A DNA stretch of 64,000 nucleotides from Marinobacter sediminicola (GTDB taxonomy: Bacteria > Pseudomonadota > Gammaproteobacteria > Pseudomonadales > Oleiphilaceae): the NCBI RefSeq assembly GCF_031157525.1, contig NZ_JAVIXR010000001.1, positions 496,001-560,000 of the forward strand, in the 5' to 3' direction. The notes below the pieces were generated by a model. That model did not search any database and was not told where the DNA came from. It was given only the letters and a program-made list of their open reading frames with translations. Position numbers and translations under genes: made by a program. Positions within the stretch are counted from its first letter, which is position 1. Every line of letters starts with the position of its first letter. Shown here one piece after another: positions 1 to 64,000 of this stretch.

Positions 1-117
1 CTGGGATTGTGTGCTTTGTGTATCTCAAGTCAATGGCTGGAGAAACAAACACCTGCGTTACAGGCTGCGCAGGCGCAATTTTGGTCTAAACTGAATCAAA
101 GTGCTCATCTATACTAA
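1..117 (+). CDS. Possible C-terminal end of an upstream gene (partial)
   Basis: A reading frame is open from the first base to a TAA at 115-117 and would encode the last 38 residues of a protein starting before the window. The tail contains Trp and many Gln/Ala residues and ends in HLY. It is too short to recognise, and open frames of this length occur by chance, so this is only a candidate. The remaining bases to cysB would then be its intergenic region. Confidence 0.3.
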   Translation: MGLCALCISSQWLEKQTPALQAAQAQFWSKLNQSAHLY

Positions 118-155
118 AAAAGAATGAAAAACGGATCTGTTATGCGTATTCTTAG

Positions 156-1202
<1,047 letters not shown>

Positions 1203-1231
1203 GCGCTTGGTCGGCAGTCGCCCGCCAGTCT

Positions 1232-1954
1232 TTACTGGCGGGCAATCAGGTTTCCTGCATGTAGGCCACACTCTTTTTGTGTGGCTTCTTCCCACCACCA
1301 GCGGCCTTCCCGCTCGTGCTGTCCTGGCAATACAGGGCGGGTGCAGGGCTGGCAGCCAATACTGACAAACCCCTTTTCGTGCAGCGCGTTGTAGGGGGCT
1401 TCCGATATACGGATGTAGTCCCACACCTCTTTGGATGTCCAGTTCGCCAGGGGATTAAACTTTACCAGTGCCTTGCCGGGGCCAGAGAAGGTTGCGTCTT
1501 CTTGAACAACAGGCACTTCATTTCGGGTTCCCGGGCTTTGATCTTTACGTTGGCCGGTAATCCAGGCATCAACGCTTGCGAGTTTGCGCTTTAGCGGGTT
1601 TACTTTCCGAATCCCGCAGCACTCGCTGTGGCCGTCCTCAAAAAAGCTGAATAAACCCTTTTGGTTGACCAGACTCTGCACTTCATTGGTATCTGGAAAC
1701 AACACTTCAATGGCTATGCCGTAATGCTTGCGAACCCGATCCATGAACTCGTAGGTTTCCGGGTGAAGACGGCCTGTATCCAATGTAAACACTTTCAGGT
1801 TGTCCGTCAGCTTGTGGGCCATTTCGATAAGCACCACGTCTTCGGCGCCACTAAAAGAAATAGCGATGTTGTCATAGCGCTTGAAGGCCGCCTTCAGAAT
1901 TCCCCTTGGGCTTTCACCGGCCAGTTCGCTCTGTAGCTCGTGGATATTGCTCAT
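1232..1954 (-). CDS. cysH: Assimilatory adenylylsulfate (APS) reductase CysH
   Basis: Reduces activated sulfate to sulfite with thioredoxin as electron donor. The 240-residue form starts at the ATG giving MSNIHELQ; an in-frame upstream ATG at 2026 would add 24 residues unlike the family. The Fe-S cysteines of the APS-reducing branch are visible: CC at residues 112-113 and CxxC at 201-204. The catalytic cysteine lies in the C-terminal ECGLH motif (C229). The [4Fe-4S] ligands argue for APS rather than PAPS as substrate. The gene is convergent with cysB, and dyads lie upstream at 2007-2041. Confidence 0.93.
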
Positions 1955-2006
1955 AAAATACGAATACCTTGATGCGGGTTTCGTGCAGGTTAGCATTAAA
2001 TGACTA

Positions 2007-2041
2007 ATTCCATGAAGGAATGACAATCTATATGGTTATAG
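2007..2041 (-). promoter_or_regulatory. Candidate LysR/CysB operator upstream of cysH
   Basis: Two neighbouring dyads lie 53-87 bases upstream of the cysH ATG. The first is ATTCC-N5-GGAAT (2007-2021), a perfect 15-bp dyad containing the T-N11-A signature of LysR-type sites. The second is CTATA-N4-TATAG (2028-2041). Their position suits an activator site next to a -35 region. Binding by CysB is inferred. Confidence 0.4.
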
Positions 2042-2196
2042 CCAAGTGGGCGAGTGAATCCTGGATGACTTGGTGTTTTATCGGGATGCACGATGCTTTT
2101 TGCCCGGATATTTCTTATGATACCGCGTCATAATCAGGGGGCAGGCCATGCTCTCATTCAGACTTAACACTTGAACCATTGAATCAGGAGATCACT

Positions 2197-2811
2197 GTGG
2201 AACTGGCATGTCTTGACCTTGAAGGCGTATTGATCCCGGAAATCTGGATCGCATTTGCAGAAAAAACCGGTATTGAAGAGCTCAAGGCCACCACCCGTGA
2301 CATTCCGGATTACGATGTTCTGATGAAGCAGCGTCTTCGTATTCTGGATGAGCACGGATACGGCCTGCCTGCCATTCAGGAAGTGATCGGCACCCTGGAC
2401 CCGCTGCCAGGCGCCCGTGAGTTTCTGGACTGGCTGCGCGAGCGCTTTCAGGTGGTGATTCTTTCAGACACCTTTTATGAATTCGCTATGCCGCTGATGA
2501 AAAAGCTGGGCTACCCAGCGCTGCTGTGCCACAAGTTGGAAGTTGCCGAGAACGGCCAGATCACCAACTATCTGCTGCGCCAGAGAGACCCCAAACGCCA
2601 GTCGGTGCGTGCCTTCCAGCTATTGAACTATCGCGTTATTGCAGCGGGTGATTCCTACAACGACACCACCATGCTGGGGCAGGCGGAAGCAGGCATTCTG
2701 TTCCACGCACCTAAAAACGTGATTGATGAGTTCCCGCAGTATCCGGCGGTACATGAATTTGAAGATTTGAAGAAAGAATTCCTGAAGGCGAGCGCTGTTC
2801 ACAGCGTTTGA
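2197..2811 (+). CDS. thrH: Phosphoserine phosphatase / homoserine phosphotransferase ThrH
   Basis: HAD-superfamily enzyme. The Pseudomonas homologue hydrolyses phosphoserine and can transfer its phosphate to homoserine, linking serine and threonine synthesis. HAD motif I reads DLEG (D7, E9), with Glu in place of the usual second Asp as in ThrH. Motif II lies in VVILSDTFYEF, and the metal-binding motif is GDSYNDTTML. I chose the GTG at 2197 (204 residues) because AGGAG lies six bases upstream and the N-terminus then matches ThrH; a TTG at 2179 has weaker support. pabB lies convergent downstream, the same cysH-thrH-pabB order as in Pseudomonas. Confidence 0.92.
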   Translation: MELACLDLEGVLIPEIWIAFAEKTGIEELKATTRDIPDYDVLMKQRLRILDEHGYGLPAIQEVIGTLDPLPGAREFLDWLRERFQVVILSDTFYEFAMPLMKKLGYPALLCHKLEVAENGQITNYLLRQRDPKRQSVRAFQLLNYRVIAAGDSYNDTTMLGQAEAGILFHAPKNVIDEFPQYPAVHEFEDLKKEFLKASAVHSV

Positions 2812-2865
2812 TCGTAAGGTGTTTTTGAGGAGCCTTTTGTAAAGGGCCTTCAGCCCAGTGCGGTG

Positions 2866-4269
2866 CTACTCGCTCTGGGTAAGATTCTCCAGGAAATCCA
2901 TCAGTGGTTTTACTTTGGTGAGGGTTTCCTGGTATTCGCTTTCCGGGTCTGAATCCGCAACGATCCCGCCACCGCCCCAACAGCGGATACTTCCTTGCTC
3001 CTGTGCTTGCCCCGTAGCCTTTTCTTTCTCACATAGCATAGTGCGAATAGCAATATTACTATCCAGTGTGTCGTCCAGGCCCCGATAAAACACGGATCCG
3101 CAATAGGGCCCGCGCCAATGGGGCTCAAGCTCCCTGATAATCTCCATGGCTCGAATTTTAGGTGCGCCGGTTATAGAGCCGCCTGGGAAGGCATCGAACA
3201 GCACCTGCATGGGTGAAACGCCCTCCGCCAACTCGGCGCGAATGTGGCTGACCAAGTGATGCACGTTCCGGTAGGACTCAAGGGCAAATAAGCTGTCCAC
3301 GGATACGGACCCGGCCGCAGCGTGCACACTTAAGTCGTTCCTTAGTAAGTCGACAATCATCAGGTTCTCGGCACGGTCCTTCTCGGATGCTTCCAGCTCT
3401 GCCGCATAAGCCATATCGTCGGATGGTGTTGTACCTCTTGGCCGAGTGCCTTTAATCGGGCTGGTTTTCACGGTGCGGCCGCGAATTTCCAGGAAGCGTT
3501 CCGGTGAGATCGACAGAACCGAGGCATAATCGGTTTTCAGAAAAGCGCTGTAAGGTGTTGGGTTGGCTTCGGCCAGCGCCTGAAATGCCGCCCAGGGCGC
3601 TCCTTGATAGCAACCCTGAAACTCCTGGGAAAGATTCACCTGATAACAGTCGCCAGCATTTATGTAGTCCTTGATCACGCCGACACCGTTAACGAATTCT
3701 TCGGCTGGTTGGCGCGACTTGAACGGCGAAATCATTTTCCAGCCTGCCGTCTCCCCAGTCACGGTTTCGCTGGGCACAGGTGTAGTGTGCTGCCACCGGT
3801 GAAGGTTGCTGCGCACCCACTCTGGGCATTCGGGGTGAACCCAAAGGTGATACGTATCGGTGGTTCGGTTGTGGCTTGCAGCCCAAAGATAAAAGCCTGC
3901 AAATAGCAGGGGAGTTGCACTTGCAGGACACAGTGGAACAAGGCGGGGTTCTTTCATGTAGCCGAATTCGTAACTCAGAAAACCCACCCAGCCACCTGTC
4001 AGGTAGGTTTGCGGCTCTTGCGCCGAGCTTTGGTAGCGATGAACCAGGCTTTCCATTTCTGTGGCGAGAGTGTTTGTGTCGAGTACCAAATCAGTATCCG
4101 GCTCAATGATCTTTGTGGCAATCGCACAGGCCGTAAACCCACTAAACGACCCGCGGCCGTTACCAGCCCCAATACTTCCCAGGTAGGCAAAGTCTGATTG
4201 GGTGGCGGCTCGCTCGAGTAGTTGTTGGTAGTCTTCGCGACTTAACATTGAGGAAACAGGAAGTAGCAA
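2866..4269 (-). CDS. pabB: Aminodeoxychorismate synthase component I PabB
   Basis: Converts chorismate and ammonia to 4-amino-4-deoxychorismate for folate synthesis, with the glutaminase PabA supplied elsewhere. The 467-residue protein has the chorismate-binding fold. The PIKGT motif at residues 271-275 carries the lysine that separates PabB from anthranilate synthase TrpE (PIAGT). The C-terminal GGGIVADSDPESEY signature is also present. The start is probably the TTG at 4269, since GGAG lies five bases upstream, whereas the in-frame ATG at 4248 has no ribosome binding site. Convergent with thrH. Confidence 0.92.
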   Translation of the reverse strand: MLLPVSSMLSREDYQQLLERAATQSDFAYLGSIGAGNGRGSFSGFTACAIATKIIEPDTDLVLDTNTLATEMESLVHRYQSSAQEPQTYLTGGWVGFLSYEFGYMKEPRLVPLCPASATPLLFAGFYLWAASHNRTTDTYHLWVHPECPEWVRSNLHRWQHTTPVPSETVTGETAGWKMISPFKSRQPAEEFVNGVGVIKDYINAGDCYQVNLSQEFQGCYQGAPWAAFQALAEANPTPYSAFLKTDYASVLSISPERFLEIRGRTVKTSPIKGTRPRGTTPSDDMAYAAELEASEKDRAENLMIVDLLRNDLSVHAAAGSVSVDSLFALESYRNVHHLVSHIRAELAEGVSPMQVLFDAFPGGSITGAPKIRAMEIIRELEPHWRGPYCGSVFYRGLDDTLDSNIAIRTMLCEKEKATGQAQEQGSIRCWGGGGIVADSDPESEYQETLTKVKPLMDFLENLTQSE

Positions 4270-4455
4270 ATTAACTCCGGTTAATTGGAATAATGATACT
4301 CAGGCCACAAAATTTGCATTGTCGGACCTAGAAGGCGGCTGGTCTAATGAAAATACAAAAAAAACGAAGACTGCCTGCTCGGAACTGGAACGTCGCATTC
4401 TAGCCGAGTTGCAAGTCTTAGCGTAGAAGCTACCGCCAATAAAACAGGATCAATA

Positions 4456-5049
4456 ATGACGTCTTATCTTGGAAAGTCGCTGCAAACCGTTCTTCTACTT
4501 ACTGTGTTTTTTGCTGTTCCGGCCGCAAGCGCCGAGGAAGCGCCCCCGGCTGAATTAACCCCAGAACAGGAAATGGCCATAAAGCTGGAACTGTCGAGAT
4601 ACGCAGTTCTTGGCCAGCAGCAGATACTTAATTTGACTGAGCAAGCAACCGATGAGTATACCGGGACATTGGCCGACTCAGAGCCCAATATGCCGTCGGC
4701 CTGGATGCTTCTTGAGGATGGCGTTACCGTCAAGCGAATCAATATAGATGAGCAGGCAAAGGAGGCGCCGGCTCAGATTCGTATTCTTATGTATCGTGCG
4801 GCCCTTAAATCTGTGGCGCGTCACGGGAAGATTCATGGGTCGGTCATTCTCTACACAGGGAAAATTCGAGAGGGTAGCGATGATGAAGCTTTGGTGATTG
4901 AGTTTGAGCACCGCTTGGGCATTTCAGGTAACAAAGTTGTTCCATATCAGGCGGAAAATGGCCAGGTGACCTATGGGGAGCCGGTTACTACTGAGAAGCC
5001 TTTTCAGATTTTTCATGACAGCAAGCCCGAAGCGAACACCGCGAATTGA
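4456..5049 (+). CDS. Exported protein of unknown function
   Basis: I do not recognise this 197-residue protein. It begins with a clear Sec signal peptide (a basic and hydrophobic stretch, then AASA before EEAPP at about residue 26), so it is probably periplasmic or secreted. The mature part starts with an acidic, Pro/Glu-rich segment (residues 27-45). A probably folded alpha/beta core at about 75-175 follows (SAWMLLEDG, GSVILYTG, ALVIEFEHRLG), then a polar tail. There are no cysteines in the mature chain. It lies divergent from pabB and upstream of another exported protein on the same strand. Confidence 0.75.
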   Translation: MTSYLGKSLQTVLLLTVFFAVPAASAEEAPPAELTPEQEMAIKLELSRYAVLGQQQILNLTEQATDEYTGTLADSEPNMPSAWMLLEDGVTVKRINIDEQAKEAPAQIRILMYRAALKSVARHGKIHGSVILYTGKIREGSDDEALVIEFEHRLGISGNKVVPYQAENGQVTYGEPVTTEKPFQIFHDSKPEANTAN

Positions 5050-5224
5050 TGTGAGAGCCAGTCGTCATTCGTTACGGCATGTAAGTGCAGTGTTAACGAA
5101 GTGTGAATGCGGTCACGGACTAGGACTGTAAAACAATCTTAAATGGAATTGTGGATTAACGATCTCCACACCCAAAAGTAAAAACTCAGCAAGAAAAACA
5201 AAATGAGTTTATAAGGAGAACAAT

Positions 5225-6088
5225 ATGAAAGGCCTGAAAAGAATTGCTCTGATCACTGCTATGGCTGCTGCCCCTTTCGCAGCTAACGCAGAACTGCAAG
5301 CTATGAACGACACCGCAATGGGCGACGTAACCGGTCAGGCCGGTGTCACCATTGAGCTGGAAACCAAAGTGTCTATTGGCCAGTTCAAGTACACCGACGA
5401 AGGTTCCTTCGCAGTGAACGATATCGTTCTTGGTGGTGCTGGTGTGACTACAATCGGCGCTGGTGCTGGCTTTAATGACCTGCTGGACCAGATCAAGGTT
5501 GATATCGACATTGCTGACGACGGCGACGCGATCATTCACGTTAGTACACTTGACAGCAATCCGATCGATTGGGGTCTGAACATTGGTTCCATGGAGTTGC
5601 TGGCTGGTAATACTGGATCAGACAGCACAACTCTGATTTCGAATCTGAGTGGCTTCGGTATGTTGGCACAGCTTGACATTCGTGTTGACACTGCAACTGA
5701 TCACCTGAACCTGGTAGCAGCATTTAGCGTTGAAAATATGGACTTTGATGTTGATTTCTTGGGTGTGGGTGTTCGTGGTCTGAAGATCACCGGTGCTGGA
5801 GCTGATGCTGATGCAGTAGCTATGTACACAGCTAATGGCTATGATTTTGGGAATATGCCAGCGGCGCAGCAGGCTGTATTTGCAGGGTTTGCCAATGCTA
5901 ACCTTGACGTATACAAAGGTAACGGCCTAGGCGCCTCCACCGCAACAGACGTACTCCGGATTGATGTTAAAAACATCTTCATGGATGTGTCGGTTGCCAG
6001 CATCGAAATCGGTGGAGCTTCTATCGGTTCCGTTGCACTTGACAACGTAGCAGTAACTAACACCAAGCTGGCTGTATACGGTCACTAA
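5225..6088 (+). CDS. Exported DUF6160-like (FilA-like) surface protein
   Basis: A 287-residue protein with a classical signal peptide cleaved around ANA|EL (residue 22). The mature N-terminus carries AMGDVTGQAGVTIEL, a motif I recall from DUF6160/FilA-like proteins of Marinobacter and Acinetobacter. The rest is cysteine-free, acidic, and rich in Gly, Asp, Val and Ala in alternating beta-like patterns, ending in LAVYGH. It is probably a secreted or outer-surface beta-rich protein, possibly pilus- or adhesion-related, but function is unproven. The ribosome binding site is strong (AAGGAG before the ATG) and a strong terminator follows, which suits an abundant, independently expressed product. 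Confidence 0.7.
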   Translation: MKGLKRIALITAMAAAPFAANAELQAMNDTAMGDVTGQAGVTIELETKVSIGQFKYTDEGSFAVNDIVLGGAGVTTIGAGAGFNDLLDQIKVDIDIADDGDAIIHVSTLDSNPIDWGLNIGSMELLAGNTGSDSTTLISNLSGFGMLAQLDIRVDTATDHLNLVAAFSVENMDFDVDFLGVGVRGLKITGAGADADAVAMYTANGYDFGNMPAAQQAVFAGFANANLDVYKGNGLGASTATDVLRIDVKNIFMDVSVASIEIGGASIGSVALDNVAVTNTKLAVYGH

Positions 6089-6112
6089 TCTGACCTGAAC
6101 ACCAGTAGTGTT

Positions 6113-6141
6113 AAAACGCCCCGTTCTTCGGGGCGTTTTTT
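6113..6141 (+). terminator. Rho-independent terminator of the DUF6160-like gene
   Basis: An eleven-base stem (AAAACGCCCCG pairing with CGGGGCGTTTT), a five-base TTCTT loop and a T-run, starting 24 bases after the stop codon. Confidence 0.9.
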
Positions 6142-6182
6142 GTTATTGGAAAAATAAAAGCGCAGTGCGTACGAAAAGCAAT

Positions 6183-6222
6183 AAAAAAACGGCAGCTTGC
6201 AAATACAAGCTACCGTTTAGTT
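6183..6222 (-). terminator. Terminator of the convergent 6252-6926 gene
   Basis: On the minus strand, AAACGGTAGCTTG pairs with CAAGCTGCCGTTT with one internal mismatch and is followed by a run of T. It lies about 30 bases beyond the stop of the minus-strand gene and is separate from the plus-strand terminator at 6113. Confidence 0.85.
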
Positions 6223-6251
6223 CACGCCTGTGTCGGGAAGGGTGCTGCTAC

Positions 6252-6926
6252 TTACTGATCAGGCACCCTGATAGAAAGATCAAACCCACCACCCGGCCTT
6301 GGCGTTAGCTGAATCGGCCCTTCATTTATCCCTTGTGGAAGATGAATCTGATCAATCCCCGGCGGGTTGCCGATGGAGAAGTTCAGGTTCTGCCCATCAA
6401 AACCTATGCCCAACTGATCGTTAAGAAACGATTGGGTGAAGGGTTCATCCGGAATCTGCATCTGCTGGCCGAAGATTAAAGGTGGAAGGTTTGGCGTGAA
6501 GTCTGCCGGCGGCTGGGCCCTGGCCAGTTCCTCCTGGGGAAGCAGCAGCGCCCGGCGAAGGAATTCCTCTTCAGCGCTAACCAGTGCATCGGATTGGTTT
6601 TCGTCGGTAAGGCGTTGCAGACCTTCGCGGTAGGCTTCTTCCTCCGCTTCGGTAACAACCGGCTCACCCGGGGAAATGGTAAGAGCGCGGATGATGCGCT
6701 GACGGTCGGCTTCCGATTTGCGACCTTCTCTGGGTACAACAATAACCGCAGAATCTTTAACGTAGGTATCAACCATCTCATCGGAGGTCATGGTCTGAAC
6801 GCCCGCAAACACCGGTATTGAGGCGGCTGCAAGAGTGGCCGCAATGGCCGCTGCGATAGGGGTTGAACTTTTATCAAGGCTGGCCACGCGGAGCTTGTGC
6901 GCGCCTGGCAGGTGTTGGTGGTTCAT
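6252..6926 (-). CDS. Exported protein of unknown function, proline-rich C-terminus
   Basis: A 224-residue protein I cannot place in a characterised family. A polar, basic N-terminus of about 22 residues precedes a hydrophobic Ala-rich segment ending in VFAG near residue 42, consistent with a long signal peptide. Then come a segment with TSDEMVDTYVKDS and VIVVPREG (about 45-68), a Glu-rich probably helical region (70-135), and a Pro/Gly/Gln-rich C-terminal part with many Ile/Leu and a GGGFDLSIRV end. AGAGG lies seven bases before the ATG. It converges on the DUF6160-like gene; a joint role at the cell surface is inferred from position only. Confidence 0.7.
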   Translation of the reverse strand: MNHQHLPGAHKLRVASLDKSSTPIAAAIAATLAAASIPVFAGVQTMTSDEMVDTYVKDSAVIVVPREGRKSEADRQRIIRALTISPGEPVVTEAEEEAYREGLQRLTDENQSDALVSAEEEFLRRALLLPQEELARAQPPADFTPNLPPLIFGQQMQIPDEPFTQSFLNDQLGIGFDGQNLNFSIGNPPGIDQIHLPQGINEGPIQLTPRPGGGFDLSIRVPDQ

Positions 6927-7169
6927 AGTCTGGCCTCTTGCTGCGATAAACTCAGGTACGAGGCGTGTCTGAGGTTACAGCAATCAGTACGCATCTCACT
7001 ATTTAGCAGTATTCGGGTTGTCCTGCATCATTTCAAGAGTGTGGGTGTTAGTTTGTGATCAGAATCCTCGATTGGTCGTAGAGTTATAAACCGCTGCGTT
7101 GCGGGGTAACATGGCAATGAATGTTCGATGTGCTGAACTTCTATTCAATCTTCTCGCTTCAGGGACATA

Positions 7170-8201
7170 ATGAGCAGACTAATCCGTAGCCGTTGGCAGC
7201 GCTGGATCAACCGTCGAATTCCGCGCTCCGACGTGCAGCGATTCACCCAGAAAAATCTTTTCATCTTACCCACGGCGGCTGGCGTGGTATTCGGCGTGCT
7301 GTTGCTGATTATGCTGCTTACCGCCATTAATTATCAGAACAGTCTGATTTATCTGGTTACTTTTCTCCTCGGGACCGTGTTTGTGGGTGCCATGCACCAA
7401 ACCCACCGAAACCTGTCTGGTCTGGAGCTTACCTTGGTTCAAGCGGGGGAGGGATTTGCTGGGGATGACATTATCTTTCGATTACGGGCCGCTGCCAGTA
7501 AAGACGACGCCATAGCCATTACGCTTTCGGATGGCGACACACAGGTAAGCTTGGGCCATGTGCCTTCCCGGCAGTCTGCAGACGTGGCTTTGCCGGTGGG
7601 TTCGGCCTTCCGGGGTTACCTGCGGCCGGACAGCATTCGAATTGAAACCCGTTTCCCCTTTGGTTTACTCAAGGCCTGGTCCTGGATGAGGCCGGTTTCA
7701 GCGGGTGTTGTGTTTCCCAGGCCGGTTGCCGCTCCCGATGTTGCTAGCGCCGTAGATGATGGCGATCAAACGTCAAGCACCCGTTCGCCCGAGGGTAATG
7801 ATCATGCGGAATTACGGCCTTGGCGTGAGGGGGATATGAGCCAACGCGTTATGTGGAAACGATTTGCACGCAGCGGCCAGATGGTGGTGGCTGATTGGGA
7901 AGCCGATAAGGGCAGCCCCCATTGGTTGGATTTTAATGCGTTTTCCGGCACTGACCACGAACTACGGCTCAGTTACTTGTCCTGGCTCGTGATTGAGCGC
8001 GGCAAGAGTGGGGCACGCTTTGGTTTGAACCTGCCGGGGCAAGTTATAGAGCCAGATTCTGGCCAAGCCCATGCAACCCGTTGCCTTCGGGCGCTGGCGG
8101 TTTGGGGTGAAGAAAAACCAAGGGATATGCTCAGAGCGGCCCACGGAACACGCAGCAATACAGATTCGGGTGGGAAAGCGATGGCAGGGGCCAGAACATG
8201 A
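7170..8201 (+). CDS. DUF58 domain membrane protein
   Basis: A 343-residue protein with two transmembrane segments near residues 30-75 and a C-terminal DUF58 domain, recognised by LRPWREGDMSQRVMWKRFAR at about 213-232. DUF58 proteins usually occur with a MoxR AAA ATPase and a transglutaminase-like protein, and are thought to take part in chaperone-like or envelope maturation complexes. Its last bases overlap the next gene (ATGA), the usual DUF58-TgpA pairing. No moxR gene lies upstream; the preceding 243 bases are non-coding and the next gene points away. AGGGA precedes the ATG. Confidence 0.85.
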   Translation: MSRLIRSRWQRWINRRIPRSDVQRFTQKNLFILPTAAGVVFGVLLLIMLLTAINYQNSLIYLVTFLLGTVFVGAMHQTHRNLSGLELTLVQAGEGFAGDDIIFRLRAAASKDDAIAITLSDGDTQVSLGHVPSRQSADVALPVGSAFRGYLRPDSIRIETRFPFGLLKAWSWMRPVSAGVVFPRPVAAPDVASAVDDGDQTSSTRSPEGNDHAELRPWREGDMSQRVMWKRFARSGQMVVADWEADKGSPHWLDFNAFSGTDHELRLSYLSWLVIERGKSGARFGLNLPGQVIEPDSGQAHATRCLRALAVWGEEKPRDMLRAAHGTRSNTDSGGKAMAGART

Positions 8202-10327
8202 GTTTTTGGAGCCGGTCGACGCCAGAGCCTGAAAAACAGAGCGACAGCCTGCCATCCCAGGCGCTGCTCTGGTTGATGGCGAGTTTTGCGTTATTGCTAA
8301 CGCCTCAGATTGATCGCCTGCCCCTGTGGCTAATCCTTGTGTGCGTCGCGCTTGCCGGCTGGCGATGGCTCGCCCAGCAGGGCCGTGTGCGTTTACCTGG
8401 GCGCTGGTTGCGAACCGGGATTATGTTAGCGCTGATTGCGGTTTACCTGGTGCGAGTCCAAGGAAGCTTTACCGTGGATACGGCGGCATCGTTCTTTGTA
8501 TTGACCGTTGGTTTGAAATGGCTGGAAACCCGCAGCGCCCGTGACTTCTACGTGCTGTTTTATATTCTGGTGTACCTGGCCACAGTAAACTTCCTGTTTC
8601 ATCAGGAAATTCATTGGGCGCTGGTAAACATCGGTTCCATCGCCTTACTGTTGATTGGGTTGCAGGTGCTTAATGCGCCGGATTTACCTGGAGGAATAAA
8701 AGCGGGGTGGCGCAGGCTGGCAAGCATGTTACTGAAAGTGCTGCCAGTTGTTGTGTTGTTGTTTGTGTTCTTCCCGCGCATGGAGCCGCTTTGGAGTGTG
8801 CCATTGGTGTCTGGTCAAGCCCGTAGTGGAATCAGCGACACCATGCGACCGGGAGATATTTCAAACCTTGCGCAAAGCAGTGCGCGGGCGTTCCGGGTGA
8901 CCTTTGGTGGTCCCATTCCCGCACACCGAGACAGATATTGGCGTGGATTGATCCTCGATACCCTCGATAATGGCACTTGGCGCCAGAGTGGCTACGAGCC
9001 TTTCCGTCGACCGGGGCGGGTTGATGTTGACGGCGGGATTGGAGCGATGGAACCCGGGCAGTACGATGTATTAATGGAGCCAACCGATAAGCGCTGGGCG
9101 TTTGCACTCGAAAATTCCGTAGCAGTTTCAGACAACGTAGTTAAAGAGGCCGATGATCTGTTTCGCTTCCGCCGGCCTGCAGATAGCGCAGTTCGTTACA
9201 GATTGGCGTTGAACGATTCCACAGAGCAGGTTAGCGAAGATCTAAAACCCGGCGACGCGCGTCGCTATTTGCAGTTGCCCGCATCGGGAAACCCGAGAGC
9301 CCGTGAATTGGCAGCGAAGCTGAGGCAATCCACGGATGATATGGGTGTTATCCGCACGCTGTTGAACCGGTTTCGGGAGCAGCCCTACTTCTATACCTTG
9401 CGCCCACCCAGAATGCCGAGCGACGGAATAGACAGTCTGCTTTTTGATGAAATGCGCGGGTTCTGCGCCCATTACGCGGGAGCCACCACATTTGTGCTGC
9501 GCTCGGCCGGAATTCCGGCAAGGGTTGTGGTCGGGTATCAGGGTGGCGAAAGCGGGGCGGGTAATGAGTACCTGGTTGTGCGCCAATACGATGCCCACGC
9601 ATGGGTTGAAGCCTGGGTTGAAGGTGAGGGTTGGATTCGCCTTGATCCCACGGCTGCTATCTCGCCAAGCAGAATCGAATCTGGCTTGCGGGAAGCGGTG
9701 GCCGACGAAGGGTCCTTCCTTGAAAACAACTGGGCATCTGCACAGCGGTATGGGAATGTGGCTGCAATAAGATGGATGAGCCAACAGCTTGATCGAGTGA
9801 ATTATCAATGGCAGCGCTGGGTGGTGGGTTATCAGGGTCAAAGCCAATTGAACCTCATGTCCCGTTTGCCCGGTGGGTTCGGTATGAAAGAGTTAGGCTA
9901 CCTCACCGCCGGTATTGTCGGCGTAGGCCTCTTGATAGCAGGCCTGATACCGGCCTTGCAAATACGCAGAGGGCGCAGCAAGGACCGCTATACTCGATTG
10001 CTGGATGGTTGGTATCAGCTGTGCGGGCGTGCAGGGGTGCCGGTAAGAAGTGGCGAAACCCCGGCCACTCTGGCTTCAAGGCTGGCGGCGGCTGAGCCTG
10101 CGGTAGCCGAATCGGCACGTCTTTTTGCCCGGATGGTGAACAGCCATTACTATAGTGCTGCATCGGCTCCTGGTTCTGGCAACGGCGATAACGGCCAGCA
10201 CCAAGATGATGAGCTGAGGCGTTTGCGCCGATTGCTGAGTACTATGAAGCGGCAGCTTCGCAGGGCCGGCAAAGCTCAGCCGAAAATACCAAGCTCCAAT
10301 GCCCATTCAGGAAAACACAGTGACTGA
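8198..10327 (+). CDS. tgpA: TgpA-type membrane transglutaminase (DUF3488/transglutaminase core)
   Basis: A 709-residue inner-membrane protein. Several transmembrane segments fill roughly the first 195 residues, a periplasmic transglutaminase-core domain follows, then one more membrane segment near residue 570 and a cytoplasmic tail. The papain-like triad is visible: Cys in MRGFCAHYAG (about 423), His in YDAHAWVEAW (about 466) and Asp in WIRLDPTAA (about 484). Pseudomonas TgpA has transglutaminase activity and is important for viability; the substrate is unknown. It overlaps the DUF58 gene by four bases, and the holB start lies inside its last codons. Confidence 0.9.
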   Translation: MSFWSRSTPEPEKQSDSLPSQALLWLMASFALLLTPQIDRLPLWLILVCVALAGWRWLAQQGRVRLPGRWLRTGIMLALIAVYLVRVQGSFTVDTAASFFVLTVGLKWLETRSARDFYVLFYILVYLATVNFLFHQEIHWALVNIGSIALLLIGLQVLNAPDLPGGIKAGWRRLASMLLKVLPVVVLLFVFFPRMEPLWSVPLVSGQARSGISDTMRPGDISNLAQSSARAFRVTFGGPIPAHRDRYWRGLILDTLDNGTWRQSGYEPFRRPGRVDVDGGIGAMEPGQYDVLMEPTDKRWAFALENSVAVSDNVVKEADDLFRFRRPADSAVRYRLALNDSTEQVSEDLKPGDARRYLQLPASGNPRARELAAKLRQSTDDMGVIRTLLNRFREQPYFYTLRPPRMPSDGIDSLLFDEMRGFCAHYAGATTFVLRSAGIPARVVVGYQGGESGAGNEYLVVRQYDAHAWVEAWVEGEGWIRLDPTAAISPSRIESGLREAVADEGSFLENNWASAQRYGNVAAIRWMSQQLDRVNYQWQRWVVGYQGQSQLNLMSRLPGGFGMKELGYLTAGIVGVGLLIAGLIPALQIRRGRSKDRYTRLLDGWYQLCGRAGVPVRSGETPATLASRLAAAEPAVAESARLFARMVNSHYYSAASAPGSGNGDNGQHQDDELRRLRRLLSTMKRQLRRAGKAQPKIPSSNAHSGKHSD

Positions 10328-11351
10328 TATTGCTCTAGAAATGCCGTGGCTGGAGAAACCCTGGCAGATGATTCAACGACTTCTGTCTGAGGGCCGGCTT
10401 CCCCATGCGTTGTTGGTTACTGGTGAGTGTGGTGTAGGCAAGCGAGCTTGGGCCGATGCGGTTTCCGGCTTGTTACTATGTTCCGCGCCTTCGCTCAAGG
10501 AGGGCGATGCGCCGGTTGCCTGTGGTGAGTGCCGTCAGTGCCAACTTCTTTCGGCATCCAGTCACCCGGATGTACGGGTGTTTTCGCCGGAAAAATCCCG
10601 GATGATACGAATTGAACAGATAAGGTCGCTATCGGCGTTCGCCGTGTCGTCACCGCAAGTGGCTGGTCGCAAGATTGCGGTGATTGATCGAGCCGATCAG
10701 CTCAACATAAATTCTGCCAATGCGTTACTGAAAACCCTTGAAGAGCCGGTGCCAGACTTCGTGCTTATACTTTTGCAGGAAAGCGGCCGGCCTGTATTAC
10801 CTACTATTCGCTCCCGGTGCCAGGTGTTGTCTATTCCACTGCCGTCGACGGAGCAGGCTGATCAGTGGCTTGCCACCAAAGTGACGCATTTAGAAGGCGA
10901 CAAAAAACCATCTGCGGAGCTTCTGGCCAAGTCGCTGATGCTGGCGGGTAACGCGCCCCGGTTGGCGTTGGAATATGCAACAGGTGAGTTTCCCGGGCTA
11001 CGGGATGACGCATTCGACAAGTTCCGTCAGTTCATGAGAGGCCAGGTGGCAGTGGCGGAAGCCGCCAAAGCGTTCAAGGCGCTTGGGCTGGAAGATATGC
11101 TGTGGTTATTTGAAGGCTGGGCCGCCGATTTGGCCCGACTGTGTGCAGGGGGTAAAGCCAGCGACCACGAAGCCGGAGAAATGATCGGGTTCCTGGCCAG
11201 CAACAACCCGGCCTGGCGCGCCCATGAGCTGCTGGACATGGTTCGAGAGGCTCGCACGGCGGGGGTCTACAATGTAAGCCCCGAGCTTGAGGCTAGCCGG
11301 TTGCTGATTGCCTGGCGCGACCTCATGCCCACAAAGCGCCGAGCGTCCTGA
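10320..11351 (+). CDS. holB: DNA polymerase III delta' subunit HolB
   Basis: Clamp-loader subunit that helps load the beta sliding clamp. The 343-residue AAA+ protein has a degenerate P-loop (GECGVGKRAW, residues 35-44), zinc-binding cysteines (C54, C68, C71, C74) and an SRC-type motif (IRSRCQ). I chose the GTG at 10320, which overlaps the end of tgpA by eight bases and is preceded by AGGA; an ATG at 10299 would extend the overlap without a ribosome binding site. pilZ follows, as in Pseudomonas, but the usual upstream tmk is not here. Confidence 0.9.
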   Translation: MTDIALEMPWLEKPWQMIQRLLSEGRLPHALLVTGECGVGKRAWADAVSGLLLCSAPSLKEGDAPVACGECRQCQLLSASSHPDVRVFSPEKSRMIRIEQIRSLSAFAVSSPQVAGRKIAVIDRADQLNINSANALLKTLEEPVPDFVLILLQESGRPVLPTIRSRCQVLSIPLPSTEQADQWLATKVTHLEGDKKPSAELLAKSLMLAGNAPRLALEYATGEFPGLRDDAFDKFRQFMRGQVAVAEAAKAFKALGLEDMLWLFEGWAADLARLCAGGKASDHEAGEMIGFLASNNPAWRAHELLDMVREARTAGVYNVSPELEASRLLIAWRDLMPTKRRAS

Positions 11352-11442
11352 TTACGCTTTTCGTTAGAACTCCTGCTATCATCGGGCAATATAAAGAGTT
11401 TTTATTTAATCTTAAAATAATCAATTTCAGAAGGTGTCAGAT

Positions 11443-11793
11443 ATGGGGCCCGGATTCGGCGCACGCAGCGGCATTCTTACCCTGACGATCAAGGATAAAG
11501 CGGTTTTATACGCCGCCTATATGCCATACATTCGCCAGGGCGGTCTGTTTATACCTACGCAAAAGCAATATCAGCTTGGCGACGAAGTGTTCTTGTTGCT
11601 GAACCTGATGGATGAGCCAGAGAAGTTGCCGGTTGCCGGTAAGGTTATCTGGATTACGCCAAAAGGCGCGCAGGGTAATCGAGCGGCCGGTATTGGCGTT
11701 CAGTTTAACGGTGATGATGAAAGTGCCAAAACCAAGATTGAATCCTATCTTGCCGGTTCTCTGAGCTCTGATCGCCCAACACATACAATGTGA
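11443..11793 (+). CDS. pilZ: Type IV pilus assembly protein PilZ
   Basis: Small cytoplasmic PilZ-domain protein needed for type IV pilus biogenesis in Pseudomonas and Xanthomonas. The sequence is highly characteristic (LLLNLMDEPEKLPVAGKVIW, WITPKGAQGNRAAGIGVQF, ending SDRPTHTM). It lacks the RxxxR and D/NxSxxG motifs for c-di-GMP, as is known for this founding subgroup, so it probably acts through protein contacts. The ATG at 11443 (116 residues) has AGAAGG eight bases upstream; a GTG at 11434 overlaps that site and is less likely. It follows holB after an AT-rich 91-base gap. Confidence 0.92.
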   Translation: MGPGFGARSGILTLTIKDKAVLYAAYMPYIRQGGLFIPTQKQYQLGDEVFLLLNLMDEPEKLPVAGKVIWITPKGAQGNRAAGIGVQFNGDDESAKTKIESYLAGSLSSDRPTHTM

Positions 11794-11807
11794 GGGGCTT
11801 TACACAG

Positions 11808-12728
11808 ATGAATGACCTTGCCTTAACGCCGAACGCTCAAGGCAGCGAGCCTGTTGTGCGCGAGATGGTGTGGCCACTGCAGCACATCACGCTTGCGGGC
11901 CTGAACTGGTGCAAATCTCCACAGTCTGCTGAGCCCGCTAACCCACCCATTATATTGCTCCATGGATGGCTGGATAACAGCCTGACTTTTTCCCGGCTAG
12001 CACCAGAGTTGGCGCAGCAGTCGGCGTTGTACGCGGTGGATATGGCGGGCCACGGTCATTCCGGGCACCGCCCCCCAGGGCAAAGCTACCAATTGATGGA
12101 TTACGTGGCAGACCTTGCCGAGTTGATAGAAACGCATTTCAGTGGCTTGGATCAGCTCGACATTGTTGGCCACTCATTAGGCGGTATTGTGGGTGCGCTC
12201 TATGCAGCTGCGTTTCCTGACAGGGTGCGCAAGCTGGTCATGATCGACAGCCTTGGCGCATTGAGCCATCCGGCAGCCGAAACCATTCCACAGCTACGAA
12301 AATCCATTAAAAAGCGGATCGCCGGATCTGGCCGCCCAGCGATCTATGCTGATATTGCCGCTGCAGCTAAAGTTCGTGAAGGTGGGTTTAGCCCCTTGAG
12401 CCATGAAGCAGCACTGGCTTTGATCTCCCGTAACGTGAAGCCTGAGGAAGAAGGATACGGTTGGCGAACCGATGCTCGTTTGCGGCACCCTTCGCCATTG
12501 ATGATGACCGAGGAGCAGGTAGTGGCTTCTTTGAAGGCCGTTAAAGCGCCTACTCTGTTTGTGAGGGCCAAGGAAGGACTGCTGACCACGCGAAAAGGGC
12601 TTGATAGTCGTGCGGAAGCGATATCGGATCTGAAAATGGTTGATGTGCCTGGAGGACATCATTGTCACCTTGATGGAGATACCCGTCCGGTTGCCGATGC
12701 TGTCAGACATTTTCTTGAGAACGAGTGA
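11808..12728 (+). CDS. Alpha/beta-fold hydrolase
   Basis: A 306-residue serine hydrolase of the alpha/beta fold. The oxyanion-hole motif LHGW is at 51-54, the nucleophile elbow GHSLGG has Ser123, and the C-terminal GGHHCHLDGD supplies the histidine. There is no signal peptide, so it is cytoplasmic; the substrate cannot be told from sequence. I chose the ATG at 11808 because GAGGGG lies upstream; the in-frame ATG at 11790 overlaps the pilZ stop and lacks a site. It sits 14 bases after pilZ, where tatD is found in Pseudomonas. Confidence 0.85.
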   Translation: MNDLALTPNAQGSEPVVREMVWPLQHITLAGLNWCKSPQSAEPANPPIILLHGWLDNSLTFSRLAPELAQQSALYAVDMAGHGHSGHRPPGQSYQLMDYVADLAELIETHFSGLDQLDIVGHSLGGIVGALYAAAFPDRVRKLVMIDSLGALSHPAAETIPQLRKSIKKRIAGSGRPAIYADIAAAAKVREGGFSPLSHEAALALISRNVKPEEEGYGWRTDARLRHPSPLMMTEEQVVASLKAVKAPTLFVRAKEGLLTTRKGLDSRAEAISDLKMVDVPGGHHCHLDGDTRPVADAVRHFLENE

Positions 12729-12732
12729 TACC

Positions 12733-13635
12733 TTGTCAAAGAATCTTGTACTTAGCTTTTTGGTTTCAGCGTTGCTATCAGCAGGCTCCGGTTTTACCGC
12801 TGCGGCCTTGCCTGGCGAAGCACCGCAGCCATTTACCCAATCAGTGCTGGAGGTGACCACCCGGATCGACTCAACTGGCCACCTTGTGTTGTTTAGTCCT
12901 GTGCGCGAGGTTAACAACGAGATTCGCTCTGAAACTATGGCCCGGTTGCCAGTTTCCGGGGAGGGACGTCTTTATCAAATTTCCCGGGATGCCAATCGTC
13001 GAGAGGCTCTGGAACATTACCTTGGGCAGCTTAACGAGCGTGGCGCGCAAATTTTATTCGAGTGTTCCGGCATTCGCTGCGGCCGAAGTAATGTGTGGGC
13101 AAACCAGATATTCAATCAGTCTGTACTTTATGGCCGTGACGGCACCCAGGATTACCTGGTTGCAGGTGTGGTCACCGAGGATGGCTCCCGGTGGCTGACC
13201 TCTGTTTACGCTGTTACCCGGGGCAACCTCAGGGAGTATGTTTGGGTGGAACACCTGAAGGTTGCCGCTGGCGCGGTTGTTCCTGGCCTTGGTTCGGTTA
13301 CAAGCCGGGTTGAGGGGCCTGTGATTGTGCCTTGGCAGGGTGGTGTTACATACCGATTTAACTGGCAGGCTACGGATCGTCGTAAGGTCAGTGAACTTGC
13401 CCGAACTGAAGGTGCAAAAGTGGTGCTCGTGGGATACTCCGAGCTCGGTGAGAGTGAATCGTTCAGTGCTTCCATGGAGCGTGCCCGCAGGGCTGTCGAA
13501 TCGCTTTCCGAAGTGCTCGCTAAAACAGGCGTTTCGAGGCAGCAGCAGGAGTTGGTTATTGTTGGGCCATCTGTAGTTGTATCTGATCCGGCTCGCCAGG
13601 GGGATCGGGTTGAAGTAATGGTTATAGCTCGCTAA
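12733..13635 (+). CDS. Exported DUF4892 family protein with OmpA-like C-terminus
   Basis: A 300-residue protein that I assign to DUF4892, a family without known function. A TTG at 12733, four bases after the hydrolase stop, gives a typical signal peptide cleaved near TAAA|LPGE. A longer form from the ATG at 12697 would overlap the hydrolase gene. The central part contains a possible disulfide pair (FECSGIRCGRSN). The last about 85 residues (VVLVGYSELGESE, RARRAVESL, RVEVMVIAR) have the layout of an OmpA-like peptidoglycan-binding domain, though diverged. It is probably a periplasmic or outer-membrane-associated envelope protein. Confidence 0.7.
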   Translation: MSKNLVLSFLVSALLSAGSGFTAAALPGEAPQPFTQSVLEVTTRIDSTGHLVLFSPVREVNNEIRSETMARLPVSGEGRLYQISRDANRREALEHYLGQLNERGAQILFECSGIRCGRSNVWANQIFNQSVLYGRDGTQDYLVAGVVTEDGSRWLTSVYAVTRGNLREYVWVEHLKVAAGAVVPGLGSVTSRVEGPVIVPWQGGVTYRFNWQATDRRKVSELARTEGAKVVLVGYSELGESESFSASMERARRAVESLSEVLAKTGVSRQQQELVIVGPSVVVSDPARQGDRVEVMVIAR

Positions 13636-13653
13636 TTGGAATGAGGTAGTAAC

Positions 13654-14805
13654 GTGCCGGATAACCCTGTAACCAAGGTTCCCGATAGCTCAGACATATC
13701 GACCACCAACTCAAACGTTAGTGACGAAAACAAAGCTCCGGAGAGTAAGCGCCAAACGGTTGCCCTCACGCTGGGCAGTGGTGGCGCCCGTGGTTATGCC
13801 CATATTGGTGCCATCGAAATTCTGGCGGAGCGCGGCTACAACATTGTGGCTATTTCTGGTTGCTCCATGGGTGCCCTGGTTGGCGGAATGTACGCTGCCG
13901 GCAAGATGCAGGACTATAAAGACTGGGTGACCGGGCTGGGCCAGTTTGATGTGCTCAAGTTGCTCGACTTGACCTTCAATGCCGTTGGCGCGATTCGGGG
14001 TGAAAAGATTTTTTCAATCGTTCGGGAAATGCTGGGCGATACCCGTATCGAAAATCTGCCGCTGCACTACACCGCTGTCGCCACTGATTTGCTGGCACAC
14101 AAGGAAATCTGGTTTCAGGAGGGCCCGCTGGATAGGGCAATCCGGGCTTCCGTTGCTATTCCAAGCGTTGTCACGCCCCTTGTTCTTGACGGCCGTGTGC
14201 TGGTCGATGGCGCTTTGCTGAACCCACTACCCATTATGCCGACTATTTCCGCTCACGCGGATCTGGTTGTGGCGGTGAATCTCAGTGGTGAAAATGACCG
14301 CCACCACCGTATTCCCGACGCTGCCTTTAGCGGATATCAGGGTGGCATTGGAGGTGATGGCCCTGATGCCATGGCGGATACTTTCCGCGACAAAGCCTCT
14401 CGTTGGCTTGACTGGGATTCCCTGAGATCCCTTGGTGGTGGGAAAGCCAGTGCGAGCGAGCATGAGAGCCCGGAAGAAAAAATCCACAAACAAGTGGAAA
14501 AAGAGCGTAGCAAGAAGAACGAGAGGAAGCAGCAGGAAGAGCACGAAACGATCAACTGGGATAAGTTGGGTATCGGCAAGTTTGATGTGATGAACCTGAC
14601 TATCGAAACCATGCAAAGTGCGTTGGTACAGTACAAGCTTGCGGGCTATCCGCCTGATTTGTTGGTGAATGTTCCCAAAAATGCCTGCCGGACCTACGAC
14701 TTCCACAAAGCCCCTGAGCTGATTCAGTTAGGACGCGAGTGCATGGCTGCAGCTTTGGATCGTTTTGAAGAGAACCGGAGCAGCTCTGGGCCATTGTCAG
14801 TTTAA
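13654..14805 (+). CDS. Patatin-like phospholipase
   Basis: A 383-residue protein of the patatin/RssA type. The oxyanion loop is GSGGARG (41-47), the nucleophile lies in GCSMG (Ser71) and the second dyad residue in the DGA of LVDGALLNP (about residue 186). The first 35 residues are polar and probably disordered, without a signal peptide. A charged Lys/Glu-rich insertion lies at about 265-300. The likely role is serine esterase or lysophospholipase activity on membrane lipids; the substrate is unknown. The start is a GTG, 18 bases after the DUF4892 gene and on the same strand. Confidence 0.85.
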   Translation: MPDNPVTKVPDSSDISTTNSNVSDENKAPESKRQTVALTLGSGGARGYAHIGAIEILAERGYNIVAISGCSMGALVGGMYAAGKMQDYKDWVTGLGQFDVLKLLDLTFNAVGAIRGEKIFSIVREMLGDTRIENLPLHYTAVATDLLAHKEIWFQEGPLDRAIRASVAIPSVVTPLVLDGRVLVDGALLNPLPIMPTISAHADLVVAVNLSGENDRHHRIPDAAFSGYQGGIGGDGPDAMADTFRDKASRWLDWDSLRSLGGGKASASEHESPEEKIHKQVEKERSKKNERKQQEEHETINWDKLGIGKFDVMNLTIETMQSALVQYKLAGYPPDLLVNVPKNACRTYDFHKAPELIQLGRECMAAALDRFEENRSSSGPLSV

Positions 14806-14856
14806 GCTAATGGCATGGTGGCAATACCATGGCTGCAGTAGAGCATTGAAACAGCG

Positions 14857-14862
14857 TATAAT
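14857..14862 (+). promoter_or_regulatory. Possible -10 element upstream of prmB
   Basis: A perfect TATAAT 30 bases before the prmB start. No good -35 hexamer is visible at 16-18 bases, so this is a weak call. Confidence 0.25.
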
Positions 14863-14891
14863 CCGCGCTGAATCCGACCTGACAGGAAACA

Positions 14892-15800
14892 GTGTTTGTG
14901 ACCAGCCCGATTGAAGACCTTCACACCGTTCGCGATTACCTTCGCTACGCCTCTTCGCAGTTTGCAGCTGCGCCGGTTTTTTTCGGCCATGGCACAGACA
15001 ACGTATGGGATGAAGCCGTGCATCTGGTAATGCGCAGCCTTTACTTGCCGCTGGAAAACAACACCCTGTTTATGGATGCGCGGCTGACCCGGGATGAGCG
15101 CCAGCTTGTGCTTGAGCGCATTCGACGCCGTATTGATGAACGCGTTCCCCTTGCTTACCTTTTGCGCGAAGCCTGGTTTATGGGGATGCCATTTCATGTG
15201 GATGAACGTGTGTTGGTGCCGCGCTCTCCCATTGGAGAGTTGATTGAAAACGGTTTCCAGCCATGGCTGGGAACCAAACCGGTTGAGCGGATTCTTGATC
15301 TTTGCACCGGAAGCGGTTGTATTGGTATCGGTGCGGCAACGGTATTCGAAGAAGCCACCGTGGATTTATCGGATATATCACCAGACGCTTTAGCGGTTGC
15401 CGAATCGAATATAGAATTCCATGAGCTGCAAGACCGAGTGCGTACTGTGCAGTCAGATGTGTTCGCGAATATAAGCGGGCGGTACGATATTATTGTGAGC
15501 AATCCACCCTATGTTGATGCGGAAGATATGGGTGACATGCCCGACGAGTTTCACCATGAGCCCGTATTGGGGCTTGCTGCCGGTGATGATGGGCTGGATA
15601 TTGCGCACCGTATTATTGCCGGAGCAGCAGAGCATCTTACGCCCGGCGGCTTGCTGATCGTCGAGGTAGGGAACAGCTGGGTGGCGCTGGATGAGGCTTA
15701 TCCGGAACTCCCGTTTACCTGGCTGGAGTTCAGCAATGGCGGCGACGGTGTCTTTGCGATTACGGAGCAAGACCTCCGCCAATGGCAGAGTAAAGGTTAA
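14892..15800 (+). CDS. prmB: 50S ribosomal protein L3 glutamine methyltransferase PrmB
   Basis: SAM-dependent N5-glutamine methyltransferase acting on ribosomal protein L3. The 302-residue length, the N-terminal helical domain and the class I methyltransferase core with GSGCIGI are typical. SNPPYVD (about 202-208) carries the NPPY motif that binds the target glutamine. AGGA precedes the GTG at 14892; a second GTG six bases later is also possible. It is followed after 37 bases by aroC, a common gammaproteobacterial pairing. Confidence 0.92.
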
Positions 15801-15837
15801 ACCAAATTATTCAAATACCCTAATAAGATATTGAATT

Positions 15838-16932
15838 ATGTCAGGAAATACTTTCGGAAAACTCTTTACCGTTACCACCTTTGGTGAAAGCCACGGGGCT
15901 GCATTGGGCTGTATTATCGATGGTTGCCCTCCCGGGCTGGAATTGTCGGAAGCGGATATGCAGGCGGATCTGGATCGGCGCAAGCCGGGCACGTCCCGAC
16001 ATACAACCCAGCGCCGTGAGGCTGATGAGGTTCGTATTCTGTCTGGTGTGTTTGAGGGTAAAACCACCGGTACGCCGATCGGGCTGATTATCGAGAATAC
16101 CGATCAGCGCTCGAAAGATTACTCCAAGATTTCTGAGCAGTTCCGGCCGGCACATGCTGATTACACCTATGCCCACAAATACGGCATTCGGGACTATCGT
16201 GGTGGTGGTCGTTCTTCAGCCCGTGAAACCGCTATGCGAGTTGCAGCTGGCGCGGTTGCCCGGAAGTTTTTGCAGGAGCGCCTGGGTATCCGTATTCGCG
16301 GGTATTTGTCTGAGCTTGGTCCGGTTCGTGCGGAGAAGCTTGATTGGGATCAGGTGCACCAAAACCCGTTTTTCTGTCCCGACGCCGATAAGGTGCCGGA
16401 GATGGAAGCCTATATGGATGCGCTCCGTAAGGAAGGGGATTCCATTGGCGCGCGCATTAATGTTGTAGCTGAGGGTGTGCCTCCCGGTTTGGGCGAGCCG
16501 GTTTTTGATCGTTTGGATGCAGATTTGGCCCACGCGCTGATGAGTATCAATGCGGTGAAAGGTGTAGAAATTGGTGCAGGTTTTGGGTGTATCACTCAAA
16601 AAGGTACTGAGCACCGGGATGAGATGACGCCCGAGGGCTTTTTGTCCAATGAGGCTGGCGGTGTACTTGGGGGCATTTCTTCGGGGCAGCCGATTCTGGC
16701 CAGCATTGCGCTGAAGCCCACATCGAGTTTGCGTTTGCCGGGGCGTAGTATTGATGTGCATGGCAATCCGGTGGAGGTTATTACCACCGGGCGTCACGAT
16801 CCTTGTGTGGGTATTCGAGCTACGCCGATTGCGGAGGCTATGATGGCCATTGTATTGATGGATCATTACTTGCGCCATCGTGGTCAAAATGGTGATGTTG
16901 TTGTTAAAACTCCGGTTATTGGGCAGCTCTGA
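15838..16932 (+). CDS. aroC: Chorismate synthase AroC
   Basis: Last step of the shikimate pathway: converts 5-enolpyruvylshikimate-3-phosphate to chorismate with reduced FMN as cofactor. The family signatures are present: GESHG near residue 17, a [12 protein letters not shown] segment at about 121-132, and [10 protein letters not shown] near 320. Length 364 is standard. The product feeds pabB and, through anthranilate, trpFBA in this window. It closes the co-directional run from 7.2 kb and converges on the LysR gene. Confidence 0.97.
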
Positions 16933-17033
16933 CCTTTCCGGCTTTTGGTTAAAGTGCGGACGCTCGGGCAGGCTTTTGCCATGGCAATTGCCATTGTTAT
17001 CACTGTGGGAGGGCTTCACGCGCCGCCTGAGCC

Positions 17034-17912
17034 TCATTCCGGGTGATCCTCTTCTTGCAGAACTATCCCCAGCAGTGCCTTGGCTGCGTTACCGGGTTGT
17101 CGATCAGTTAAGCCTATGCCGCCAAGTACCCGGCTAACAGGTTGTTTAACGTTGAGTACTTTAAGGCTTTCGTCGACCATTCGTAGTGGTAGTACGCTCC
17201 ATCCCAGGCCAACGCTGGTCATCATCTTCAGGGTTTCAAGATAGTTCGTGGGCATTTGTGGCTGCAAAGGGAGGTTTTTCTCCAAAAATAGCCGGCTGAC
17301 AGTGCGGTAGGTTGATGTGGCTGTGTCCGGTAATAATGCTGGGTGTTTTGCCAGGTCGGCGAGCTTTGGTTGAGCCACTTTGGAAAGGGGGTGGTCGACG
17401 CCAGCCACAAAGGCCATTGGGTCGCCCCACTGCGCATATACCTTGAAGTTTGGGAGCATGCTGTCGCTCAGAGTGACGAAGGCCAGGTCAGCATTTCGTT
17501 TACGCATTTGTTCGTAGGCTGCATCGGATTCCATAAATTGCAGGTTTATGGTTATCTGAGGATATTCGCGTTTGAATCGCCTTAACCATTTCGGTAGGTG
17601 GTGAAGGCCTATGTGATGGCTGGCGATAATCTGTAGTTCACCTTCAAGCAAACCCGACTCCGGTGACAACGCAATGCGTGCATTGTGAATTTCATCGAGA
17701 ATCTTGCGGGCATGGGGTAAAAGCCGGCTTCCTGAATCAGTCAGACGGATTTGACGATGACTGCGATCGATCAGGGATGTGCCTAGTTGGTTTTCCAAAG
17801 CGGCAAGTCGCTTGCTGATTGCAGGCTGGGTCAGGTGGAGTCGCTCGGCAGCCTCAGAGAAAGAACCTTGGTCAACAATGGTAAGGAAAGCTTTTAGCGC
17901 GTTTGAGTCCAT
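17034..17912 (-). CDS. LysR-family regulator divergent from leuC
   Basis: A 292-residue LysR-type regulator: winged helix-turn-helix at residues 1-60 (FSEAAERLHLTQPAISKRLA) and a C-terminal effector-binding domain. It is transcribed divergently from leuC, sharing a 177-base region with two dyads. A LysR gene in this position is also found in Pseudomonas. Control of leuCDB and autoregulation are likely from LysR habits and position, but the ligand is unknown. The ATG start gives a standard N-terminus (MDSNALKAFLTIVDQ). Confidence 0.88.
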   Translation of the reverse strand: MDSNALKAFLTIVDQGSFSEAAERLHLTQPAISKRLAALENQLGTSLIDRSHRQIRLTDSGSRLLPHARKILDEIHNARIALSPESGLLEGELQIIASHHIGLHHLPKWLRRFKREYPQITINLQFMESDAAYEQMRKRNADLAFVTLSDSMLPNFKVYAQWGDPMAFVAGVDHPLSKVAQPKLADLAKHPALLPDTATSTYRTVSRLFLEKNLPLQPQMPTNYLETLKMMTSVGLGWSVLPLRMVDESLKVLNVKQPVSRVLGGIGLTDRQPGNAAKALLGIVLQEEDHPE

Positions 17913-17943
17913 GTTTGGTATTCCTTATGTGCTTTCCTTGAAA

Positions 17944-17982
17944 GGCTACTATATAGCCATTTGGAATGCGATGAATGCCAAA
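17944..17982. promoter_or_regulatory. Candidate LysR operator between the LysR gene and leuC
   Basis: Two adjacent dyads lie 32-70 bases upstream of the LysR ATG. The first is a perfect 15-bp dyad GGCTA-N5-TAGCC (17944-17958). The second has arms TTTGGAAT and ATGCCAAA with a seven-base spacer and one mismatch (17960-17982). Such paired sites are typical of autoregulated divergent LysR promoters. Binding is inferred. Confidence 0.4.
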
Positions 17983-18089
17983 CATGAATTGCGGTTATCT
18001 GAGCGTGGGCGGTATGATGGTATCAATATCGCAAATGCCTTATATGGGGCAGCATTAATAACTGTACCTCCTGAGAGTGAGAGAAAATC

Positions 18090-19508
18090 ATGGCGGGCAA
18101 GACCTTATACGACAAATTGTGGGACGACCATGTGGTCAAGCAGCGTGAAGACGGTTCTGCGCTGATTTACATTGATCGTCAATTGCTGCACGAGGTGACA
18201 TCGCCTCAGGCTTTTGAGGGGCTGCGCCTGGCTAATCGCAAGCCTTGGCGTATCGACGCTAACCTGGCAACGCCAGATCACAACGTTCCTACTACTGATC
18301 GTGCCAAGGGCATTGAAGGGATTGTTGATCCGGTTTCCCGTATCCAGGTAGAAACTCTGGGCAAGAACTGCGATGAGTTCGGGATTCTTGAATTCAAGAT
18401 CATGGATCAGCGCCAGGGTATTGTTCACGTTATCGGGCCTGAGCAGGGCGCAACCTTACCTGGTATGACCATAGTATGCGGTGACTCCCATACCTCTACC
18501 CATGGTGCATTCGGTTGCCTTGCTCACGGAATTGGTACCTCCGAGGTTGAGCATGTACTGGCAACCCAGTGCCTGGTGCAGCAGAAAATGAAGAACATGC
18601 TGGTGAAGGTCAACGGCACACTTGGCAAGGGTGTAACTGCCAAGGATGTTGTGCTGGCTATCATTGGCAAGATTGGTACTGCTGGCGGAACGGGTCACGC
18701 CATCGAGTTTGGCGGTGAAGCGATTCAGAATATGAGCATGGAAGGCCGTATGACCGTCTGCAATATGGCTATTGAAGCCGGTGCTCGCGTTGGGATGGTT
18801 GCCGTTGATGGCACGACGATCGACTACGTAAAAGGTCGGCCTTTTGCACCAACCGGCGAAGCCTGGGATGCAGCCGTAAAATACTGGCGTACCCTGCACA
18901 GCGATCTGGATGCGAAGTTCGATAAGATTGTTGAGTTGGATGGTTCTGAGATTATGCCGCAAGTTAGCTGGGGTACCTCCCCGGAGATGGTGGCTGATGT
19001 TACGGGCAATGTGCCAGACCCCGCCAAAGAAGAAGACCCTATCAAGCGCGAAGGCATTGAGCGTGCTTTGAAGTATATGGGGCTGGAAGCAAATCAGGCG
19101 ATTACCGATATCAAACTCGACAGAGTATTTATCGGTTCTTGCACCAACAGCCGAATTGAAGACTTGCGTGAGGCGGCGGCAGTCGTTAAAGGCCGTAAGG
19201 TTTCAGCAAGCCTTAAGCAGGCCATGGTTGTTCCTGGTTCTGGTTTGGTAAAAGCTCAAGCAGAAGAAGAGGGTTTGGATCGCATATTCCTGGAAGCCGG
19301 GCTTGAGTGGCGCGACCCGGGTTGTTCCATGTGTCTGGCTATGAACGCCGACAAACTGGGGCAGGGTGAGCACTGTGCGTCTACGTCTAACCGTAACTTT
19401 GAAGGCCGACAGGGCTTTGGTGGGCGTACCCATTTGGTGAGCCCGGCGATGGCAGCGGCTGCTGCAATAACCGGTCATTTTGTTGATGTTCGCGAACTGC
19501 TGAACTGA
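18090..19508 (+). CDS. leuC: 3-isopropylmalate dehydratase large subunit LeuC
   Basis: With LeuD, isomerises 2-isopropylmalate to 3-isopropylmalate in leucine synthesis. An aconitase-family protein of 472 residues with [4Fe-4S] ligands in [10 protein letters not shown] (about residue 350) and [11 protein letters not shown] (about 410-413), and the substrate motif [12 protein letters not shown]. The ATG has GAGAG upstream. leuD follows after 21 bases. Expression is probably under the divergent LysR regulator. Confidence 0.97.
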
Positions 19509-19529
19509 GCCACAGGAGAGAACTGAACC

Positions 19530-20177
19530 ATGCGCGCATTTACGCAACACCAGGGCCTTGTGGCCCCCATGGACCGTTCCAATGTGGATACGGACATGAT
19601 TATTCCCAAGCAGTTTTTGAAATCCATCAAGCGCACGGGCTTTGGCCCGAATCTGTTTGATGAGCTGCGCTATCTTGACGAAGGTAAGCCGGATCAAGAC
19701 AGCTCTCAGCGCCCGCTGAATCCGGATTTTGTGCTTAACCAGCCCCGTTACAAGGGTGCAAGTGTTTTGTTGGCTCGCAGCAATTTCGGTTGCGGGTCGA
19801 GTCGTGAGCACGCTCCCTGGGCGCTTGATGATTATGGATTTCGAGTTATTATCGCTCCAAGTTTTGCAGATATTTTTTACAATAATTGCTTTAAGAATGG
19901 CTTGTTACCAATTGTTCTTGAAGAAAAAATTGTGGATCAGTTGTTTGAAGAGGCTGAGGTTTCGGAAGGCTATCAATTGACTGTGGATCTGGAGGCAAAA
20001 ACAGTGATCACGCCATCTGGCGAATCCTTCGGCTTTGATGTGGATGATTTCCGCCGTCATTGTTTGTTGAATGGGCTGGATGATATTGGGGTGACGCTGG
20101 AAGATGCAGAACTGATCAAGTCATACGAAAATCAGCGCCGCAAAACGGCACCCTGGTTGTTCGGTGCTGGCCAGTAA
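19530..20177 (+). CDS. leuD: 3-isopropylmalate dehydratase small subunit LeuD
   Basis: Swivel-domain partner of LeuC; 215 residues with the LeuD signatures [12 protein letters not shown] and [17 protein letters not shown]. The ribosome binding site AGGAGAG precedes the ATG. It is translated with leuC; a terminator-like hairpin follows before leuB. Confidence 0.97.
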
Positions 20178-20220
20178 AGGCTCTCAGGTTTACTGCGTAA
20201 AAGCTGAAGCTCGTAACAGT

Positions 20221-20252
20221 CCGGGTGCGTAGTACCACACCCGGCAATTTTT
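20221..20252 (+). terminator. Terminator-like hairpin between leuD and leuB
   Basis: Arms CCGGGTG (20221-20227) and CACCCGG (20238-20244), a ten-base loop and five T at 20248-20252. It lies 50 bases before the leuB ATG, so it could partly separate leuB from leuCD. Confidence 0.65.
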
Positions 20253-20301
20253 AATTCGCCGGCCTGGTCAAGGACGGCTTATCAAGATTTGGAAGCGCAT
20301 C

Positions 20302-21375
20302 ATGTCCAGAACAGTACTTCTTTTGCCGGGTGACGGCATAGGCCCGGAAATTGTTACAGAGGCAGAAAAGATCCTGCGTGCTATCAATGAAAAGTTTGAC
20401 CTTAAGCTAACGTTTGAGACAGGCCTCGTTGGAGGGGCGGCTCTGGACGAAGAAGATAATCCGTTACCGGATGAGACTCTTGAGAAGGCGCGTAAGGCTG
20501 ACGCCATCTTGTTGGGCGCAGTTGGCGGCCCCAAGTGGGATGCGCTTCCAATGGCCAAGCGGCCCGAGAAGGGCCTGCTGGGTTTGCGTTCCAACCTGAA
20601 GCTGTTTGCCAATCTGCGGCCAGCTATTCTTTACCCTCAGTTGGCGTCCGCATCCTCTCTCAAGCCTGAGGTGGTTTCGGGTCTGGATATCATGATTGTG
20701 CGTGAGCTTACTGGTGGTATTTACTTCGGTCAGCCACGCGGTGTGCGCCAGCTAGAGAGTGGCGAGCGCCAGGGCTACAACACCTACGCCTATACCGAGA
20801 CCGAGATTCGCCGTATTGGCCGTGTTGCATTCGAAGCAGCGCAGCAGCGAGGCAAAAAGCTGTGTTCAGTCGATAAAGCCAACGTGCTTGAAGTGACCGT
20901 GCTTTGGCGCGAAATTATGAATGAGCTTCAGAGCGAATACCCAGATGTTGAACTGTCCCACATGTACGTGGACAACGCAGCCATGCAGCTGGTTCGTGCA
21001 CCCAAGCAGTTCGACGTGATTGTGACTGGTAACATGTTTGGTGATATTCTTTCAGATGAAGCAGCCATGCTGACTGGCTCCATTGGTATGTTGCCATCGG
21101 CATCGCTGAACTCCGAAAAGCAAGGCATGTACGAGCCTTGCCATGGTTCTGCGCCGGACATTGCCGGTAAAGGCATTGCCAATCCGTTGGCAACGATTAT
21201 CAGTGCCGCAATGATGTTGCGGTACAGTCTGGATGAAGAACCGGCAGCAGCGGCAATTGAAGCGGCTGTACATAAGGTGTTGGACCAGGGGCTGCGTACA
21301 GCCGATATTATGTCGGAAGGCGGAAGCCGGGTTTCAACCCGTGAAATGGGTGATGCGGTACTGGCAGCCCTGTAA
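20302..21375 (+). CDS. leuB: 3-isopropylmalate dehydrogenase LeuB
   Basis: NAD-dependent oxidative decarboxylation of 3-isopropylmalate in leucine synthesis. 357 residues with the N-terminal [11 protein letters not shown], substrate-binding [10 protein letters not shown] and the metal/NAD signature [14 protein letters not shown] near 235-250. It follows leuD after 124 bases containing a terminator-like hairpin. Confidence 0.97.
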
Positions 21376-21387
21376 ATTACGATCATC

Positions 21388-21461
21388 CCCGACAGCAACA
21401 CGATGCGGTTGCTGCGGGAACATTCATCCTGTCCCCGCCAGCGATATAGGCTGAGGGCGGG
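21388..21461 (+). promoter_or_regulatory. Two tandem hairpins in the asd leader
   Basis: Hairpin 1: CCCG-(A)-CAGCAAC (21388-21399) pairs with GTTGCTG-CGGG (21408-21418), loop of eight bases. Hairpin 2: CCCGCC (21434-21439) pairs with GGCGGG (21456-21461). Neither has a T-run, so they look more like leader structure or a weak leuB end than a terminator. Confidence 0.4.
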
Positions 21462-21487
21462 CATAAAGCGAGGTTCAAAGATCGCAC

Positions 21488-22603
21488 ATGAAGCGAGTTG
21501 GACTTGTAGGTTGGCGCGGTATGGTGGGCTCTGTCCTCATGCAGCGCATGCGCGAAGAAAATGATTTTGCTGATATCGATCCGGTATTTTTCACCACCTC
21601 TCAAGCTGGTCAGCCAGCTCCGAATGTGGGCAAGGAGGGTGTGCCTCCCTTGCAGGATGCGTTTGATATCGAAACCCTCAAAACTCTGGATGTGATCCTC
21701 ACTTGTCAGGGTGGCGACTACACCGGTGCGGTCTATCAGAAGCTGCGTGATGCAGGCTGGGAAGGCTACTGGATTGATGCTGCTTCCACGCTGCGTATGG
21801 CAGACCATTCTGTCATTGTGCTGGATCCGGTAAACCGCAACGTTATTGACGATGCGTTAAAGCTCGGTGTTAAGGATTATATCGGGGGCAACTGCACAGT
21901 GAGCCTGATGATGCTTGCGCTTGGCGGTCTGCTCGAACAGGATCTGATTGAATGGGTTTCCCCCATGACCTATCAGGCTGCTTCTGGCTCCGGTGCTCAG
22001 AATATGCGTGAATTGCTTAACCAGATGGGTGAGCTCAACCGCAGTGTGGGTGATGAGCTTGCAAGCCCATCTTCCGCGATTCTGGATATTGACCGCAAGA
22101 TCACTGATGCCATGCGCTCAGATACGTTTCCTACTGAGCATTTTCAGGTGCCCTTGGCGGGCAGCTTGATACCGTTTATCGATAAGCAGCTTGATAACGG
22201 CATGAGCAAGGAAGAGTGGAAAGCAGGGGTAGAGACCAATAAAATTCTTGGTCGGACAGATAACCCGATTCCTATTGATGGCATTTGCGTACGGATTGGA
22301 GCCATGCGCTCTCACAGTCAGGCGCTAACCATCAAGCTCAAGAAAAATCTGTCGGTTTCGGAAATTGAATCAATTCTGGCGAAGGCTAACGACTGGGTTA
22401 AAGTAATTCCCAACGAGCGTGATGCAAGCGTTACGGAACTGACGCCTGCAAAGGTGACCGGTACTCTGAGCATACCCATTGGTCGAATCCGTAAATTGGC
22501 CATGGGTCCGGAGTATATTTCTGCGTTTACAGTAGGCGATCAACTGTTGTGGGGTGCCGCTGAGCCCTTGCGCCGCATGTTGCGAATCCTTCAGGAACGT
22601 TAA
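21488..22603 (+). CDS. asd: Aspartate-semialdehyde dehydrogenase Asd
   Basis: Reduces aspartyl phosphate to aspartate semialdehyde, the branch point to lysine/diaminopimelate, threonine and methionine. The 371-residue protein has the Rossmann start [12 protein letters not shown] and the catalytic cysteine in GGNCTVSL (Cys136). This is the gammaproteobacterial-type Asd. In Pseudomonas a second asd-like gene lies between asd and fimV; here that place is non-coding. Confidence 0.96.
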
Positions 22604-22661
22604 GAATTGTTACACAGAGGCAATAAATGCCAACTGTGTCCGGTTTCAGGAAGCCGGTTAG

Positions 22662-22700
22662 GGGGCGGAGGCTGATTTCAGGCTCCGCCCCTGTTATTTT
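22662..22700 (+). terminator. Terminator of asd
   Basis: A fourteen-base stem with one mismatch (GGGGCGGAGGCTGA against TCAGGCTCCGCCCC, 22662-22691), followed by TGTTATTTT, about 60 bases after the asd stop. Confidence 0.8.
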
Positions 22701-22737
22701 CAGGGCTAATAGAGAGTTCCGTGCAACTGATAAATAT

Positions 22738-22754
22738 TTGGTGCAAGGATTGCG
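22738..22754 (+). promoter_or_regulatory. Candidate sigma-54 promoter of fimV
   Basis: TTGG at 22738-22741 and TTGCG at 22750-22754 give GG-N10-GC spacing and match the core of the -24/-12 consensus, although several flanking positions differ. It lies about 165 bases upstream of the fimV start. Confidence 0.35.
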
Positions 22755-22763
22755 GCTGATTGA

Positions 22764-22785
22764 TTGATAAAAGAGGCTTTATCAA
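22764..22785. promoter_or_regulatory. Perfect 22-bp dyad upstream of fimV
   Basis: Arms TTGATAAA and TTTATCAA separated by AGAGGC. It starts ten bases after the sigma-54-like element and may be a regulator site or a small RNA hairpin near the 5' end of the fimV transcript. Confidence 0.5.
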
Positions 22786-22916
22786 CAATACTTGCCGGAC
22801 TAAGAACTGAAAACGCGACATATTAATCGGGAATTATCCAGACGGAAGTCACCCTACCTCGTCCGGTTCTGTTTAAAAAAACAGTCGCGGATAACGGAGA
22901 CTTGAAAGGAAAAAGC

Positions 22917-25900
22917 ATGAAGGTACGCAAGCTTGCGGTTGCATTGGCGTTGGCAGGAGGACTCGGATCTGGCGTCGCTCAAGCCCTGGGACTGGGTGAG
23001 ATTGAACTTCAGTCCTATCTGAATGAGCCAATGGATGCGGAAATTGTTCTGCCACAAAGCCGGGGCGTTGATCCCGGAGATGTGTTTGTGAACATCGCTC
23101 CAGAAAGGGCATATCAGAGACTGGGTCTGCAACGGGGCCAATTTGTTGGCAAGCTCCGTTTTAATGTAGCTACGAGCCCTGATGGCAGCCTGGTTGTGAA
23201 TGTATCCTCCCGGGAGCCGTTGAGAGAGCCGTACCTCAATTTTCTGCTGGAACTGACCTGGCCTAATGGTCGGATCATGCGTGAGTACGCAGTTCTTGTG
23301 GATCCCCCAGTTTTTGCCGAAGATTCCGGCGTTGCAGAACAAGTAAGAACACCTTCTGCACAATCTCGTCCCGCTGCTGCGGGACGCAGTGCTGAGTCAG
23401 TTCGGCGTCAAGCCAGGGTAGAGCAGCCCCGAAGCAGTGGGTATGGTTCAGGCACATTTGGGCCCACAGGCCCTGCTGATACGCTCTGGACGATCGCAGC
23501 TACCGTTCGCCCCGATAACAGCCTGTCCATGCAGCAGGTAATGTTGGCGTTACAGGATCTGAACCCCGACGCGTTTATTGGTAACAATATCAACCGACTC
23601 AAGCGGGGCCAGGTTCTTCGTGTTCCAACAGCGGATCAAATCCGCAATCGCAGTCGTGCTGAGGCAACCCGTGCGGTGGCTCAGCAGAATCAGGAGTTCC
23701 AGCAGCCTAAGCGCACCGTTGACGCAACAGTTGCCCAGCAGTCTGCTGCGGGCGTTGCTGGAGCAGGTCAGGCTGGTGGAGATGAGCTCAAATTGCTGGT
23801 TGCCGACGATGAAGGTAATCGCAGCCAGGTTGATGGCGGTTCTGCGGGTGGTGATGGCCAGCTTGCCGGAGGTGTCGATGCAGGTTCTGCCGTAGTCATG
23901 GAGCAGCTCGAAAGCACGCGCCGTGAGAACGACGAGCTTAATACCCGTGTTGACGACCTTCAAGACCAGGTGCAAACCCTTCAGCGTCTGCTAGAACTAA
24001 AAAATACTCAGCTTGCAGAAATGCAGCAAGGTGCAGCTGCTGGCGACGCCACGGTTGAAGCTGAAACAGCACCAGTGGCTGATACAGCTGGAGTTGATGC
24101 GACTGCTGTTGAGAGTGGCACCGCACCCGAACAAGGTGAAACGGCAGCAGAACCTGAGCAAGGTGAAACTGCAGAAGACGCCGCTGAAACTGAGCTGGCT
24201 GGTGAGGCTGGTCAAGAACAATCAGCAGCTGAAACTGACCCTGCCGGCATGGAAGGGGCGGCAGGCCAGGCTGAGACCTCAGGTGAGACCACAGGTGAGA
24301 CAGAAGCGACGGAAATCACTTCTGATTCCGAGCCGACTGGGGATGTGGCTGAGGTTGGCCAGGAAGCAGATGTCGCCGGCAGTGAAGCAATGCCTGTCAC
24401 TGGCGAACCGTCAGAGCAGCCAGCCCAGCCAGCAGAGACAGACGCTGCTGAAGCCAAGCCCCAGCCAAAACCTGCACCCGTTGTTGAAAAGGGCTTTCCC
24501 GGAAATATCATCGATGCCATCACTGGCAATACGGTGTATCAGATTGCCCTTGGTGGCGGCCTGATTCTGTTGCTTCTGCTTCTTCTGCTTCTTGCGCGAC
24601 GCAGTGCAAACAGAGAGAAGGCATTTTACGAGCAGCTGAACAATGACCCTGAGGGGCCCGAAGATACCTTTGATCTGACCCTGGACGATGAAGAGCCTGT
24701 TCAGAGCGAAGTTGCCAGCGATGCTCTTGAAGAGGCTGACACCTACGTAGCTTACGGTCGCTACGATCAGGCAGCACAGGTTCTGGAAGCCGCGATTTCC
24801 AAAGAGCCAAGCCGCACAGATCTGCGTTTGAAGCTTCTTGAAGTGTATGCCGACAACCGGGATCGCGAATCCTTCGAAAAGCAGTTTGGTGAAATTCAAA
24901 CGCTGGACGATGACGAGGCTTTGGCCCGAGCGAACGAGCTAAGCGCTCGCCTTGAAGAGGCTGAGTCAATGCCTAGCATTGATGATCTTGAATCCCAGCT
25001 TCGTTCCGACTCCTTCGGTGAAGAACTCGAGACGCCAGCACCTCTTTCCGATGAGCTTTTGTCCGATCAGGCTGAGTCAGCCCGCGAGGAACAGGTTGAA
25101 AACGAATTCGGTGATTTCGACGCCGATCTTGCTGACTTCGATCTCGATACGCTGGACACCGAAGAAAAGAATAAATCCGACGACCCGATCGAATACGATT
25201 TGTCAGGGCTTGAGTTACCCAAAGCCGATGAGGAAGAGTCAGGCGTTGCGGAGGAGAGTGACTTTTCTTCTCTTGAGATAGATCTGGACGATTCCGATGA
25301 ATCTCCAGAGGAAGCTCTGGATGAACTTGACGAACTGGGCGATTCCACAGATCTGGAACTTGATGATGCTCTCGAATCCGATTTCAAAATAGAGCCTGAA
25401 ACCGCTGTTGAGTCGGAAGTGGACGCGGAATCGGATGTCGAAAGCCTGGATCTTGATTCCCTCGATGAAAGCTTCCTGGACGAACTGGATGCCGAGCTCG
25501 ACAAAGTCGCCGGTGAAGATGATGAACTGGCTGGCGATGAGTTGGAAGAATCGACGCTTGATGATCTTGAACTGGATGTATCGGATGAAGACCTTGCCTT
25601 GATGGGAGAGTTCTCCGATGCGGCTGAGAGCGACAGCGACAGTCTGGAAGGTGATGAACTCTCATTGGATGATGAGTTGTCTCTCGATGATGAACTCGGG
25701 CTTGAGGATGCGCTGGAGTCAGAAGCTGACGATAGCCTTCTCGATGAAGATCTGCCTATCGCTTCCGAAGAAGTTCGGGATACCGTTGTAACGCCACCGC
25801 TTTCCGAGATTAACGAAGACGATCTTGGTGACGATGATGACTTCGACTTCCTCGCTGGAACGGATGAGGCCGCTACCAAGCTTGACTTGGCAAGAGCTTA

Positions 25901-26012
25901 CATCGAGATGGGTGACAGTGATGGAGCCCGTGATATTCTCGAAGAGGTTGCACTTGAGGGGAATGACGAGCAGAAAGCTGAAGCTCAGGACTTGCTTAAA
26001 AATCTGTCCTGA
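22917..26012 (+). CDS. fimV: FimV, polar landmark / type IV pilus hub protein
   Basis: FimV organises the cell pole and supports type IV pilus assembly and twitching in Pseudomonas. The 1031-residue protein shows a signal peptide (1-23), an N-terminal FimV region (LGLGEIELQSYLNEPMDAEI), a FimV-type LysM domain (about 183-236) and a periplasmic coiled coil (about 328-371). A Glu/Ala/Thr/Pro-rich linker, a transmembrane helix (about 541-563), a cytoplasmic TPR segment (about 609-681), a very long Asp/Glu/Ser/Leu-rich region (about 695-965) and the conserved C-terminal TPR motif (LDLARAYIEMGD) follow. The ATG at 22917 has AAAGGA upstream; a TTG at 22902 is less likely. A terminator follows. Confidence 0.93.
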   Translation: MKVRKLAVALALAGGLGSGVAQALGLGEIELQSYLNEPMDAEIVLPQSRGVDPGDVFVNIAPERAYQRLGLQRGQFVGKLRFNVATSPDGSLVVNVSSREPLREPYLNFLLELTWPNGRIMREYAVLVDPPVFAEDSGVAEQVRTPSAQSRPAAAGRSAESVRRQARVEQPRSSGYGSGTFGPTGPADTLWTIAATVRPDNSLSMQQVMLALQDLNPDAFIGNNINRLKRGQVLRVPTADQIRNRSRAEATRAVAQQNQEFQQPKRTVDATVAQQSAAGVAGAGQAGGDELKLLVADDEGNRSQVDGGSAGGDGQLAGGVDAGSAVVMEQLESTRRENDELNTRVDDLQDQVQTLQRLLELKNTQLAEMQQGAAAGDATVEAETAPVADTAGVDATAVESGTAPEQGETAAEPEQGETAEDAAETELAGEAGQEQSAAETDPAGMEGAAGQAETSGETTGETEATEITSDSEPTGDVAEVGQEADVAGSEAMPVTGEPSEQPAQPAETDAAEAKPQPKPAPVVEKGFPGNIIDAITGNTVYQIALGGGLILLLLLLLLLARRSANREKAFYEQLNNDPEGPEDTFDLTLDDEEPVQSEVASDALEEADTYVAYGRYDQAAQVLEAAISKEPSRTDLRLKLLEVYADNRDRESFEKQFGEIQTLDDDEALARANELSARLEEAESMPSIDDLESQLRSDSFGEELETPAPLSDELLSDQAESAREEQVENEFGDFDADLADFDLDTLDTEEKNKSDDPIEYDLSGLELPKADEEESGVAEESDFSSLEIDLDDSDESPEEALDELDELGDSTDLELDDALESDFKIEPETAVESEVDAESDVESLDLDSLDESFLDELDAELDKVAGEDDELAGDELEESTLDDLELDVSDEDLALMGEFSDAAESDSDSLEGDELSLDDELSLDDELGLEDALESEADDSLLDEDLPIASEEVRDTVVTPPLSEINEDDLGDDDDFDFLAGTDEAATKLDLARAYIEMGDSDGARDILEEVALEGNDEQKAEAQDLLKNLS

Positions 26013-26040
26013 TCCGTTATAATCGGATTATTGAGGCAGC

Positions 26041-26092
26041 AAGCGCCGGCCGCCGGGGATTCTCCTGGCACTCAGCCGGCGCTTTGTTTTTA
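26041..26092 (+). terminator. Terminator of fimV
   Basis: AAGCGCCGGC (26041-26050) pairs perfectly with GCCGGCGCTT (26075-26084), a 24-base loop with further GC pairing potential, then TGTTTTT. Confidence 0.75.
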
Positions 26093-26118
26093 CAGCAACA
26101 TACTTTCCGGATTCACAC

Positions 26119-27030
26119 TTGTTTCTTTACCCTCAGGAACTCACAGCGGACAATGCGATTGGCGGCGGGCGGGTTGCCTTGGCTTTCGAGTACGATGGCC
26201 GAAGTTTTCACGGCTGGCAGTTGCAAAAATCCGGAGTGCGCTCGGTTGAAGCCGAACTTACCAAAGCCGTTGCCAAGGTGGCAAACCACCCCGTAAACCT
26301 TGTCTGCGCCGGCCGTACTGATACGGGGGTGCACGCAAGCTATCAGGTCGTGCATTTTGAGACGCCTTCTGTTCGTAACCTCCGTTCCTGGGTTATGGGC
26401 ATTAATACTGCATTACCGTTTGATATTGCTGTGCACTGGGCTGGAAACGCCTGCGAGGACTTTCATGCGCGCTTTTCCGCCGTGTACAGGCGTTATCGCT
26501 ACGTTATATACAACAGCCCGGTACGCCCCGGTATTCAACGCGGGCAGGTGAGCTGGACCTTTCGGGAACTGGACGCGGAGCGAATGCACGAAGCGGCTCA
26601 GGCGCTGGTGGGGGAACATGATTTCTCCTCATTCCGTGCTGCAGGTTGCCAATCACGAACCCCGATTCGCTTTCTTGAGCAGATAAAAGTAACCCGCAAA
26701 GCAAACTTCGTCGTAATAGATGTGCAGGCCAATGCGTTTCTTCACCACATGGTTCGGAATATCGCAGGGGCTCTTATGGCGGTAGGTACCGGAAAGCAGT
26801 CGTTGTCCTGGATTCATGACATACTGCTTGCGAAGGATCGCACCTTGGCCGGAGTAACCGCACCGCCTCACGGCTTGTATCTGGTTGATGTTGGCTACCC
26901 TGACAATTTTGAAATACCGCAGGCGGAATGCGGTCCGGGGTTTGTCCGGCCTTGGTTTAGCAAAGCGGATAACTATCCGGTGCAACCAACGCACATTCAC
27001 CCAAAGCAGAAGCCGGTGCAAATACCATGA
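26119..27030 (+). CDS. truA: tRNA pseudouridine(38-40) synthase TruA
   Basis: Converts uridines 38-40 in the anticodon arm of tRNAs to pseudouridine. The catalytic Asp is in [11 protein letters not shown] (D68 with the TTG start), and FHARFSA, HHMVRN and the FLHHMVRNI helix are present. The TTG at 26119 gives 303 residues; no better start is visible close to the conserved ALAFEYDG, so the N-terminus is somewhat uncertain. It overlaps trpF by four bases (ATGA), as in the truA-trpF pairs of Pseudomonas. Confidence 0.93.
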
Positions 27031-27656
27031 ATACCCGAGTGAAAATTTGCGGTCTGACCCGTGCTGAGGATGTTTTGGCAGCGGTCTCCAAAGGTGCGGA
27101 CGCAATTGGGTTCGTGTTTTACGAGCCGAGCCCTCGTGCTGTTACGATTGAGCAGGCTGAGGTGCTTGCCCGTTATGTTCCCGCCTTTGTGTCCGTCGTC
27201 GGACTGTTTGTTAACCCACAAGAAGAGCAGGTCAGAGAGGTACTGAGCCGTGTACCTTTGGATTTGTTGCAATTTCATGGGGATGAAACCTCGGAGTTTT
27301 GCGAGCAGTTTGATCGACGCTGGGTCAAGGCAATTAGGGTTCAGCGGGCCGGGCAAATCGAGCAGGCTTTTAACGATTACAGGCGTGCCTCCGGGCTTCT
27401 GGTCGACGCCTGGGACCCTGATCGCTATGGCGGCACCGGCCACTCATTTAATTGGGATCTGATTCCGCTCGAGCGTGCTTTACCTCTCATATTGGCCGGT
27501 GGCTTGTCATCTGATAACGTGTCTGGCGCCGTAGAGAAGGTGAGGCCTTGGGCTGTTGATGTCAGCGGTGGTGTTGAAAAGAGCAAAGGCATCAAAGACA
27601 TCGAAAAAATCACTGAGTTTATTAGAGAGGTTCACCGTGTCTGTAAAACTGACTGA
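27027..27656 (+). CDS. trpF: Phosphoribosylanthranilate isomerase TrpF
   Basis: Third step of tryptophan synthesis from chorismate. The 209-residue TIM barrel has the N-terminal VKICGLTR (catalytic Cys) and the C-terminal VDVSGGVE phosphate-binding motif, with the second catalytic Asp in LLVDAWD. It is monofunctional. It overlaps truA by four bases and trpB by 20, so the three are likely translationally coupled. Confidence 0.96.
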
Positions 27657-28857
27657 AGAAATGCTGACGGCACTACCGGATGCGCGAGGACACTTCGGCG
27701 CCTTTGGCGGACGATTTGTTTCCGAGACGCTGATGGATTCTTTGATGACGCTTGAACGGGAATACTTGCGGCTCAAGAACGATCCTGAGTTCCAGTCCAC
27801 GTTTGATAAAGATCTTGCAGACTATGTTGGTCGTCCCAGCCCTTTGTACTTTGCTGAGAGACTGACCCGGGAAACCGGTGGTGCACAAATCTGGCTAAAG
27901 CGGGAAGACCTGAATCACACCGGCGCCCACAAAGTAAATAACACGATTGGTCAGGCCTTGCTCGCCAGTTTCCTTGGTAAAAAGCGGATCATCGCAGAAA
28001 CCGGAGCAGGGCAGCACGGGGTTGCTACAGCTACGGTTTGCGCTCGTTTGGGGCTGGAGTGTCATGTATTCATGGGTGCCGACGACGTTCAGCGTCAGTC
28101 ACTTAACGTGTACCGCATGAAACTTCTTGGTGCACAGGTCCACGCGGTTCAGAGCGGTAGCCGTACACTTAAAGACGCCATGAACGACGCCATGCGTGAC
28201 TGGGTTACCAATGTTGAAGATACTTTCTACATTATCGGTACCGTAGCTGGGCCTCATCCTTACCCTTTGTTGGTGCGTGATTTCCAGTCGGTCATCGGGC
28301 GTGAAACCCGCCGTCAATCTCTTGAAAAAACAGGCAAGCTGCCGGATGCGCTGGTGGCCTGTGTGGGTGGGGGTTCCAACGCGATTGGTATGTTCTACCC
28401 GTTCCTGACCGATGAATCTGTACAGCTTTATGGCGTAGAAGCCGGCGGCCATGGCATTGAAACCGGTGAGCACGCGGCTCCCTTGTGTGCTGGCCGCCCT
28501 GGAGTGCTTCATGGTAACCGCACCTACTTGATGGAAGATGATGACGGGCAAATAGCCAGCACCCATTCCGTCAGTGCCGGGCTGGATTACCCCGGAGTAG
28601 GGCCAGAGCACAGCTGGTTGAAGGATATCGGGCGGGCCAATTATGTGTCGGTAACCGATGAAGAGGCGCTCGAAGCGTTTCGCATGTTGACTCTCGTTGA
28701 AGGTATTATGCCGGCACTGGAATCGGCTCACGCCGTGGCTTATGCAGTCAAGCTTGCAGCCACAATGGACAAAGACCAGATGGTGGTAATTAACGTCTCC
28801 GGCCGCGGCGACAAAGACATCCATACCGTTGCCCAGCTAGATGGTATTGAACTGTAA
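27637..28857 (+). CDS. trpB: Tryptophan synthase beta subunit TrpB
   Basis: PLP enzyme that condenses indole and serine to tryptophan. The PLP lysine is in HTGAHKVNN (K99) and the phosphate-binding loop is [11 protein letters not shown] chose the GTG at 27637 (406 residues) because GAGAGG lies six bases upstream and [10 protein letters not shown] is a usual TrpB start; the start lies inside the last codons of trpF. trpA follows after 31 bases. Confidence 0.96.
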
Positions 28858-28888
28858 ATATTGGTCTGATTAATCGACAGGAGCAGGC

Positions 28889-29701
28889 ATGAGCCGAATT
28901 GAAGGGGTTCTCCAAACCCTCAAAGGACAAGGCCGTAAGGCACTTATTCCCTTTATTACCGCCGGTGATCCGCACCCCGACGAGACTGTGGGGCTGATGC
29001 ATACCATGGTAGACGCGGGTGTCGATATCATCGAGCTAGGTGTGCCGTTTTCAGACCCAATGGCCGATGGGCCGGTGATTCAGCTGGCCTGCGAGCGCGC
29101 ACTCAAACATGGCACATCGTTGCGTCGTGTGCTGGCAATGGTAAGCGAGTTCAGAAAAACCAATGATGCTACTCCAGTGGTGTTGATGGGTTACCTCAAT
29201 CCGATTGAGGCTATGGGTTATGAAGCCTTTGCAGACGCGGCGGTAGAGGCAGGCGTAGACGGTGTTCTGACTGTGGACTTGCCCCCGGAAGAAGCCGATG
29301 ACGTTGCACCTATGTTTGCAAAACGCGGGTTGGACCCGATTTTCCTGCTAGCACCGACGACGACCGATGAAAGAATTCGTGCAATTGCCGACCACTCTTC
29401 GGGCTATGTGTACTATGTTTCATTTAATGGCGTGACCGGAGCTGCCAAAATAAATGTGGATGAAGTTGCCGCTAAAGTGGCCCATATCCATGAACTGACT
29501 GCGCTACCGGTTGGTGTTGGCTTTGGTATTCGTGATGCTGAGACAGCTGCCGCCGTGGGAAGGGTATCCGATGGTGTAATTGTTGGCAGTGTATTGGTGG
29601 ATACAATAGCCAGAAATCAAACAGATATCGACGCGCTTAAACGAGCACTGACAGATCTGCTCAACCCTATGCGTGAAGCACTGGACAGCCTGGCCTCCTG
29701 A
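28889..29701 (+). CDS. trpA: Tryptophan synthase alpha subunit TrpA
   Basis: Cleaves indole-3-glycerol phosphate and channels indole to TrpB. The 270-residue barrel has the catalytic Glu in [17 protein letters not shown] and the catalytic Asp in [10 protein letters not shown]. The ATG has CAGGAG upstream. It is coupled with trpF-trpB and followed by accD. Confidence 0.97.
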
Positions 29702-29753
29702 CCTGAAAGTTGGAAGGTGAGGGCGGACAGGAATCAAAGGACAGGATGAAACC

Positions 29754-30680
29754 ATGAGTAACTGGCTGGACAAGATAATGCCGGGCAAGATTCGCTCGGA
29801 ATCCAATCGCAGAACAGGTGTTCCTGAAGGGCTTTGGAAAAAATGTCCCAAATGTGGAGCCTTCCTCTACAAGCCGGAGCTGGAGAAGAATCTGGATGTT
29901 TGCCCTAAGTGTAATCATCACCTGAGGGTTGCCGCCCGTCGCCGTCTTGATATTTTTCTGGATCCGGAAGACCGCGAAGAAATCGGAGCAAACCTTGAGC
30001 CGTGGGATCGTTTGAAGTTCAAGGACACCAAGCGCTACAAAGATCGCCTCGTGCAGGCTCAAAAGGCCACAGGTGAGAAAGATGCTCTTGTTGCCATGAA
30101 AGGCAAAACACTGGGTGTTCCACTGGTGGCCTGCTCCTTTGAATTTGGCTTCATGGGTGGTTCCATGGGTCAGGTAGTTGGCGAGAAGTTCGTTCAGGCT
30201 GCCAATGTAGCGCTTGCCGAGCGTATTCCTCTGGTTTGTTTTTCTGCCAGCGGTGGCGCACGGATGCAAGAGGCCATTCTTTCGCTGATGCAGATGTCCA
30301 AAACAGCAGCCGTGCTCGAGCGCATGAAGCAGGAAGGCATTCCGTATATCTCTGTGATGACCGATCCGGTTTTCGGTGGAGTATCTGCGAGTTTGGCGAT
30401 GTTGGGAGATCTCAATATTGCCGAGCCCAACGCGCTCATTGGGTTTGCTGGTCCTCGAGTGATTGAACAAACTGTTCGTGAAAAGCTTCCTGAAGGCTTT
30501 CAGCGTAGCGAGTTCTTGCTTGAACACGGAGCTATCGACATGATCCTGCACCGTCATCAGATGCGTGAGCGTATTGCCCACGTGTTGGCGAAGTTCACCG
30601 GCCAAGACCGTCCGGGAACCGACGAGCCCATTGAATTTGAGATAACGGAAAAGCCAGACGCTGATGTTCCAGCCGAGTAA
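29754..30680 (+). CDS. accD: Acetyl-CoA carboxylase carboxyltransferase beta subunit AccD
   Basis: Transfers the carboxyl group from carboxybiotin to acetyl-CoA, the first committed step of fatty acid synthesis; works with AccA. The 308-residue protein has the N-terminal zinc ribbon (C31, C34, C50, C53) and a crotonase-like domain with the [12 protein letters not shown] oxyanion segment. The folC start lies within its last 17 bases. Confidence 0.97.
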
Positions 30681-31986
30681 ATCGCAATCCCAGCCCCCGA
30701 AAGCACCGGGGGCTGGTGCTTCCCTTAATGACTGGCTGTTCTGGCTGGAATCGATCCACCCCACCGAAATTGATCTTGGGCTCGACCGGGTACTTGTGGT
30801 TCTGCGCCGGATTTTCCGTAACAAGCCCAAAGCGCGCGTAATTACGGTTGCCGGGACCAACGGCAAGGGCAGCACAGTGGCAACCCTTGAGGCGCTGTTG
30901 AGGGCCCGAGGCCGTCGCACCGGTGTCTATACGTCACCGCATCTACAAAATTACAACGAGCGTATTCGCGTTGATGGTCAAGATGTTGATGATGCGACTC
31001 TGATCTCTGCATTTGAAAAGGTGGAAGCAGCTCGCGGTTCAGTAACTCTTACATATTTTGAGTTTGGTACCCTGGCCGCATTTGTCGTTCTGAATGATGC
31101 GGGTGTCGAGGACTGGATTCTTGAGGTAGGCCTGGGTGGTCGTCTCGATGCCGTCAATGTGATTGATCCGGATCTTGCGATTATTACCTCAGTGGATATT
31201 GACCACGTGGCGTTTCTTGGGGACAACCGCGAGGTTATCGGGTTCGAGAAGGCCGGTATTCTTCGGCCCGGCATACCCGCGGTGCTTGCCGATACGGACC
31301 CACCGCGTTCAGTAATCCAGCAGGCAATTGCGCAGAAGGTCATGCTGGCAAGAGTAGGTGAGAATTACACAATTGATGAGCTTACCGGCAGTACAGGTGA
31401 GCCCGGGTTCACTTTGCATGTTCAGAATCAAGCCATAAGATTGCCGGCCGGACCCTTGCCTGTTCCGAGTGTGGCAGCTGCTGCGGTGGCAATACTGACA
31501 CTTGAGCCGGACATGCCGATAGTTTCAATCGAGGCTGCCTTGGCTGAGGTGTCTTTGCCGGGACGGTTCGAGCGCCTTGGGCGCAAGCCTGATATATACG
31601 TTGATGTGGGCCACAATCCCCATGCCGCCCGCTGGCTTTCCGCAAAGCTAAAGGCCCTGAAAGGTGCAAGCAGCAAAGTGCATGCGGTGTATGCGGCGCT
31701 GGCCGATAAAGATGTCGTGGGCGTCGCCCATACCATGGCCCCGGCGGTTGATCACTGGCACCTTGCCGGGCTGAGCGTGCCCAGAGGCTTGAGTTCTGAA
31801 GCCCTTCGAACCAAGCTTGGCCCTTGCGAATTACCCGCTGTGTGTGTACACGATTCCGTAGCCAGAGCCATTGAAAAAGCCCGGGTGGATGCTGGCCCGA
31901 ATGACATTATTATTGTTTTTGGTTCGTTTTTTACGGTCGCAGAGGCGCGCTTGATACTTGTGCGAGCATTAGAGGGTGAGCCTTAA
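30664..31986 (+). CDS. folC: Bifunctional dihydrofolate / folylpolyglutamate synthase FolC
   Basis: Adds glutamate to dihydropteroate and extends folate polyglutamates. The 440-residue protein shows the ATP-binding loop GTNGKGST (64-71), Mur-ligase-like [11 protein letters not shown], and the C-terminal [10 protein letters not shown]. The accD-folC-dedD order is conserved in gammaproteobacteria, with a 17-base overlap with accD. It shares the folate pathway with pabB. Confidence 0.95.
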
Positions 31987-32055
31987 ACTTTGTCCATAGC
32001 TTGCCGCAGGGCTTGGAGTTATGGCTGGCGGGCAGTTAGTATGACTCTGGGAAAA

Positions 32056-32748
32056 ATGAGCGAGGAGCCAAGAAACGTGGATGGACTGAAGCAAAGAATC
32101 ATTGGGGCGCTGGTTCTTATTTCGCTGGCTGTTATTTTTGTCCCTATGGTTTTCGATGAGCCTCATTCGGAGCGCACCTCCACCTCAATTAATATCCCTG
32201 AGGAGCCTCCTTTCCCGGAAGTTGAAACGCCGGTGTCAGATTTGGCAGCGCCACCTGCTTACCAGCAAGATACTGCGGGTAGTTCAGGTTCCGGTAATAA
32301 AGGCTTCCGAATCCTTGAAGACGATGGATCTGCAGCGCAGCCTGTACCAGATGCTCCTGCAAACCCCGCCGCCGATGTGGCAAAGCCTGTACAGGCGGAA
32401 CCTTCACAGCCGAAGCCGGTTGCGTCTTCTTCCCAACCTGCCGCATCAGAGTCAAAGACACCAGAGGCTGATACTGATCAGAAAAATGCAGAGTTCACCC
32501 GCTCGTTAGAAGGTGCCTGGGTTGTTCAGTTGGGTAGCTTTGGTGATGGTGACAATGCGCGCCGCCTCCGTGATAACGTTCGCAAGGCGGGATACAGTTC
32601 CCATCTTCAGGAAGTCGTTCGTGGTGATAGCACGCTCACGCGGGTTTTTAGTGGTCCTTTCGCTGAAAAATCCAAAGCAGAAGCTGCCAAACGCGACCTT
32701 GATGAAGCCTTCAAGTTGAACAGTCTGGTCACTTCGGGCGACAAATAG
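32056..32748 (+). CDS. dedD: SPOR-domain cell division protein, DedD-like
   Basis: Inner-membrane protein with a short cytoplasmic N-terminus (DGLKQRIIGALVL), one transmembrane helix (about residues 13-32), a Pro/Ser/Ala-rich periplasmic linker and a C-terminal SPOR domain (WVVQLGSFGDGDNARRLRDN to the end). SPOR domains bind glycan strands lacking stem peptides at the division septum. Start is uncertain: ATG at 32056 (230 residues), ATG at 32041, or GTG at 32077, which has GAGGAG nine bases upstream and gives the shortest N-terminus. Its place between folC and cvpA is conserved. Confidence 0.88.
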   Translation: MSEEPRNVDGLKQRIIGALVLISLAVIFVPMVFDEPHSERTSTSINIPEEPPFPEVETPVSDLAAPPAYQQDTAGSSGSGNKGFRILEDDGSAAQPVPDAPANPAADVAKPVQAEPSQPKPVASSSQPAASESKTPEADTDQKNAEFTRSLEGAWVVQLGSFGDGDNARRLRDNVRKAGYSSHLQEVVRGDSTLTRVFSGPFAEKSKAEAAKRDLDEAFKLNSLVTSGDK

Positions 32749-32781
32749 CGCTTTTGGTCTGCTTTATGTCAATCAGGCGTT

Positions 32782-32809
32782 TTGGCACACAGCCGTTTCC
32801 TGATAGAAT
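32782..32809 (+). promoter_or_regulatory. Sigma-70-type promoter of cvpA-purF
   Basis: TTGGCA (32782-32787) and TAGAAT (32804-32809) with a 16-base spacer, 31 bases before the cvpA ATG. I see no match to the E. coli PurR operator. Confidence 0.5.
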
Positions 32810-32839
32810 TCGCGCTTCCTTTTCTCCACCGGGACTTCC

Positions 32840-33376
32840 ATGGAAGCGCTGATCTGGATCGACTGGGTCATCATTGCCCTCATTACAGTTTCCACTCTCA
32901 TCAGTCTGAAGCGGGGCTTTGTCAAAGAAGCTTTGTCGCTCGTGACGTGGGTGGGCGCGTTCGTACTTGCCCGAACCTTCCACCCCCAAATGCAGGCGTT
33001 GCTCGAGAACACGGTAGAAACGCCGCTGGTACGCCTGATTGCCGCGTTTGCCATTCTCTTTTTTGGCACTCTCATTGTTGGCGCTATTATCAATAACATG
33101 ATTGGTCATCTGGTTCGTGCTACGGGGCTGTCAGCCACTGATCGTGTTCTCGGCATGGGGTTTGGACTGCTGCGCGGCATTGTTGTTGTGATTGTTGCGA
33201 TAGCATTCATTCGTTACACCCCTCTGGCCCAGGACACCTGGTGGAGGACATCCGTCATGATAGATCGGCTGGGGGTGGTTGAAGACTGGTCCCGGCGAAC
33301 ATTCGGTGACGAGTTTGCGCGTTTTCTGGCACCAGAATCTCAAAAGGCCGTGGAACCCACGTCCGCATCCCGATAA
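32840..33376 (+). CDS. cvpA: CvpA family membrane protein
   Basis: Integral inner-membrane protein of 178 residues with about four hydrophobic segments. It is known from colicin V production in E. coli and is implicated in envelope homeostasis; the molecular function is unclear. The family pattern IDWVIIALITVSTLISLKRG at the N-terminus and the position directly upstream of purF support the call. It probably shares a transcript with purF (34-base gap). Confidence 0.9.
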   Translation: MEALIWIDWVIIALITVSTLISLKRGFVKEALSLVTWVGAFVLARTFHPQMQALLENTVETPLVRLIAAFAILFFGTLIVGAIINNMIGHLVRATGLSATDRVLGMGFGLLRGIVVVIVAIAFIRYTPLAQDTWWRTSVMIDRLGVVEDWSRRTFGDEFARFLAPESQKAVEPTSASR

Positions 33377-33410
33377 CATTCAGAATTAACACCCGGAGAT
33401 CATCTTATCC

Positions 33411-34937
33411 ATGTGTGGCATTGTCGGCATTGTCAGTAGTTCCCATGTCAATCAGTCGCTTTATGATGCGCTGACTGTACTTCAGCACCGAGGCCAGGAT
33501 GCGGCGGGTATTGTAACGTTCCAGGATGATCGATTTTTTCTGCGTAAAGACAATGGCTTGGTGCGGGACGTGTTCCATACCCGTCATATGCACCGTCTTG
33601 TGGGCAACGTTGGCATAGGCCACGTACGGTACCCCACCGCAGGCAGTTCCAGTTCGGCTGAATCCCAGCCTTTCTATGTAAACAGCCCTTACGGTATTAC
33701 TCTGGCTCATAACGGCAACCTGACGAATGCCGACGAACTGAGCCAAGACCTGTTCCGCACAGACCTGCGTCATATCAACACCAACTCGGATTCAGAAGTG
33801 CTGCTTAACGTTTTTGCACATGAACTGCAAAAGCTGGGTAAGTTTGATCCGACCAAAGATGAAATTTTCTCTGCGGTTCGGGCCGTACACGAACGTTGCC
33901 GCGGAGCCTATGCCGTTATTGCCATGATCACAGGCTACGGCATTGTTGGATTTCGCGACCCGAATGGCATACGCCCGGCGTGTTATGGTGAGCGCACAGA
34001 TGAGAACGGCCGTAAGGAATATATGATTGCGTCCGAGAGTGTTGCTCTCAGTGCTGCGGGTTACACCCTTGTGAGAGACATCGCTCCTGGCGAAGCGGTT
34101 TACATCGAAACTGATGGCACACTTTACACGCAGCAATGCGCCGCCGCACCGAAGTTGTTCCCCTGCATTTTCGAGCACGTTTATTTTGCGCGCCCTGACT
34201 CCATTATGGATGGTGTATCGGTCTATAAAGCGCGACTGCGTATGGGTGAAACCCTCGCAGACAAAGTGCAGCGTGAGCGCCCGGACCACGATATCGATGT
34301 GGTTATGCCAATTCCTGATACCAGCCGCACATCTGCTATGCAGATGGCCCACAGGTTGGGGTTGAAGTTTCGTGAAGGCTTCATAAAAAATCGCTATATC
34401 GGTCGCACATTCATCATGCCTGGCCAGACTATGCGCAAGAAGTCTGTGCGCCAGAAACTGAACCCCATTGAGCTTGAGTTCAAAGGTAAAAACGTCATGT
34501 TGGTGGATGACTCCATTGTTCGGGGTACCACCTGTAAGGAAATTGTTCAGATGGCCAGGGATGCCGGTGCCAGAAAGGTGTACTTTGCCTCTGCCGCACC
34601 CCCGGTTCGCTATCCTAACGTGTACGGCATCGACATGCCGTCAGCCAGCGAACTGATTGCTCACGATCGAACAGTGGACGAAATTCGCGACCAGATTGGT
34701 GCCGACTGGCTGCTGTATCAAGACCTGGAAGACCTTGTGACCTGCGTCAGTGATGTAAATGACAACATTGATGGCTGGGAATGTTCCGTGTTTACCGGAG
34801 ATTATGTAACCGGAGATATAGATGCGGCCTATCTGAATCGCCTTGATGAAACGCGTAATGACATCCAGCGTTCAGGTGGCGGAGATGGTATGTCTGGTGA
34901 CAATGGCGTTATTGACCTTCACAACGACGAAGACTGA
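33411..34937 (+). CDS. purF: Amidophosphoribosyltransferase PurF
   Basis: Commits PRPP to purine synthesis by forming phosphoribosylamine. The nucleophile is the N-terminal cysteine (MCGIVGIV, Cys2 after Met removal), glutamine-site motifs are present, and the PRPP-binding loop is [13 protein letters not shown] at about 363-375. Length 508 is usual. The downstream neighbour metZ is the same as in Pseudomonas. Confidence 0.97.
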
Positions 34938-34963
34938 TTACCGAGCCTGACCAGGAGACGCTC

Positions 34964-36199
34964 ATGACTTTTCACCGCGAAGAAACTGCCCAGATTCCCG
35001 AATCGGATCTTGAGGGTATGTCTCTGGATACTCTGGCGGTGAGGGCAGGGCAGTTGCGCACGGCTCAGCTAGAGCACAGCGACGCCATTTTCCCTACGTC
35101 GAGTTTCGTCTACGCCAGTGCCGCTCAGGCAGCGGCACGGTTTGGTGGTGAAGAGCCGGGTAATATCTACTCCCGCTTTACTAACCCGACGGTTCAGGCC
35201 TTTGAGGGACGCATCGCTGCGATGGAGGGCGGAGAACGGGCGGTCGCAACCTCATCTGGTATGGCTGCTATTCTCAGCACTTGCATGGCGCTGTTGAAGA
35301 CGGGCGATCACGTCATTTGCTCCCGTGGTGTATTCGGAACCACCAATGTGCTGTTCCAGAAATACATGGCGAAATTTGGTGTTGAAACGTCGTTTGTGAG
35401 CCTTACAGATGCTCAGGAATGGGCCGGAGCAATGCGCCCGAACACACGCATGCTGTTTGTTGAAACCCCGTCCAACCCGCTTTGCGAAGTGGCGGATATG
35501 GCGGCATTGGCAAAGCTTGCCCATGACAATAACGCGCTGTTCGTGGTGGACAACTGCTTCTGCACGCCGGTACTGCAGCGGCCCCTGGAACACGGAGCAG
35601 ATATCGTCATCCACTCCGCGACCAAGTATCTCGATGGCCAGGGGCGCTGTGTAGGTGGTGTTGTGGTTGGTCCGACAAAGCTCATGGATGAAGTCTATGG
35701 CTTCCTGAGATCCGCAGGCCCGACAATGAGCCCATTCAATGCTTGGGTCTTTCACAAAGGCTTGGAAACCTTACCAATCCGTATGCGAGCCCATTGCGAC
35801 AATGCGCTAGAGTTGGCGGTGTGGCTGGAAGAGCAGCCAGCCGTGGAGCGGGTATACTACGCCGGGCTTCAGAGCCATCCACAGCATGAGCTTGCAAAAA
35901 AGCAGCAGAAAGGATTTGGTGGGGTGTTGTCATTTTGTCTGAAGGGCGGTCGGGAAGAGGCCTGGAAGTTTATCGATGCCACCCGGATGATTTCCATTAC
36001 CGCTAATCTGGGCGATGTTAAAACCACGATTACCCATCCGGCCACAACGACTCACGGGCGCTTATCGCCGGAAGATAAGTCCAGGGCCGGCATCACCGAG
36101 AATCTTTTGCGTGTCTCGGTGGGTATAGAAGCAGTCGAAGATCTGAAAACAGACTTGTACAGAGGCTTTCAGGAACTTCAGAACGCAAGCAACACTTAA
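34964..36199 (+). CDS. metZ: O-succinylhomoserine sulfhydrylase MetZ
   Basis: PLP enzyme of the Cys/Met metabolism family that makes homocysteine directly from O-succinylhomoserine and sulfide. The 411-residue protein shows the PLP lysine in IHSATKYLDGQGR (about residue 219) and the C-terminal LRVSVGIE. The GQGR segment and purF-metZ linkage point to MetZ rather than cystathionine gamma-synthase. It uses sulfide from the cysH/cysI pathway encoded at the window ends. Confidence 0.92.
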   Translation: MTFHREETAQIPESDLEGMSLDTLAVRAGQLRTAQLEHSDAIFPTSSFVYASAAQAAARFGGEEPGNIYSRFTNPTVQAFEGRIAAMEGGERAVATSSGMAAILSTCMALLKTGDHVICSRGVFGTTNVLFQKYMAKFGVETSFVSLTDAQEWAGAMRPNTRMLFVETPSNPLCEVADMAALAKLAHDNNALFVVDNCFCTPVLQRPLEHGADIVIHSATKYLDGQGRCVGGVVVGPTKLMDEVYGFLRSAGPTMSPFNAWVFHKGLETLPIRMRAHCDNALELAVWLEEQPAVERVYYAGLQSHPQHELAKKQQKGFGGVLSFCLKGGREEAWKFIDATRMISITANLGDVKTTITHPATTTHGRLSPEDKSRAGITENLLRVSVGIEAVEDLKTDLYRGFQELQNASNT

Positions 36200-36212
36200 C
36201 GTTTGAGTATTC

Positions 36213-38801
36213 ATGGCCGAATCTGCAAAAGCGAAGCAATCACCACAGAACCTGACAGAGAAACAGCTGCGCTTCCGTCGCCTTGCTGCACAGGGTGCCC
36301 GTGAAGGTGCGGTGATCGGGCTTATTGCCCTTTGCATCTATTTGGCCATGGCACTTGTGACCTTTAATCCTGCAGACCCTGGTTGGGCGAGCATCGGGCA
36401 CGACACTAGCGTGTTGAACGCGGCGGGCCGCTCTGGTGCTTGGCTAGCAAGCCTGCTGATGGACTTTTTCGGTCACGTCGCCTACCTGTTCCCGATGATG
36501 GTGGCAGGCTACGCCATCATGCTGATCCGTAGGCGTAATGATTCTCTGGATCTGCACTGGCCGCTCTTTCTGATGCGATTCGGTGGCTTTCTGTTGATCT
36601 TGTTGTCCGCGACCAGTCTTCTCTCACTCTACTCTGTATTTGGTCTTGGTGCCTCGTCAGGGGGAGTGCTCGGCACCGCTGTTTCAGACGCAATGATTCG
36701 CTTTTTTAACCTGCCGGCAACCACGCTTTTGCTTATAGCGATCTTTCTTTTTGCCCTGACAGTGACGGTTGGTTTGTCATGGTTCTGGCTTATGGACCAG
36801 CTTGGCGGGCTTACCCTTCGCTTCGGGCAGTACCTTAAAAAGCTTGTGCAATCAGACAAAACGAAGACGGCCCCGGAGAAACCTGCCCAGCCTGAGTTGA
36901 GTGCTGTCGAGAGAAAGCCAAAATCAACGGCCCGGATTAGCCAACCTGACAATGATGCTATGCAGGACAAACCAGGCAAACGATGGTGGCATAGTATTCC
37001 CGGGTTTGGGCCAGCCAAGGCTCCCAAGCCAAAAGCCCGACCCAGCGAACGGCAGGAACCTGCGATTGACGGTTTTTCTGCCAATGAAGATTCGGAACCT
37101 GCACGCCTGGAAAGTTTCAGCTCCCGGGACGATGCGCCGGCGAAAGCTCGCAGCCAGTCATCGGAATCAAACAAGGGAAAAACACCGCCAGCCGCCGGTG
37201 GGCGCGCTCTGAAGATATCCCCGTTCAAAAAGAATGAGCAACCACCGACAAGCAATGGCAAAAACACTCAGCCTTCGCTGCTGGAGGATATAGAGAGCCC
37301 GATTCCGCCTATATCCCTGCTTGACCCACCCGAGGAGCATAAGGAAAGCGGTTATTCCGAAGAAGCTCTGGAGCATATGTCCCGATTGCTTGAGGAAAAG
37401 TTGGGCGATTTTGGTGTGTCTGTAGAAGTGGTTGAAGTTAACCCCGGCCCGGTGATCACTCGCTTTGAGATCAAACCGGCAGCAGGCGTCAAAGTTAGCA
37501 GAATTTCCAATCTTGCCAAAGACCTGGCGCGCTCACTTGCGGTATTGAGTGTGAGGGTTGTAGAGGTTATTCCCGGGAAATCAGTAGTCGGCATCGAGAT
37601 TCCCAATGAAAAGCGGGAAATCGTTCGGCTTAGCGAAGTCCTCGGTTCTCGTGTATTCAAAGAATCCAGTTCGGCGCTTACCATGGCTCTGGGTAACGAT
37701 ATTGGCGGCAATCCCATGGTTGCCAACCTCGCCAAAATGCCTCACCTGCTGGTTGCCGGTACCACTGGTTCTGGTAAATCTGTCGGCGTGAACGCCATGC
37801 TGCTCAGTATGCTTCTGAAGGCAGGGCCTGAGGATGTTCGCTTCATCATGGTGGACCCCAAGATGTTGGAACTCAGCATCTACGATGGTATTCCCCACCT
37901 GCTGGCGCCCGTTGTTACCGACATGAAAGAGGCCGCAAATGCACTGCGTTGGTGCGTGGCAGAGATGGAGCGTCGATACCGGTTAATGTCCACGCAAGGC
38001 GTACGAAACCTTGCCGGCTACAATCTTAAAGTTAAAGAAGCCGCTGCCGCCGGTGAGCCATTGCTGGACCCGCTTTGGAAGCCTGACGAGTACCTTGCGG
38101 ACGATGAGCAACAACGCCCGGAGCTTGAGCATTTGCCGTTGATCGTTGTTGTTATCGATGAGTTTGCCGACATGATGATGATTGTTGGCAAGAAGGTAGA
38201 AGAGCTGATCGCGCGTATCGCCCAGAAGGCGAGAGCGGCCGGTATCCACTTGATCCTGGCGACGCAGAGGCCCTCTGTGGATGTAATTACCGGGCTTATC
38301 AAAGCAAACATTCCAACCCGTATTTCGTTCCAGGTATCGTCCAAGATCGACTCGCGTACTGTTCTTGATCAGGGCGGCGCAGAGCAGCTTCTCGGACACG
38401 GCGATATGCTTTATTTGCCACCAGGATCCGGGCTTCCTGTGCGAGTTCATGGGGCCTTCGTGGATGACGATGAGGTTCACCGGGTAGTAAGTGCCTGGAA
38501 GGCCAGAGGCGAGCCGGTGTATGTCGACGACGTACTTAATGGCGCTGAAGGCGAACACCTGCCAGGCGTGCCCACTCTATCTGAAGGGGGTGACAATGAA
38601 GGCGACGCGCTATTTGATGAGGCGGTCGCTTTTGTAACCGAAGGGCGTAGGGTGTCCATTTCCTCGGTGCAGCGTAAATTCAAGATAGGTTATAACCGGG
38701 CGGCCAATCTGGTTGAAGCAATGGAAGCATCCGGAGTGGTCAGCTCAGCCGGCCACAACGGAGCCCGTGAAGTTTTGGCGCCGCCCCCACCCAGAGATTA
38801 G
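36213..38801 (+). CDS. ftsK: DNA translocase FtsK
   Basis: Links cell division to chromosome segregation: the N-terminal membrane domain joins the septum and the motor pumps DNA to resolve dimers at dif. The 862-residue protein has about four transmembrane segments in residues 25-200 and a Pro/Lys/Ser-rich linker (about 215-370). The RecA-like motor carries Walker A (GTTGSGKS, near 517) and Walker B ([13 protein letters not shown]). A C-terminal winged-helix gamma domain ([20 protein letters not shown]) follows for orienting-sequence recognition. The linker is short compared with E. coli FtsK. Confidence 0.97.
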
Positions 38802-38813
38802 GAGTCGTATTTT

Positions 38814-39473
38814 ATGCAACAGCTTTTCCTGAAACGCCTGCCGGCATTGGTTGCGACACTGGTGGTAGCATTCACATTCAGCAATTCACTGATGGCGGAT
38901 GGTAAAAAGAGCTCAGCAACGGAGCTGGCCTCCTTGCTGAAAAGCTACGAAACCTATCAGGCAGACTTTATCCAGATCGTGGTCAGTGAGAACGGGAACA
39001 ACGTTCAGGAAACCCGCGGTTCCCTGAAAGCCAAACGGCCAGGGCTGTTTTACTGGGAAACCCGCGCACCTTTGTCCCAGTTTATTGTGAGTGATGGAAG
39101 CAGTGTAGAGGTGTACGACCCGGACCTTGAACAGGTAACTGTGCACAATCTGGATGACCGGGTGCAAAACACACCGGCGCTGCTGCTGAGTGGCGAGGTT
39201 GATAACCTGGAGGAAACCTACCGGGTTTCTGGCCGCCAGGTCAGCGACGACACCCGTGAATTCACGCTGGAGCCTAAAAATGAGGATTCGCTGTTTGTAT
39301 CGCTGCGCCTGACCTTCTTCAAGAATGAACTGCAGGAGATGCGCATGCAAGATTCTCTGGCGCAGCTCAGCGTGCTGAGTTTTGATCACATTCGGCTGAA
39401 TGAATCCGTGGAAAAAAGCGTGTTCAAGCTTGAGTACCCGGAGGGCGTAGACGTAATCCGGGACGAAGGCTGA
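38814..39473 (+). CDS. lolA: Outer-membrane lipoprotein carrier protein LolA
   Basis: Periplasmic chaperone that carries lipoproteins from the LolCDE transporter to LolB. The 219-residue protein has a signal peptide (cleavage near residue 28, LMA|DGK) and the LolA beta-barrel pattern (SLKAKRPGLFYWETRAP, then QFIVSDGSSVEVYDPDLEQV). It lies 12 bases after ftsK and one base before rarA, the conserved ftsK-lolA-rarA order. Confidence 0.94.
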   Translation: MQQLFLKRLPALVATLVVAFTFSNSLMADGKKSSATELASLLKSYETYQADFIQIVVSENGNNVQETRGSLKAKRPGLFYWETRAPLSQFIVSDGSSVEVYDPDLEQVTVHNLDDRVQNTPALLLSGEVDNLEETYRVSGRQVSDDTREFTLEPKNEDSLFVSLRLTFFKNELQEMRMQDSLAQLSVLSFDHIRLNESVEKSVFKLEYPEGVDVIRDEG

Positions 39474-39474
39474 T

Positions 39475-40812
39475 ATGCAGAATAGCCTGTTCACAGAGCA
39501 GGTCGGCTTCCGGCCTCTCGCGGCCCGCATGCGCCCTGAAAGCCTCGACGACTATGTTGGGCAGGCGCATCTTGTGGGGCCTGGGAAACCACTACGCAGG
39601 GCGGTAGAGCAGGCGCAACTTCACTCCATGATCCTATGGGGGCCTCCCGGAGTTGGGAAAACCACTTTCGCACAATTGCTGGCAAGCGTTGGCGATCTGA
39701 GCTTTGAAACGGTGTCGGCGGTTCTCAGTGGTGTTAAGGATATTCGCGCCATTGTTGAACGTGCCCGTAACCGCAAACAATCACAAGGTCAGGATACGCT
39801 TTTGTTTGTGGATGAAGTCCACCGCTTTAACAAAAGCCAGCAAGATGCCTTTCTGCCGCACATCGAAGACGGCACGTTTATTTTTGTCGGTGCCACCACC
39901 GAGAATCCTTCATTTGAACTGAATAGTGCGTTGCTGTCCCGCACCCGTGTATATGTCCTCAAAAACCTGGACGAAACCGACATTCTGAAACTATTAGGCA
40001 GGGCCCTCGCTTCAGAAGAGGGGTTTGGTGGCCAGCTTGCGGTATCGGATGATGTGTTGAAGGTAATGGCCACTGCATCCGGCGGGGATGCGCGCAGAGC
40101 GCTGAACATTCTGGAGATTTCGGCGGATCTGGCTGAGCCTGGCAGTGATGGGAAAAATCGGGTTAATGCCGAACACCTCGAACAGGTGATGCAAACCAGT
40201 TTGCGGCGTTTTGATAAGGGCGGAGACGTATTCTTCGACCAGATATCAGCTCTGCACAAGTCTGTAAGGGGCTCAGACCCCGATGGCTCACTTTATTGGC
40301 TGTGCCGGATGCTCGATGGGGGTTGTGATCCACTGTACGTTGCTCGCCGCCTGGTGCGGATTGCGAGTGAAGATATAGGTAATGCCGACCCTCGCGCACT
40401 GCAGTTGAGTATGGATGCCTGGGATGTTCAGGAGCGCTTGGGCAGTCCTGAAGGAGAGCTTGCCCTGGCACAGGCTGTAACTTATCTCGCGCTGTCGCCG
40501 AAAAGCGATGCAGTTTATAAAGCGTACAATCAGTGCATGGCTGACATACGGAGCGATCCGGATTATGAGGTTCCGGTGCATCTGCGCAACGCCCCCACCA
40601 AACTCATGAAAAGCCTGGGCCATGGCGACACCTATCGCTACGCGCACCATGAGCCGGACGCCTTTGCGGCTGGTGAGTCTTACCTGCCGGAGGCCATTCA
40701 CCAACGCAGGTACTATGAGCCCGTCAACCGGGGTCTGGAAATCAAACTTTCCGAAAAGCGCCAGCGGCTGGATGCTCTCAATCAACAAAGCCCAAGAAAA
40801 CGCCATACCTGA
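39475..40812 (+). CDS. rarA: Replication-associated recombination protein A (RarA/MgsA)
   Basis: AAA+ ATPase that acts at stalled replication forks and on DNA ends, related to clamp-loader subunits. The 445-residue protein has Walker A GPPGVGKTT (56-64), Walker B/sensor region LLFVDEVHRFNKSQQDAFLP, and the C-terminal tetramerisation domain (KAYNQCMADI, YVPVHLRN-like EVPVHLRNAPT). The start lies one base after the lolA stop. In Pseudomonas crcB follows; here serS comes next. Confidence 0.95.
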   Translation: MQNSLFTEQVGFRPLAARMRPESLDDYVGQAHLVGPGKPLRRAVEQAQLHSMILWGPPGVGKTTFAQLLASVGDLSFETVSAVLSGVKDIRAIVERARNRKQSQGQDTLLFVDEVHRFNKSQQDAFLPHIEDGTFIFVGATTENPSFELNSALLSRTRVYVLKNLDETDILKLLGRALASEEGFGGQLAVSDDVLKVMATASGGDARRALNILEISADLAEPGSDGKNRVNAEHLEQVMQTSLRRFDKGGDVFFDQISALHKSVRGSDPDGSLYWLCRMLDGGCDPLYVARRLVRIASEDIGNADPRALQLSMDAWDVQERLGSPEGELALAQAVTYLALSPKSDAVYKAYNQCMADIRSDPDYEVPVHLRNAPTKLMKSLGHGDTYRYAHHEPDAFAAGESYLPEAIHQRRYYEPVNRGLEIKLSEKRQRLDALNQQSPRKRHT

Positions 40813-40859
40813 ACCCCGAACAAGGTTTCTGCAGCGGTAGCCACCGGCGCCGGCACGGG

Positions 40860-43041
<2,182 letters not shown>

Positions 43042-43060
43042 CTTTCAGAATCGGGCAAAC

Positions 43061-43093
43061 AAAAAAGGGGAGCCGCTGGCTCCCCGTTTTTTT
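43061..43093. terminator. Bidirectional terminator between cobA and the DAHP synthase gene
   Basis: Stem GGGGAGCC/GGCTCCCC with a three-base loop, flanked by A-run and T-run, so it can serve both convergent genes. Confidence 0.9.
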
Positions 43094-43110
43094 ATACCCT
43101 GATTAAAAAC

Positions 43111-44187
43111 TCAGGTTGTTTTTCTCTTCGGCAACACGTCTTTCAGTTTATTGCGCATGTCGCGAATGGCTTTCTCGGTGGTTTCCCAGTCGATACAGGC
43201 ATCGGTAACAGATACACCGTATTTAAGGTCTGCGAGATTCTCAGGAATAGACTGGTTACCCCAGTTGATGTTGCTTTCAATCATCAGGCTTTGAATAGAA
43301 GTGTTGCCTTCAAGGATCTGGTGGCTGACGTCCTGCATAACCAGCGGCTGAATGGCCGGGTCTTTGCTGGAGTTAGCGTGGCTGCAATCAACCATGATGG
43401 ATTTGCGCAGGCCGGCCTTGTCGAGTGCTTGCTCGCACAGGGTCACACTGACTGAATCGTAATTAGGCTTTCCGCCTCCGCCACGCAAAACCACATGCCC
43501 ATACCGGTTACCTTTGGTGCGAATGATCGCCACCTGGCCTTGCTGATCGATGCCCAGGAAGTTATGGGAGTAGGAAACAGACTTCATGGCGTTTACGGCA
43601 ACATCAAGGCTGCCATCTGTGCCATTTTTAAAGCCGATGGCCATGGAAAGACCGCTGCTCATCTCACGGTGAGTTTGGGATTCCGTGGTGCGGGCGCCAA
43701 TGGCGGACCAGGCAATAGAGTCCTGGAGGTATTGGGGCGAAATCGGATCAAGCGCTTCGGTGGCAACAGGTAACCCCAGCTCGTTAATGTCGAGTAAGAG
43801 GCGACGACCAAGTTGCAGACCCCGTTCGATATCAAAGGTGTCGTTCAGGTGCGGGTCGTTGATCAAACCTTTCCAGCCTACGGTTGTGCGTGGCTTTTCA
43901 AAATACACACGCATAACGATCAGCAGGGTGTCGCTGACTTCATCTGCAAGTTTTTTGAGCCGGGTGGCGTAATCACGGGCCGCGTCCACGTCGTGAATAG
44001 AGCAGGGGCCCACCACCAGGAACAAACGATGGTCTTTACCGTCAATAATGTCATAAATCGCCTGGCGGCCATTCGTAACGGTTTGCGCAGCCTTACCAGT
44101 GAGCGGCATATCCTGTTTGAGCTTTTCAGGGGTAATCAGTGTTTCCTGGCTCGCCACGTTCAAATTTTCAAGTTTATTGCCGGACAT
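43111..44187 (-). CDS. 3-deoxy-7-phosphoheptulonate (DAHP) synthase, class I
   Basis: First enzyme of the shikimate pathway: joins phosphoenolpyruvate and erythrose 4-phosphate. The 358-residue protein belongs to the AroF/AroG/AroH type, with the metal-binding cysteine in GPCSIHD (C62), PRTTVGWKGLINDP, and the histidine and Asp motifs VDCSHANSSK and VSVTDACIDW. Such enzymes are feedback-regulated by Phe, Tyr or Trp; which one applies cannot be told here. It feeds aroC, pabB and trpFBA. Confidence 0.94.
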   Translation of the reverse strand: MSGNKLENLNVASQETLITPEKLKQDMPLTGKAAQTVTNGRQAIYDIIDGKDHRLFLVVGPCSIHDVDAARDYATRLKKLADEVSDTLLIVMRVYFEKPRTTVGWKGLINDPHLNDTFDIERGLQLGRRLLLDINELGLPVATEALDPISPQYLQDSIAWSAIGARTTESQTHREMSSGLSMAIGFKNGTDGSLDVAVNAMKSVSYSHNFLGIDQQGQVAIIRTKGNRYGHVVLRGGGGKPNYDSVSVTLCEQALDKAGLRKSIMVDCSHANSSKDPAIQPLVMQDVSHQILEGNTSIQSLMIESNINWGNQSIPENLADLKYGVSVTDACIDWETTEKAIRDMRNKLKDVLPKRKTT

Positions 44188-44361
44188 TTTTTGCGGTTTC
44201 CCCGATTCTTTTCATTGTAGCCTGGCTGTACTGTGAAATAAGCCAGCAGGACTGCAGATTAACGCGAATAACGCCGGGCGCAGTTGTGGTGAACCCCGGC
44301 GAGTTCGTTATACTGCTTTATTTACTGGGCCTTTTCAACGCTTCTTGAGCATGGGGAATGG

Positions 44362-46185
44362 ATGTCACAAAATAGGCCGAAGTCCCACCAGGTGGCTTCG
44401 CGGAAGGCGGTTGCCGAAAAAATTGATGATGTGCTTGCCGGTATCCGTGTTCCCAACCTTCCTTACCCCGCGGGTAAGTTGTCGCCAGAAACCGCCAGCG
44501 ATTGGAAGTCGCTGCTGTTCTCATGCTGGACAGAGCAACGGGATGAGCGAGTAACCCACGTTATTCGTTCTGTGCACCTTGATTGGTCGGTGCGTCAGAT
44601 CAATGCCGCTTACGTGGCCGATCGCATCATGGATGTATTCCTCAAAACAAGTGGGTTGCATACCGAGATTTCCCGGCGCATCGCCCGGTTGCGCTTCTAT
44701 CTTGCATGGCGGATGAATATTGATGGTCACCAGGCTTTTAGTAACATGTTGCTGGAGTGGCTTGACAGCTTGCAGGAATGGCGTGGATGGAGTGATTCTG
44801 GTGGTCGCTCATCAAAAGCACTTCTCGATCAGTTAGACACGTTGGTTGTTGCGGTTTCTGCATGTTTCAGTTCTGGCTCAACCAACGCTGTGGATGCATT
44901 TTGTGCTCAGTGGCAGGAGGATACAGCCAAGCGTGATGCCCAAACCGGAAAGCTACGCCAACGTTTGCAGGAAACCGAGCAGGGCGCTGCGCGCCAGCGA
45001 CGTGCAGAGCAGACTTCAAGAGCGCTGATCGGACGCGCTCTGCAGGGGCGGAAGTTACCGCAGCCAGTACTCGATTTTATTTTCGATCATTGGCAAGGCC
45101 TTCTTAAACAAGCTGTGTGGGATTCAGGCGTCAACGGTGAAGCGTGTCGCCACGGCAGCAAGTTGTTGGAGTGGCTGGTATGGGTAGGTGACCCCTCCCT
45201 GTCAGACAAAGACAGAGATCGTTTGTACCATGTTGGTGAGCAGATTGGAGACCGACTGGTGGATGTATGGAACCGCGTGTTTGATCGCCCTCTTACACCT
45301 AACGCGCTTGCCGGCATCGGAACGGTAATGATGTCTAGATTGCGTGGTGAGACCCCCGAATTGACCAATGCACTGCCCGAAAGTCGCAATTTCACATGGA
45401 ACCCATCCTGGCTCAGCTTTGAAACTTTACAGAATAAACAGTTTCAGCCGTTTGAGGGAATGTGGTTCGTTGAAGGTGAAGGTGCATCTGAACAGCGTCG
45501 TTTTTTCTGTGTTTTGCTGGAAGATACAGCTGAAATACTCTGGACTAACGGTACGGGTGTAAAGCTTGGTGTTCAGCCCTGGGATGCCTTCTGTGAAGCC
45601 AAGGAGAGCGGCAGCATTCGTCCTCTCCCTGCAGCGACACCGTTTGGTGATGTGCTTCAAGAAACCGTGCTACTACTTTCGGCGGCATATCAGAAGCAAC
45701 GGGTTCAGCGTGAGGCTGCTGCTGCGGCGGCGAAAGCCCGTGCAGAAGCGCTGCGCAAAGAAAAGGAGGCGGCTGAACTAGCGCGCAAGGAGCAGGAAAC
45801 TAAGCGCCTGGCAACGCAGGAGCGTCAGCGACAGGAAGCTGAAGAACAGCGGCTGGCAGATGAGCAGGCGGAGCAGGAAAGGCTCTACAGGGAAAAGACC
45901 CTGATTGCGCAAAAACAGGTCGATGAGATAAGTCTTGGTGGCTGGATTGTAGTGATTGCAGAGGAGCCCGAAACTGAAGACGCCCGGCTCAAACTTGCTG
46001 TCCGCACCAATGCCTCGAGAAAGCTGATTTTCGTCGACCGGCTTGGGCTTAATCGCTGTGAATTTTTAGAAGATGAGCTGGTGCTGGGAATTGTCGAGGA
46101 ACGGATTCGTATTCTGGGTGGTGCTGCAGAGTTTGATGACACGCTAAGCAGGGTGGTTGGCCGTATTCGTGTCGGGCGTAACTGA
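44362..46185 (+). CDS. Large cytoplasmic protein, probably DUF1631-related, with coiled coil
   Basis: A 607-residue protein without signal peptide or membrane segment. Residues 1-445 are mostly helical. A long charged coiled coil rich in Ala, Glu, Lys, Arg and Gln follows at about 448-515. The C-terminal domain (GGWIVVIAE, then RKLIFVDRLGLNRCEFLEDEL) resembles the end of DUF1631 proteins, a family often found with cyclic-di-GMP effectors; I assign it tentatively. A PilZ gene follows after 31 bases on the same strand, so the two may act together. GGGGA precedes the ATG. A -10-like TATACT lies upstream near 44310. Confidence 0.6.
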   Translation: MSQNRPKSHQVASRKAVAEKIDDVLAGIRVPNLPYPAGKLSPETASDWKSLLFSCWTEQRDERVTHVIRSVHLDWSVRQINAAYVADRIMDVFLKTSGLHTEISRRIARLRFYLAWRMNIDGHQAFSNMLLEWLDSLQEWRGWSDSGGRSSKALLDQLDTLVVAVSACFSSGSTNAVDAFCAQWQEDTAKRDAQTGKLRQRLQETEQGAARQRRAEQTSRALIGRALQGRKLPQPVLDFIFDHWQGLLKQAVWDSGVNGEACRHGSKLLEWLVWVGDPSLSDKDRDRLYHVGEQIGDRLVDVWNRVFDRPLTPNALAGIGTVMMSRLRGETPELTNALPESRNFTWNPSWLSFETLQNKQFQPFEGMWFVEGEGASEQRRFFCVLLEDTAEILWTNGTGVKLGVQPWDAFCEAKESGSIRPLPAATPFGDVLQETVLLLSAAYQKQRVQREAAAAAAKARAEALRKEKEAAELARKEQETKRLATQERQRQEAEEQRLADEQAEQERLYREKTLIAQKQVDEISLGGWIVVIAEEPETEDARLKLAVRTNASRKLIFVDRLGLNRCEFLEDELVLGIVEERIRILGGAAEFDDTLSRVVGRIRVGRN

Positions 46186-46216
46186 TTGGTCCAAAAACAA
46201 GAAGCCAGGAAAAATA

Positions 46217-46630
46217 ATGAAAGACACTGACTACACTTTTGGAACACTGGAAGATCCTGCTGGCGGGCAGGATAACCGTATGCAGTACCGCCTAACGGCC
46301 CGTGCACAAATTACTCTTGAGTTGGAAGCAGAGTACCCTGCATCGGAAGGCATACCTGGTTCCACAGGGCGAGAAATGGCATGTGACATACGTGATATTT
46401 CTGCCAGTGGGCTTTGTCTGCTTTCCGAGGAGTGTCTGTCGGCTGGGGCCTTGTATCCAGTGTCAGTTTCACTGGGGAACCATGAGGAACCGTTTGTACT
46501 GACTGTGGAGGTTGTCTGGTGTCGCCCGGAAAGGGCTGGCTATCTGGTAGGGGTGCAAATTGTTGAATCTGCTCAGACTGCGTATGTGGAATGGATAGAG
46601 GCTGTGGCTAGCGCAATGGAAACGCCCTAG
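46217..46630 (+). CDS. PilZ-domain protein, probable c-di-GMP receptor
   Basis: A 137-residue single-domain PilZ protein. Both c-di-GMP-binding motifs are visible: RLTAR (RxxxR, residues about 24-28) and DISASG (D/NxSxxG, about 58-63), followed by the beta-barrel strands and VVWCRPERAGYLVGVQ. This contrasts with the pilus-assembly PilZ at 11.4 kb, which lacks them. I chose the ATG at 46217 because AGGA lies seven bases upstream. It is likely cotranscribed with the preceding coiled-coil protein. Confidence 0.88.
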   Translation: MKDTDYTFGTLEDPAGGQDNRMQYRLTARAQITLELEAEYPASEGIPGSTGREMACDIRDISASGLCLLSEECLSAGALYPVSVSLGNHEEPFVLTVEVVWCRPERAGYLVGVQIVESAQTAYVEWIEAVASAMETP

Positions 46631-46655
46631 TTCAGACCATTTTGCTTAAGCTGAA

Positions 46656-46682
46656 GGAAAGCCAGCGCAAGGCTGGCTTTCC
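46656..46682. terminator. Hairpin between the PilZ gene and fabI
   Basis: A perfect 11-base stem GGAAAGCCAGC/GCTGGCTTTCC with a five-base loop between convergent genes. There is no T-run of note on either strand, so it may be a weak or rho-assisted terminator. Confidence 0.6.
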
Positions 46683-46699
46683 CCATGATACGCAACGAA

Positions 46700-47485
46700 T
46701 TACTCTTCCAGCTCACCCATGCCGGTGATATTGAATCCACCGTCTACATACATGATTTCACCGGTAATACCGCTGGCCATATCTGACGTCAGGAATGCGG
46801 CTGCATTACCCACTTCATCAATGGTTACGTTGCGACGAAGCGGGGCGCGACGGGCGTTTTCCGCCAGCATCTTACGGAAACTCTTGATGCCAGAGGCAGC
46901 CAGGGTTCTGATCGGCCCTGCAGAAATACCGTTCACTCGAATACCATCGCGACCGAGGCTGGCGGCCATGTAGCGGACGTTTGCTTCCAGAGAAGCTTTG
47001 GCAAGCCCCATCACGTTATAGTTCTGAAGAACCTTCTCCGCACCCAAATAGGTGAGAGTCAGGAGGGAGCTGCCTTCGTGCATCATAGGGCGCGCGCCCT
47101 TTGCCAAGGCAACGAAGCTATAAGAGCTGATGTCGTGGGCGATCTTGAAGCCTTCACGTGTGGTCACATCAACATAGTTGCCATCAAGCTCGTGCCCAGG
47201 CGCAAAGCCAACGGCATGAACAATAATGTCAATGTTGTCCCAGTGCTTGTTCAGTTCCTTGAACACATTTTCAATTTCTTCATCACTGGCTACGTCGCAA
47301 GGGAATATAAGCTTGCTGCCCCAGCCTTCGGCAAATTTCTCTACTCGCGGCTGCAACTTGTCGTTCTGGTAGGTGAAAGCCAGTTCCGCACCTTCGCGGG
47401 CAAAGGCGTCTGCAATACCGTAAGCAATGGACAGTTTGCTGGCTACGCCAACAATCAGCGCTCTTTTACCACTGAGTATACCCAT
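46700..47485 (-). CDS. fabI: NADH-dependent enoyl-ACP reductase FabI
   Basis: Last reduction of each fatty-acid elongation cycle. The 261-residue short-chain dehydrogenase-like protein shows the modified glycine motif ([20 protein letters not shown]) and the FabI dyad in YNVMGLAK (Tyr-x6-Lys, about 156-163). [14 protein letters not shown] covers the substrate loop. This is the classical triclosan-binding type. It follows the yej genes on the minus strand, 66 bases after yejF. Confidence 0.96.
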
Positions 47486-47551
47486 GGATCTTTCTCCCTG
47501 TGTTCCTGATTTTAGAGCATTATCCCCGAAGTAAGGCGGCAGGAGTAACGC

Positions 47552-49168
47552 TCAAATAGTCGTAGTGATATTGGCATTTTTCATCTGGTAGAAAAAAGCC
47601 GCGTGCAGCAACTCGTGCGTGTATTCTTCTGCGGGAGCCCGGAAAACGTCGTCGGCCTCTCCAATTTCTACAATCGCACCTTGCCTAAGAACCAACAACT
47701 GATGGCTAAGCGCCCGGACAACCGCAAGATCGTGACTGATAAAAATATAGCTTAGACCATAGCGTGCCTGAATATCCCGAAGCAGTTCGATGACCTGTTT
47801 TTGTACCGTGCGATCCAGCGCCGATGTGGGTTCATCCAGAATAATAAGGTCTGGCTGCAAAACCAGCGCACGGGCAATGGCAATGCGCTGGCGCTGGCCA
47901 CCAGAGAACTCATGGGGGTAGCGGTGCCTTGCTTCAGGGTCTAGCCCTACATCCTTAAGCGCCGTAATCACCTTGCTGTCGTGGGTATCTCGGTTATCAG
48001 CATCGTGTATCTCAAGTCCTTCCCGAACGATTTCGGCAATAGACATCCGCGGGCTCAGGCTGCCAAAAGGATCCTGAAAGACGATCTGAACACGCCGGCG
48101 CCAAGGCCGGAAGGCGTTTTGATTCAGTTCCGACAGTTCCTGACCGTCTAACTTTATGCTGCCAGTGCTTCCCGTTAGCTTCAGAATGGCATGGCCAATG
48201 GTGGTTTTACCACTTCCGCTTTCCCCCACAATCCCTAGAGTCTGGCCACGATCGAGGCTGAAGCTGACGTGTTTGACTGCATGGAAATGCTCTCTAACCT
48301 TGCCGAACAGCCCCTTGCGGGTGGGGAAGCGGACATCCAGGCTACTCACACTCAATAGTGGCTGGTCACTCTTTGGGGCCGCCTGAGGAGCTTCTGGTGG
48401 CTCGGCGCTAAGAAGTTTGCGAGTGTAAGGGTGGCTGGGAGAAGCAAACAATGTAGCCGTTTCAGCTTGCTCGACCAGCTTGCCATGCTCCATGACCGCA
48501 ACGCGGCTGGCATAACGGCGCACAATGGTGAGGTCGTGAGTAATCAGCAAAATGGCCATTCCGAGCTTCTTCTGCAGATCCTGCAACAGCTCCAGCACTT
48601 GTTTTTGAACGGTTACGTCCAGCGCGGTAGTCGGTTCATCCGCGATCAGCAGGTCCGGTTCGTTGGCCAGTGCCATGGCAATCATCACACGCTGCTTCTG
48701 GCCACCCGAGAGCTGGTGCGGATAGGCGCCAAGGCGGCTCTCGGGGGTTTCGATACCAACCAGCGTTAACAGTTCCAGACAGCGTTTTCTCGCTTGGGAC
48801 CCTCGCATGCCCTTGTGCAGCTCCAGGGTTTCGCTGATTTGCTTCTCGATGTTGTGAAGCGGGTTCAGAGAGGTCATGGGCTCCTGAAAAATCATGCTGA
48901 TTTCGCGCCCACGAACCTGGCGTAAGCGTTTATCAGAGGCCTGCAGAAGGTTTTCACCCCGATACCGAATTTCGCCTGTGGGATAGCTTGCGTAACGTTC
49001 GTCCAGAAGTCGCAAAACCGACAGTGCAGTAACGGATTTACCTGAACCGCTCTCACCAACCAGTGCCAGAGTTTCTCCTTTATTCAGGCTGAGGGATATG
49101 GAATCCACGGCCATTGGCCCCTTGTTGAAGGAGACCGAGAGATTAGTGATTTCTAACAGTTCACTCAT
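47552..49168 (-). CDS. yejF: Peptide ABC transporter, dual ATPase YejF
   Basis: Energises the Yej importer. The 538-residue protein contains two fused ABC ATPase domains: Walker [13 protein letters not shown] near 37-48 and [13 protein letters not shown] near 313-325. Each domain has a signature motif ([16 protein letters not shown]) and a Walker B ([24 protein letters not shown]). It is the last gene of the yejA-yejB-yejE-yejF cluster, 12 bases after yejE. Confidence 0.94.
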
Positions 49169-49180
49169 ATCAGCGCGCTC

Positions 49181-50206
49181 TTAACCGTTCTTGCGGGGAT
49201 CAAATGCATCCCGCACGGCTTCCCCTACAAAAACCAGTAGAGTCAGCATCAGTGATAAGGAAGCGAAGGCTGAAATACCTAGCCAGGGCGCATGCAGGTT
49301 CGCCTTGCCTTGGGCGATCAGTTCCCCTAGGGAAGGCGAACCGGACGGCAAACCAAAGCCCAGAAAATCCAGTGAGGTCAGGCCAGTAATGGCGCCAGTG
49401 AGGATAAATGGCAGGAAGGTCAGGGTTGCCACCATGGCATTGGGTAAAATGTGGCGGAACATGATTTTCCGATTGTCCAGCCCCAGCGCCCTTGCGGCTT
49501 TGACGTATTCAAAGTTACGTGCCCGAAGAAACTCGGCGCGAACTACATCAACCAAACCCATCCAACTGAACATCAGCATAATACCGAGCAGCCACCAGAA
49601 GTTTGGTTGCACAATGCCCGAGAGAATAATCAACAGGTACAGAACCGGCAGCCCCGACCAAATTTCGATAAAACGCTGACCAATCAAGTCGATCTTGCCG
49701 CCGTAAAAGCCCTGGATGGCACCAACCATCACACCAACAATACAACTGGCAAAGGTGAGCGTCAGGCCGAACAAAACCGAAAGGCGGAAGCCGTAAATGA
49801 CTCGTGCGGCAACATCCCGCCCCTGGTCGTCAGTCCCCAGCCAGTTTACGGAGCTTGGCGGTGCAGGTGAGGGCACCTTAAGGTCATAATTTATGGTGTC
49901 GTAGCTGAACCGGATTGGCGGCCAGAGCATCCAGCCATTAGCCAAAATCTCCTCAGCTATAAAAGGGTCCCGGTAATCGGCATCTGTTGGCAAGAATCCA
50001 CCAAATGTCTCCTCGGGTACGTTCTCTATTACCGGAAAGTAAAGTGTGTCCTGATACGAAATGACCAGAGGTTTGTCGTTTGCAATTAGTTCGGCCACCA
50101 GAGTCAGCCCAAAAATTGCCAGAAACGCCCACAACGACCAGTAACCTCGGCGGTTATTGCGAAAGTTACGCAAACGACGTTGTTGAATGGGAGTCAACGC
50201 CTTCAC
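49181..50206 (-). CDS. yejE: Peptide ABC transporter permease YejE
   Basis: Inner-membrane permease of the Dpp/Opp type (341 residues) with an N-terminal membrane anchor, a large periplasmic loop (YQDTLYFPVIENVPEE) and several membrane helices. The EAA-type loop (ARALGLDNRKIMFRHILPNA) contacts the ATPase. I chose the GTG at 50206, one base after the yejB stop, because GGGAGG lies nine bases upstream and the resulting N-terminus (MKALTPIQQRRLRNFRNNRR) matches the family; a TTG at 50230 would overlap yejB. Confidence 0.93.
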   Translation of the reverse strand: MKALTPIQQRRLRNFRNNRRGYWSLWAFLAIFGLTLVAELIANDKPLVISYQDTLYFPVIENVPEETFGGFLPTDADYRDPFIAEEILANGWMLWPPIRFSYDTINYDLKVPSPAPPSSVNWLGTDDQGRDVAARVIYGFRLSVLFGLTLTFASCIVGVMVGAIQGFYGGKIDLIGQRFIEIWSGLPVLYLLIILSGIVQPNFWWLLGIMLMFSWMGLVDVVRAEFLRARNFEYVKAARALGLDNRKIMFRHILPNAMVATLTFLPFILTGAITGLTSLDFLGFGLPSGSPSLGELIAQGKANLHAPWLGISAFASLSLMLTLLVFVGEAVRDAFDPRKNG

Positions 50207-50207
50207 G

Positions 50208-51293
50208 TTACGCACCCTCCCGACTTTCAAAGTCGATGCGAGGGTCTACAAGCACATAGGTAATGTCGCTGATCAGCTTCAGGGCCAGGCCCATCAAAGT
50301 AAAGATAAAGAGAGTGCCGAAAATAACCGGATAATCCCGGTTGAGCGCCGCTTCAAATCCAAGCAAACCAAGGCCATCGAGGGAGAAGATTACCTCAATC
50401 AAAAGAGAGCCAGTAAAGAACAGTGAAACAAGAACACCGGGCAGGCTGGCAATTACAATCAGCATGGCGTTGCGGAACACGTGGCCGTAGAGAACCTGTT
50501 TTTCATCCAGACCCTTGGCTCTGGCCGTAACGACGTAGTGCTTACCGATTTCATCAAGAAATGAGTTCTTGGTGAGCAGGGTGAGTGTGGCGAAGCCGCC
50601 GATCACGTTGGCGGTAACCGGGAGTGCGAGATGCCAGAAATAATCGCCAACTTGCTGATACCAATTCATCTGATCAAAGTTGGAGGACGTTAATCCCCGT
50701 AGAGGGAACCAATCGAAGTAGCTACCACCGGCAAAAAGGACGATGAGCAGGATTGCGAACAGGAAACCCGGAATGGCGTAACCGATGACAATGGCTGAAC
50801 TGCTCCATACATCGAACCGGGAACCGTCTGACACCGCTTTGCGAATACCTAGAGGTATGGAAATGAAGTAGATGATCAGGGTAGACCAGAGCCCAAGCGA
50901 TATGGACACGGGCATCTTGTCGACAATAAGTTCGGTTACGCTCCGCTCCCGGAAAAACGAATCACCGAAGTTGAAGGTGGCGTAGTCTTTGAGCATTTTA
51001 AAGAAACGCTCGTGGGCGGGTTTATCAAAGCCATACATCACTTCGATTTCTTTCAGCATTTCATCAGGAATGCCCCGGGACCCCCTGCTGTCACCGGAAG
51101 CACTGGAAACCTCACCACCTGTGTCGCCACCACCCGCACGGGCCAGGGCGCTGCCGCCATGACCTTCCATTTCGGCAATCAATTGCTCAACTGGTCCACC
51201 AGGCGCAGCCTGAATGATCACGAAGTTGAGCAGCAGAATGCCGATCAGGGTAGGGATGATCAGCGCAAGGCGCCGAAGTATATAAATGCCCAT
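50208..51293 (-). CDS. yejB: Peptide ABC transporter permease YejB
   Basis: 361-residue permease partner of YejE. The N-terminus [21 protein letters not shown] is the typical first helix of DppB-like permeases, followed by a periplasmic insertion with a Gly/Ser-rich stretch (about 44-75), then five more helices and the EAA loop ([20 protein letters not shown]). It lies 15 bases after yejA. Confidence 0.94.
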
Positions 51294-51308
51294 TTAGCGG
51301 TTACGTCC

Positions 51309-53150
51309 TCAGGGCTCTGCCCACCAATCGTCGAGGTCGGTACCGTTTTTGGGCGTCTTATCCGGATGCTTCAGGTGGCTCCAGTAGGCAACGCGATCTT
51401 TAGCAAGATGCCAGTGTGGTACCACGTAATGCCCTTGAAGTAGCACTCTATCGAGGGCACGTGTGCGCTGTACCAGCTCGTCCCGGTCCGGGGCCTGAAT
51501 CACCAGGCTTACCAGTTCGTCCACCACTGGATCATTTACGCCGGCATAGTTACGGGAGCCGTTGGTGTCTACAGTAGATGAGTGCCAATACTCGCGCTGC
51601 TCATTGCCAGGGGAATCTGACTGGCCGATGGCTTGGGTAATCATGTCGTAGTCGAACTCACGCACGCGTTGAACGTATTGATTGCTGTCTACCAGGCGCA
51701 CAGACATGTCAATACCAAGGCGGGCGAGGTTGTTTTTGAAAGGCAGTACAACTCGCTCAAAGGTTTTCTGGAACAGCAGAATCTCGAAGGCCAATTGTTT
51801 GTCTGTTTCTGTATGAACCATTTTCCCGTCGCGAACTTCGTAACCTGCCGAACGTAGCAGTTCCATCGCTATTCTGAGGTTTCCTCTCAGGCCTTGCTTG
51901 CCATCGGTGGAAGGGGCTTCAAACGCCTTGGTGAAAATGTCCTCATCCAATCTGTCCTTGTAAGCCTCGAGTATTTCGAGTTCCCGGCCAGTTGGCAGGC
52001 CGGTTGCAGCCAGTTCGCTGTTTTCGAAGTAACTGTTGGTGCGGTCGTATTGACCATAGAACAGATTCTTGTTGGTCCACTCAAAATCGAAAGCGTAAGT
52101 GAGTGCTTCCCGTACCAAGGCATCGCTGAACACCTTTTTGCGGGTGTTGAACACGAAGCCCTGCATGCCGGTGGGGCGATGGTGTTCAATGGCTTCGGTA
52201 ATGATAGTGCCGTTATCAAACCTTTCACCGGTGTAGGCAGTTGCCCAGTTTTTGGCAGAGGTTTCTACTCTGAAATCAAAGCTACCCGCTTTGAAAGCCT
52301 CCAGAGCCACGGTGTCATCGGTATAGTAGTCATAGCGAACACGATCAAAATTCAACCGGCCTTTGCGTACCGAAAGATCTTTCGCCCAATAATCGTCCTG
52401 CCGCTCATACTCAATTGTGCGGCCTGCTTCAAAACTACCGATACGATAGGCGCCGCTGCCGACAGGTGGAGTCAGGCCGTTCTTTCCAAACTCGCGACCT
52501 TCCCAATAGTGGGCAGGCAGAATGGGCATCTGGCCGAGAATCAGCGGTAATTCACGGTTGCTGGTTTCCTGGAAGTCGAAACGGATACGGTGAGGGTTTT
52601 CGATAGTGACGTTGCTCACATCCGCATAGTAGTTCCGGTAAAACGGGTGCCCCTTGGTCGTCAGGGTTTCAAAGGAAAATTTCACGTCCTCAGCGTTAAT
52701 GGGCTCGCCATCCTGGAAGCGCGCTGTTTGCCTAAGGTTGAAAACCACATAGCTTCGGTCTTCCGGCGTTTCCAGGGATTCCGCTATGAGCCCATACATG
52801 GAGAAAGGTTCGTCTGCTGAGTACTCAAGTAGGGTGTCGTAGAGATAGCTACTGATACCGGCGGCGGAAACCCCGCGAATAACAAAGGGGTTGAAGGTAT
52901 CAAAACCGTTGGCCACTACGGCCATTTTTAGCGATCCGCCTTTTGGGGCCTTGGGGTTAACGTAGTCAAAATGCCCAAACCCTTGCGGATATTTCGGCGC
53001 GCCGTGCATGGCCATACCGTGGACCGGTTGTACCTTGAGCCCTTCTGAGTCGGTTGATGATTCGCTGGCATATAAAGAAATTGGAGAAGCCAGAAAAGCC
53101 AGAACTGAAAGAAATGTTGTAAGGCGTGAGGCAGAAAAGGTTCTTGTCAT
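51309..53150 (-). CDS. yejA: Periplasmic peptide-binding protein YejA
   Basis: Solute-binding protein of the Yej system, family 5 (SBP_bac_5), 613 residues, with a signal peptide cleaved near YAS|ESS (about 29). The mature protein shows KYPQGFGHFDYVNPKAPKGG, typical of YejA. Yej takes up oligopeptides, including microcin C in E. coli and antimicrobial peptides in some pathogens. It is first in the minus-strand yejABEF cluster. Confidence 0.94.
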   Translation of the reverse strand: MTRTFSASRLTTFLSVLAFLASPISLYASESSTDSEGLKVQPVHGMAMHGAPKYPQGFGHFDYVNPKAPKGGSLKMAVVANGFDTFNPFVIRGVSAAGISSYLYDTLLEYSADEPFSMYGLIAESLETPEDRSYVVFNLRQTARFQDGEPINAEDVKFSFETLTTKGHPFYRNYYADVSNVTIENPHRIRFDFQETSNRELPLILGQMPILPAHYWEGREFGKNGLTPPVGSGAYRIGSFEAGRTIEYERQDDYWAKDLSVRKGRLNFDRVRYDYYTDDTVALEAFKAGSFDFRVETSAKNWATAYTGERFDNGTIITEAIEHHRPTGMQGFVFNTRKKVFSDALVREALTYAFDFEWTNKNLFYGQYDRTNSYFENSELAATGLPTGRELEILEAYKDRLDEDIFTKAFEAPSTDGKQGLRGNLRIAMELLRSAGYEVRDGKMVHTETDKQLAFEILLFQKTFERVVLPFKNNLARLGIDMSVRLVDSNQYVQRVREFDYDMITQAIGQSDSPGNEQREYWHSSTVDTNGSRNYAGVNDPVVDELVSLVIQAPDRDELVQRTRALDRVLLQGHYVVPHWHLAKDRVAYWSHLKHPDKTPKNGTDLDDWWAEP

Positions 53151-53181
53151 GGGTCTCGCACATTCAGGTGTTTCAAGCCGA

Positions 53182-53204
53182 CGCGGGGGGCATCCTGCCC
53201 CGCG
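53182..53204. repeat. GC-rich hairpin between mltD and yejA
   Basis: CGCGGGG and CCCCGCG arms (53182-53188, 53198-53204) with a nine-base loop. There is no T-run in the minus direction, so a terminator role for mltD is uncertain. Confidence 0.4.
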
Positions 53205-53270
53205 CTCCTGTCTGCTAAATTTTTATGATTCTTATACTTACTGAAAGTTCCGGCCCTGAAAGGTTAACAA

Positions 53271-54980
53271 TCAGGGGCTGTTCCGGATGTCGACGTAGAG
53301 TACCAGACTTTGCCCCGGTTGCAGATAACGGGAGGTATTCAGATCGTTCCAGCTTGCGATGTCGCGCACGTTTACCGAGAAACGATTGGCAATGAGAGCA
53401 AGGGAGTCGCCTTTGCGAACGCGGTATCCCACCTTTCGGACCATGGCTTTGCCACGGGTGCTACCAGCTGAGGCTATAGTGGGTTGTGCGGTATTTGACC
53501 CGATCACCAGTTCTTTTCCGGGGATCAGCGGGTCTCCGGGTGCCATACCGTTCCAGGCCGCCACCTGGCGCACTGAAACCCGATGTTCGCGCGCAATATC
53601 CCAGAAGGTGTCGCCACGGCGGACAGTGTAACGCAGTTTACTTCCCGACCGCTTTTTGTCCTGTTTGCGCTCAAGCCGCTGGGATGCGCTGAGAGCGTAA
53701 GCGTCGGATTTCTTTGAAGCTGAAGGGATCATCAGCCGTTGGCCAATGCGGATTAGGTCGCCGTTGAGGTTGTTGACCTGCTGCAGCACCGCAGGGGTGG
53801 TGGAAAACTTTCTGGAGATAGTGTTCAGACTATCTCCGGATTTGACGACATAGTTGCGCCAGGACACTCGTTTTTCTGGTGGAATGTTCGCTAAAGCCGT
53901 ACGGAAGCTTTCGGCATTCTGGTGGGGCACGAGCAAACGGTGCGGACCTTCTGGAGAGGTCGCCCAACGGTTATAGGAAGGATTAAGCAGATAGATTTCG
54001 TCAATGTCGACGCTCGCAAGTTCTGCAGCCTGGGCGAGATCCAGTTGCCCACCGGTTTCGACGATGTCGAAATAGGGTTCGTCTTTGAGCGTTGGAAGCT
54101 CTATGCCGTAGGCTTCCGGGTCATCGAATATCTTTGCCAGCGCAATCAGCTTGGGCACGTAGTGGCGTGTTTCCTGTGGTAATTGCAGCGACCAGAAATC
54201 CTCGGGCTTGTTGCTGTTCCGGTTCCGGCGCATGGCAATTGAAACGGTGCCCCCGCCACTGTTGTAGGCGGCCAGTGCGAGTGTGTAGTCACCACCAAAG
54301 CGGTTGGTCAGGCGGTCGAGATAGGTGAGGGCAGCATCTGTGGCGGCTATTACATCGCGGCGGTCATCATGCCACCAGCTTTGGGTTAGGCCGAAGTACT
54401 TGCCTGTTGAAGGAATAAATTGCCAGAGCCCGGCTGCCCGGCCGTGGGAATAGGCAAACGGATCGAACGCACTCTCCACGACGGGTAGCAGGGCGAATTC
54501 AGCTGGTAGACCACGTTTCTCTGTTTCATTAACAATGTGGTACAGATACCGGCTTCCGCGCTCAACGACGCGGTTAATGTAGTTTGGATGCCGTGCGTAC
54601 CAGTTCAGCTGGTCTTCTACGCGCTTGTCATCAACATCGTGGTCGAGCATGAATCCGGCCCTGAGCCGGTCCCACATATCCGCCTCTCCGGCGGCGTCTG
54701 CGGTGATGTTCTGTTCAGGATTGTCCAGTTTTTCCCGTGCATCCCGTGCGGCTGCTTTAAGCTCTGGCGCGATTGCGTCGTCCAGCGGCTCATTGCGCAC
54801 TGCATCACTGTCTTTGCCGGTTTCAACAGACTCCTTAAGCTCTTCATCACCGGCAGCGAGGGTTACTTCCTCAGACTCCAGCGGACTTTGAGATGCTGAA
54901 TCTTTAGACAAATAGAGAGAGCTGCAGCCACCCGCCAAAGCACCGAGAATAAAAAGCAGGGGCAAACGTTTGACCAACAT
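53271..54980 (-). CDS. mltD: Membrane-bound lytic murein transglycosylase D (MltD)
   Basis: Cleaves peptidoglycan glycan strands with anhydro-muramic acid formation. The 569-residue lipoprotein has a lipobox LAGGC (Cys19), an acidic spacer (about 30-100), and an SLT domain with catalytic Glu in LLPVVESAFDPFAYS and AAGLWQFIPSTGKYFGL. Three C-terminal LysM domains begin with YVVKSGDSLNTIS, YTVRRGDTFWDIA and YRVRKGDSLALIA. The residue after Cys is Ser, usual for outer-membrane lipoproteins. It is next to gloB, as in E. coli. Confidence 0.95.
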   Translation of the reverse strand: MLVKRLPLLFILGALAGGCSSLYLSKDSASQSPLESEEVTLAAGDEELKESVETGKDSDAVRNEPLDDAIAPELKAAARDAREKLDNPEQNITADAAGEADMWDRLRAGFMLDHDVDDKRVEDQLNWYARHPNYINRVVERGSRYLYHIVNETEKRGLPAEFALLPVVESAFDPFAYSHGRAAGLWQFIPSTGKYFGLTQSWWHDDRRDVIAATDAALTYLDRLTNRFGGDYTLALAAYNSGGGTVSIAMRRNRNSNKPEDFWSLQLPQETRHYVPKLIALAKIFDDPEAYGIELPTLKDEPYFDIVETGGQLDLAQAAELASVDIDEIYLLNPSYNRWATSPEGPHRLLVPHQNAESFRTALANIPPEKRVSWRNYVVKSGDSLNTISRKFSTTPAVLQQVNNLNGDLIRIGQRLMIPSASKKSDAYALSASQRLERKQDKKRSGSKLRYTVRRGDTFWDIAREHRVSVRQVAAWNGMAPGDPLIPGKELVIGSNTAQPTIASAGSTRGKAMVRKVGYRVRKGDSLALIANRFSVNVRDIASWNDLNTSRYLQPGQSLVLYVDIRNSP

Positions 54981-55095
54981 AGGCGGATTCCGAATCTGAT
55001 ATTCCGCTGGGCTTATGTCTAAAAACCCGGCATATTTAATGAGTTACGAGCAAAAGTTTAAAGGATTCTATGGGAGCTCGTTTAATAGGGTCAAG

Positions 55096-55125
55096 AAACC
55101 TCTCGTTACGACAATGAGAGGTTTT
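55096..55125. terminator. Terminator after gloB
   Basis: Arms AAACCTCTC and GAGAGGTTT, extended inward by a wobble and two pairs, with a five-base loop. It starts ten bases past the gloB stop (read on the minus strand) and has a short T-rich tail both ways. Confidence 0.65.
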
Positions 55126-55134
55126 GTTAACCGA

Positions 55135-55929
55135 TCAAAAGTTATCTTTACCGTGGCGTATGGCTGCGAAGATCGCACTGTCCGAATCCGCCGGCAGACC
55201 TTGCCCGGCAGCGTAGCGTTTGGCCGCACTTACAACCTGGGGATCGTCCCAGCGCAAAAACGGGTTAAGCTGTTTTTCTTCATCAAGTATCGACGGCACA
55301 GTTGGCTCACCTGCATCCCGCTTGTCTTTGCACGCACGATCAAAGGCTTCAAGCTTGCTGTCATCAGGTAGCAAGCTGCGGGCGAAGCGTAGGTTTGAAA
55401 GAGTGTACTCATGGGCGCAATAAATAGCGGTTTCACCTGGGAGTTCGCGAATAGACTTGAGAGACTCCAGCATCTGGGACGGAGCGCCTTCAAATAATCG
55501 GCCGCAGCCAATAACGAAAAGCGTATCGCCACAGAATAGAGCGGGACGTCCATTAATTTTAGTGTCTGTGAAGTAGGCAATGTGATCGAGAGTGTGTCCC
55601 GGAACACCCATCACCTGAAAAGTAATGTCTCTCCAAACCACTTCATCGCCCGGATGAACAACGTTGGTGCTACCTTTAAAGGGTGATTCTGCAGGCCCGG
55701 TTATACGGCAGTCGTGATTGCCCTGAACGAGGTCCTTGATTCCCCCTACGTGATCAGGGTGGTGATGGGTAACGAGAATGGTGTCCAGTGTCAGCCCCTG
55801 TTTTGCAAGGTGTTCCTGAACCGGCTTCGCCTGGCCTGGGTCCACAATCAGGGCTTTACCGGTATCTGTATCGGCAATACACCAGATATAGTTATCGCTG
55901 AATGCCGGTATGGCAGAGATGGTGAGCAT
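55135..55929 (-). CDS. gloB: Hydroxyacylglutathione hydrolase GloB (glyoxalase II)
   Basis: Hydrolyses S-lactoylglutathione to lactate and glutathione in methylglyoxal detoxification. A metallo-beta-lactamase-fold protein of 264 residues with the two-metal motif THHHPDH (54-60), the metal-bridging Asp in FCGDTLF and a further His in [13 protein letters not shown]. It is divergent from the methyltransferase gene; the mltD-gloB-methyltransferase-rnhA-dnaQ order is conserved in gammaproteobacteria. Confidence 0.96.
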
Positions 55930-56051
55930 CAGATGTCCCCGTAAATACTTGGCAAGTGTGGCTAATATGATAGAGCATTAAGGTCGTAGCCCCAACAGCC
56001 GGTGAAACCCTGGTATTCAGTCCGTTTATCCAACGCGGGAGTATAGGCAGT

Positions 56052-56843
56052 GTGAAGAATGCCCAGATGGTTGATTATTCATCAAGGAGCGAGAGCTTTG
56101 AAAATTGGTTTCAGACACCGCTTGGGCGCAGGCTTCTAGCAGATCAACGGGCCTTTCTTGAGCAGCGGCTGGAGAGGTTGACCGGAGCGCGGCAACTTCA
56201 GGTCGGCGTCAGTCACCGGCTTCCCTTGGCTAATGGGACTGACTTTTCTCAAAAGATCATGACTACCCCCAGTTGTTTTGCCAACATACCTGAGGGCGTG
56301 GTTGTGTGCGATGCGGACGAGTTGCCTTTTCCCGGGGACTCCATGGATCTGGTGGTACTCCATCATACTGCGGACTTTTCGCCCTATCCCCATCAGGTTT
56401 TGCGAGAGGCTGCCCGAGTGTTGCGAGGTGATGGCAAGATTGCGCTGATTGGCTTTAATCCTGTCAGTTTTTGGGGAGTGCGAAAGTTGATGTCGCGTCA
56501 TTATGGAGGGCCCTGGGGTGGGCGGTTCCTGTCCCGGGGGCGAATGGAGGATTGGCTTCACTTGCTGGACTTTCAGATTGAAACATCCCTGACCCGATTC
56601 TATCGATTGCCTTTGCAGCGCAGTGGTCGCAAAGGGACAGGGGCGCTGGGCGAGCGCATGTCAGGTTACGGGTTTCTGCCGGTTGGTGCCTATTACTGTA
56701 TCCTTGCAAAAAAAAGGGTGTGTGCCCGGATTCCACGGCGTCATGTTTGGCGACAAAGCAGCGTTCTGGGTCTGTCGGGAAAAGGCACAGTTGGGGCGGC
56801 GAGAGGGTCTCCGCAACAGAGCTGCGAGCACTCTGAAGACTGA
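56052..56843 (+). CDS. Class I SAM-dependent methyltransferase (YafS-like)
   Basis: A 263-residue protein with a methyltransferase core: VVCDADELPFPGDSMDLVVL (about 88-107), HHTADFSPYPHQVLREAARVLR and GKIALIGFNPVSFWG. The glycine-rich SAM loop is degenerate. The substrate is unknown; E. coli YafS occupies the same place between gloB and rnhA. The start is a GTG with GGGAG upstream. It is transcribed with rnhA. Confidence 0.85.
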   Translation: MKNAQMVDYSSRSESFENWFQTPLGRRLLADQRAFLEQRLERLTGARQLQVGVSHRLPLANGTDFSQKIMTTPSCFANIPEGVVVCDADELPFPGDSMDLVVLHHTADFSPYPHQVLREAARVLRGDGKIALIGFNPVSFWGVRKLMSRHYGGPWGGRFLSRGRMEDWLHLLDFQIETSLTRFYRLPLQRSGRKGTGALGERMSGYGFLPVGAYYCILAKKRVCARIPRRHVWRQSSVLGLSGKGTVGAARGSPQQSCEHSED

Positions 56844-56888
56844 CCGGCCTTAAAGGGCCGCTAAACCGAAATGCATGCGGGAGTTTGA

Positions 56889-57326
56889 ATGTCCGGAAAG
56901 GTAATTGTGTATACCGATGGCGCCTGTAAAGGGAATCCGGGGCGAGGTGGTTGGGGTGTTGTATTGCGTTATGGTGACGCAGTAAAAACCATGCACGGTG
57001 GAGAGCGACACACTACGAATAACCGCATGGAGTTGATGGCTGCAATTCAGGGGTTAAAAGCTCTCAAGCGCGATTGTGAAGTGGAGTTGTACACGGACTC
57101 CCAGTATGTACGGAAAGGAATTACAGAATGGCTTTCCGGGTGGAAGCGTAACGGCTGGAAAACTTCTGCAAAAAAGCCGGTTAAAAATGATGACCTATGG
57201 CGTGAACTGGATTCGGAAACGAAGAAGCATAAGGTTAACTGGCACTGGGTAAAAGGCCACGCAGGTGTGCCGGATAACGAACTCGCTGACGAGCTTGCGA
57301 ACAAGGGCGTTGCTGAACTGGATTAA
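56889..57326 (+). CDS. rnhA: Ribonuclease HI RnhA
   Basis: Degrades RNA in RNA-DNA hybrids. The 145-residue protein has all four acidic active-site residues: D10 (VYTDGAC), E48 (RMELMAA), D70 (LYTDSQYV) and D134 (NELAD), plus the basic handle region. It is followed by dnaQ on the same strand; rnhA-dnaQ adjacency is widespread. Confidence 0.97.
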
Positions 57327-57336
57327 TGTGGGATTT

Positions 57337-58047
57337 ATGAGACAGATAATACTGGATACAGAAACAACCGGTATTGACCCGGCACAAGGTCACCGGATCA
57401 TCGAAATCGGGTGTGTCGAGATGATGGAGCGCAAGCTCACAGGGCGCAATTACCATGTGTACGTGAACCCTGAGCGGGAGATCGAAGCCGAAGCTATCAC
57501 TATTCACGGGATCACCAACGAATTTCTCGTTGATAAACCCAAATTTGCAGACATTGCTGACGAGTTTTTCGAGTTCATCAAGGGTGCAGAGCTTGTTATT
57601 CACAATGCCGCGTTTGACGTGGGTTTCATGGATTCGGAGTTTGGCCGGATCAAACCTGTGCGCAAAACTGCGGACCATTGTGGTGTTGTGGACTCGCTTG
57701 CGATCGCTCGAGCGAAGCACCCAGGGCAGAAGAATAACCTCGATGCCCTGTGCAAACGCTACGGCGTTGATAACAGTAACCGCGAGCTTCATGGAGCTCT
57801 GCTGGATGCCGAGATCCTGGCAGAAGTGTACCTGCTACTTACCGGTGGCCAGACAGCTTTGTCACTGGATGCCGGGTCGGAGAATGGAGGCTTGGGCGGA
57901 GGTGTTCGCCGGTTGAACTCAAGCCGTCCTGCGCTGCCTGTTGTTGGCGCTACAGATGCTGAATTGGAGGCACATCAAGCGTTCATGTCTGCTATGGAAA
58001 AGAAAGCAGGTGAAACTGTCTGGAGTAAACTTGAAGGCCTAGAATGA
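57337..58047 (+). CDS. dnaQ: DNA polymerase III epsilon subunit DnaQ
   Basis: 3'-5' proofreading exonuclease of the replicative polymerase. The 236-residue DEDDh enzyme has ExoI ILDTETTGI (D7, E9), ExoII HNAAFDVGFMD and ExoIII HGALLDAEILAEVYL. The C-terminal tail binds the alpha subunit. The ATG at 57337 lies 11 bases after rnhA; an upstream in-frame ATG inside rnhA would add 24 unrelated residues. Confidence 0.96.
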   Translation: MRQIILDTETTGIDPAQGHRIIEIGCVEMMERKLTGRNYHVYVNPEREIEAEAITIHGITNEFLVDKPKFADIADEFFEFIKGAELVIHNAAFDVGFMDSEFGRIKPVRKTADHCGVVDSLAIARAKHPGQKNNLDALCKRYGVDNSNRELHGALLDAEILAEVYLLLTGGQTALSLDAGSENGGLGGGVRRLNSSRPALPVVGATDAELEAHQAFMSAMEKKAGETVWSKLEGLE

Positions 58048-58088
58048 GAACTGTGTCGGCCTGTACTAATTGTTACACGCCAGCCTTG

Positions 58089-58116
58089 TTGAGGTACTCG
58101 AGTTTTATGTTATAAG
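58089..58116 (+). promoter_or_regulatory. Candidate sigma-70 promoter of fimL
   Basis: TTGAGG (58089-58094) and TATAAG (58111-58116) with a 16-base spacer, about 160 bases before the fimL ATG. Confidence 0.45.
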
Positions 58117-58140
58117 TAGTGATAAGTACGTCAGTTTTTT

Positions 58141-58180
58141 CGTGCAGAGTGCACGGGCTCAGGTCAGGAGAGTTTGAGCC
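58141..58180 (+). promoter_or_regulatory. Tandem hairpins in the fimL leader
   Basis: CGTGCA-GAG-TGCACG (58141-58155) abuts GGCTCA-N13-TGAGCC (58156-58180). They lie in the predicted 5' untranslated region of fimL, but could also end the dnaQ transcript (no T-run follows). Confidence 0.45.
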
Positions 58181-58273
58181 GGCTCCATAACAAAAAGGTC
58201 TGGCACCCACCCTTGCCGGCCTACAGTTCACTAGGAAGGTGCGGTAGTTTCCGCAGATTAACAGGAAGCGTTT

Positions 58274-59980
58274 ATGGTTCAATCGTCTCTTGCGACGAAA
58301 TCGCAGTCGTTTGATCTGGTCAAAAGTGAAATAGAGCAGACCATCAAGCAGGCAGAATCCAGTCTTGAGCGCTTTCAGGAAAACCGTGAAAGCGGAGAGG
58401 ATTTGCAAAACTGCCTGGATTTCCTCAACCAGCTTCGTGGCATCTTTATCCTGGTGGAGCTTCGCGGCGGTACGCTTTTGTGCCAGGAAGCCGTGGCCAT
58501 GGCCAACGATGTTCCTGTCGGCGCCAACGATGACAAGAACATATTACTCACCACCTTAAGCAATGCGCTGTTTATCCTTCGCCGCTATGTGGAGTACTAC
58601 CATCAGCAGCGCGCAGATCATCCCGAATTGTTACTGCCTGTTATAAACGAGCTTCGTGAAGCTCGCCGGGAAAAGCCTTATCCCGAGTCCTGCTTTTTTG
58701 ATGTCGACATAAAAGATCAACGGAATTTTTGCGCTGGTTTAAAAGTTCCTGAGTTTGAGGGTAACGAGGCCGAATACGAAATTGTTGCTCGGCGGATGCG
58801 CCTTACTTTTCAGGTAGCTTTGTTGGGTATTCTCAGGGATCGAAACCCCGTGGTGAGCCAAAAGCTCATAAGCCGGGCCGCTCGTGGTTTTGTTCGTTTG
58901 TGTCAGGGTGCCCCAATGGGGCAAATGTGGTGCCTCGTTGCTATCGTGGCTGACACCATGCTTGACCGTGCCATGCCGTTTACCAAAGCCCGCAAGCGTA
59001 CGTTCATGCGCATTGAAAAGTACTCACGGGAACTGGTGTACGTTGGCAAAGTAGCAACCGCAAAAGATGCGCCGGACTCGCTCATTCGCGACCTGGTATA
59101 TCTGCTCTACCGCAGTGGCTCCGGCAATCCCGAAGTGACGCGTGTGCTTTCAGAATTCCAGCTCGCACCAGCCGAATTTCCGGATTCCATCCTTGAAGCC
59201 CACGCAAGACGATTGTACGGCCCGGGTACAGATGTACTGACGTCGCTATCCGAGGCGCTGCAAGATGAGCTCAACCAGCTGAAAGATAAACTGGATATTA
59301 TCGAGCGCGGCATAGAGCCGGATCTGGCCGAACTTTCCTCCATTGCAGATGCGCTGGAACGCCTTTCTAACACCCTGGTTATGCTGGACCTTAATCGCCT
59401 TGCCACCATAGCCCGCGAAGAAGCAAGTAAGCTCCGCAACTGGGAAGCAGAATCACGGTTGCCTGGAGAGGAAGAGCTTTTCCGCCTTGCGGATTCGGTG
59501 CTGGGTATTGAAGACGCTATTATGCAGATCGTCAGCCGGGGCATTACCGCTGAAACTGACGCACTGGCGGGGACCGAGCGCAGCCATGAAGAGTCTATGT
59601 ACTTCAAGGAAGCCGTGTATGTGGTTGCGGATGAAGCCCGTGGAGCATTAACGCTGGCGAAGCGCGCGATTACCGCGTTTGTGGAGTCGGATTATGACAA
59701 GCTTCATTTGGCGAATCTGCCCGCAACCCTGCATAGTATTTGGGGTGGGTTGCAGATGATAAATGATCCGGGCGCTGCCCACGTGCTTGAGCGTGTGGCA
59801 GCCTCTATTCAGGAACGCATGCTGGATTCTCGTGAAGCGCCGGGGAACCAGGTTCTGGAAGCGTTGGCGGATGCTCTGACATCCCTCGAGTACTACATTG
59901 AGGGGATTGGCAAGCGTGAGGAGAGCAACGTAGATCTGCTTCGTTTGGCGGAAACATCTCTGGATGATGTGGATCTTTAA
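58274..59980 (+). CDS. fimL: FimL, type IV pilus / cAMP signalling scaffold
   Basis: A 568-residue cytoplasmic protein resembling the N-terminal Hpt-like part of the ChpA chemosensory kinase but without the phospho-accepting histidine. In Pseudomonas, FimL links FimV and the Pil-Chp system to adenylate cyclase CyaB and twitching. The N-terminal helical repeat (KSEIEQTIKQAESSLERFQ, LRGIFILVELRGG), total length and position near rnhA-dnaQ all match FimL. It has its own promoter candidate and ends in a strong terminator. Confidence 0.85.
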   Translation: MVQSSLATKSQSFDLVKSEIEQTIKQAESSLERFQENRESGEDLQNCLDFLNQLRGIFILVELRGGTLLCQEAVAMANDVPVGANDDKNILLTTLSNALFILRRYVEYYHQQRADHPELLLPVINELREARREKPYPESCFFDVDIKDQRNFCAGLKVPEFEGNEAEYEIVARRMRLTFQVALLGILRDRNPVVSQKLISRAARGFVRLCQGAPMGQMWCLVAIVADTMLDRAMPFTKARKRTFMRIEKYSRELVYVGKVATAKDAPDSLIRDLVYLLYRSGSGNPEVTRVLSEFQLAPAEFPDSILEAHARRLYGPGTDVLTSLSEALQDELNQLKDKLDIIERGIEPDLAELSSIADALERLSNTLVMLDLNRLATIAREEASKLRNWEAESRLPGEEELFRLADSVLGIEDAIMQIVSRGITAETDALAGTERSHEESMYFKEAVYVVADEARGALTLAKRAITAFVESDYDKLHLANLPATLHSIWGGLQMINDPGAAHVLERVAASIQERMLDSREAPGNQVLEALADALTSLEYYIEGIGKREESNVDLLRLAETSLDDVDL

Positions 59981-60009
59981 TGGCCGTCTGAAAACTCTTC
60001 TTCAGAAAA

Positions 60010-60041
60010 CAAAAAACCCGCGCTAAGCGCGGGTTTTTTTA
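60010..60041. terminator. Bidirectional terminator between fimL and the SCP2 gene
   Basis: AAAAAACCCGCGC pairs with GCGCGGGTTTTTT around a short TAA loop, with T-runs in both directions. Confidence 0.93.
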
Positions 60042-60070
60042 TGAGCTTTAATCTGCTCAACAGGGCCCAA

Positions 60071-60385
60071 TCAACCCATGTTGAAAAGCTCGCCCAGCTT
60101 GGTAGCCAGCATCATGTCGCCTTCAGCGCGCAGCTGGCCAGCCATAAAGGCTTGCATGCCATCGGTTTCGCCGGAAACGATACCCTGAAGAGTTTCTGAG
60201 TTCATGATCAGTGTTACAGAGGGATCGTCATGCGGGCCTTCGTGCAGTTTGCATGTGCCGTCTTTGATCACCAGGTGGTGAGTCTTGTCGTCTTCGATAT
60301 CAAACTGGAATACCAGATCCAGGCCCTGCGCGGCATCTGCGTTGAAGTTCTGCTCGAGCTTTTCAAAGATTTGATCTACAGACAT
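60071..60385 (-). CDS. SCP2 sterol-binding domain protein
   Basis: A 104-residue protein made almost entirely of one SCP2-like lipid-binding domain (FQFDIEDDKTHHLVIKDG, PSVTLIMNSETLQGIVSGET, GDMMLATKLGELFN). Such small proteins are thought to bind or transfer acyl chains or other lipids; the ligand is unknown here. It is cytoplasmic, divergent from sohB across 234 bases without another gene. Confidence 0.88.
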   Translation of the reverse strand: MSVDQIFEKLEQNFNADAAQGLDLVFQFDIEDDKTHHLVIKDGTCKLHEGPHDDPSVTLIMNSETLQGIVSGETDGMQAFMAGQLRAEGDMMLATKLGELFNMG

Positions 60386-60619
60386 TTGTTTACCCTTTGT
60401 TTGGTGGTTGTCTTGTCTTTAAAACTGCTATGTATGCTTGGCTACACAAGCCATCGTTGGCAGCTGCCGGATAGAGCCGACTTCGCTTTCCGACTTTATG
60501 GTGAGACTTAATCCCTGTCAAGCCCGATCGAACGCTTGTTTTAATAATTTTGCTCTGCTTATCACCAGAGTTTCGGTAAGTTACACTCTCGTGCTTGCTT
60601 AACTCGCTGGAGAAGTGAT

Positions 60620-61684
60620 TTGGAGTTCCTGACAGAATACGGTTTGTTTTTGGCCAAAGTGGTCACCTTTGTTATTGCGGCAGTGGTTGTTGTCTCTATT
60701 ATTATTGCAGCCACCCATAAGGATAAAGATGGAGAAGATGACGACGGAGAGTTGCAGATCCGTAAGCTCAACGATAAGTACCGTAAATTGCGTGAGTCCA
60801 TTCAGGCACGCCTGATGACTGAGCAAGAGCAGAAAGCCTGGGGCAAGGCTACAAAGAAAAAAGAGAAAGCCGAAAAGAAGGCTGAGAAAGCAAAAAAAAC
60901 GGATTCAGATGAGCCCGAAGCAAAGCCGGCACGGCTTTTTGTGCTGGATTTTGACGGCGATATCAAAGCCAGTGATACCGATCCACTGCGCAGGGCGATC
61001 TCTGCCGTGTTGAGCGTGGCCGAACCTGGAAAAGATGAAGTCGTCATCCGGCTGGAAAGCGGAGGCGGGCTGGTGCATTCCTACGGGCTGGCTGCTGCAC
61101 AGCTTGATCGTATCCGAAGCAAAGGCATTCACTTGACAGCTTGCGTCGACAAAGTCGCGGCAAGCGGTGGGTACATGATGGCCTGCGTGGCAGACCGCAT
61201 CATTGCGTCGCCGTTTGCGATTCTTGGTTCGATTGGTGTTGTCGCCCAGTTGCCGAACTTCCATCGCCTGCTCAAGAAAAACGACGTCGACTTCGAGATT
61301 CTGACAGCGGGCGAGCATAAGCGCACCATGACCATATTTGGTGAGAACACCGATAAGGGCAGGCAGAAATTTCTGTCGGATCTGGAAGACACCCACGACC
61401 TGTTCAAAGACTACGTTAGCGAACGCCGGCCAGAGTTGGATATAGCAGCGGTAGCCACCGGTGATATTTGGTTTGGAAAGCGTGCACTGGACGTAAAGTT
61501 GATTGATGAGATTAAAACCTCCGACGAATATCTCATTGAAGCTTGTGAGAGGGCAGACGTAGTATCGGTGTCATTCGAGCGCAAAAAAACCTTGCCTGAA
61601 AAGCTTGGGCTCGCGACCAGCGCCGCCCTTGAGCACACCGTATGGAAAGTGTTGAGCGCATTTCGCAACCAGAAAATTCAGTAG
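60620..61684 (+). CDS. sohB: Inner-membrane S49 protease SohB
   Basis: Serine protease of the signal-peptide-peptidase A family. The 354-residue protein has an N-terminal membrane helix (about 8-32), a highly charged Lys/Glu linker (about 65-103) and the S49 domain. The Ser/Lys dyad is probably S182 (DKVAASGGYMMA) and K234 (AGEHKRTMTIF). The TTG start at 60620 has GGAG seven bases upstream. The protease domain is predicted to be periplasmic, as in E. coli SohB. Confidence 0.93.
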   Translation: MEFLTEYGLFLAKVVTFVIAAVVVVSIIIAATHKDKDGEDDDGELQIRKLNDKYRKLRESIQARLMTEQEQKAWGKATKKKEKAEKKAEKAKKTDSDEPEAKPARLFVLDFDGDIKASDTDPLRRAISAVLSVAEPGKDEVVIRLESGGGLVHSYGLAAAQLDRIRSKGIHLTACVDKVAASGGYMMACVADRIIASPFAILGSIGVVAQLPNFHRLLKKNDVDFEILTAGEHKRTMTIFGENTDKGRQKFLSDLEDTHDLFKDYVSERRPELDIAAVATGDIWFGKRALDVKLIDEIKTSDEYLIEACERADVVSVSFERKKTLPEKLGLATSAALEHTVWKVLSAFRNQKIQ

Positions 61685-61706
61685 CTAATAGAGCGTGGAG
61701 AAGGCT

Positions 61707-62705
61707 ATGACCAGCAATGTCGAATTCAAAGCCTGGCGAGTTGATGAGCAAGATGGCAACTATAAAGGCACAGAACAGACCCTGAGCACGGCCGATCTCC
61801 CGGCGGGCGAGGTGCTGATAAAAGTCAGCCACTCCTCGCTGAACTACAAAGACGCGCTTTCGGCCTCCGGAAACAAAGGCGTTAGCCGGTCGTTTCCGCA
61901 CACACCCGGTATCGACGCCGCTGGAGAGGTTGTTGAATCTGCCACCGGCGCTCCGACTGTTGGCAGTCAGGTTATCGTAACCGGCTACGACCTGGGCATG
62001 AACACCGCTGGCGGTTTTGGCGAGTACATCCGCGTACCCGCCGCCTGGTGCGTTGCCACACCTTCTGGTTGGGATGCACAAACCGCCATGATCTACGGCA
62101 CCGCCGGCCTCACAGCCGGCCTGTGCGTACAAAAAATCCTGACCATGGGTGCCAAGCCAGAACAAGGCAAAGTAGCCGTCTCCGGCGCCTCAGGCGCAGT
62201 TGGCAGCGTTGCTGTAGAGCTGCTGGCAAAACTCGGCTTCAACGTCGTCGCAATCAGCGGCAAAGCCGATCATGCCGAAAGCCTCAAAGCCCTGGGCGCC
62301 ACAGAAGTTCTTGGCCGCGACGCACTGTCCGAAGACAAGAAACCCATGCTGAAACCGACCTTCGCTAACGCTGTAGATACAGTAGGCGGATCACCTCTTG
62401 CTGAACTGCTAAAGCAAATCAAACCCGGCGGTTCCGTATCCTGCTGCGGACTGGTTGCTGGCCCACAGCTACAAACAACGGTGCTTCCATTCATCCTGCG
62501 GGGGGTAAACCTGCTGGGTGTTGATTCAGTTGAAATTCCGCTGGCGGACAAAGAATCCGTATGGAAGAAGTTTGCGGGTGACTGGAAGTGCGAGAAGACG
62601 GAAGCGTCTGCAAAAAGGATTGGCCGTGCTGAACTGGAAGGTGCGCTAAACGCCTTTCTGAAAGGCGAGTCATCAGGAAAAGTCGTTTTAGATCACGCGG
62701 TCTAA
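61707..62705 (+). CDS. acuI: Acrylyl-CoA reductase-type oxidoreductase (AcuI/YhdH family)
   Basis: NADPH-dependent medium-chain dehydrogenase/reductase of 332 residues. It lacks zinc ligands and has the cofactor loop SGASGAVGSVAVELLAKLG (about 152-170), with SLNYKDALSASGNKGVSR at the N-terminus as in YhdH/AcuI. The family reduces acryloyl-CoA, a toxic intermediate of dimethylsulfoniopropionate and propionate metabolism, which would suit a marine organism; the actual substrate is inferred. The ATG at 61707 has GGAG six bases upstream. It follows sohB by 22 bases. Confidence 0.9.
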   Translation: MTSNVEFKAWRVDEQDGNYKGTEQTLSTADLPAGEVLIKVSHSSLNYKDALSASGNKGVSRSFPHTPGIDAAGEVVESATGAPTVGSQVIVTGYDLGMNTAGGFGEYIRVPAAWCVATPSGWDAQTAMIYGTAGLTAGLCVQKILTMGAKPEQGKVAVSGASGAVGSVAVELLAKLGFNVVAISGKADHAESLKALGATEVLGRDALSEDKKPMLKPTFANAVDTVGGSPLAELLKQIKPGGSVSCCGLVAGPQLQTTVLPFILRGVNLLGVDSVEIPLADKESVWKKFAGDWKCEKTEASAKRIGRAELEGALNAFLKGESSGKVVLDHAV

Positions 62706-62721
62706 AACGCCATAGTTTGAA

Positions 62722-62748
62722 CAGTCAGGGCCTTGCGGCCCTGACTGT
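62722..62748. terminator. Hairpin between acuI and the DUF934 gene
   Basis: A perfect eleven-base stem CAGTCAGGGCC/GGCCCTGACTG with a four-base TTGC loop between convergent genes. There is no clear T-run, so termination strength is uncertain. Confidence 0.6.
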
Positions 62749-62766
62749 GGACTCAAACGTTTAAGG

Positions 62767-63273
62767 TTAAGAAGCCCGACGCCGAAACAACGGCAAATCC
62801 GTATCCGTAGCAGCCTGATACCCCTGACTGAAGAAATTCAGACATCGAGCCGCCTTGCGAATATCCTTATCAGGGCGCAACTCATAAGTATCAAAGCCAC
62901 AACGCTTCATAAACTGAAGCTGATCCAGCAGCACATCCCCAATCGCCCGCAGCTCATTCTTGAAGCCAAACCGCTCCCGCAACAAACGGGCAATACTATA
63001 ACCCCGACCATCACTGAACTTGGGGAAGTTAACCGCAATCATCGGCAGTTCATTCACATAATCTGCCAGAATCTCCGGCTCATCATGACTATCAAGCCAA
63101 ACGCCAACGTCCTCATTGCCAGCAAAGCGCTCACGGTTTTCAAGCCAAAGATCCGCCGGAATCAACACACGCTTCTGCTCAGGAACATCCAGAGCTTCGC
63201 CACTATCAGGGCGGGACACCACATTCCACTGGTTCTGACGGATGCTGCCATCCCGGAAAATAACGTCAGGCAT
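62767..63273 (-). CDS. DUF934 protein associated with sulfite reductase
   Basis: A 168-residue DUF934 protein (VLIPADLWLENRERF, GVWLDSHDEPEIL, FPKFSDGRGYSIARLLRERFGF, FMKRCGFDTYELR). DUF934 genes nearly always accompany hemoprotein sulfite reductase genes, and the product is thought to help siroheme-dependent sulfite reduction; the biochemical role is unproven. The ATG at 63273 lies inside the last codons of cysI (8-base overlap), so the two are probably translationally coupled. Confidence 0.92.
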   Translation of the reverse strand: MPDVIFRDGSIRQNQWNVVSRPDSGEALDVPEQKRVLIPADLWLENRERFAGNEDVGVWLDSHDEPEILADYVNELPMIAVNFPKFSDGRGYSIARLLRERFGFKNELRAIGDVLLDQLQFMKRCGFDTYELRPDKDIRKAARCLNFFSQGYQAATDTDLPLFRRRAS

Positions 63274-64000
63274 AAACCCGCTCCTTGAAAGGATCAATTC
63301 CAACACGACGGTAGGTATCCAGGAATGATTCCTCCTCCGTGCGCTTGTTAACGTAAACATCAATGATCTTGGCGATTACGTCCGGCATATCATCCTGAGC
63401 GAAAGAGGGCCCCAGAATCTTGCCAATTGTTGCATCGTGCTGTGACGCGCCACCCAAGCTAACCTGATAGAACTCCTGACCCTTTTTATCCACACCCAGA
63501 ACACCGATGTTTCCAACGTGGTGATGACCACAGGCGTTCATGCAACCGGATATATTCAAATCGATCTCACCAAGATCGTACAAGAAATCCAGGTTATCGA
63601 AACGACGCTGAATCGCTTCAGCTACAGGAATAGACTTGGCATTGGCCAGCGCACAGAAATCGCCACCGGGGCAGCAGATAATATCCGTAAGCATGTTCAG
63701 GTTTGCTGTGGCAAATCCCATGGGGCCCAACTGCTCCCACAGCTCAAGCAACTGATCCTGGCGGACATCCGCAAGAACCACGTTCTGCTCATGGGTTACC
63801 CGTACCTCGCCGAAGCTGTATTCATCGGCCAAATCGGCGATTTGCTCCAGTTGGCGATCGGTTACATCTCCAGGTGGAATCCCGGTTTCTTTCATGGTCA
63901 GAGAAACAATCGCGTACCCGGGCTTTTTGTGAATATCCACGTTGTATTTAAGCCACTGGTCAAAGCCACGGTTTTCGAACCTTTGCTGGGCGAGAAGTTC
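63266..64000 (-). CDS. cysI: Sulfite reductase hemoprotein CysI (C-terminal part; start outside window)
   Basis: The frame stays open to the window edge, so this is the last 244 residues of a longer protein. The siroheme/[4Fe-4S] ligands are visible: C-x5-C in CCPGGDFCALANAKS and C-x3-C in SGCMNACGHHHVG. This is the nitrite/sulfite reductase type with DUF934 immediately downstream, as in Pseudomonas PA1838/PA1837. It reduces sulfite to sulfide, continuing the pathway begun by cysH at the other end; the cobA product is a precursor of its siroheme cofactor. Confidence 0.93.
   Translation of the reverse strand, partial: ELLAQQRFENRGFDQWLKYNVDIHKKPGYAIVSLTMKETGIPPGDVTDRQLEQIADLADEYSFGEVRVTHEQNVVLADVRQDQLLELWEQLGPMGFATANLNMLTDIICCPGGDFCALANAKSIPVAEAIQRRFDNLDFLYDLGEIDLNISGCMNACGHHHVGNIGVLGVDKKGQEFYQVSLGGASQHDATIGKILGPSFAQDDMPDVIAKIIDVYVNKRTEEESFLDTYRRVGIDPFKERVYA

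Follow-up and report, generated by a model that had tools for sequence, protein, structure and literature searches.

A Marinobacter gene pair predicted to encode a Fil-type filament subunit and its periplasmic partner

Introduction

Three genes for exported proteins lie between pabB and a DUF58 gene in a stretch of 64,000 nucleotides from Marinobacter sediminicola (contig NZ_JAVIXR010000001.1, positions 496,001 to 560,000; this whole stretch is referred to as the window, and all coordinates are relative to it). A sequence-only reading had proposed that they may form a surface or appendage system specific to this lineage, with high and independent expression of the middle gene. The locus thus raises the question of whether the three genes belong together, and with which machinery.

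Fil proteins are reportedly annotated as "putative pilus system", and FilF is said to have been studied as a vaccine candidate. In the parts of the Acinetobacter literature that were available, Fil is described as "putative type III pili" encoded by A1S_0690–0695, with A1S_0690 as FilA, and no function is stated there. Literature searches returned no mechanism for Fil, no match combining at least four of the terms FilB, FilC, FilD, Acinetobacter and pilus, no Fil term among the Fap/C39 matches listed, and DUF6160 only among domains listed as neighbours of CRISPR arrays; to date, Fil is hardly more than a label.

Locus and expression signals

The three open reading frames were recovered at their expected positions and sizes, and a Sec-type signal peptide was recognised by eye at the N-terminus of each product. 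The features are as follows:

1232..2026, minus strand: cysH (PAPS reductase; PF01507), conserved flank
2179..2811, plus strand: HAD hydrolase gene (PF00702), which we take to be thrH, conserved flank
2866..4269, minus strand: pabB, chorismate-binding enzyme (PF00425), conserved flank
4456..5049, plus strand: gene 1, 197 aa, exported, alpha/beta; predicted cognate partner (chaperone) of gene 2
5212..5218, plus strand: Shine–Dalgarno sequence of gene 2, TAAGGAG, identified from the sequence, with a 6-base match in most orthologous loci
5225..6088, plus strand: gene 2, 287 aa; DUF6160 (FilA-like) protein, predicted filament subunit
5225..5290, plus strand: Sec signal peptide of gene 2, residues 1–22, assigned by eye, within a region of low AF2 confidence (residues 1–40)
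5291..5338, plus strand: post-Sec leader of gene 2, residues 23–38 (ELQAMNDTAMGDVTGQ), with C39-leader spacing and predicted FilB cleavage after Q38
5339..6085, plus strand: predicted mature subunit, residues 39–287, mostly beta, C-terminus YGH
6113..6139, plus strand: intrinsic terminator of gene 2 (hairpin scan, shuffle test)
6187..6218, minus strand: intrinsic terminator of gene 3 (hairpin scan, shuffle test)
6252..6926, minus strand: gene 3, 224 aa, exported, Pro-rich; conserved neighbour
7170..8201, plus strand: DUF58 gene, conserved flank, served as species marker

The surroundings had been described as conserved core, which holds for pabB, thrH and cysH as ordinary genes; the label "DUF58" itself is below the Pfam cut-off (PF01882, 20.0 bits; cut-off 23.4). 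Genes 1 and 3 matched no Pfam or NCBIfam family at E≤1. A chaperone–usher system was rejected on the grounds that no such family was found in genes 1–3 with these two libraries, and a type IV pilin was rejected for gene 2 because a prepilin-type N-terminus was absent by eye.

The strong ribosome binding site claimed for gene 2 was confirmed, with a 6-base match to the Shine–Dalgarno core 5′ of the gene in 51/56 orthologous loci. Both hairpins downstream of gene 2 fold better than all of their 200 shuffles (z −4.9 for 6113–6139 and −6.4 for 6187–6218). They had been read together as two terminators of the middle gene and as a sign of its strong, separate expression; this was ruled out, because the plus-strand hairpin belongs to gene 2 and the minus-strand one to gene 3, which is transcribed towards it. 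The scan, a simple one, turned up no terminator separating gene 1 from gene 2, so that independent expression of the latter is likewise unsupported.

Gene 2 and the Fil machinery

Gene 2 was assigned to DUF6160 with PF19657 (E 5.7e-35; 119.9 bits, cut-off 27; model positions 1–95 of 96). Its score against the NCBIfam FilA model (NF050077) was 38.5 bits over the full length and did not reach the cut-off of 220, so that of the proposed DUF6160/FilA-like identity the first part stood and the formal FilA assignment did not. FilB, FilC and FilD, encoded by adjacent genes (G000:C11), scored 275, 352 and 551 bits against their NCBIfam models, all under the respective cut-offs. FilB, a C39 peptidase, also matched FapD (122.7 bits), and FilC, a porin, matched FapF (74.2 bits), under the cut-offs of both models. 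The filB gene is located approximately 210 kb from gene 2 in the same genome, gene 2 lying outside any filB-filC-filD operon. Distant DUF6160 paralogues exist, and the subunit genes of Marinobacter are scattered.

Co-occurrence was counted in 47 Marinobacter genomes, two incomplete genomes being excluded, with FilB at an identity of at least 81% and FilC of at least 71%. Both proteins were present in 38/38 DUF6160-positive and in 0/9 DUF6160-negative genomes (Fisher 7e-10), and DUF6160 and FilB/FilC changed jointly in all six phylogenetically independent pairs taken on the DUF58 tree (p 0.031). FilB is split across two frames in G036. Outside the genus, G050 (75% complete) is a possible exception: DUF6160 and a piece of FilC were present, but FilB was not found.

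DUF6160 also accompanies FilB/FilC in families other than that of Marinobacter (the DUF6160-positive genomes G086, G214, G285 and G326 were left out of this FilB search). In one of them (G083), four DUF6160 genes are followed by filB-filC-filD, divergent from pabB-thrH-cysH: pabB borders the fil operon, the thrH homologue lies beyond pabB and the cysH homologue beyond thrH, the latter two being read off the two ORF lists. In another (G072), a single gene for a leader-bearing protein precedes filB-filC-filD. The BLAST similarity between gene 2 and the FilA proteins of G083 is confined to a stretch of about 45–55 residues close to the N-terminus; two of the four gave E 3e-8 and 1e-4. Genes for ExbB/ExbD/TonB-like and TPR proteins upstream of filB were tried as parts of the machine and left out of the model because their linkage to filB is not constant: in G036 some 6 kb separate the TonB-like gene from filB, and none was matched in the stretch of G010 examined. 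Family membership, co-occurrence, synteny and the leader pattern described below place gene 2 in the Fil system. The claim of lineage specificity fails for the system as a whole, which is found in other families and was named from Acinetobacter, and survives for gene 1, which is nearly confined to Marinobacter.

Leader of gene 2

Substrates of C39 peptidases are recognised by hydrophobic residues at −12, −7 and −4 and Gly at −2, according to the part of the source available (PMC6363468). Counted from the predicted leader end of gene 2 (TGQ|A), this spacing was found in 73/73 relatives of gene 2, a conservation that is partly by construction, because the leader lies inside the PF19657 profile. 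Positions −12, −7 and −15 alone test the rule freely, since the search pattern prescribes V/I/L at −4 and G at −2 and limits the choice at −1. Position −1 is Gln in 73/73 relatives, where C39 leaders have Gly, Ala or Ser. When 21 further proteins were tested, 17 fitted the pattern, three gave no match and one was anchored at the wrong place; the four non-fitting proteins are the FilAs of G083, three of which, by eye, have Ala at −4 but retain −12, −7 and −2, the fourth being degenerate. Cleavage of gene 2 by a C39 peptidase at TGQ|A is predicted on these grounds. The AF2 model of gene 2 is confident from residue 41 onward and of low confidence in residues 1–40.

Match to the filament 9xfv

When profile A2 of gene 2 was searched against 177,635 distinct PDB sequences, the sole match at E≤10 was 9xfv_A (E 2.1e-5), a chain of a karst-cave filament deposited as "Pilus-like-alpha" and described as "bacteria pilus (like)", with 25 chains, for which no literature was found. 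A second, overlapping profile also gave 9xfv as the best PDB match (E 2.9e-4), the other match being at E 0.13. The alignment includes both the N- and the C-terminus, and the first residue of the 9xfv chain (D) aligns to +1 after TGQ, that is, to the predicted mature N-terminus; the chain has 173 residues, as against about 249 in mature gene 2. Foldseek ranked 9xfv first for the gene 2 model (E 3.8e-4, probability 0.97).

A reading in which gene 2 is a surface or biofilm-matrix protein exported by Fil, with no ordered pilus and with the 9xfv match due to common beta-strand repeats, draws on several results. The superposition of the model on 9xfv is poor (TM 0.15/0.24, rmsd 15.7), the gene 2 sequence as a single phmmer query gave no PDB match at E≤10, and one G083 FilA as query did not find 9xfv at E≤1. 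VIA-align gave middling matches, mostly barrels and OspA sheets, with 9xfv absent from the best 50. Leader-bearing proteins also differ greatly in length (799 aa against about 100–130 aa) and are unlikely all to be pilins. Common repeats sit poorly with a best PDB match that is shared by two overlapping profiles, is aligned at both termini and starts precisely at the predicted mature N-terminus; this reading is regarded as unlikely.

The same start position bears on whether the leader is removed at all. An uncleaved TGQ leader could serve as an unstructured tether or as a donor strand joining neighbouring subunits; Gln at −1 is unusual among C39 substrates, and the low confidence of residues 1–40 fits a free or swapped strand equally well. 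We consider this quite improbable in view of the C39 spacing at −12, −7, −4 and −2, the agreement between FilB and DUF6160 presence in 47/47 Marinobacter genomes counted, and the deposited 9xfv chain, which has no residues before +1, although disordered residues can be omitted from a deposition.

Genes 1 and 3

Gene 1 adjoins gene 2 in 37/38 Fil-positive Marinobacter genomes (the remaining one, G047, was outside the profile check) and was absent from 9/9 fetched loci without the cassette. In the class it was found in 2/321 genomes, one of which is the M. sediminicola genome itself; a distant relative occurs in G077, a genome without a DUF6160 match. Across 54 Marinobacter loci, the divergences of genes 1 and 2 are correlated (partial r 0.83), and those of gene 3 with genes 1 and 2 hardly so (0.14 and 0.15). 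The first two genes pass from one species to another together, with sharp breakpoints in four locus pairs chosen from the most discordant ones in the divergence comparison; AU tests bearing on the cassette gave p 9e-104 and 1e-61. By these sequence comparisons the two genes behave as one co-inherited unit that is swapped as a block.

Such co-divergence could merely reflect a shared recombination tract, gene 1 being functionally unconnected to gene 2: the genes are adjacent, pabB is sometimes inside the exchanged tract (L076 versus L122), and the G077 protein stands without DUF6160. Gene 3, however, is equally close to gene 2 and shows no co-divergence, and gene 1 follows gene 2 both where the cassette is present and where it is missing. 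A mere shared tract is thus judged a possible but doubtful explanation. Most likely, gene 1 encodes a periplasmic cognate partner of the subunit, a chaperone or assembly factor. Its AF2 model (pLDDT 86) gave weak NTF2/cystatin-like matches (Foldseek best E 0.29, VIA-align best Z 5.2), too weak for a function to be drawn from the fold. Searched against PDB sequences with hmmsearch, gene 1 yielded nothing beyond partial matches of its long helix to gp41 constructs (E 0.003–0.017), which are taken as chance.

The 38 Marinobacter genomes that carry gene 2 are also those that carry gene 3, and no locus with an intact cassette lacks it; a scattering of the three genes without co-occurrence was not seen. 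Beyond Marinobacter, it was found in one of four FilB genomes (G054; not in G064, G072 or G083) and in 0/25 other-genus genomes without FilB at E≤1e-20. The unbiased first match in G054 had E 1.6e-4; the later score is inflated because the G054 protein stood in the query alignment. Since gene 3 evolves with the neighbouring core gene DUF58 and not with genes 1–2, a single three-gene system is unsupported, and gene 3 is a conserved neighbour of the cassette. The proposed surface or appendage role is accordingly supported for gene 2, a filament homologue co-occurring with Fil, to which gene 1 is tied, and is unsupported for gene 3. That all three are unrelated exported housekeeping proteins would suit the missing families of genes 1 and 3 and the way in which gene 3 tracks the core gene; it is highly improbable, as the locus is present or absent as a whole together with the distant FilB/FilC and the distant DUF6160 paralogues.

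Discussion

The reading preferred here, to which a probability of about 0.6 is assigned, is that genes 1 and 2 form a Fil cassette; cleavage, the route through FilC, fibre formation and the function of gene 1 are all steps that we infer. The gene 2 protein would be exported by Sec, the periplasmic C39 peptidase FilB would remove the second, post-Sec leader, and the mature beta-rich subunit would exit via the FapF-like porin FilC. On the surface, the subunits may then build a thin filament that is a relative of the "pilus-like" fibre 9xfv, with the gene 1 protein probably acting on them as periplasmic chaperone or assembly factor. Diversification of the cassette and its swapping between species are as expected if the surface structure is exposed.

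Like Acinetobacter Fil, the Marinobacter system combines a DUF6160/FilA-type subunit with the FilB C39 peptidase, FilC and FilD as defined by the NCBIfam models. It differs in that its scores are under every Fil model cut-off, in that its subunit genes are scattered, those of M. sediminicola being far from filBCD, and in the additional partner, gene 1. With the Pseudomonas Fap amyloid (FapA–F) it shares a periplasmic C39 peptidase and an outer-membrane channel (FilB~FapD, FilC~FapF). Gene 2 had no match to a Fap model in Pfam/NCBIfam at E≤1, although models of FapB, FapC or FapE may be missing from these libraries. The available part of one source states that the target of FapD is unclear and that Fap proteins lack canonical C39 sequences (PMC5557850), whereas the Fil cargo bears a leader-like motif. 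The gene 2 leader resembles the double-glycine leaders of C39 (PCAT/AMS) substrates at −12, −7, −4 and −2 and differs from them by Gln at −1 and by its place behind a Sec signal, so that it would be read on the periplasmic side; FilB is an enzyme in its own right, whereas the C39 of PCAT/AMS is a domain of an ABC transporter.

The odds are about even for a wider proposal, in which Fil would be a distinct filament-secretion pathway whose dispersed cargo carries a second, post-Sec, double-glycine-like leader for a periplasmic C39 peptidase. Matched cassettes, in this case of a FilA fibre gene and one for its cognate chaperone, would pass between species, and the leader would show what a FapD-like enzyme may recognise. 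The model would tie a Fil subunit to a solved filament and names FilB as the processing enzyme, together with its probable recognition sequence. It would also connect Fil with the Fap amyloid exporter, the target of whose peptidase is described as unclear in the part of the Fap source cited above.

Arrangement of the locus

The three exported open reading frames proposed by the sequence-only reading between pabB and the DUF58 gene are present in the window. Gene 2 was assigned to DUF6160 (Pfam, E 5.7e-35); the second half of its earlier description as DUF6160/FilA-like has a sub-threshold match, the NCBIfam FilA model giving 38.5 of 220 bits. Neither Pfam nor NCBIfam yielded a family for gene 1 or gene 3 at E<=1.

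4456-5049, plus strand: gene 1, exported protein, 197 aa (ORF listing)
5225-6088, plus strand: gene 2, exported DUF6160 protein, 287 aa (ORF listing, Pfam)
6113-6139, plus strand: hairpin, terminator of gene 2
6218-6187, minus strand: hairpin, terminator of gene 3
6252-6926, minus strand: gene 3, exported protein, 224 aa (ORF listing)

The two terminators, both ascribed earlier to the middle gene, belong one to each of the two convergent genes. The strong ribosome binding site claimed for gene 2 was borne out, with a conserved 6-base Shine-Dalgarno match at 51/56 loci. Flanking genes were identified with Pfam as a chorismate-binding enzyme (pabB), a HAD hydrolase, which we take to be thrH, and PAPS reductase (cysH); the gene labelled DUF58 scores under Pfam's cut-off.

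Distribution

Single-sequence searches covered 77 genomes: the own one, 48 others of the genus and 28 from other genera. Genomes with a match numbered 32 for gene 1, 40 for gene 2 and 41 for gene 3; the last two counts take in fragments (G027 for gene 2, G027 and G041 for gene 3) as well as one genome of another genus, G054. With these removed, genes 2 and 3 share one set of 38 Marinobacter genomes, the own one among them. Gene 1 adjoins gene 2 by coordinates in 32 of the 38; of the remaining six, a profile search covered all but G047 and recovered gene 1 there in each of the five. Of the 80 loci retrieved from named records, 55 show the order pabB, gene 1, gene 2, gene 3, DUF58; two, whose fetched DNA ends early on the side concerned, are without one or two of the five genes, and the other 23 contain gene 2 relatives at other places in the genome.

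Nine Marinobacter genomes (at least 95% complete) have no intact copy of genes 1, 2 or 3. pabB adjoins DUF58 in eight; the ninth, G041, retains a gene 3 fragment between them (G041:C91:4697-4852). This fragment and G027:C73:9944-10450, which has FilB pieces with an internal stop, are remnants of a system that is either lost or incompletely assembled. At L169, L170, L171, L173 and L174, from some Marinobacter, the cassette (genes 1 and 2) carries two different tandem DUF6160 genes beside a very divergent gene 1.

Exchange of the cassette

The distance analysis covered 54 loci, namely the window and 53 of the 55 above; L114, whose pabB is split, and L117 were omitted. After removal of pabB and DUF58, the pairwise distances of gene 1 correlated with those of gene 2 at a partial r of 0.83, those of gene 3 with gene 1 or gene 2 at only 0.14 and 0.15; of 999 permutations, 0 reached the observed value for genes 1-2, and 10 and 15 for the pairs with gene 3. 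The nearest row is identical for genes 1 and 2 in 30/54 cases and for genes 2 and 3 in 19/54. The co-varying cassette is two genes, not three: of the suggested three-gene system, these distances support the link of genes 1 and 2 and do not support one with gene 3, which may still have a part in it.

Closely related species can differ in the gene 1-2 block alone. L141 and L143, for example, share 87% identity in PabB, 96% in gene 3 and 92% in DUF58, against 25% in gene 1 and 51% in gene 2. Their DNA identity (profiled for four pairs chosen as discordant) is ~0.9 before gene 1, falls to 0.35-0.5 there, rises again over the signal and leader at the 5' end of gene 2, falls a second time further into gene 2 and recovers around its 3' end. 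In some pairs (L076 and L122) the exchanged tract takes in pabB too. Cassette and flank trees conflict: in AU tests of groups defined after the trees had been seen, the flank clade was rejected by cassette data (p-AU 9e-104) and the cassette clade by flank data (p-AU 1e-61). Cassette exchange fits selection on an exposed structure.

The leader

After its signal peptide, gene 2 reads ELQAMNDTAMGDVTGQ, followed beyond the predicted FilB site by AGV. Hydrophobic residues at -12, -7 and -4 and Gly at -2 are found in 73/73 gene 2 relatives (72 of the 80 fetched loci, eight near-duplicates being left out, plus the window); among window ORFs of at least 80 aa the pattern fits gene 2 only. In a C39 peptidase structure, Leu-12, Leu-7 and Val-4 of that enzyme's leader lie in a hydrophobic groove (PMC6363468). 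C39 substrates carry Gly/Ala/Ser at -1, whereas the gene 2 leader has Gln. PMC5557850 describes the Fap peptidase FapD as periplasmic and required for secretion, calls its target unclear, and states that canonical C39 sequences are missing from Fap proteins.

Because similar leaders begin short proteins of differing sequence in genomes G214 and G326, comparison of these sequences suggests that the leader may be a portable export or processing signal. These genomes (L181, L193, L194, L198, L206) have at least 15 DUF6160 matches each; the proteins read are ~100-130 aa, with a common leader and differing remainder. Further leader-bearing proteins occur in the own genome (G000):

L156 (G000:C16) 3033-8282, minus strand: four adjacent exported proteins of 397, 359, 185 and 799 aa, with signal peptide and leader

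Each leader of this quartet resembles that of gene 2, three ending SGQ or TGQ and that of the 359-aa protein DGA. DUF6160 was recognised by Pfam in three of these proteins, once marginally under cut-off, and biotin ligase (birA-like) and type III pantothenate kinase genes adjoin. The quartet is probably further Fil cargo.

Fil genes and co-occurrence

Additional DUF6160 genes of the own genome lie on contigs C8, C36, C22, C16 and C1. Directly upstream of the C8 paralogue, L157 9050-10861 (minus strand) encodes an exported protein of 603 aa that contains DUF6801 and choice-of-anchor D domains.

G000:C11:289291-290088: stand-alone C39 peptidase, on the contig of gene 2 and ~210 kb away from it

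The best NCBIfam model for this peptidase is FilB (275 bits; FapD 122.7 bits), and Cys, His and Asp were recognised by eye in C39-like contexts. The porin FilC (352 bits; FapF 74.2 bits), FilD (551 bits) and a MalM/DUF4124 protein follow; these Fil and Fap scores are all under the model cut-offs.

FilB (at least 81% identity) and FilC (at least 71%) occur in 38/38 DUF6160-positive Marinobacter genomes, FilB of G036 being split across two frames. In the nine DUF6160-negative ones (G041, G042, G043 and G045 classed from the gene 2 search alone, the others from Pfam), FilB was not found at E<=1e-20, save a 38-40% relative in G030, G042 and G045. This adjoins a distant FilC/FapF-like protein, and the pair (L231, L233 and L232, respectively) is probably a Fap locus. 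Co-occurrence gave a Fisher p of 7e-10, from presence lists compiled by hand from the search tables and with the incomplete genomes G027 and G033 excluded. On the DUF58 tree the DUF6160 trait changes at least six times on well-supported branches, and FilB changes with it in 6/6 independent pairs (sign test, p 0.031, the lowest value possible with six pairs). Outside the genus, where the FilB search excluded the DUF6160-positive G086, G214, G285 and G326, all three occur in G054 and G064; in G050 (75% complete), DUF6160 and a piece of FilC were found but no FilB.

G083 belongs to another family, and its filB-filC-filD genes come directly after four DUF6160 genes scoring 30.9-49.4 bits (Pfam cut-off 27). 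The operon diverges from pabB, beyond which lie thrH and cysH; these three genes stand to it as they do to gene 2 in the window. BLAST similarity of gene 2 to the G083 subunits is limited to ~45-55 residues of the N-terminal region. G072 represents a third family and likewise has a leader-bearing protein directly before filB-filC-filD:

L234 5858-6721, minus strand: 287-aa protein with signal peptide and a leader ending SGVTGQ, followed by DG (sequence reading)

Since subunit genes precede filB-filC-filD in G083 and G072, and G083 has the pabB neighbourhood of gene 2, gene 2 may occupy the former fil locus, filBCD lying elsewhere in Marinobacter; the pabB neighbourhood comes from one outside genome.

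Structure

For gene 2, structure prediction from 73 sequences gave a model with pLDDT 88 whose confident part starts at residue 41; the model is mostly beta structure and has long strands. Its best Foldseek match in the PDB was 9xfv_A (E 3.8e-4, probability 0.97), a pilus-like filament from a karst cave; superposition gave TM 0.15/0.24, and 9xfv was not among the best 50 entries of VIA-align. A gene 2 profile searched against 177,635 distinct PDB chains matched 9xfv alone (E 2.1e-5), and a broader, overlapping profile reached it at E 2.9e-4; single-sequence searches of the PDB did not find it. The 9xfv chain begins DGVSI, its D aligning at +1; two of the four G083 FilAs read TGQ/DGIDI and that of G072 TGQ/DGIQI.

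The gene 1 model (pLDDT 86) has a long helix, a second helix and mainly antiparallel-looking strands, the topology being taken from strand order only; fold matches were weak and NTF2/cystatin-like alone. A distant gene-1-like exported protein lies at L177 1378-1935 in G077, a genome without a DUF6160 match, and the gene 1 fold may be a wider family.

Proposed system

We propose that gene 2 is a filament subunit of the FilA-like kind, paired with a matched partner in a dispersed, Fap-related Fil system. The subunit would be exported via Sec, relieved of its leader by FilB, passed through FilC and assembled outside the cell. Since gene 1 is exported and co-inherited with gene 2, the simplest reading makes it a chaperone or assembly factor of the periplasm, matched to its own subunit allele. 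For Acinetobacter, high production of the Fil operon in pellicle cells (PMC4256060, PMC5376624) and raised FilA transcription with mucin (PMC5757984) are reported, both being data on expression and neither a test of function.
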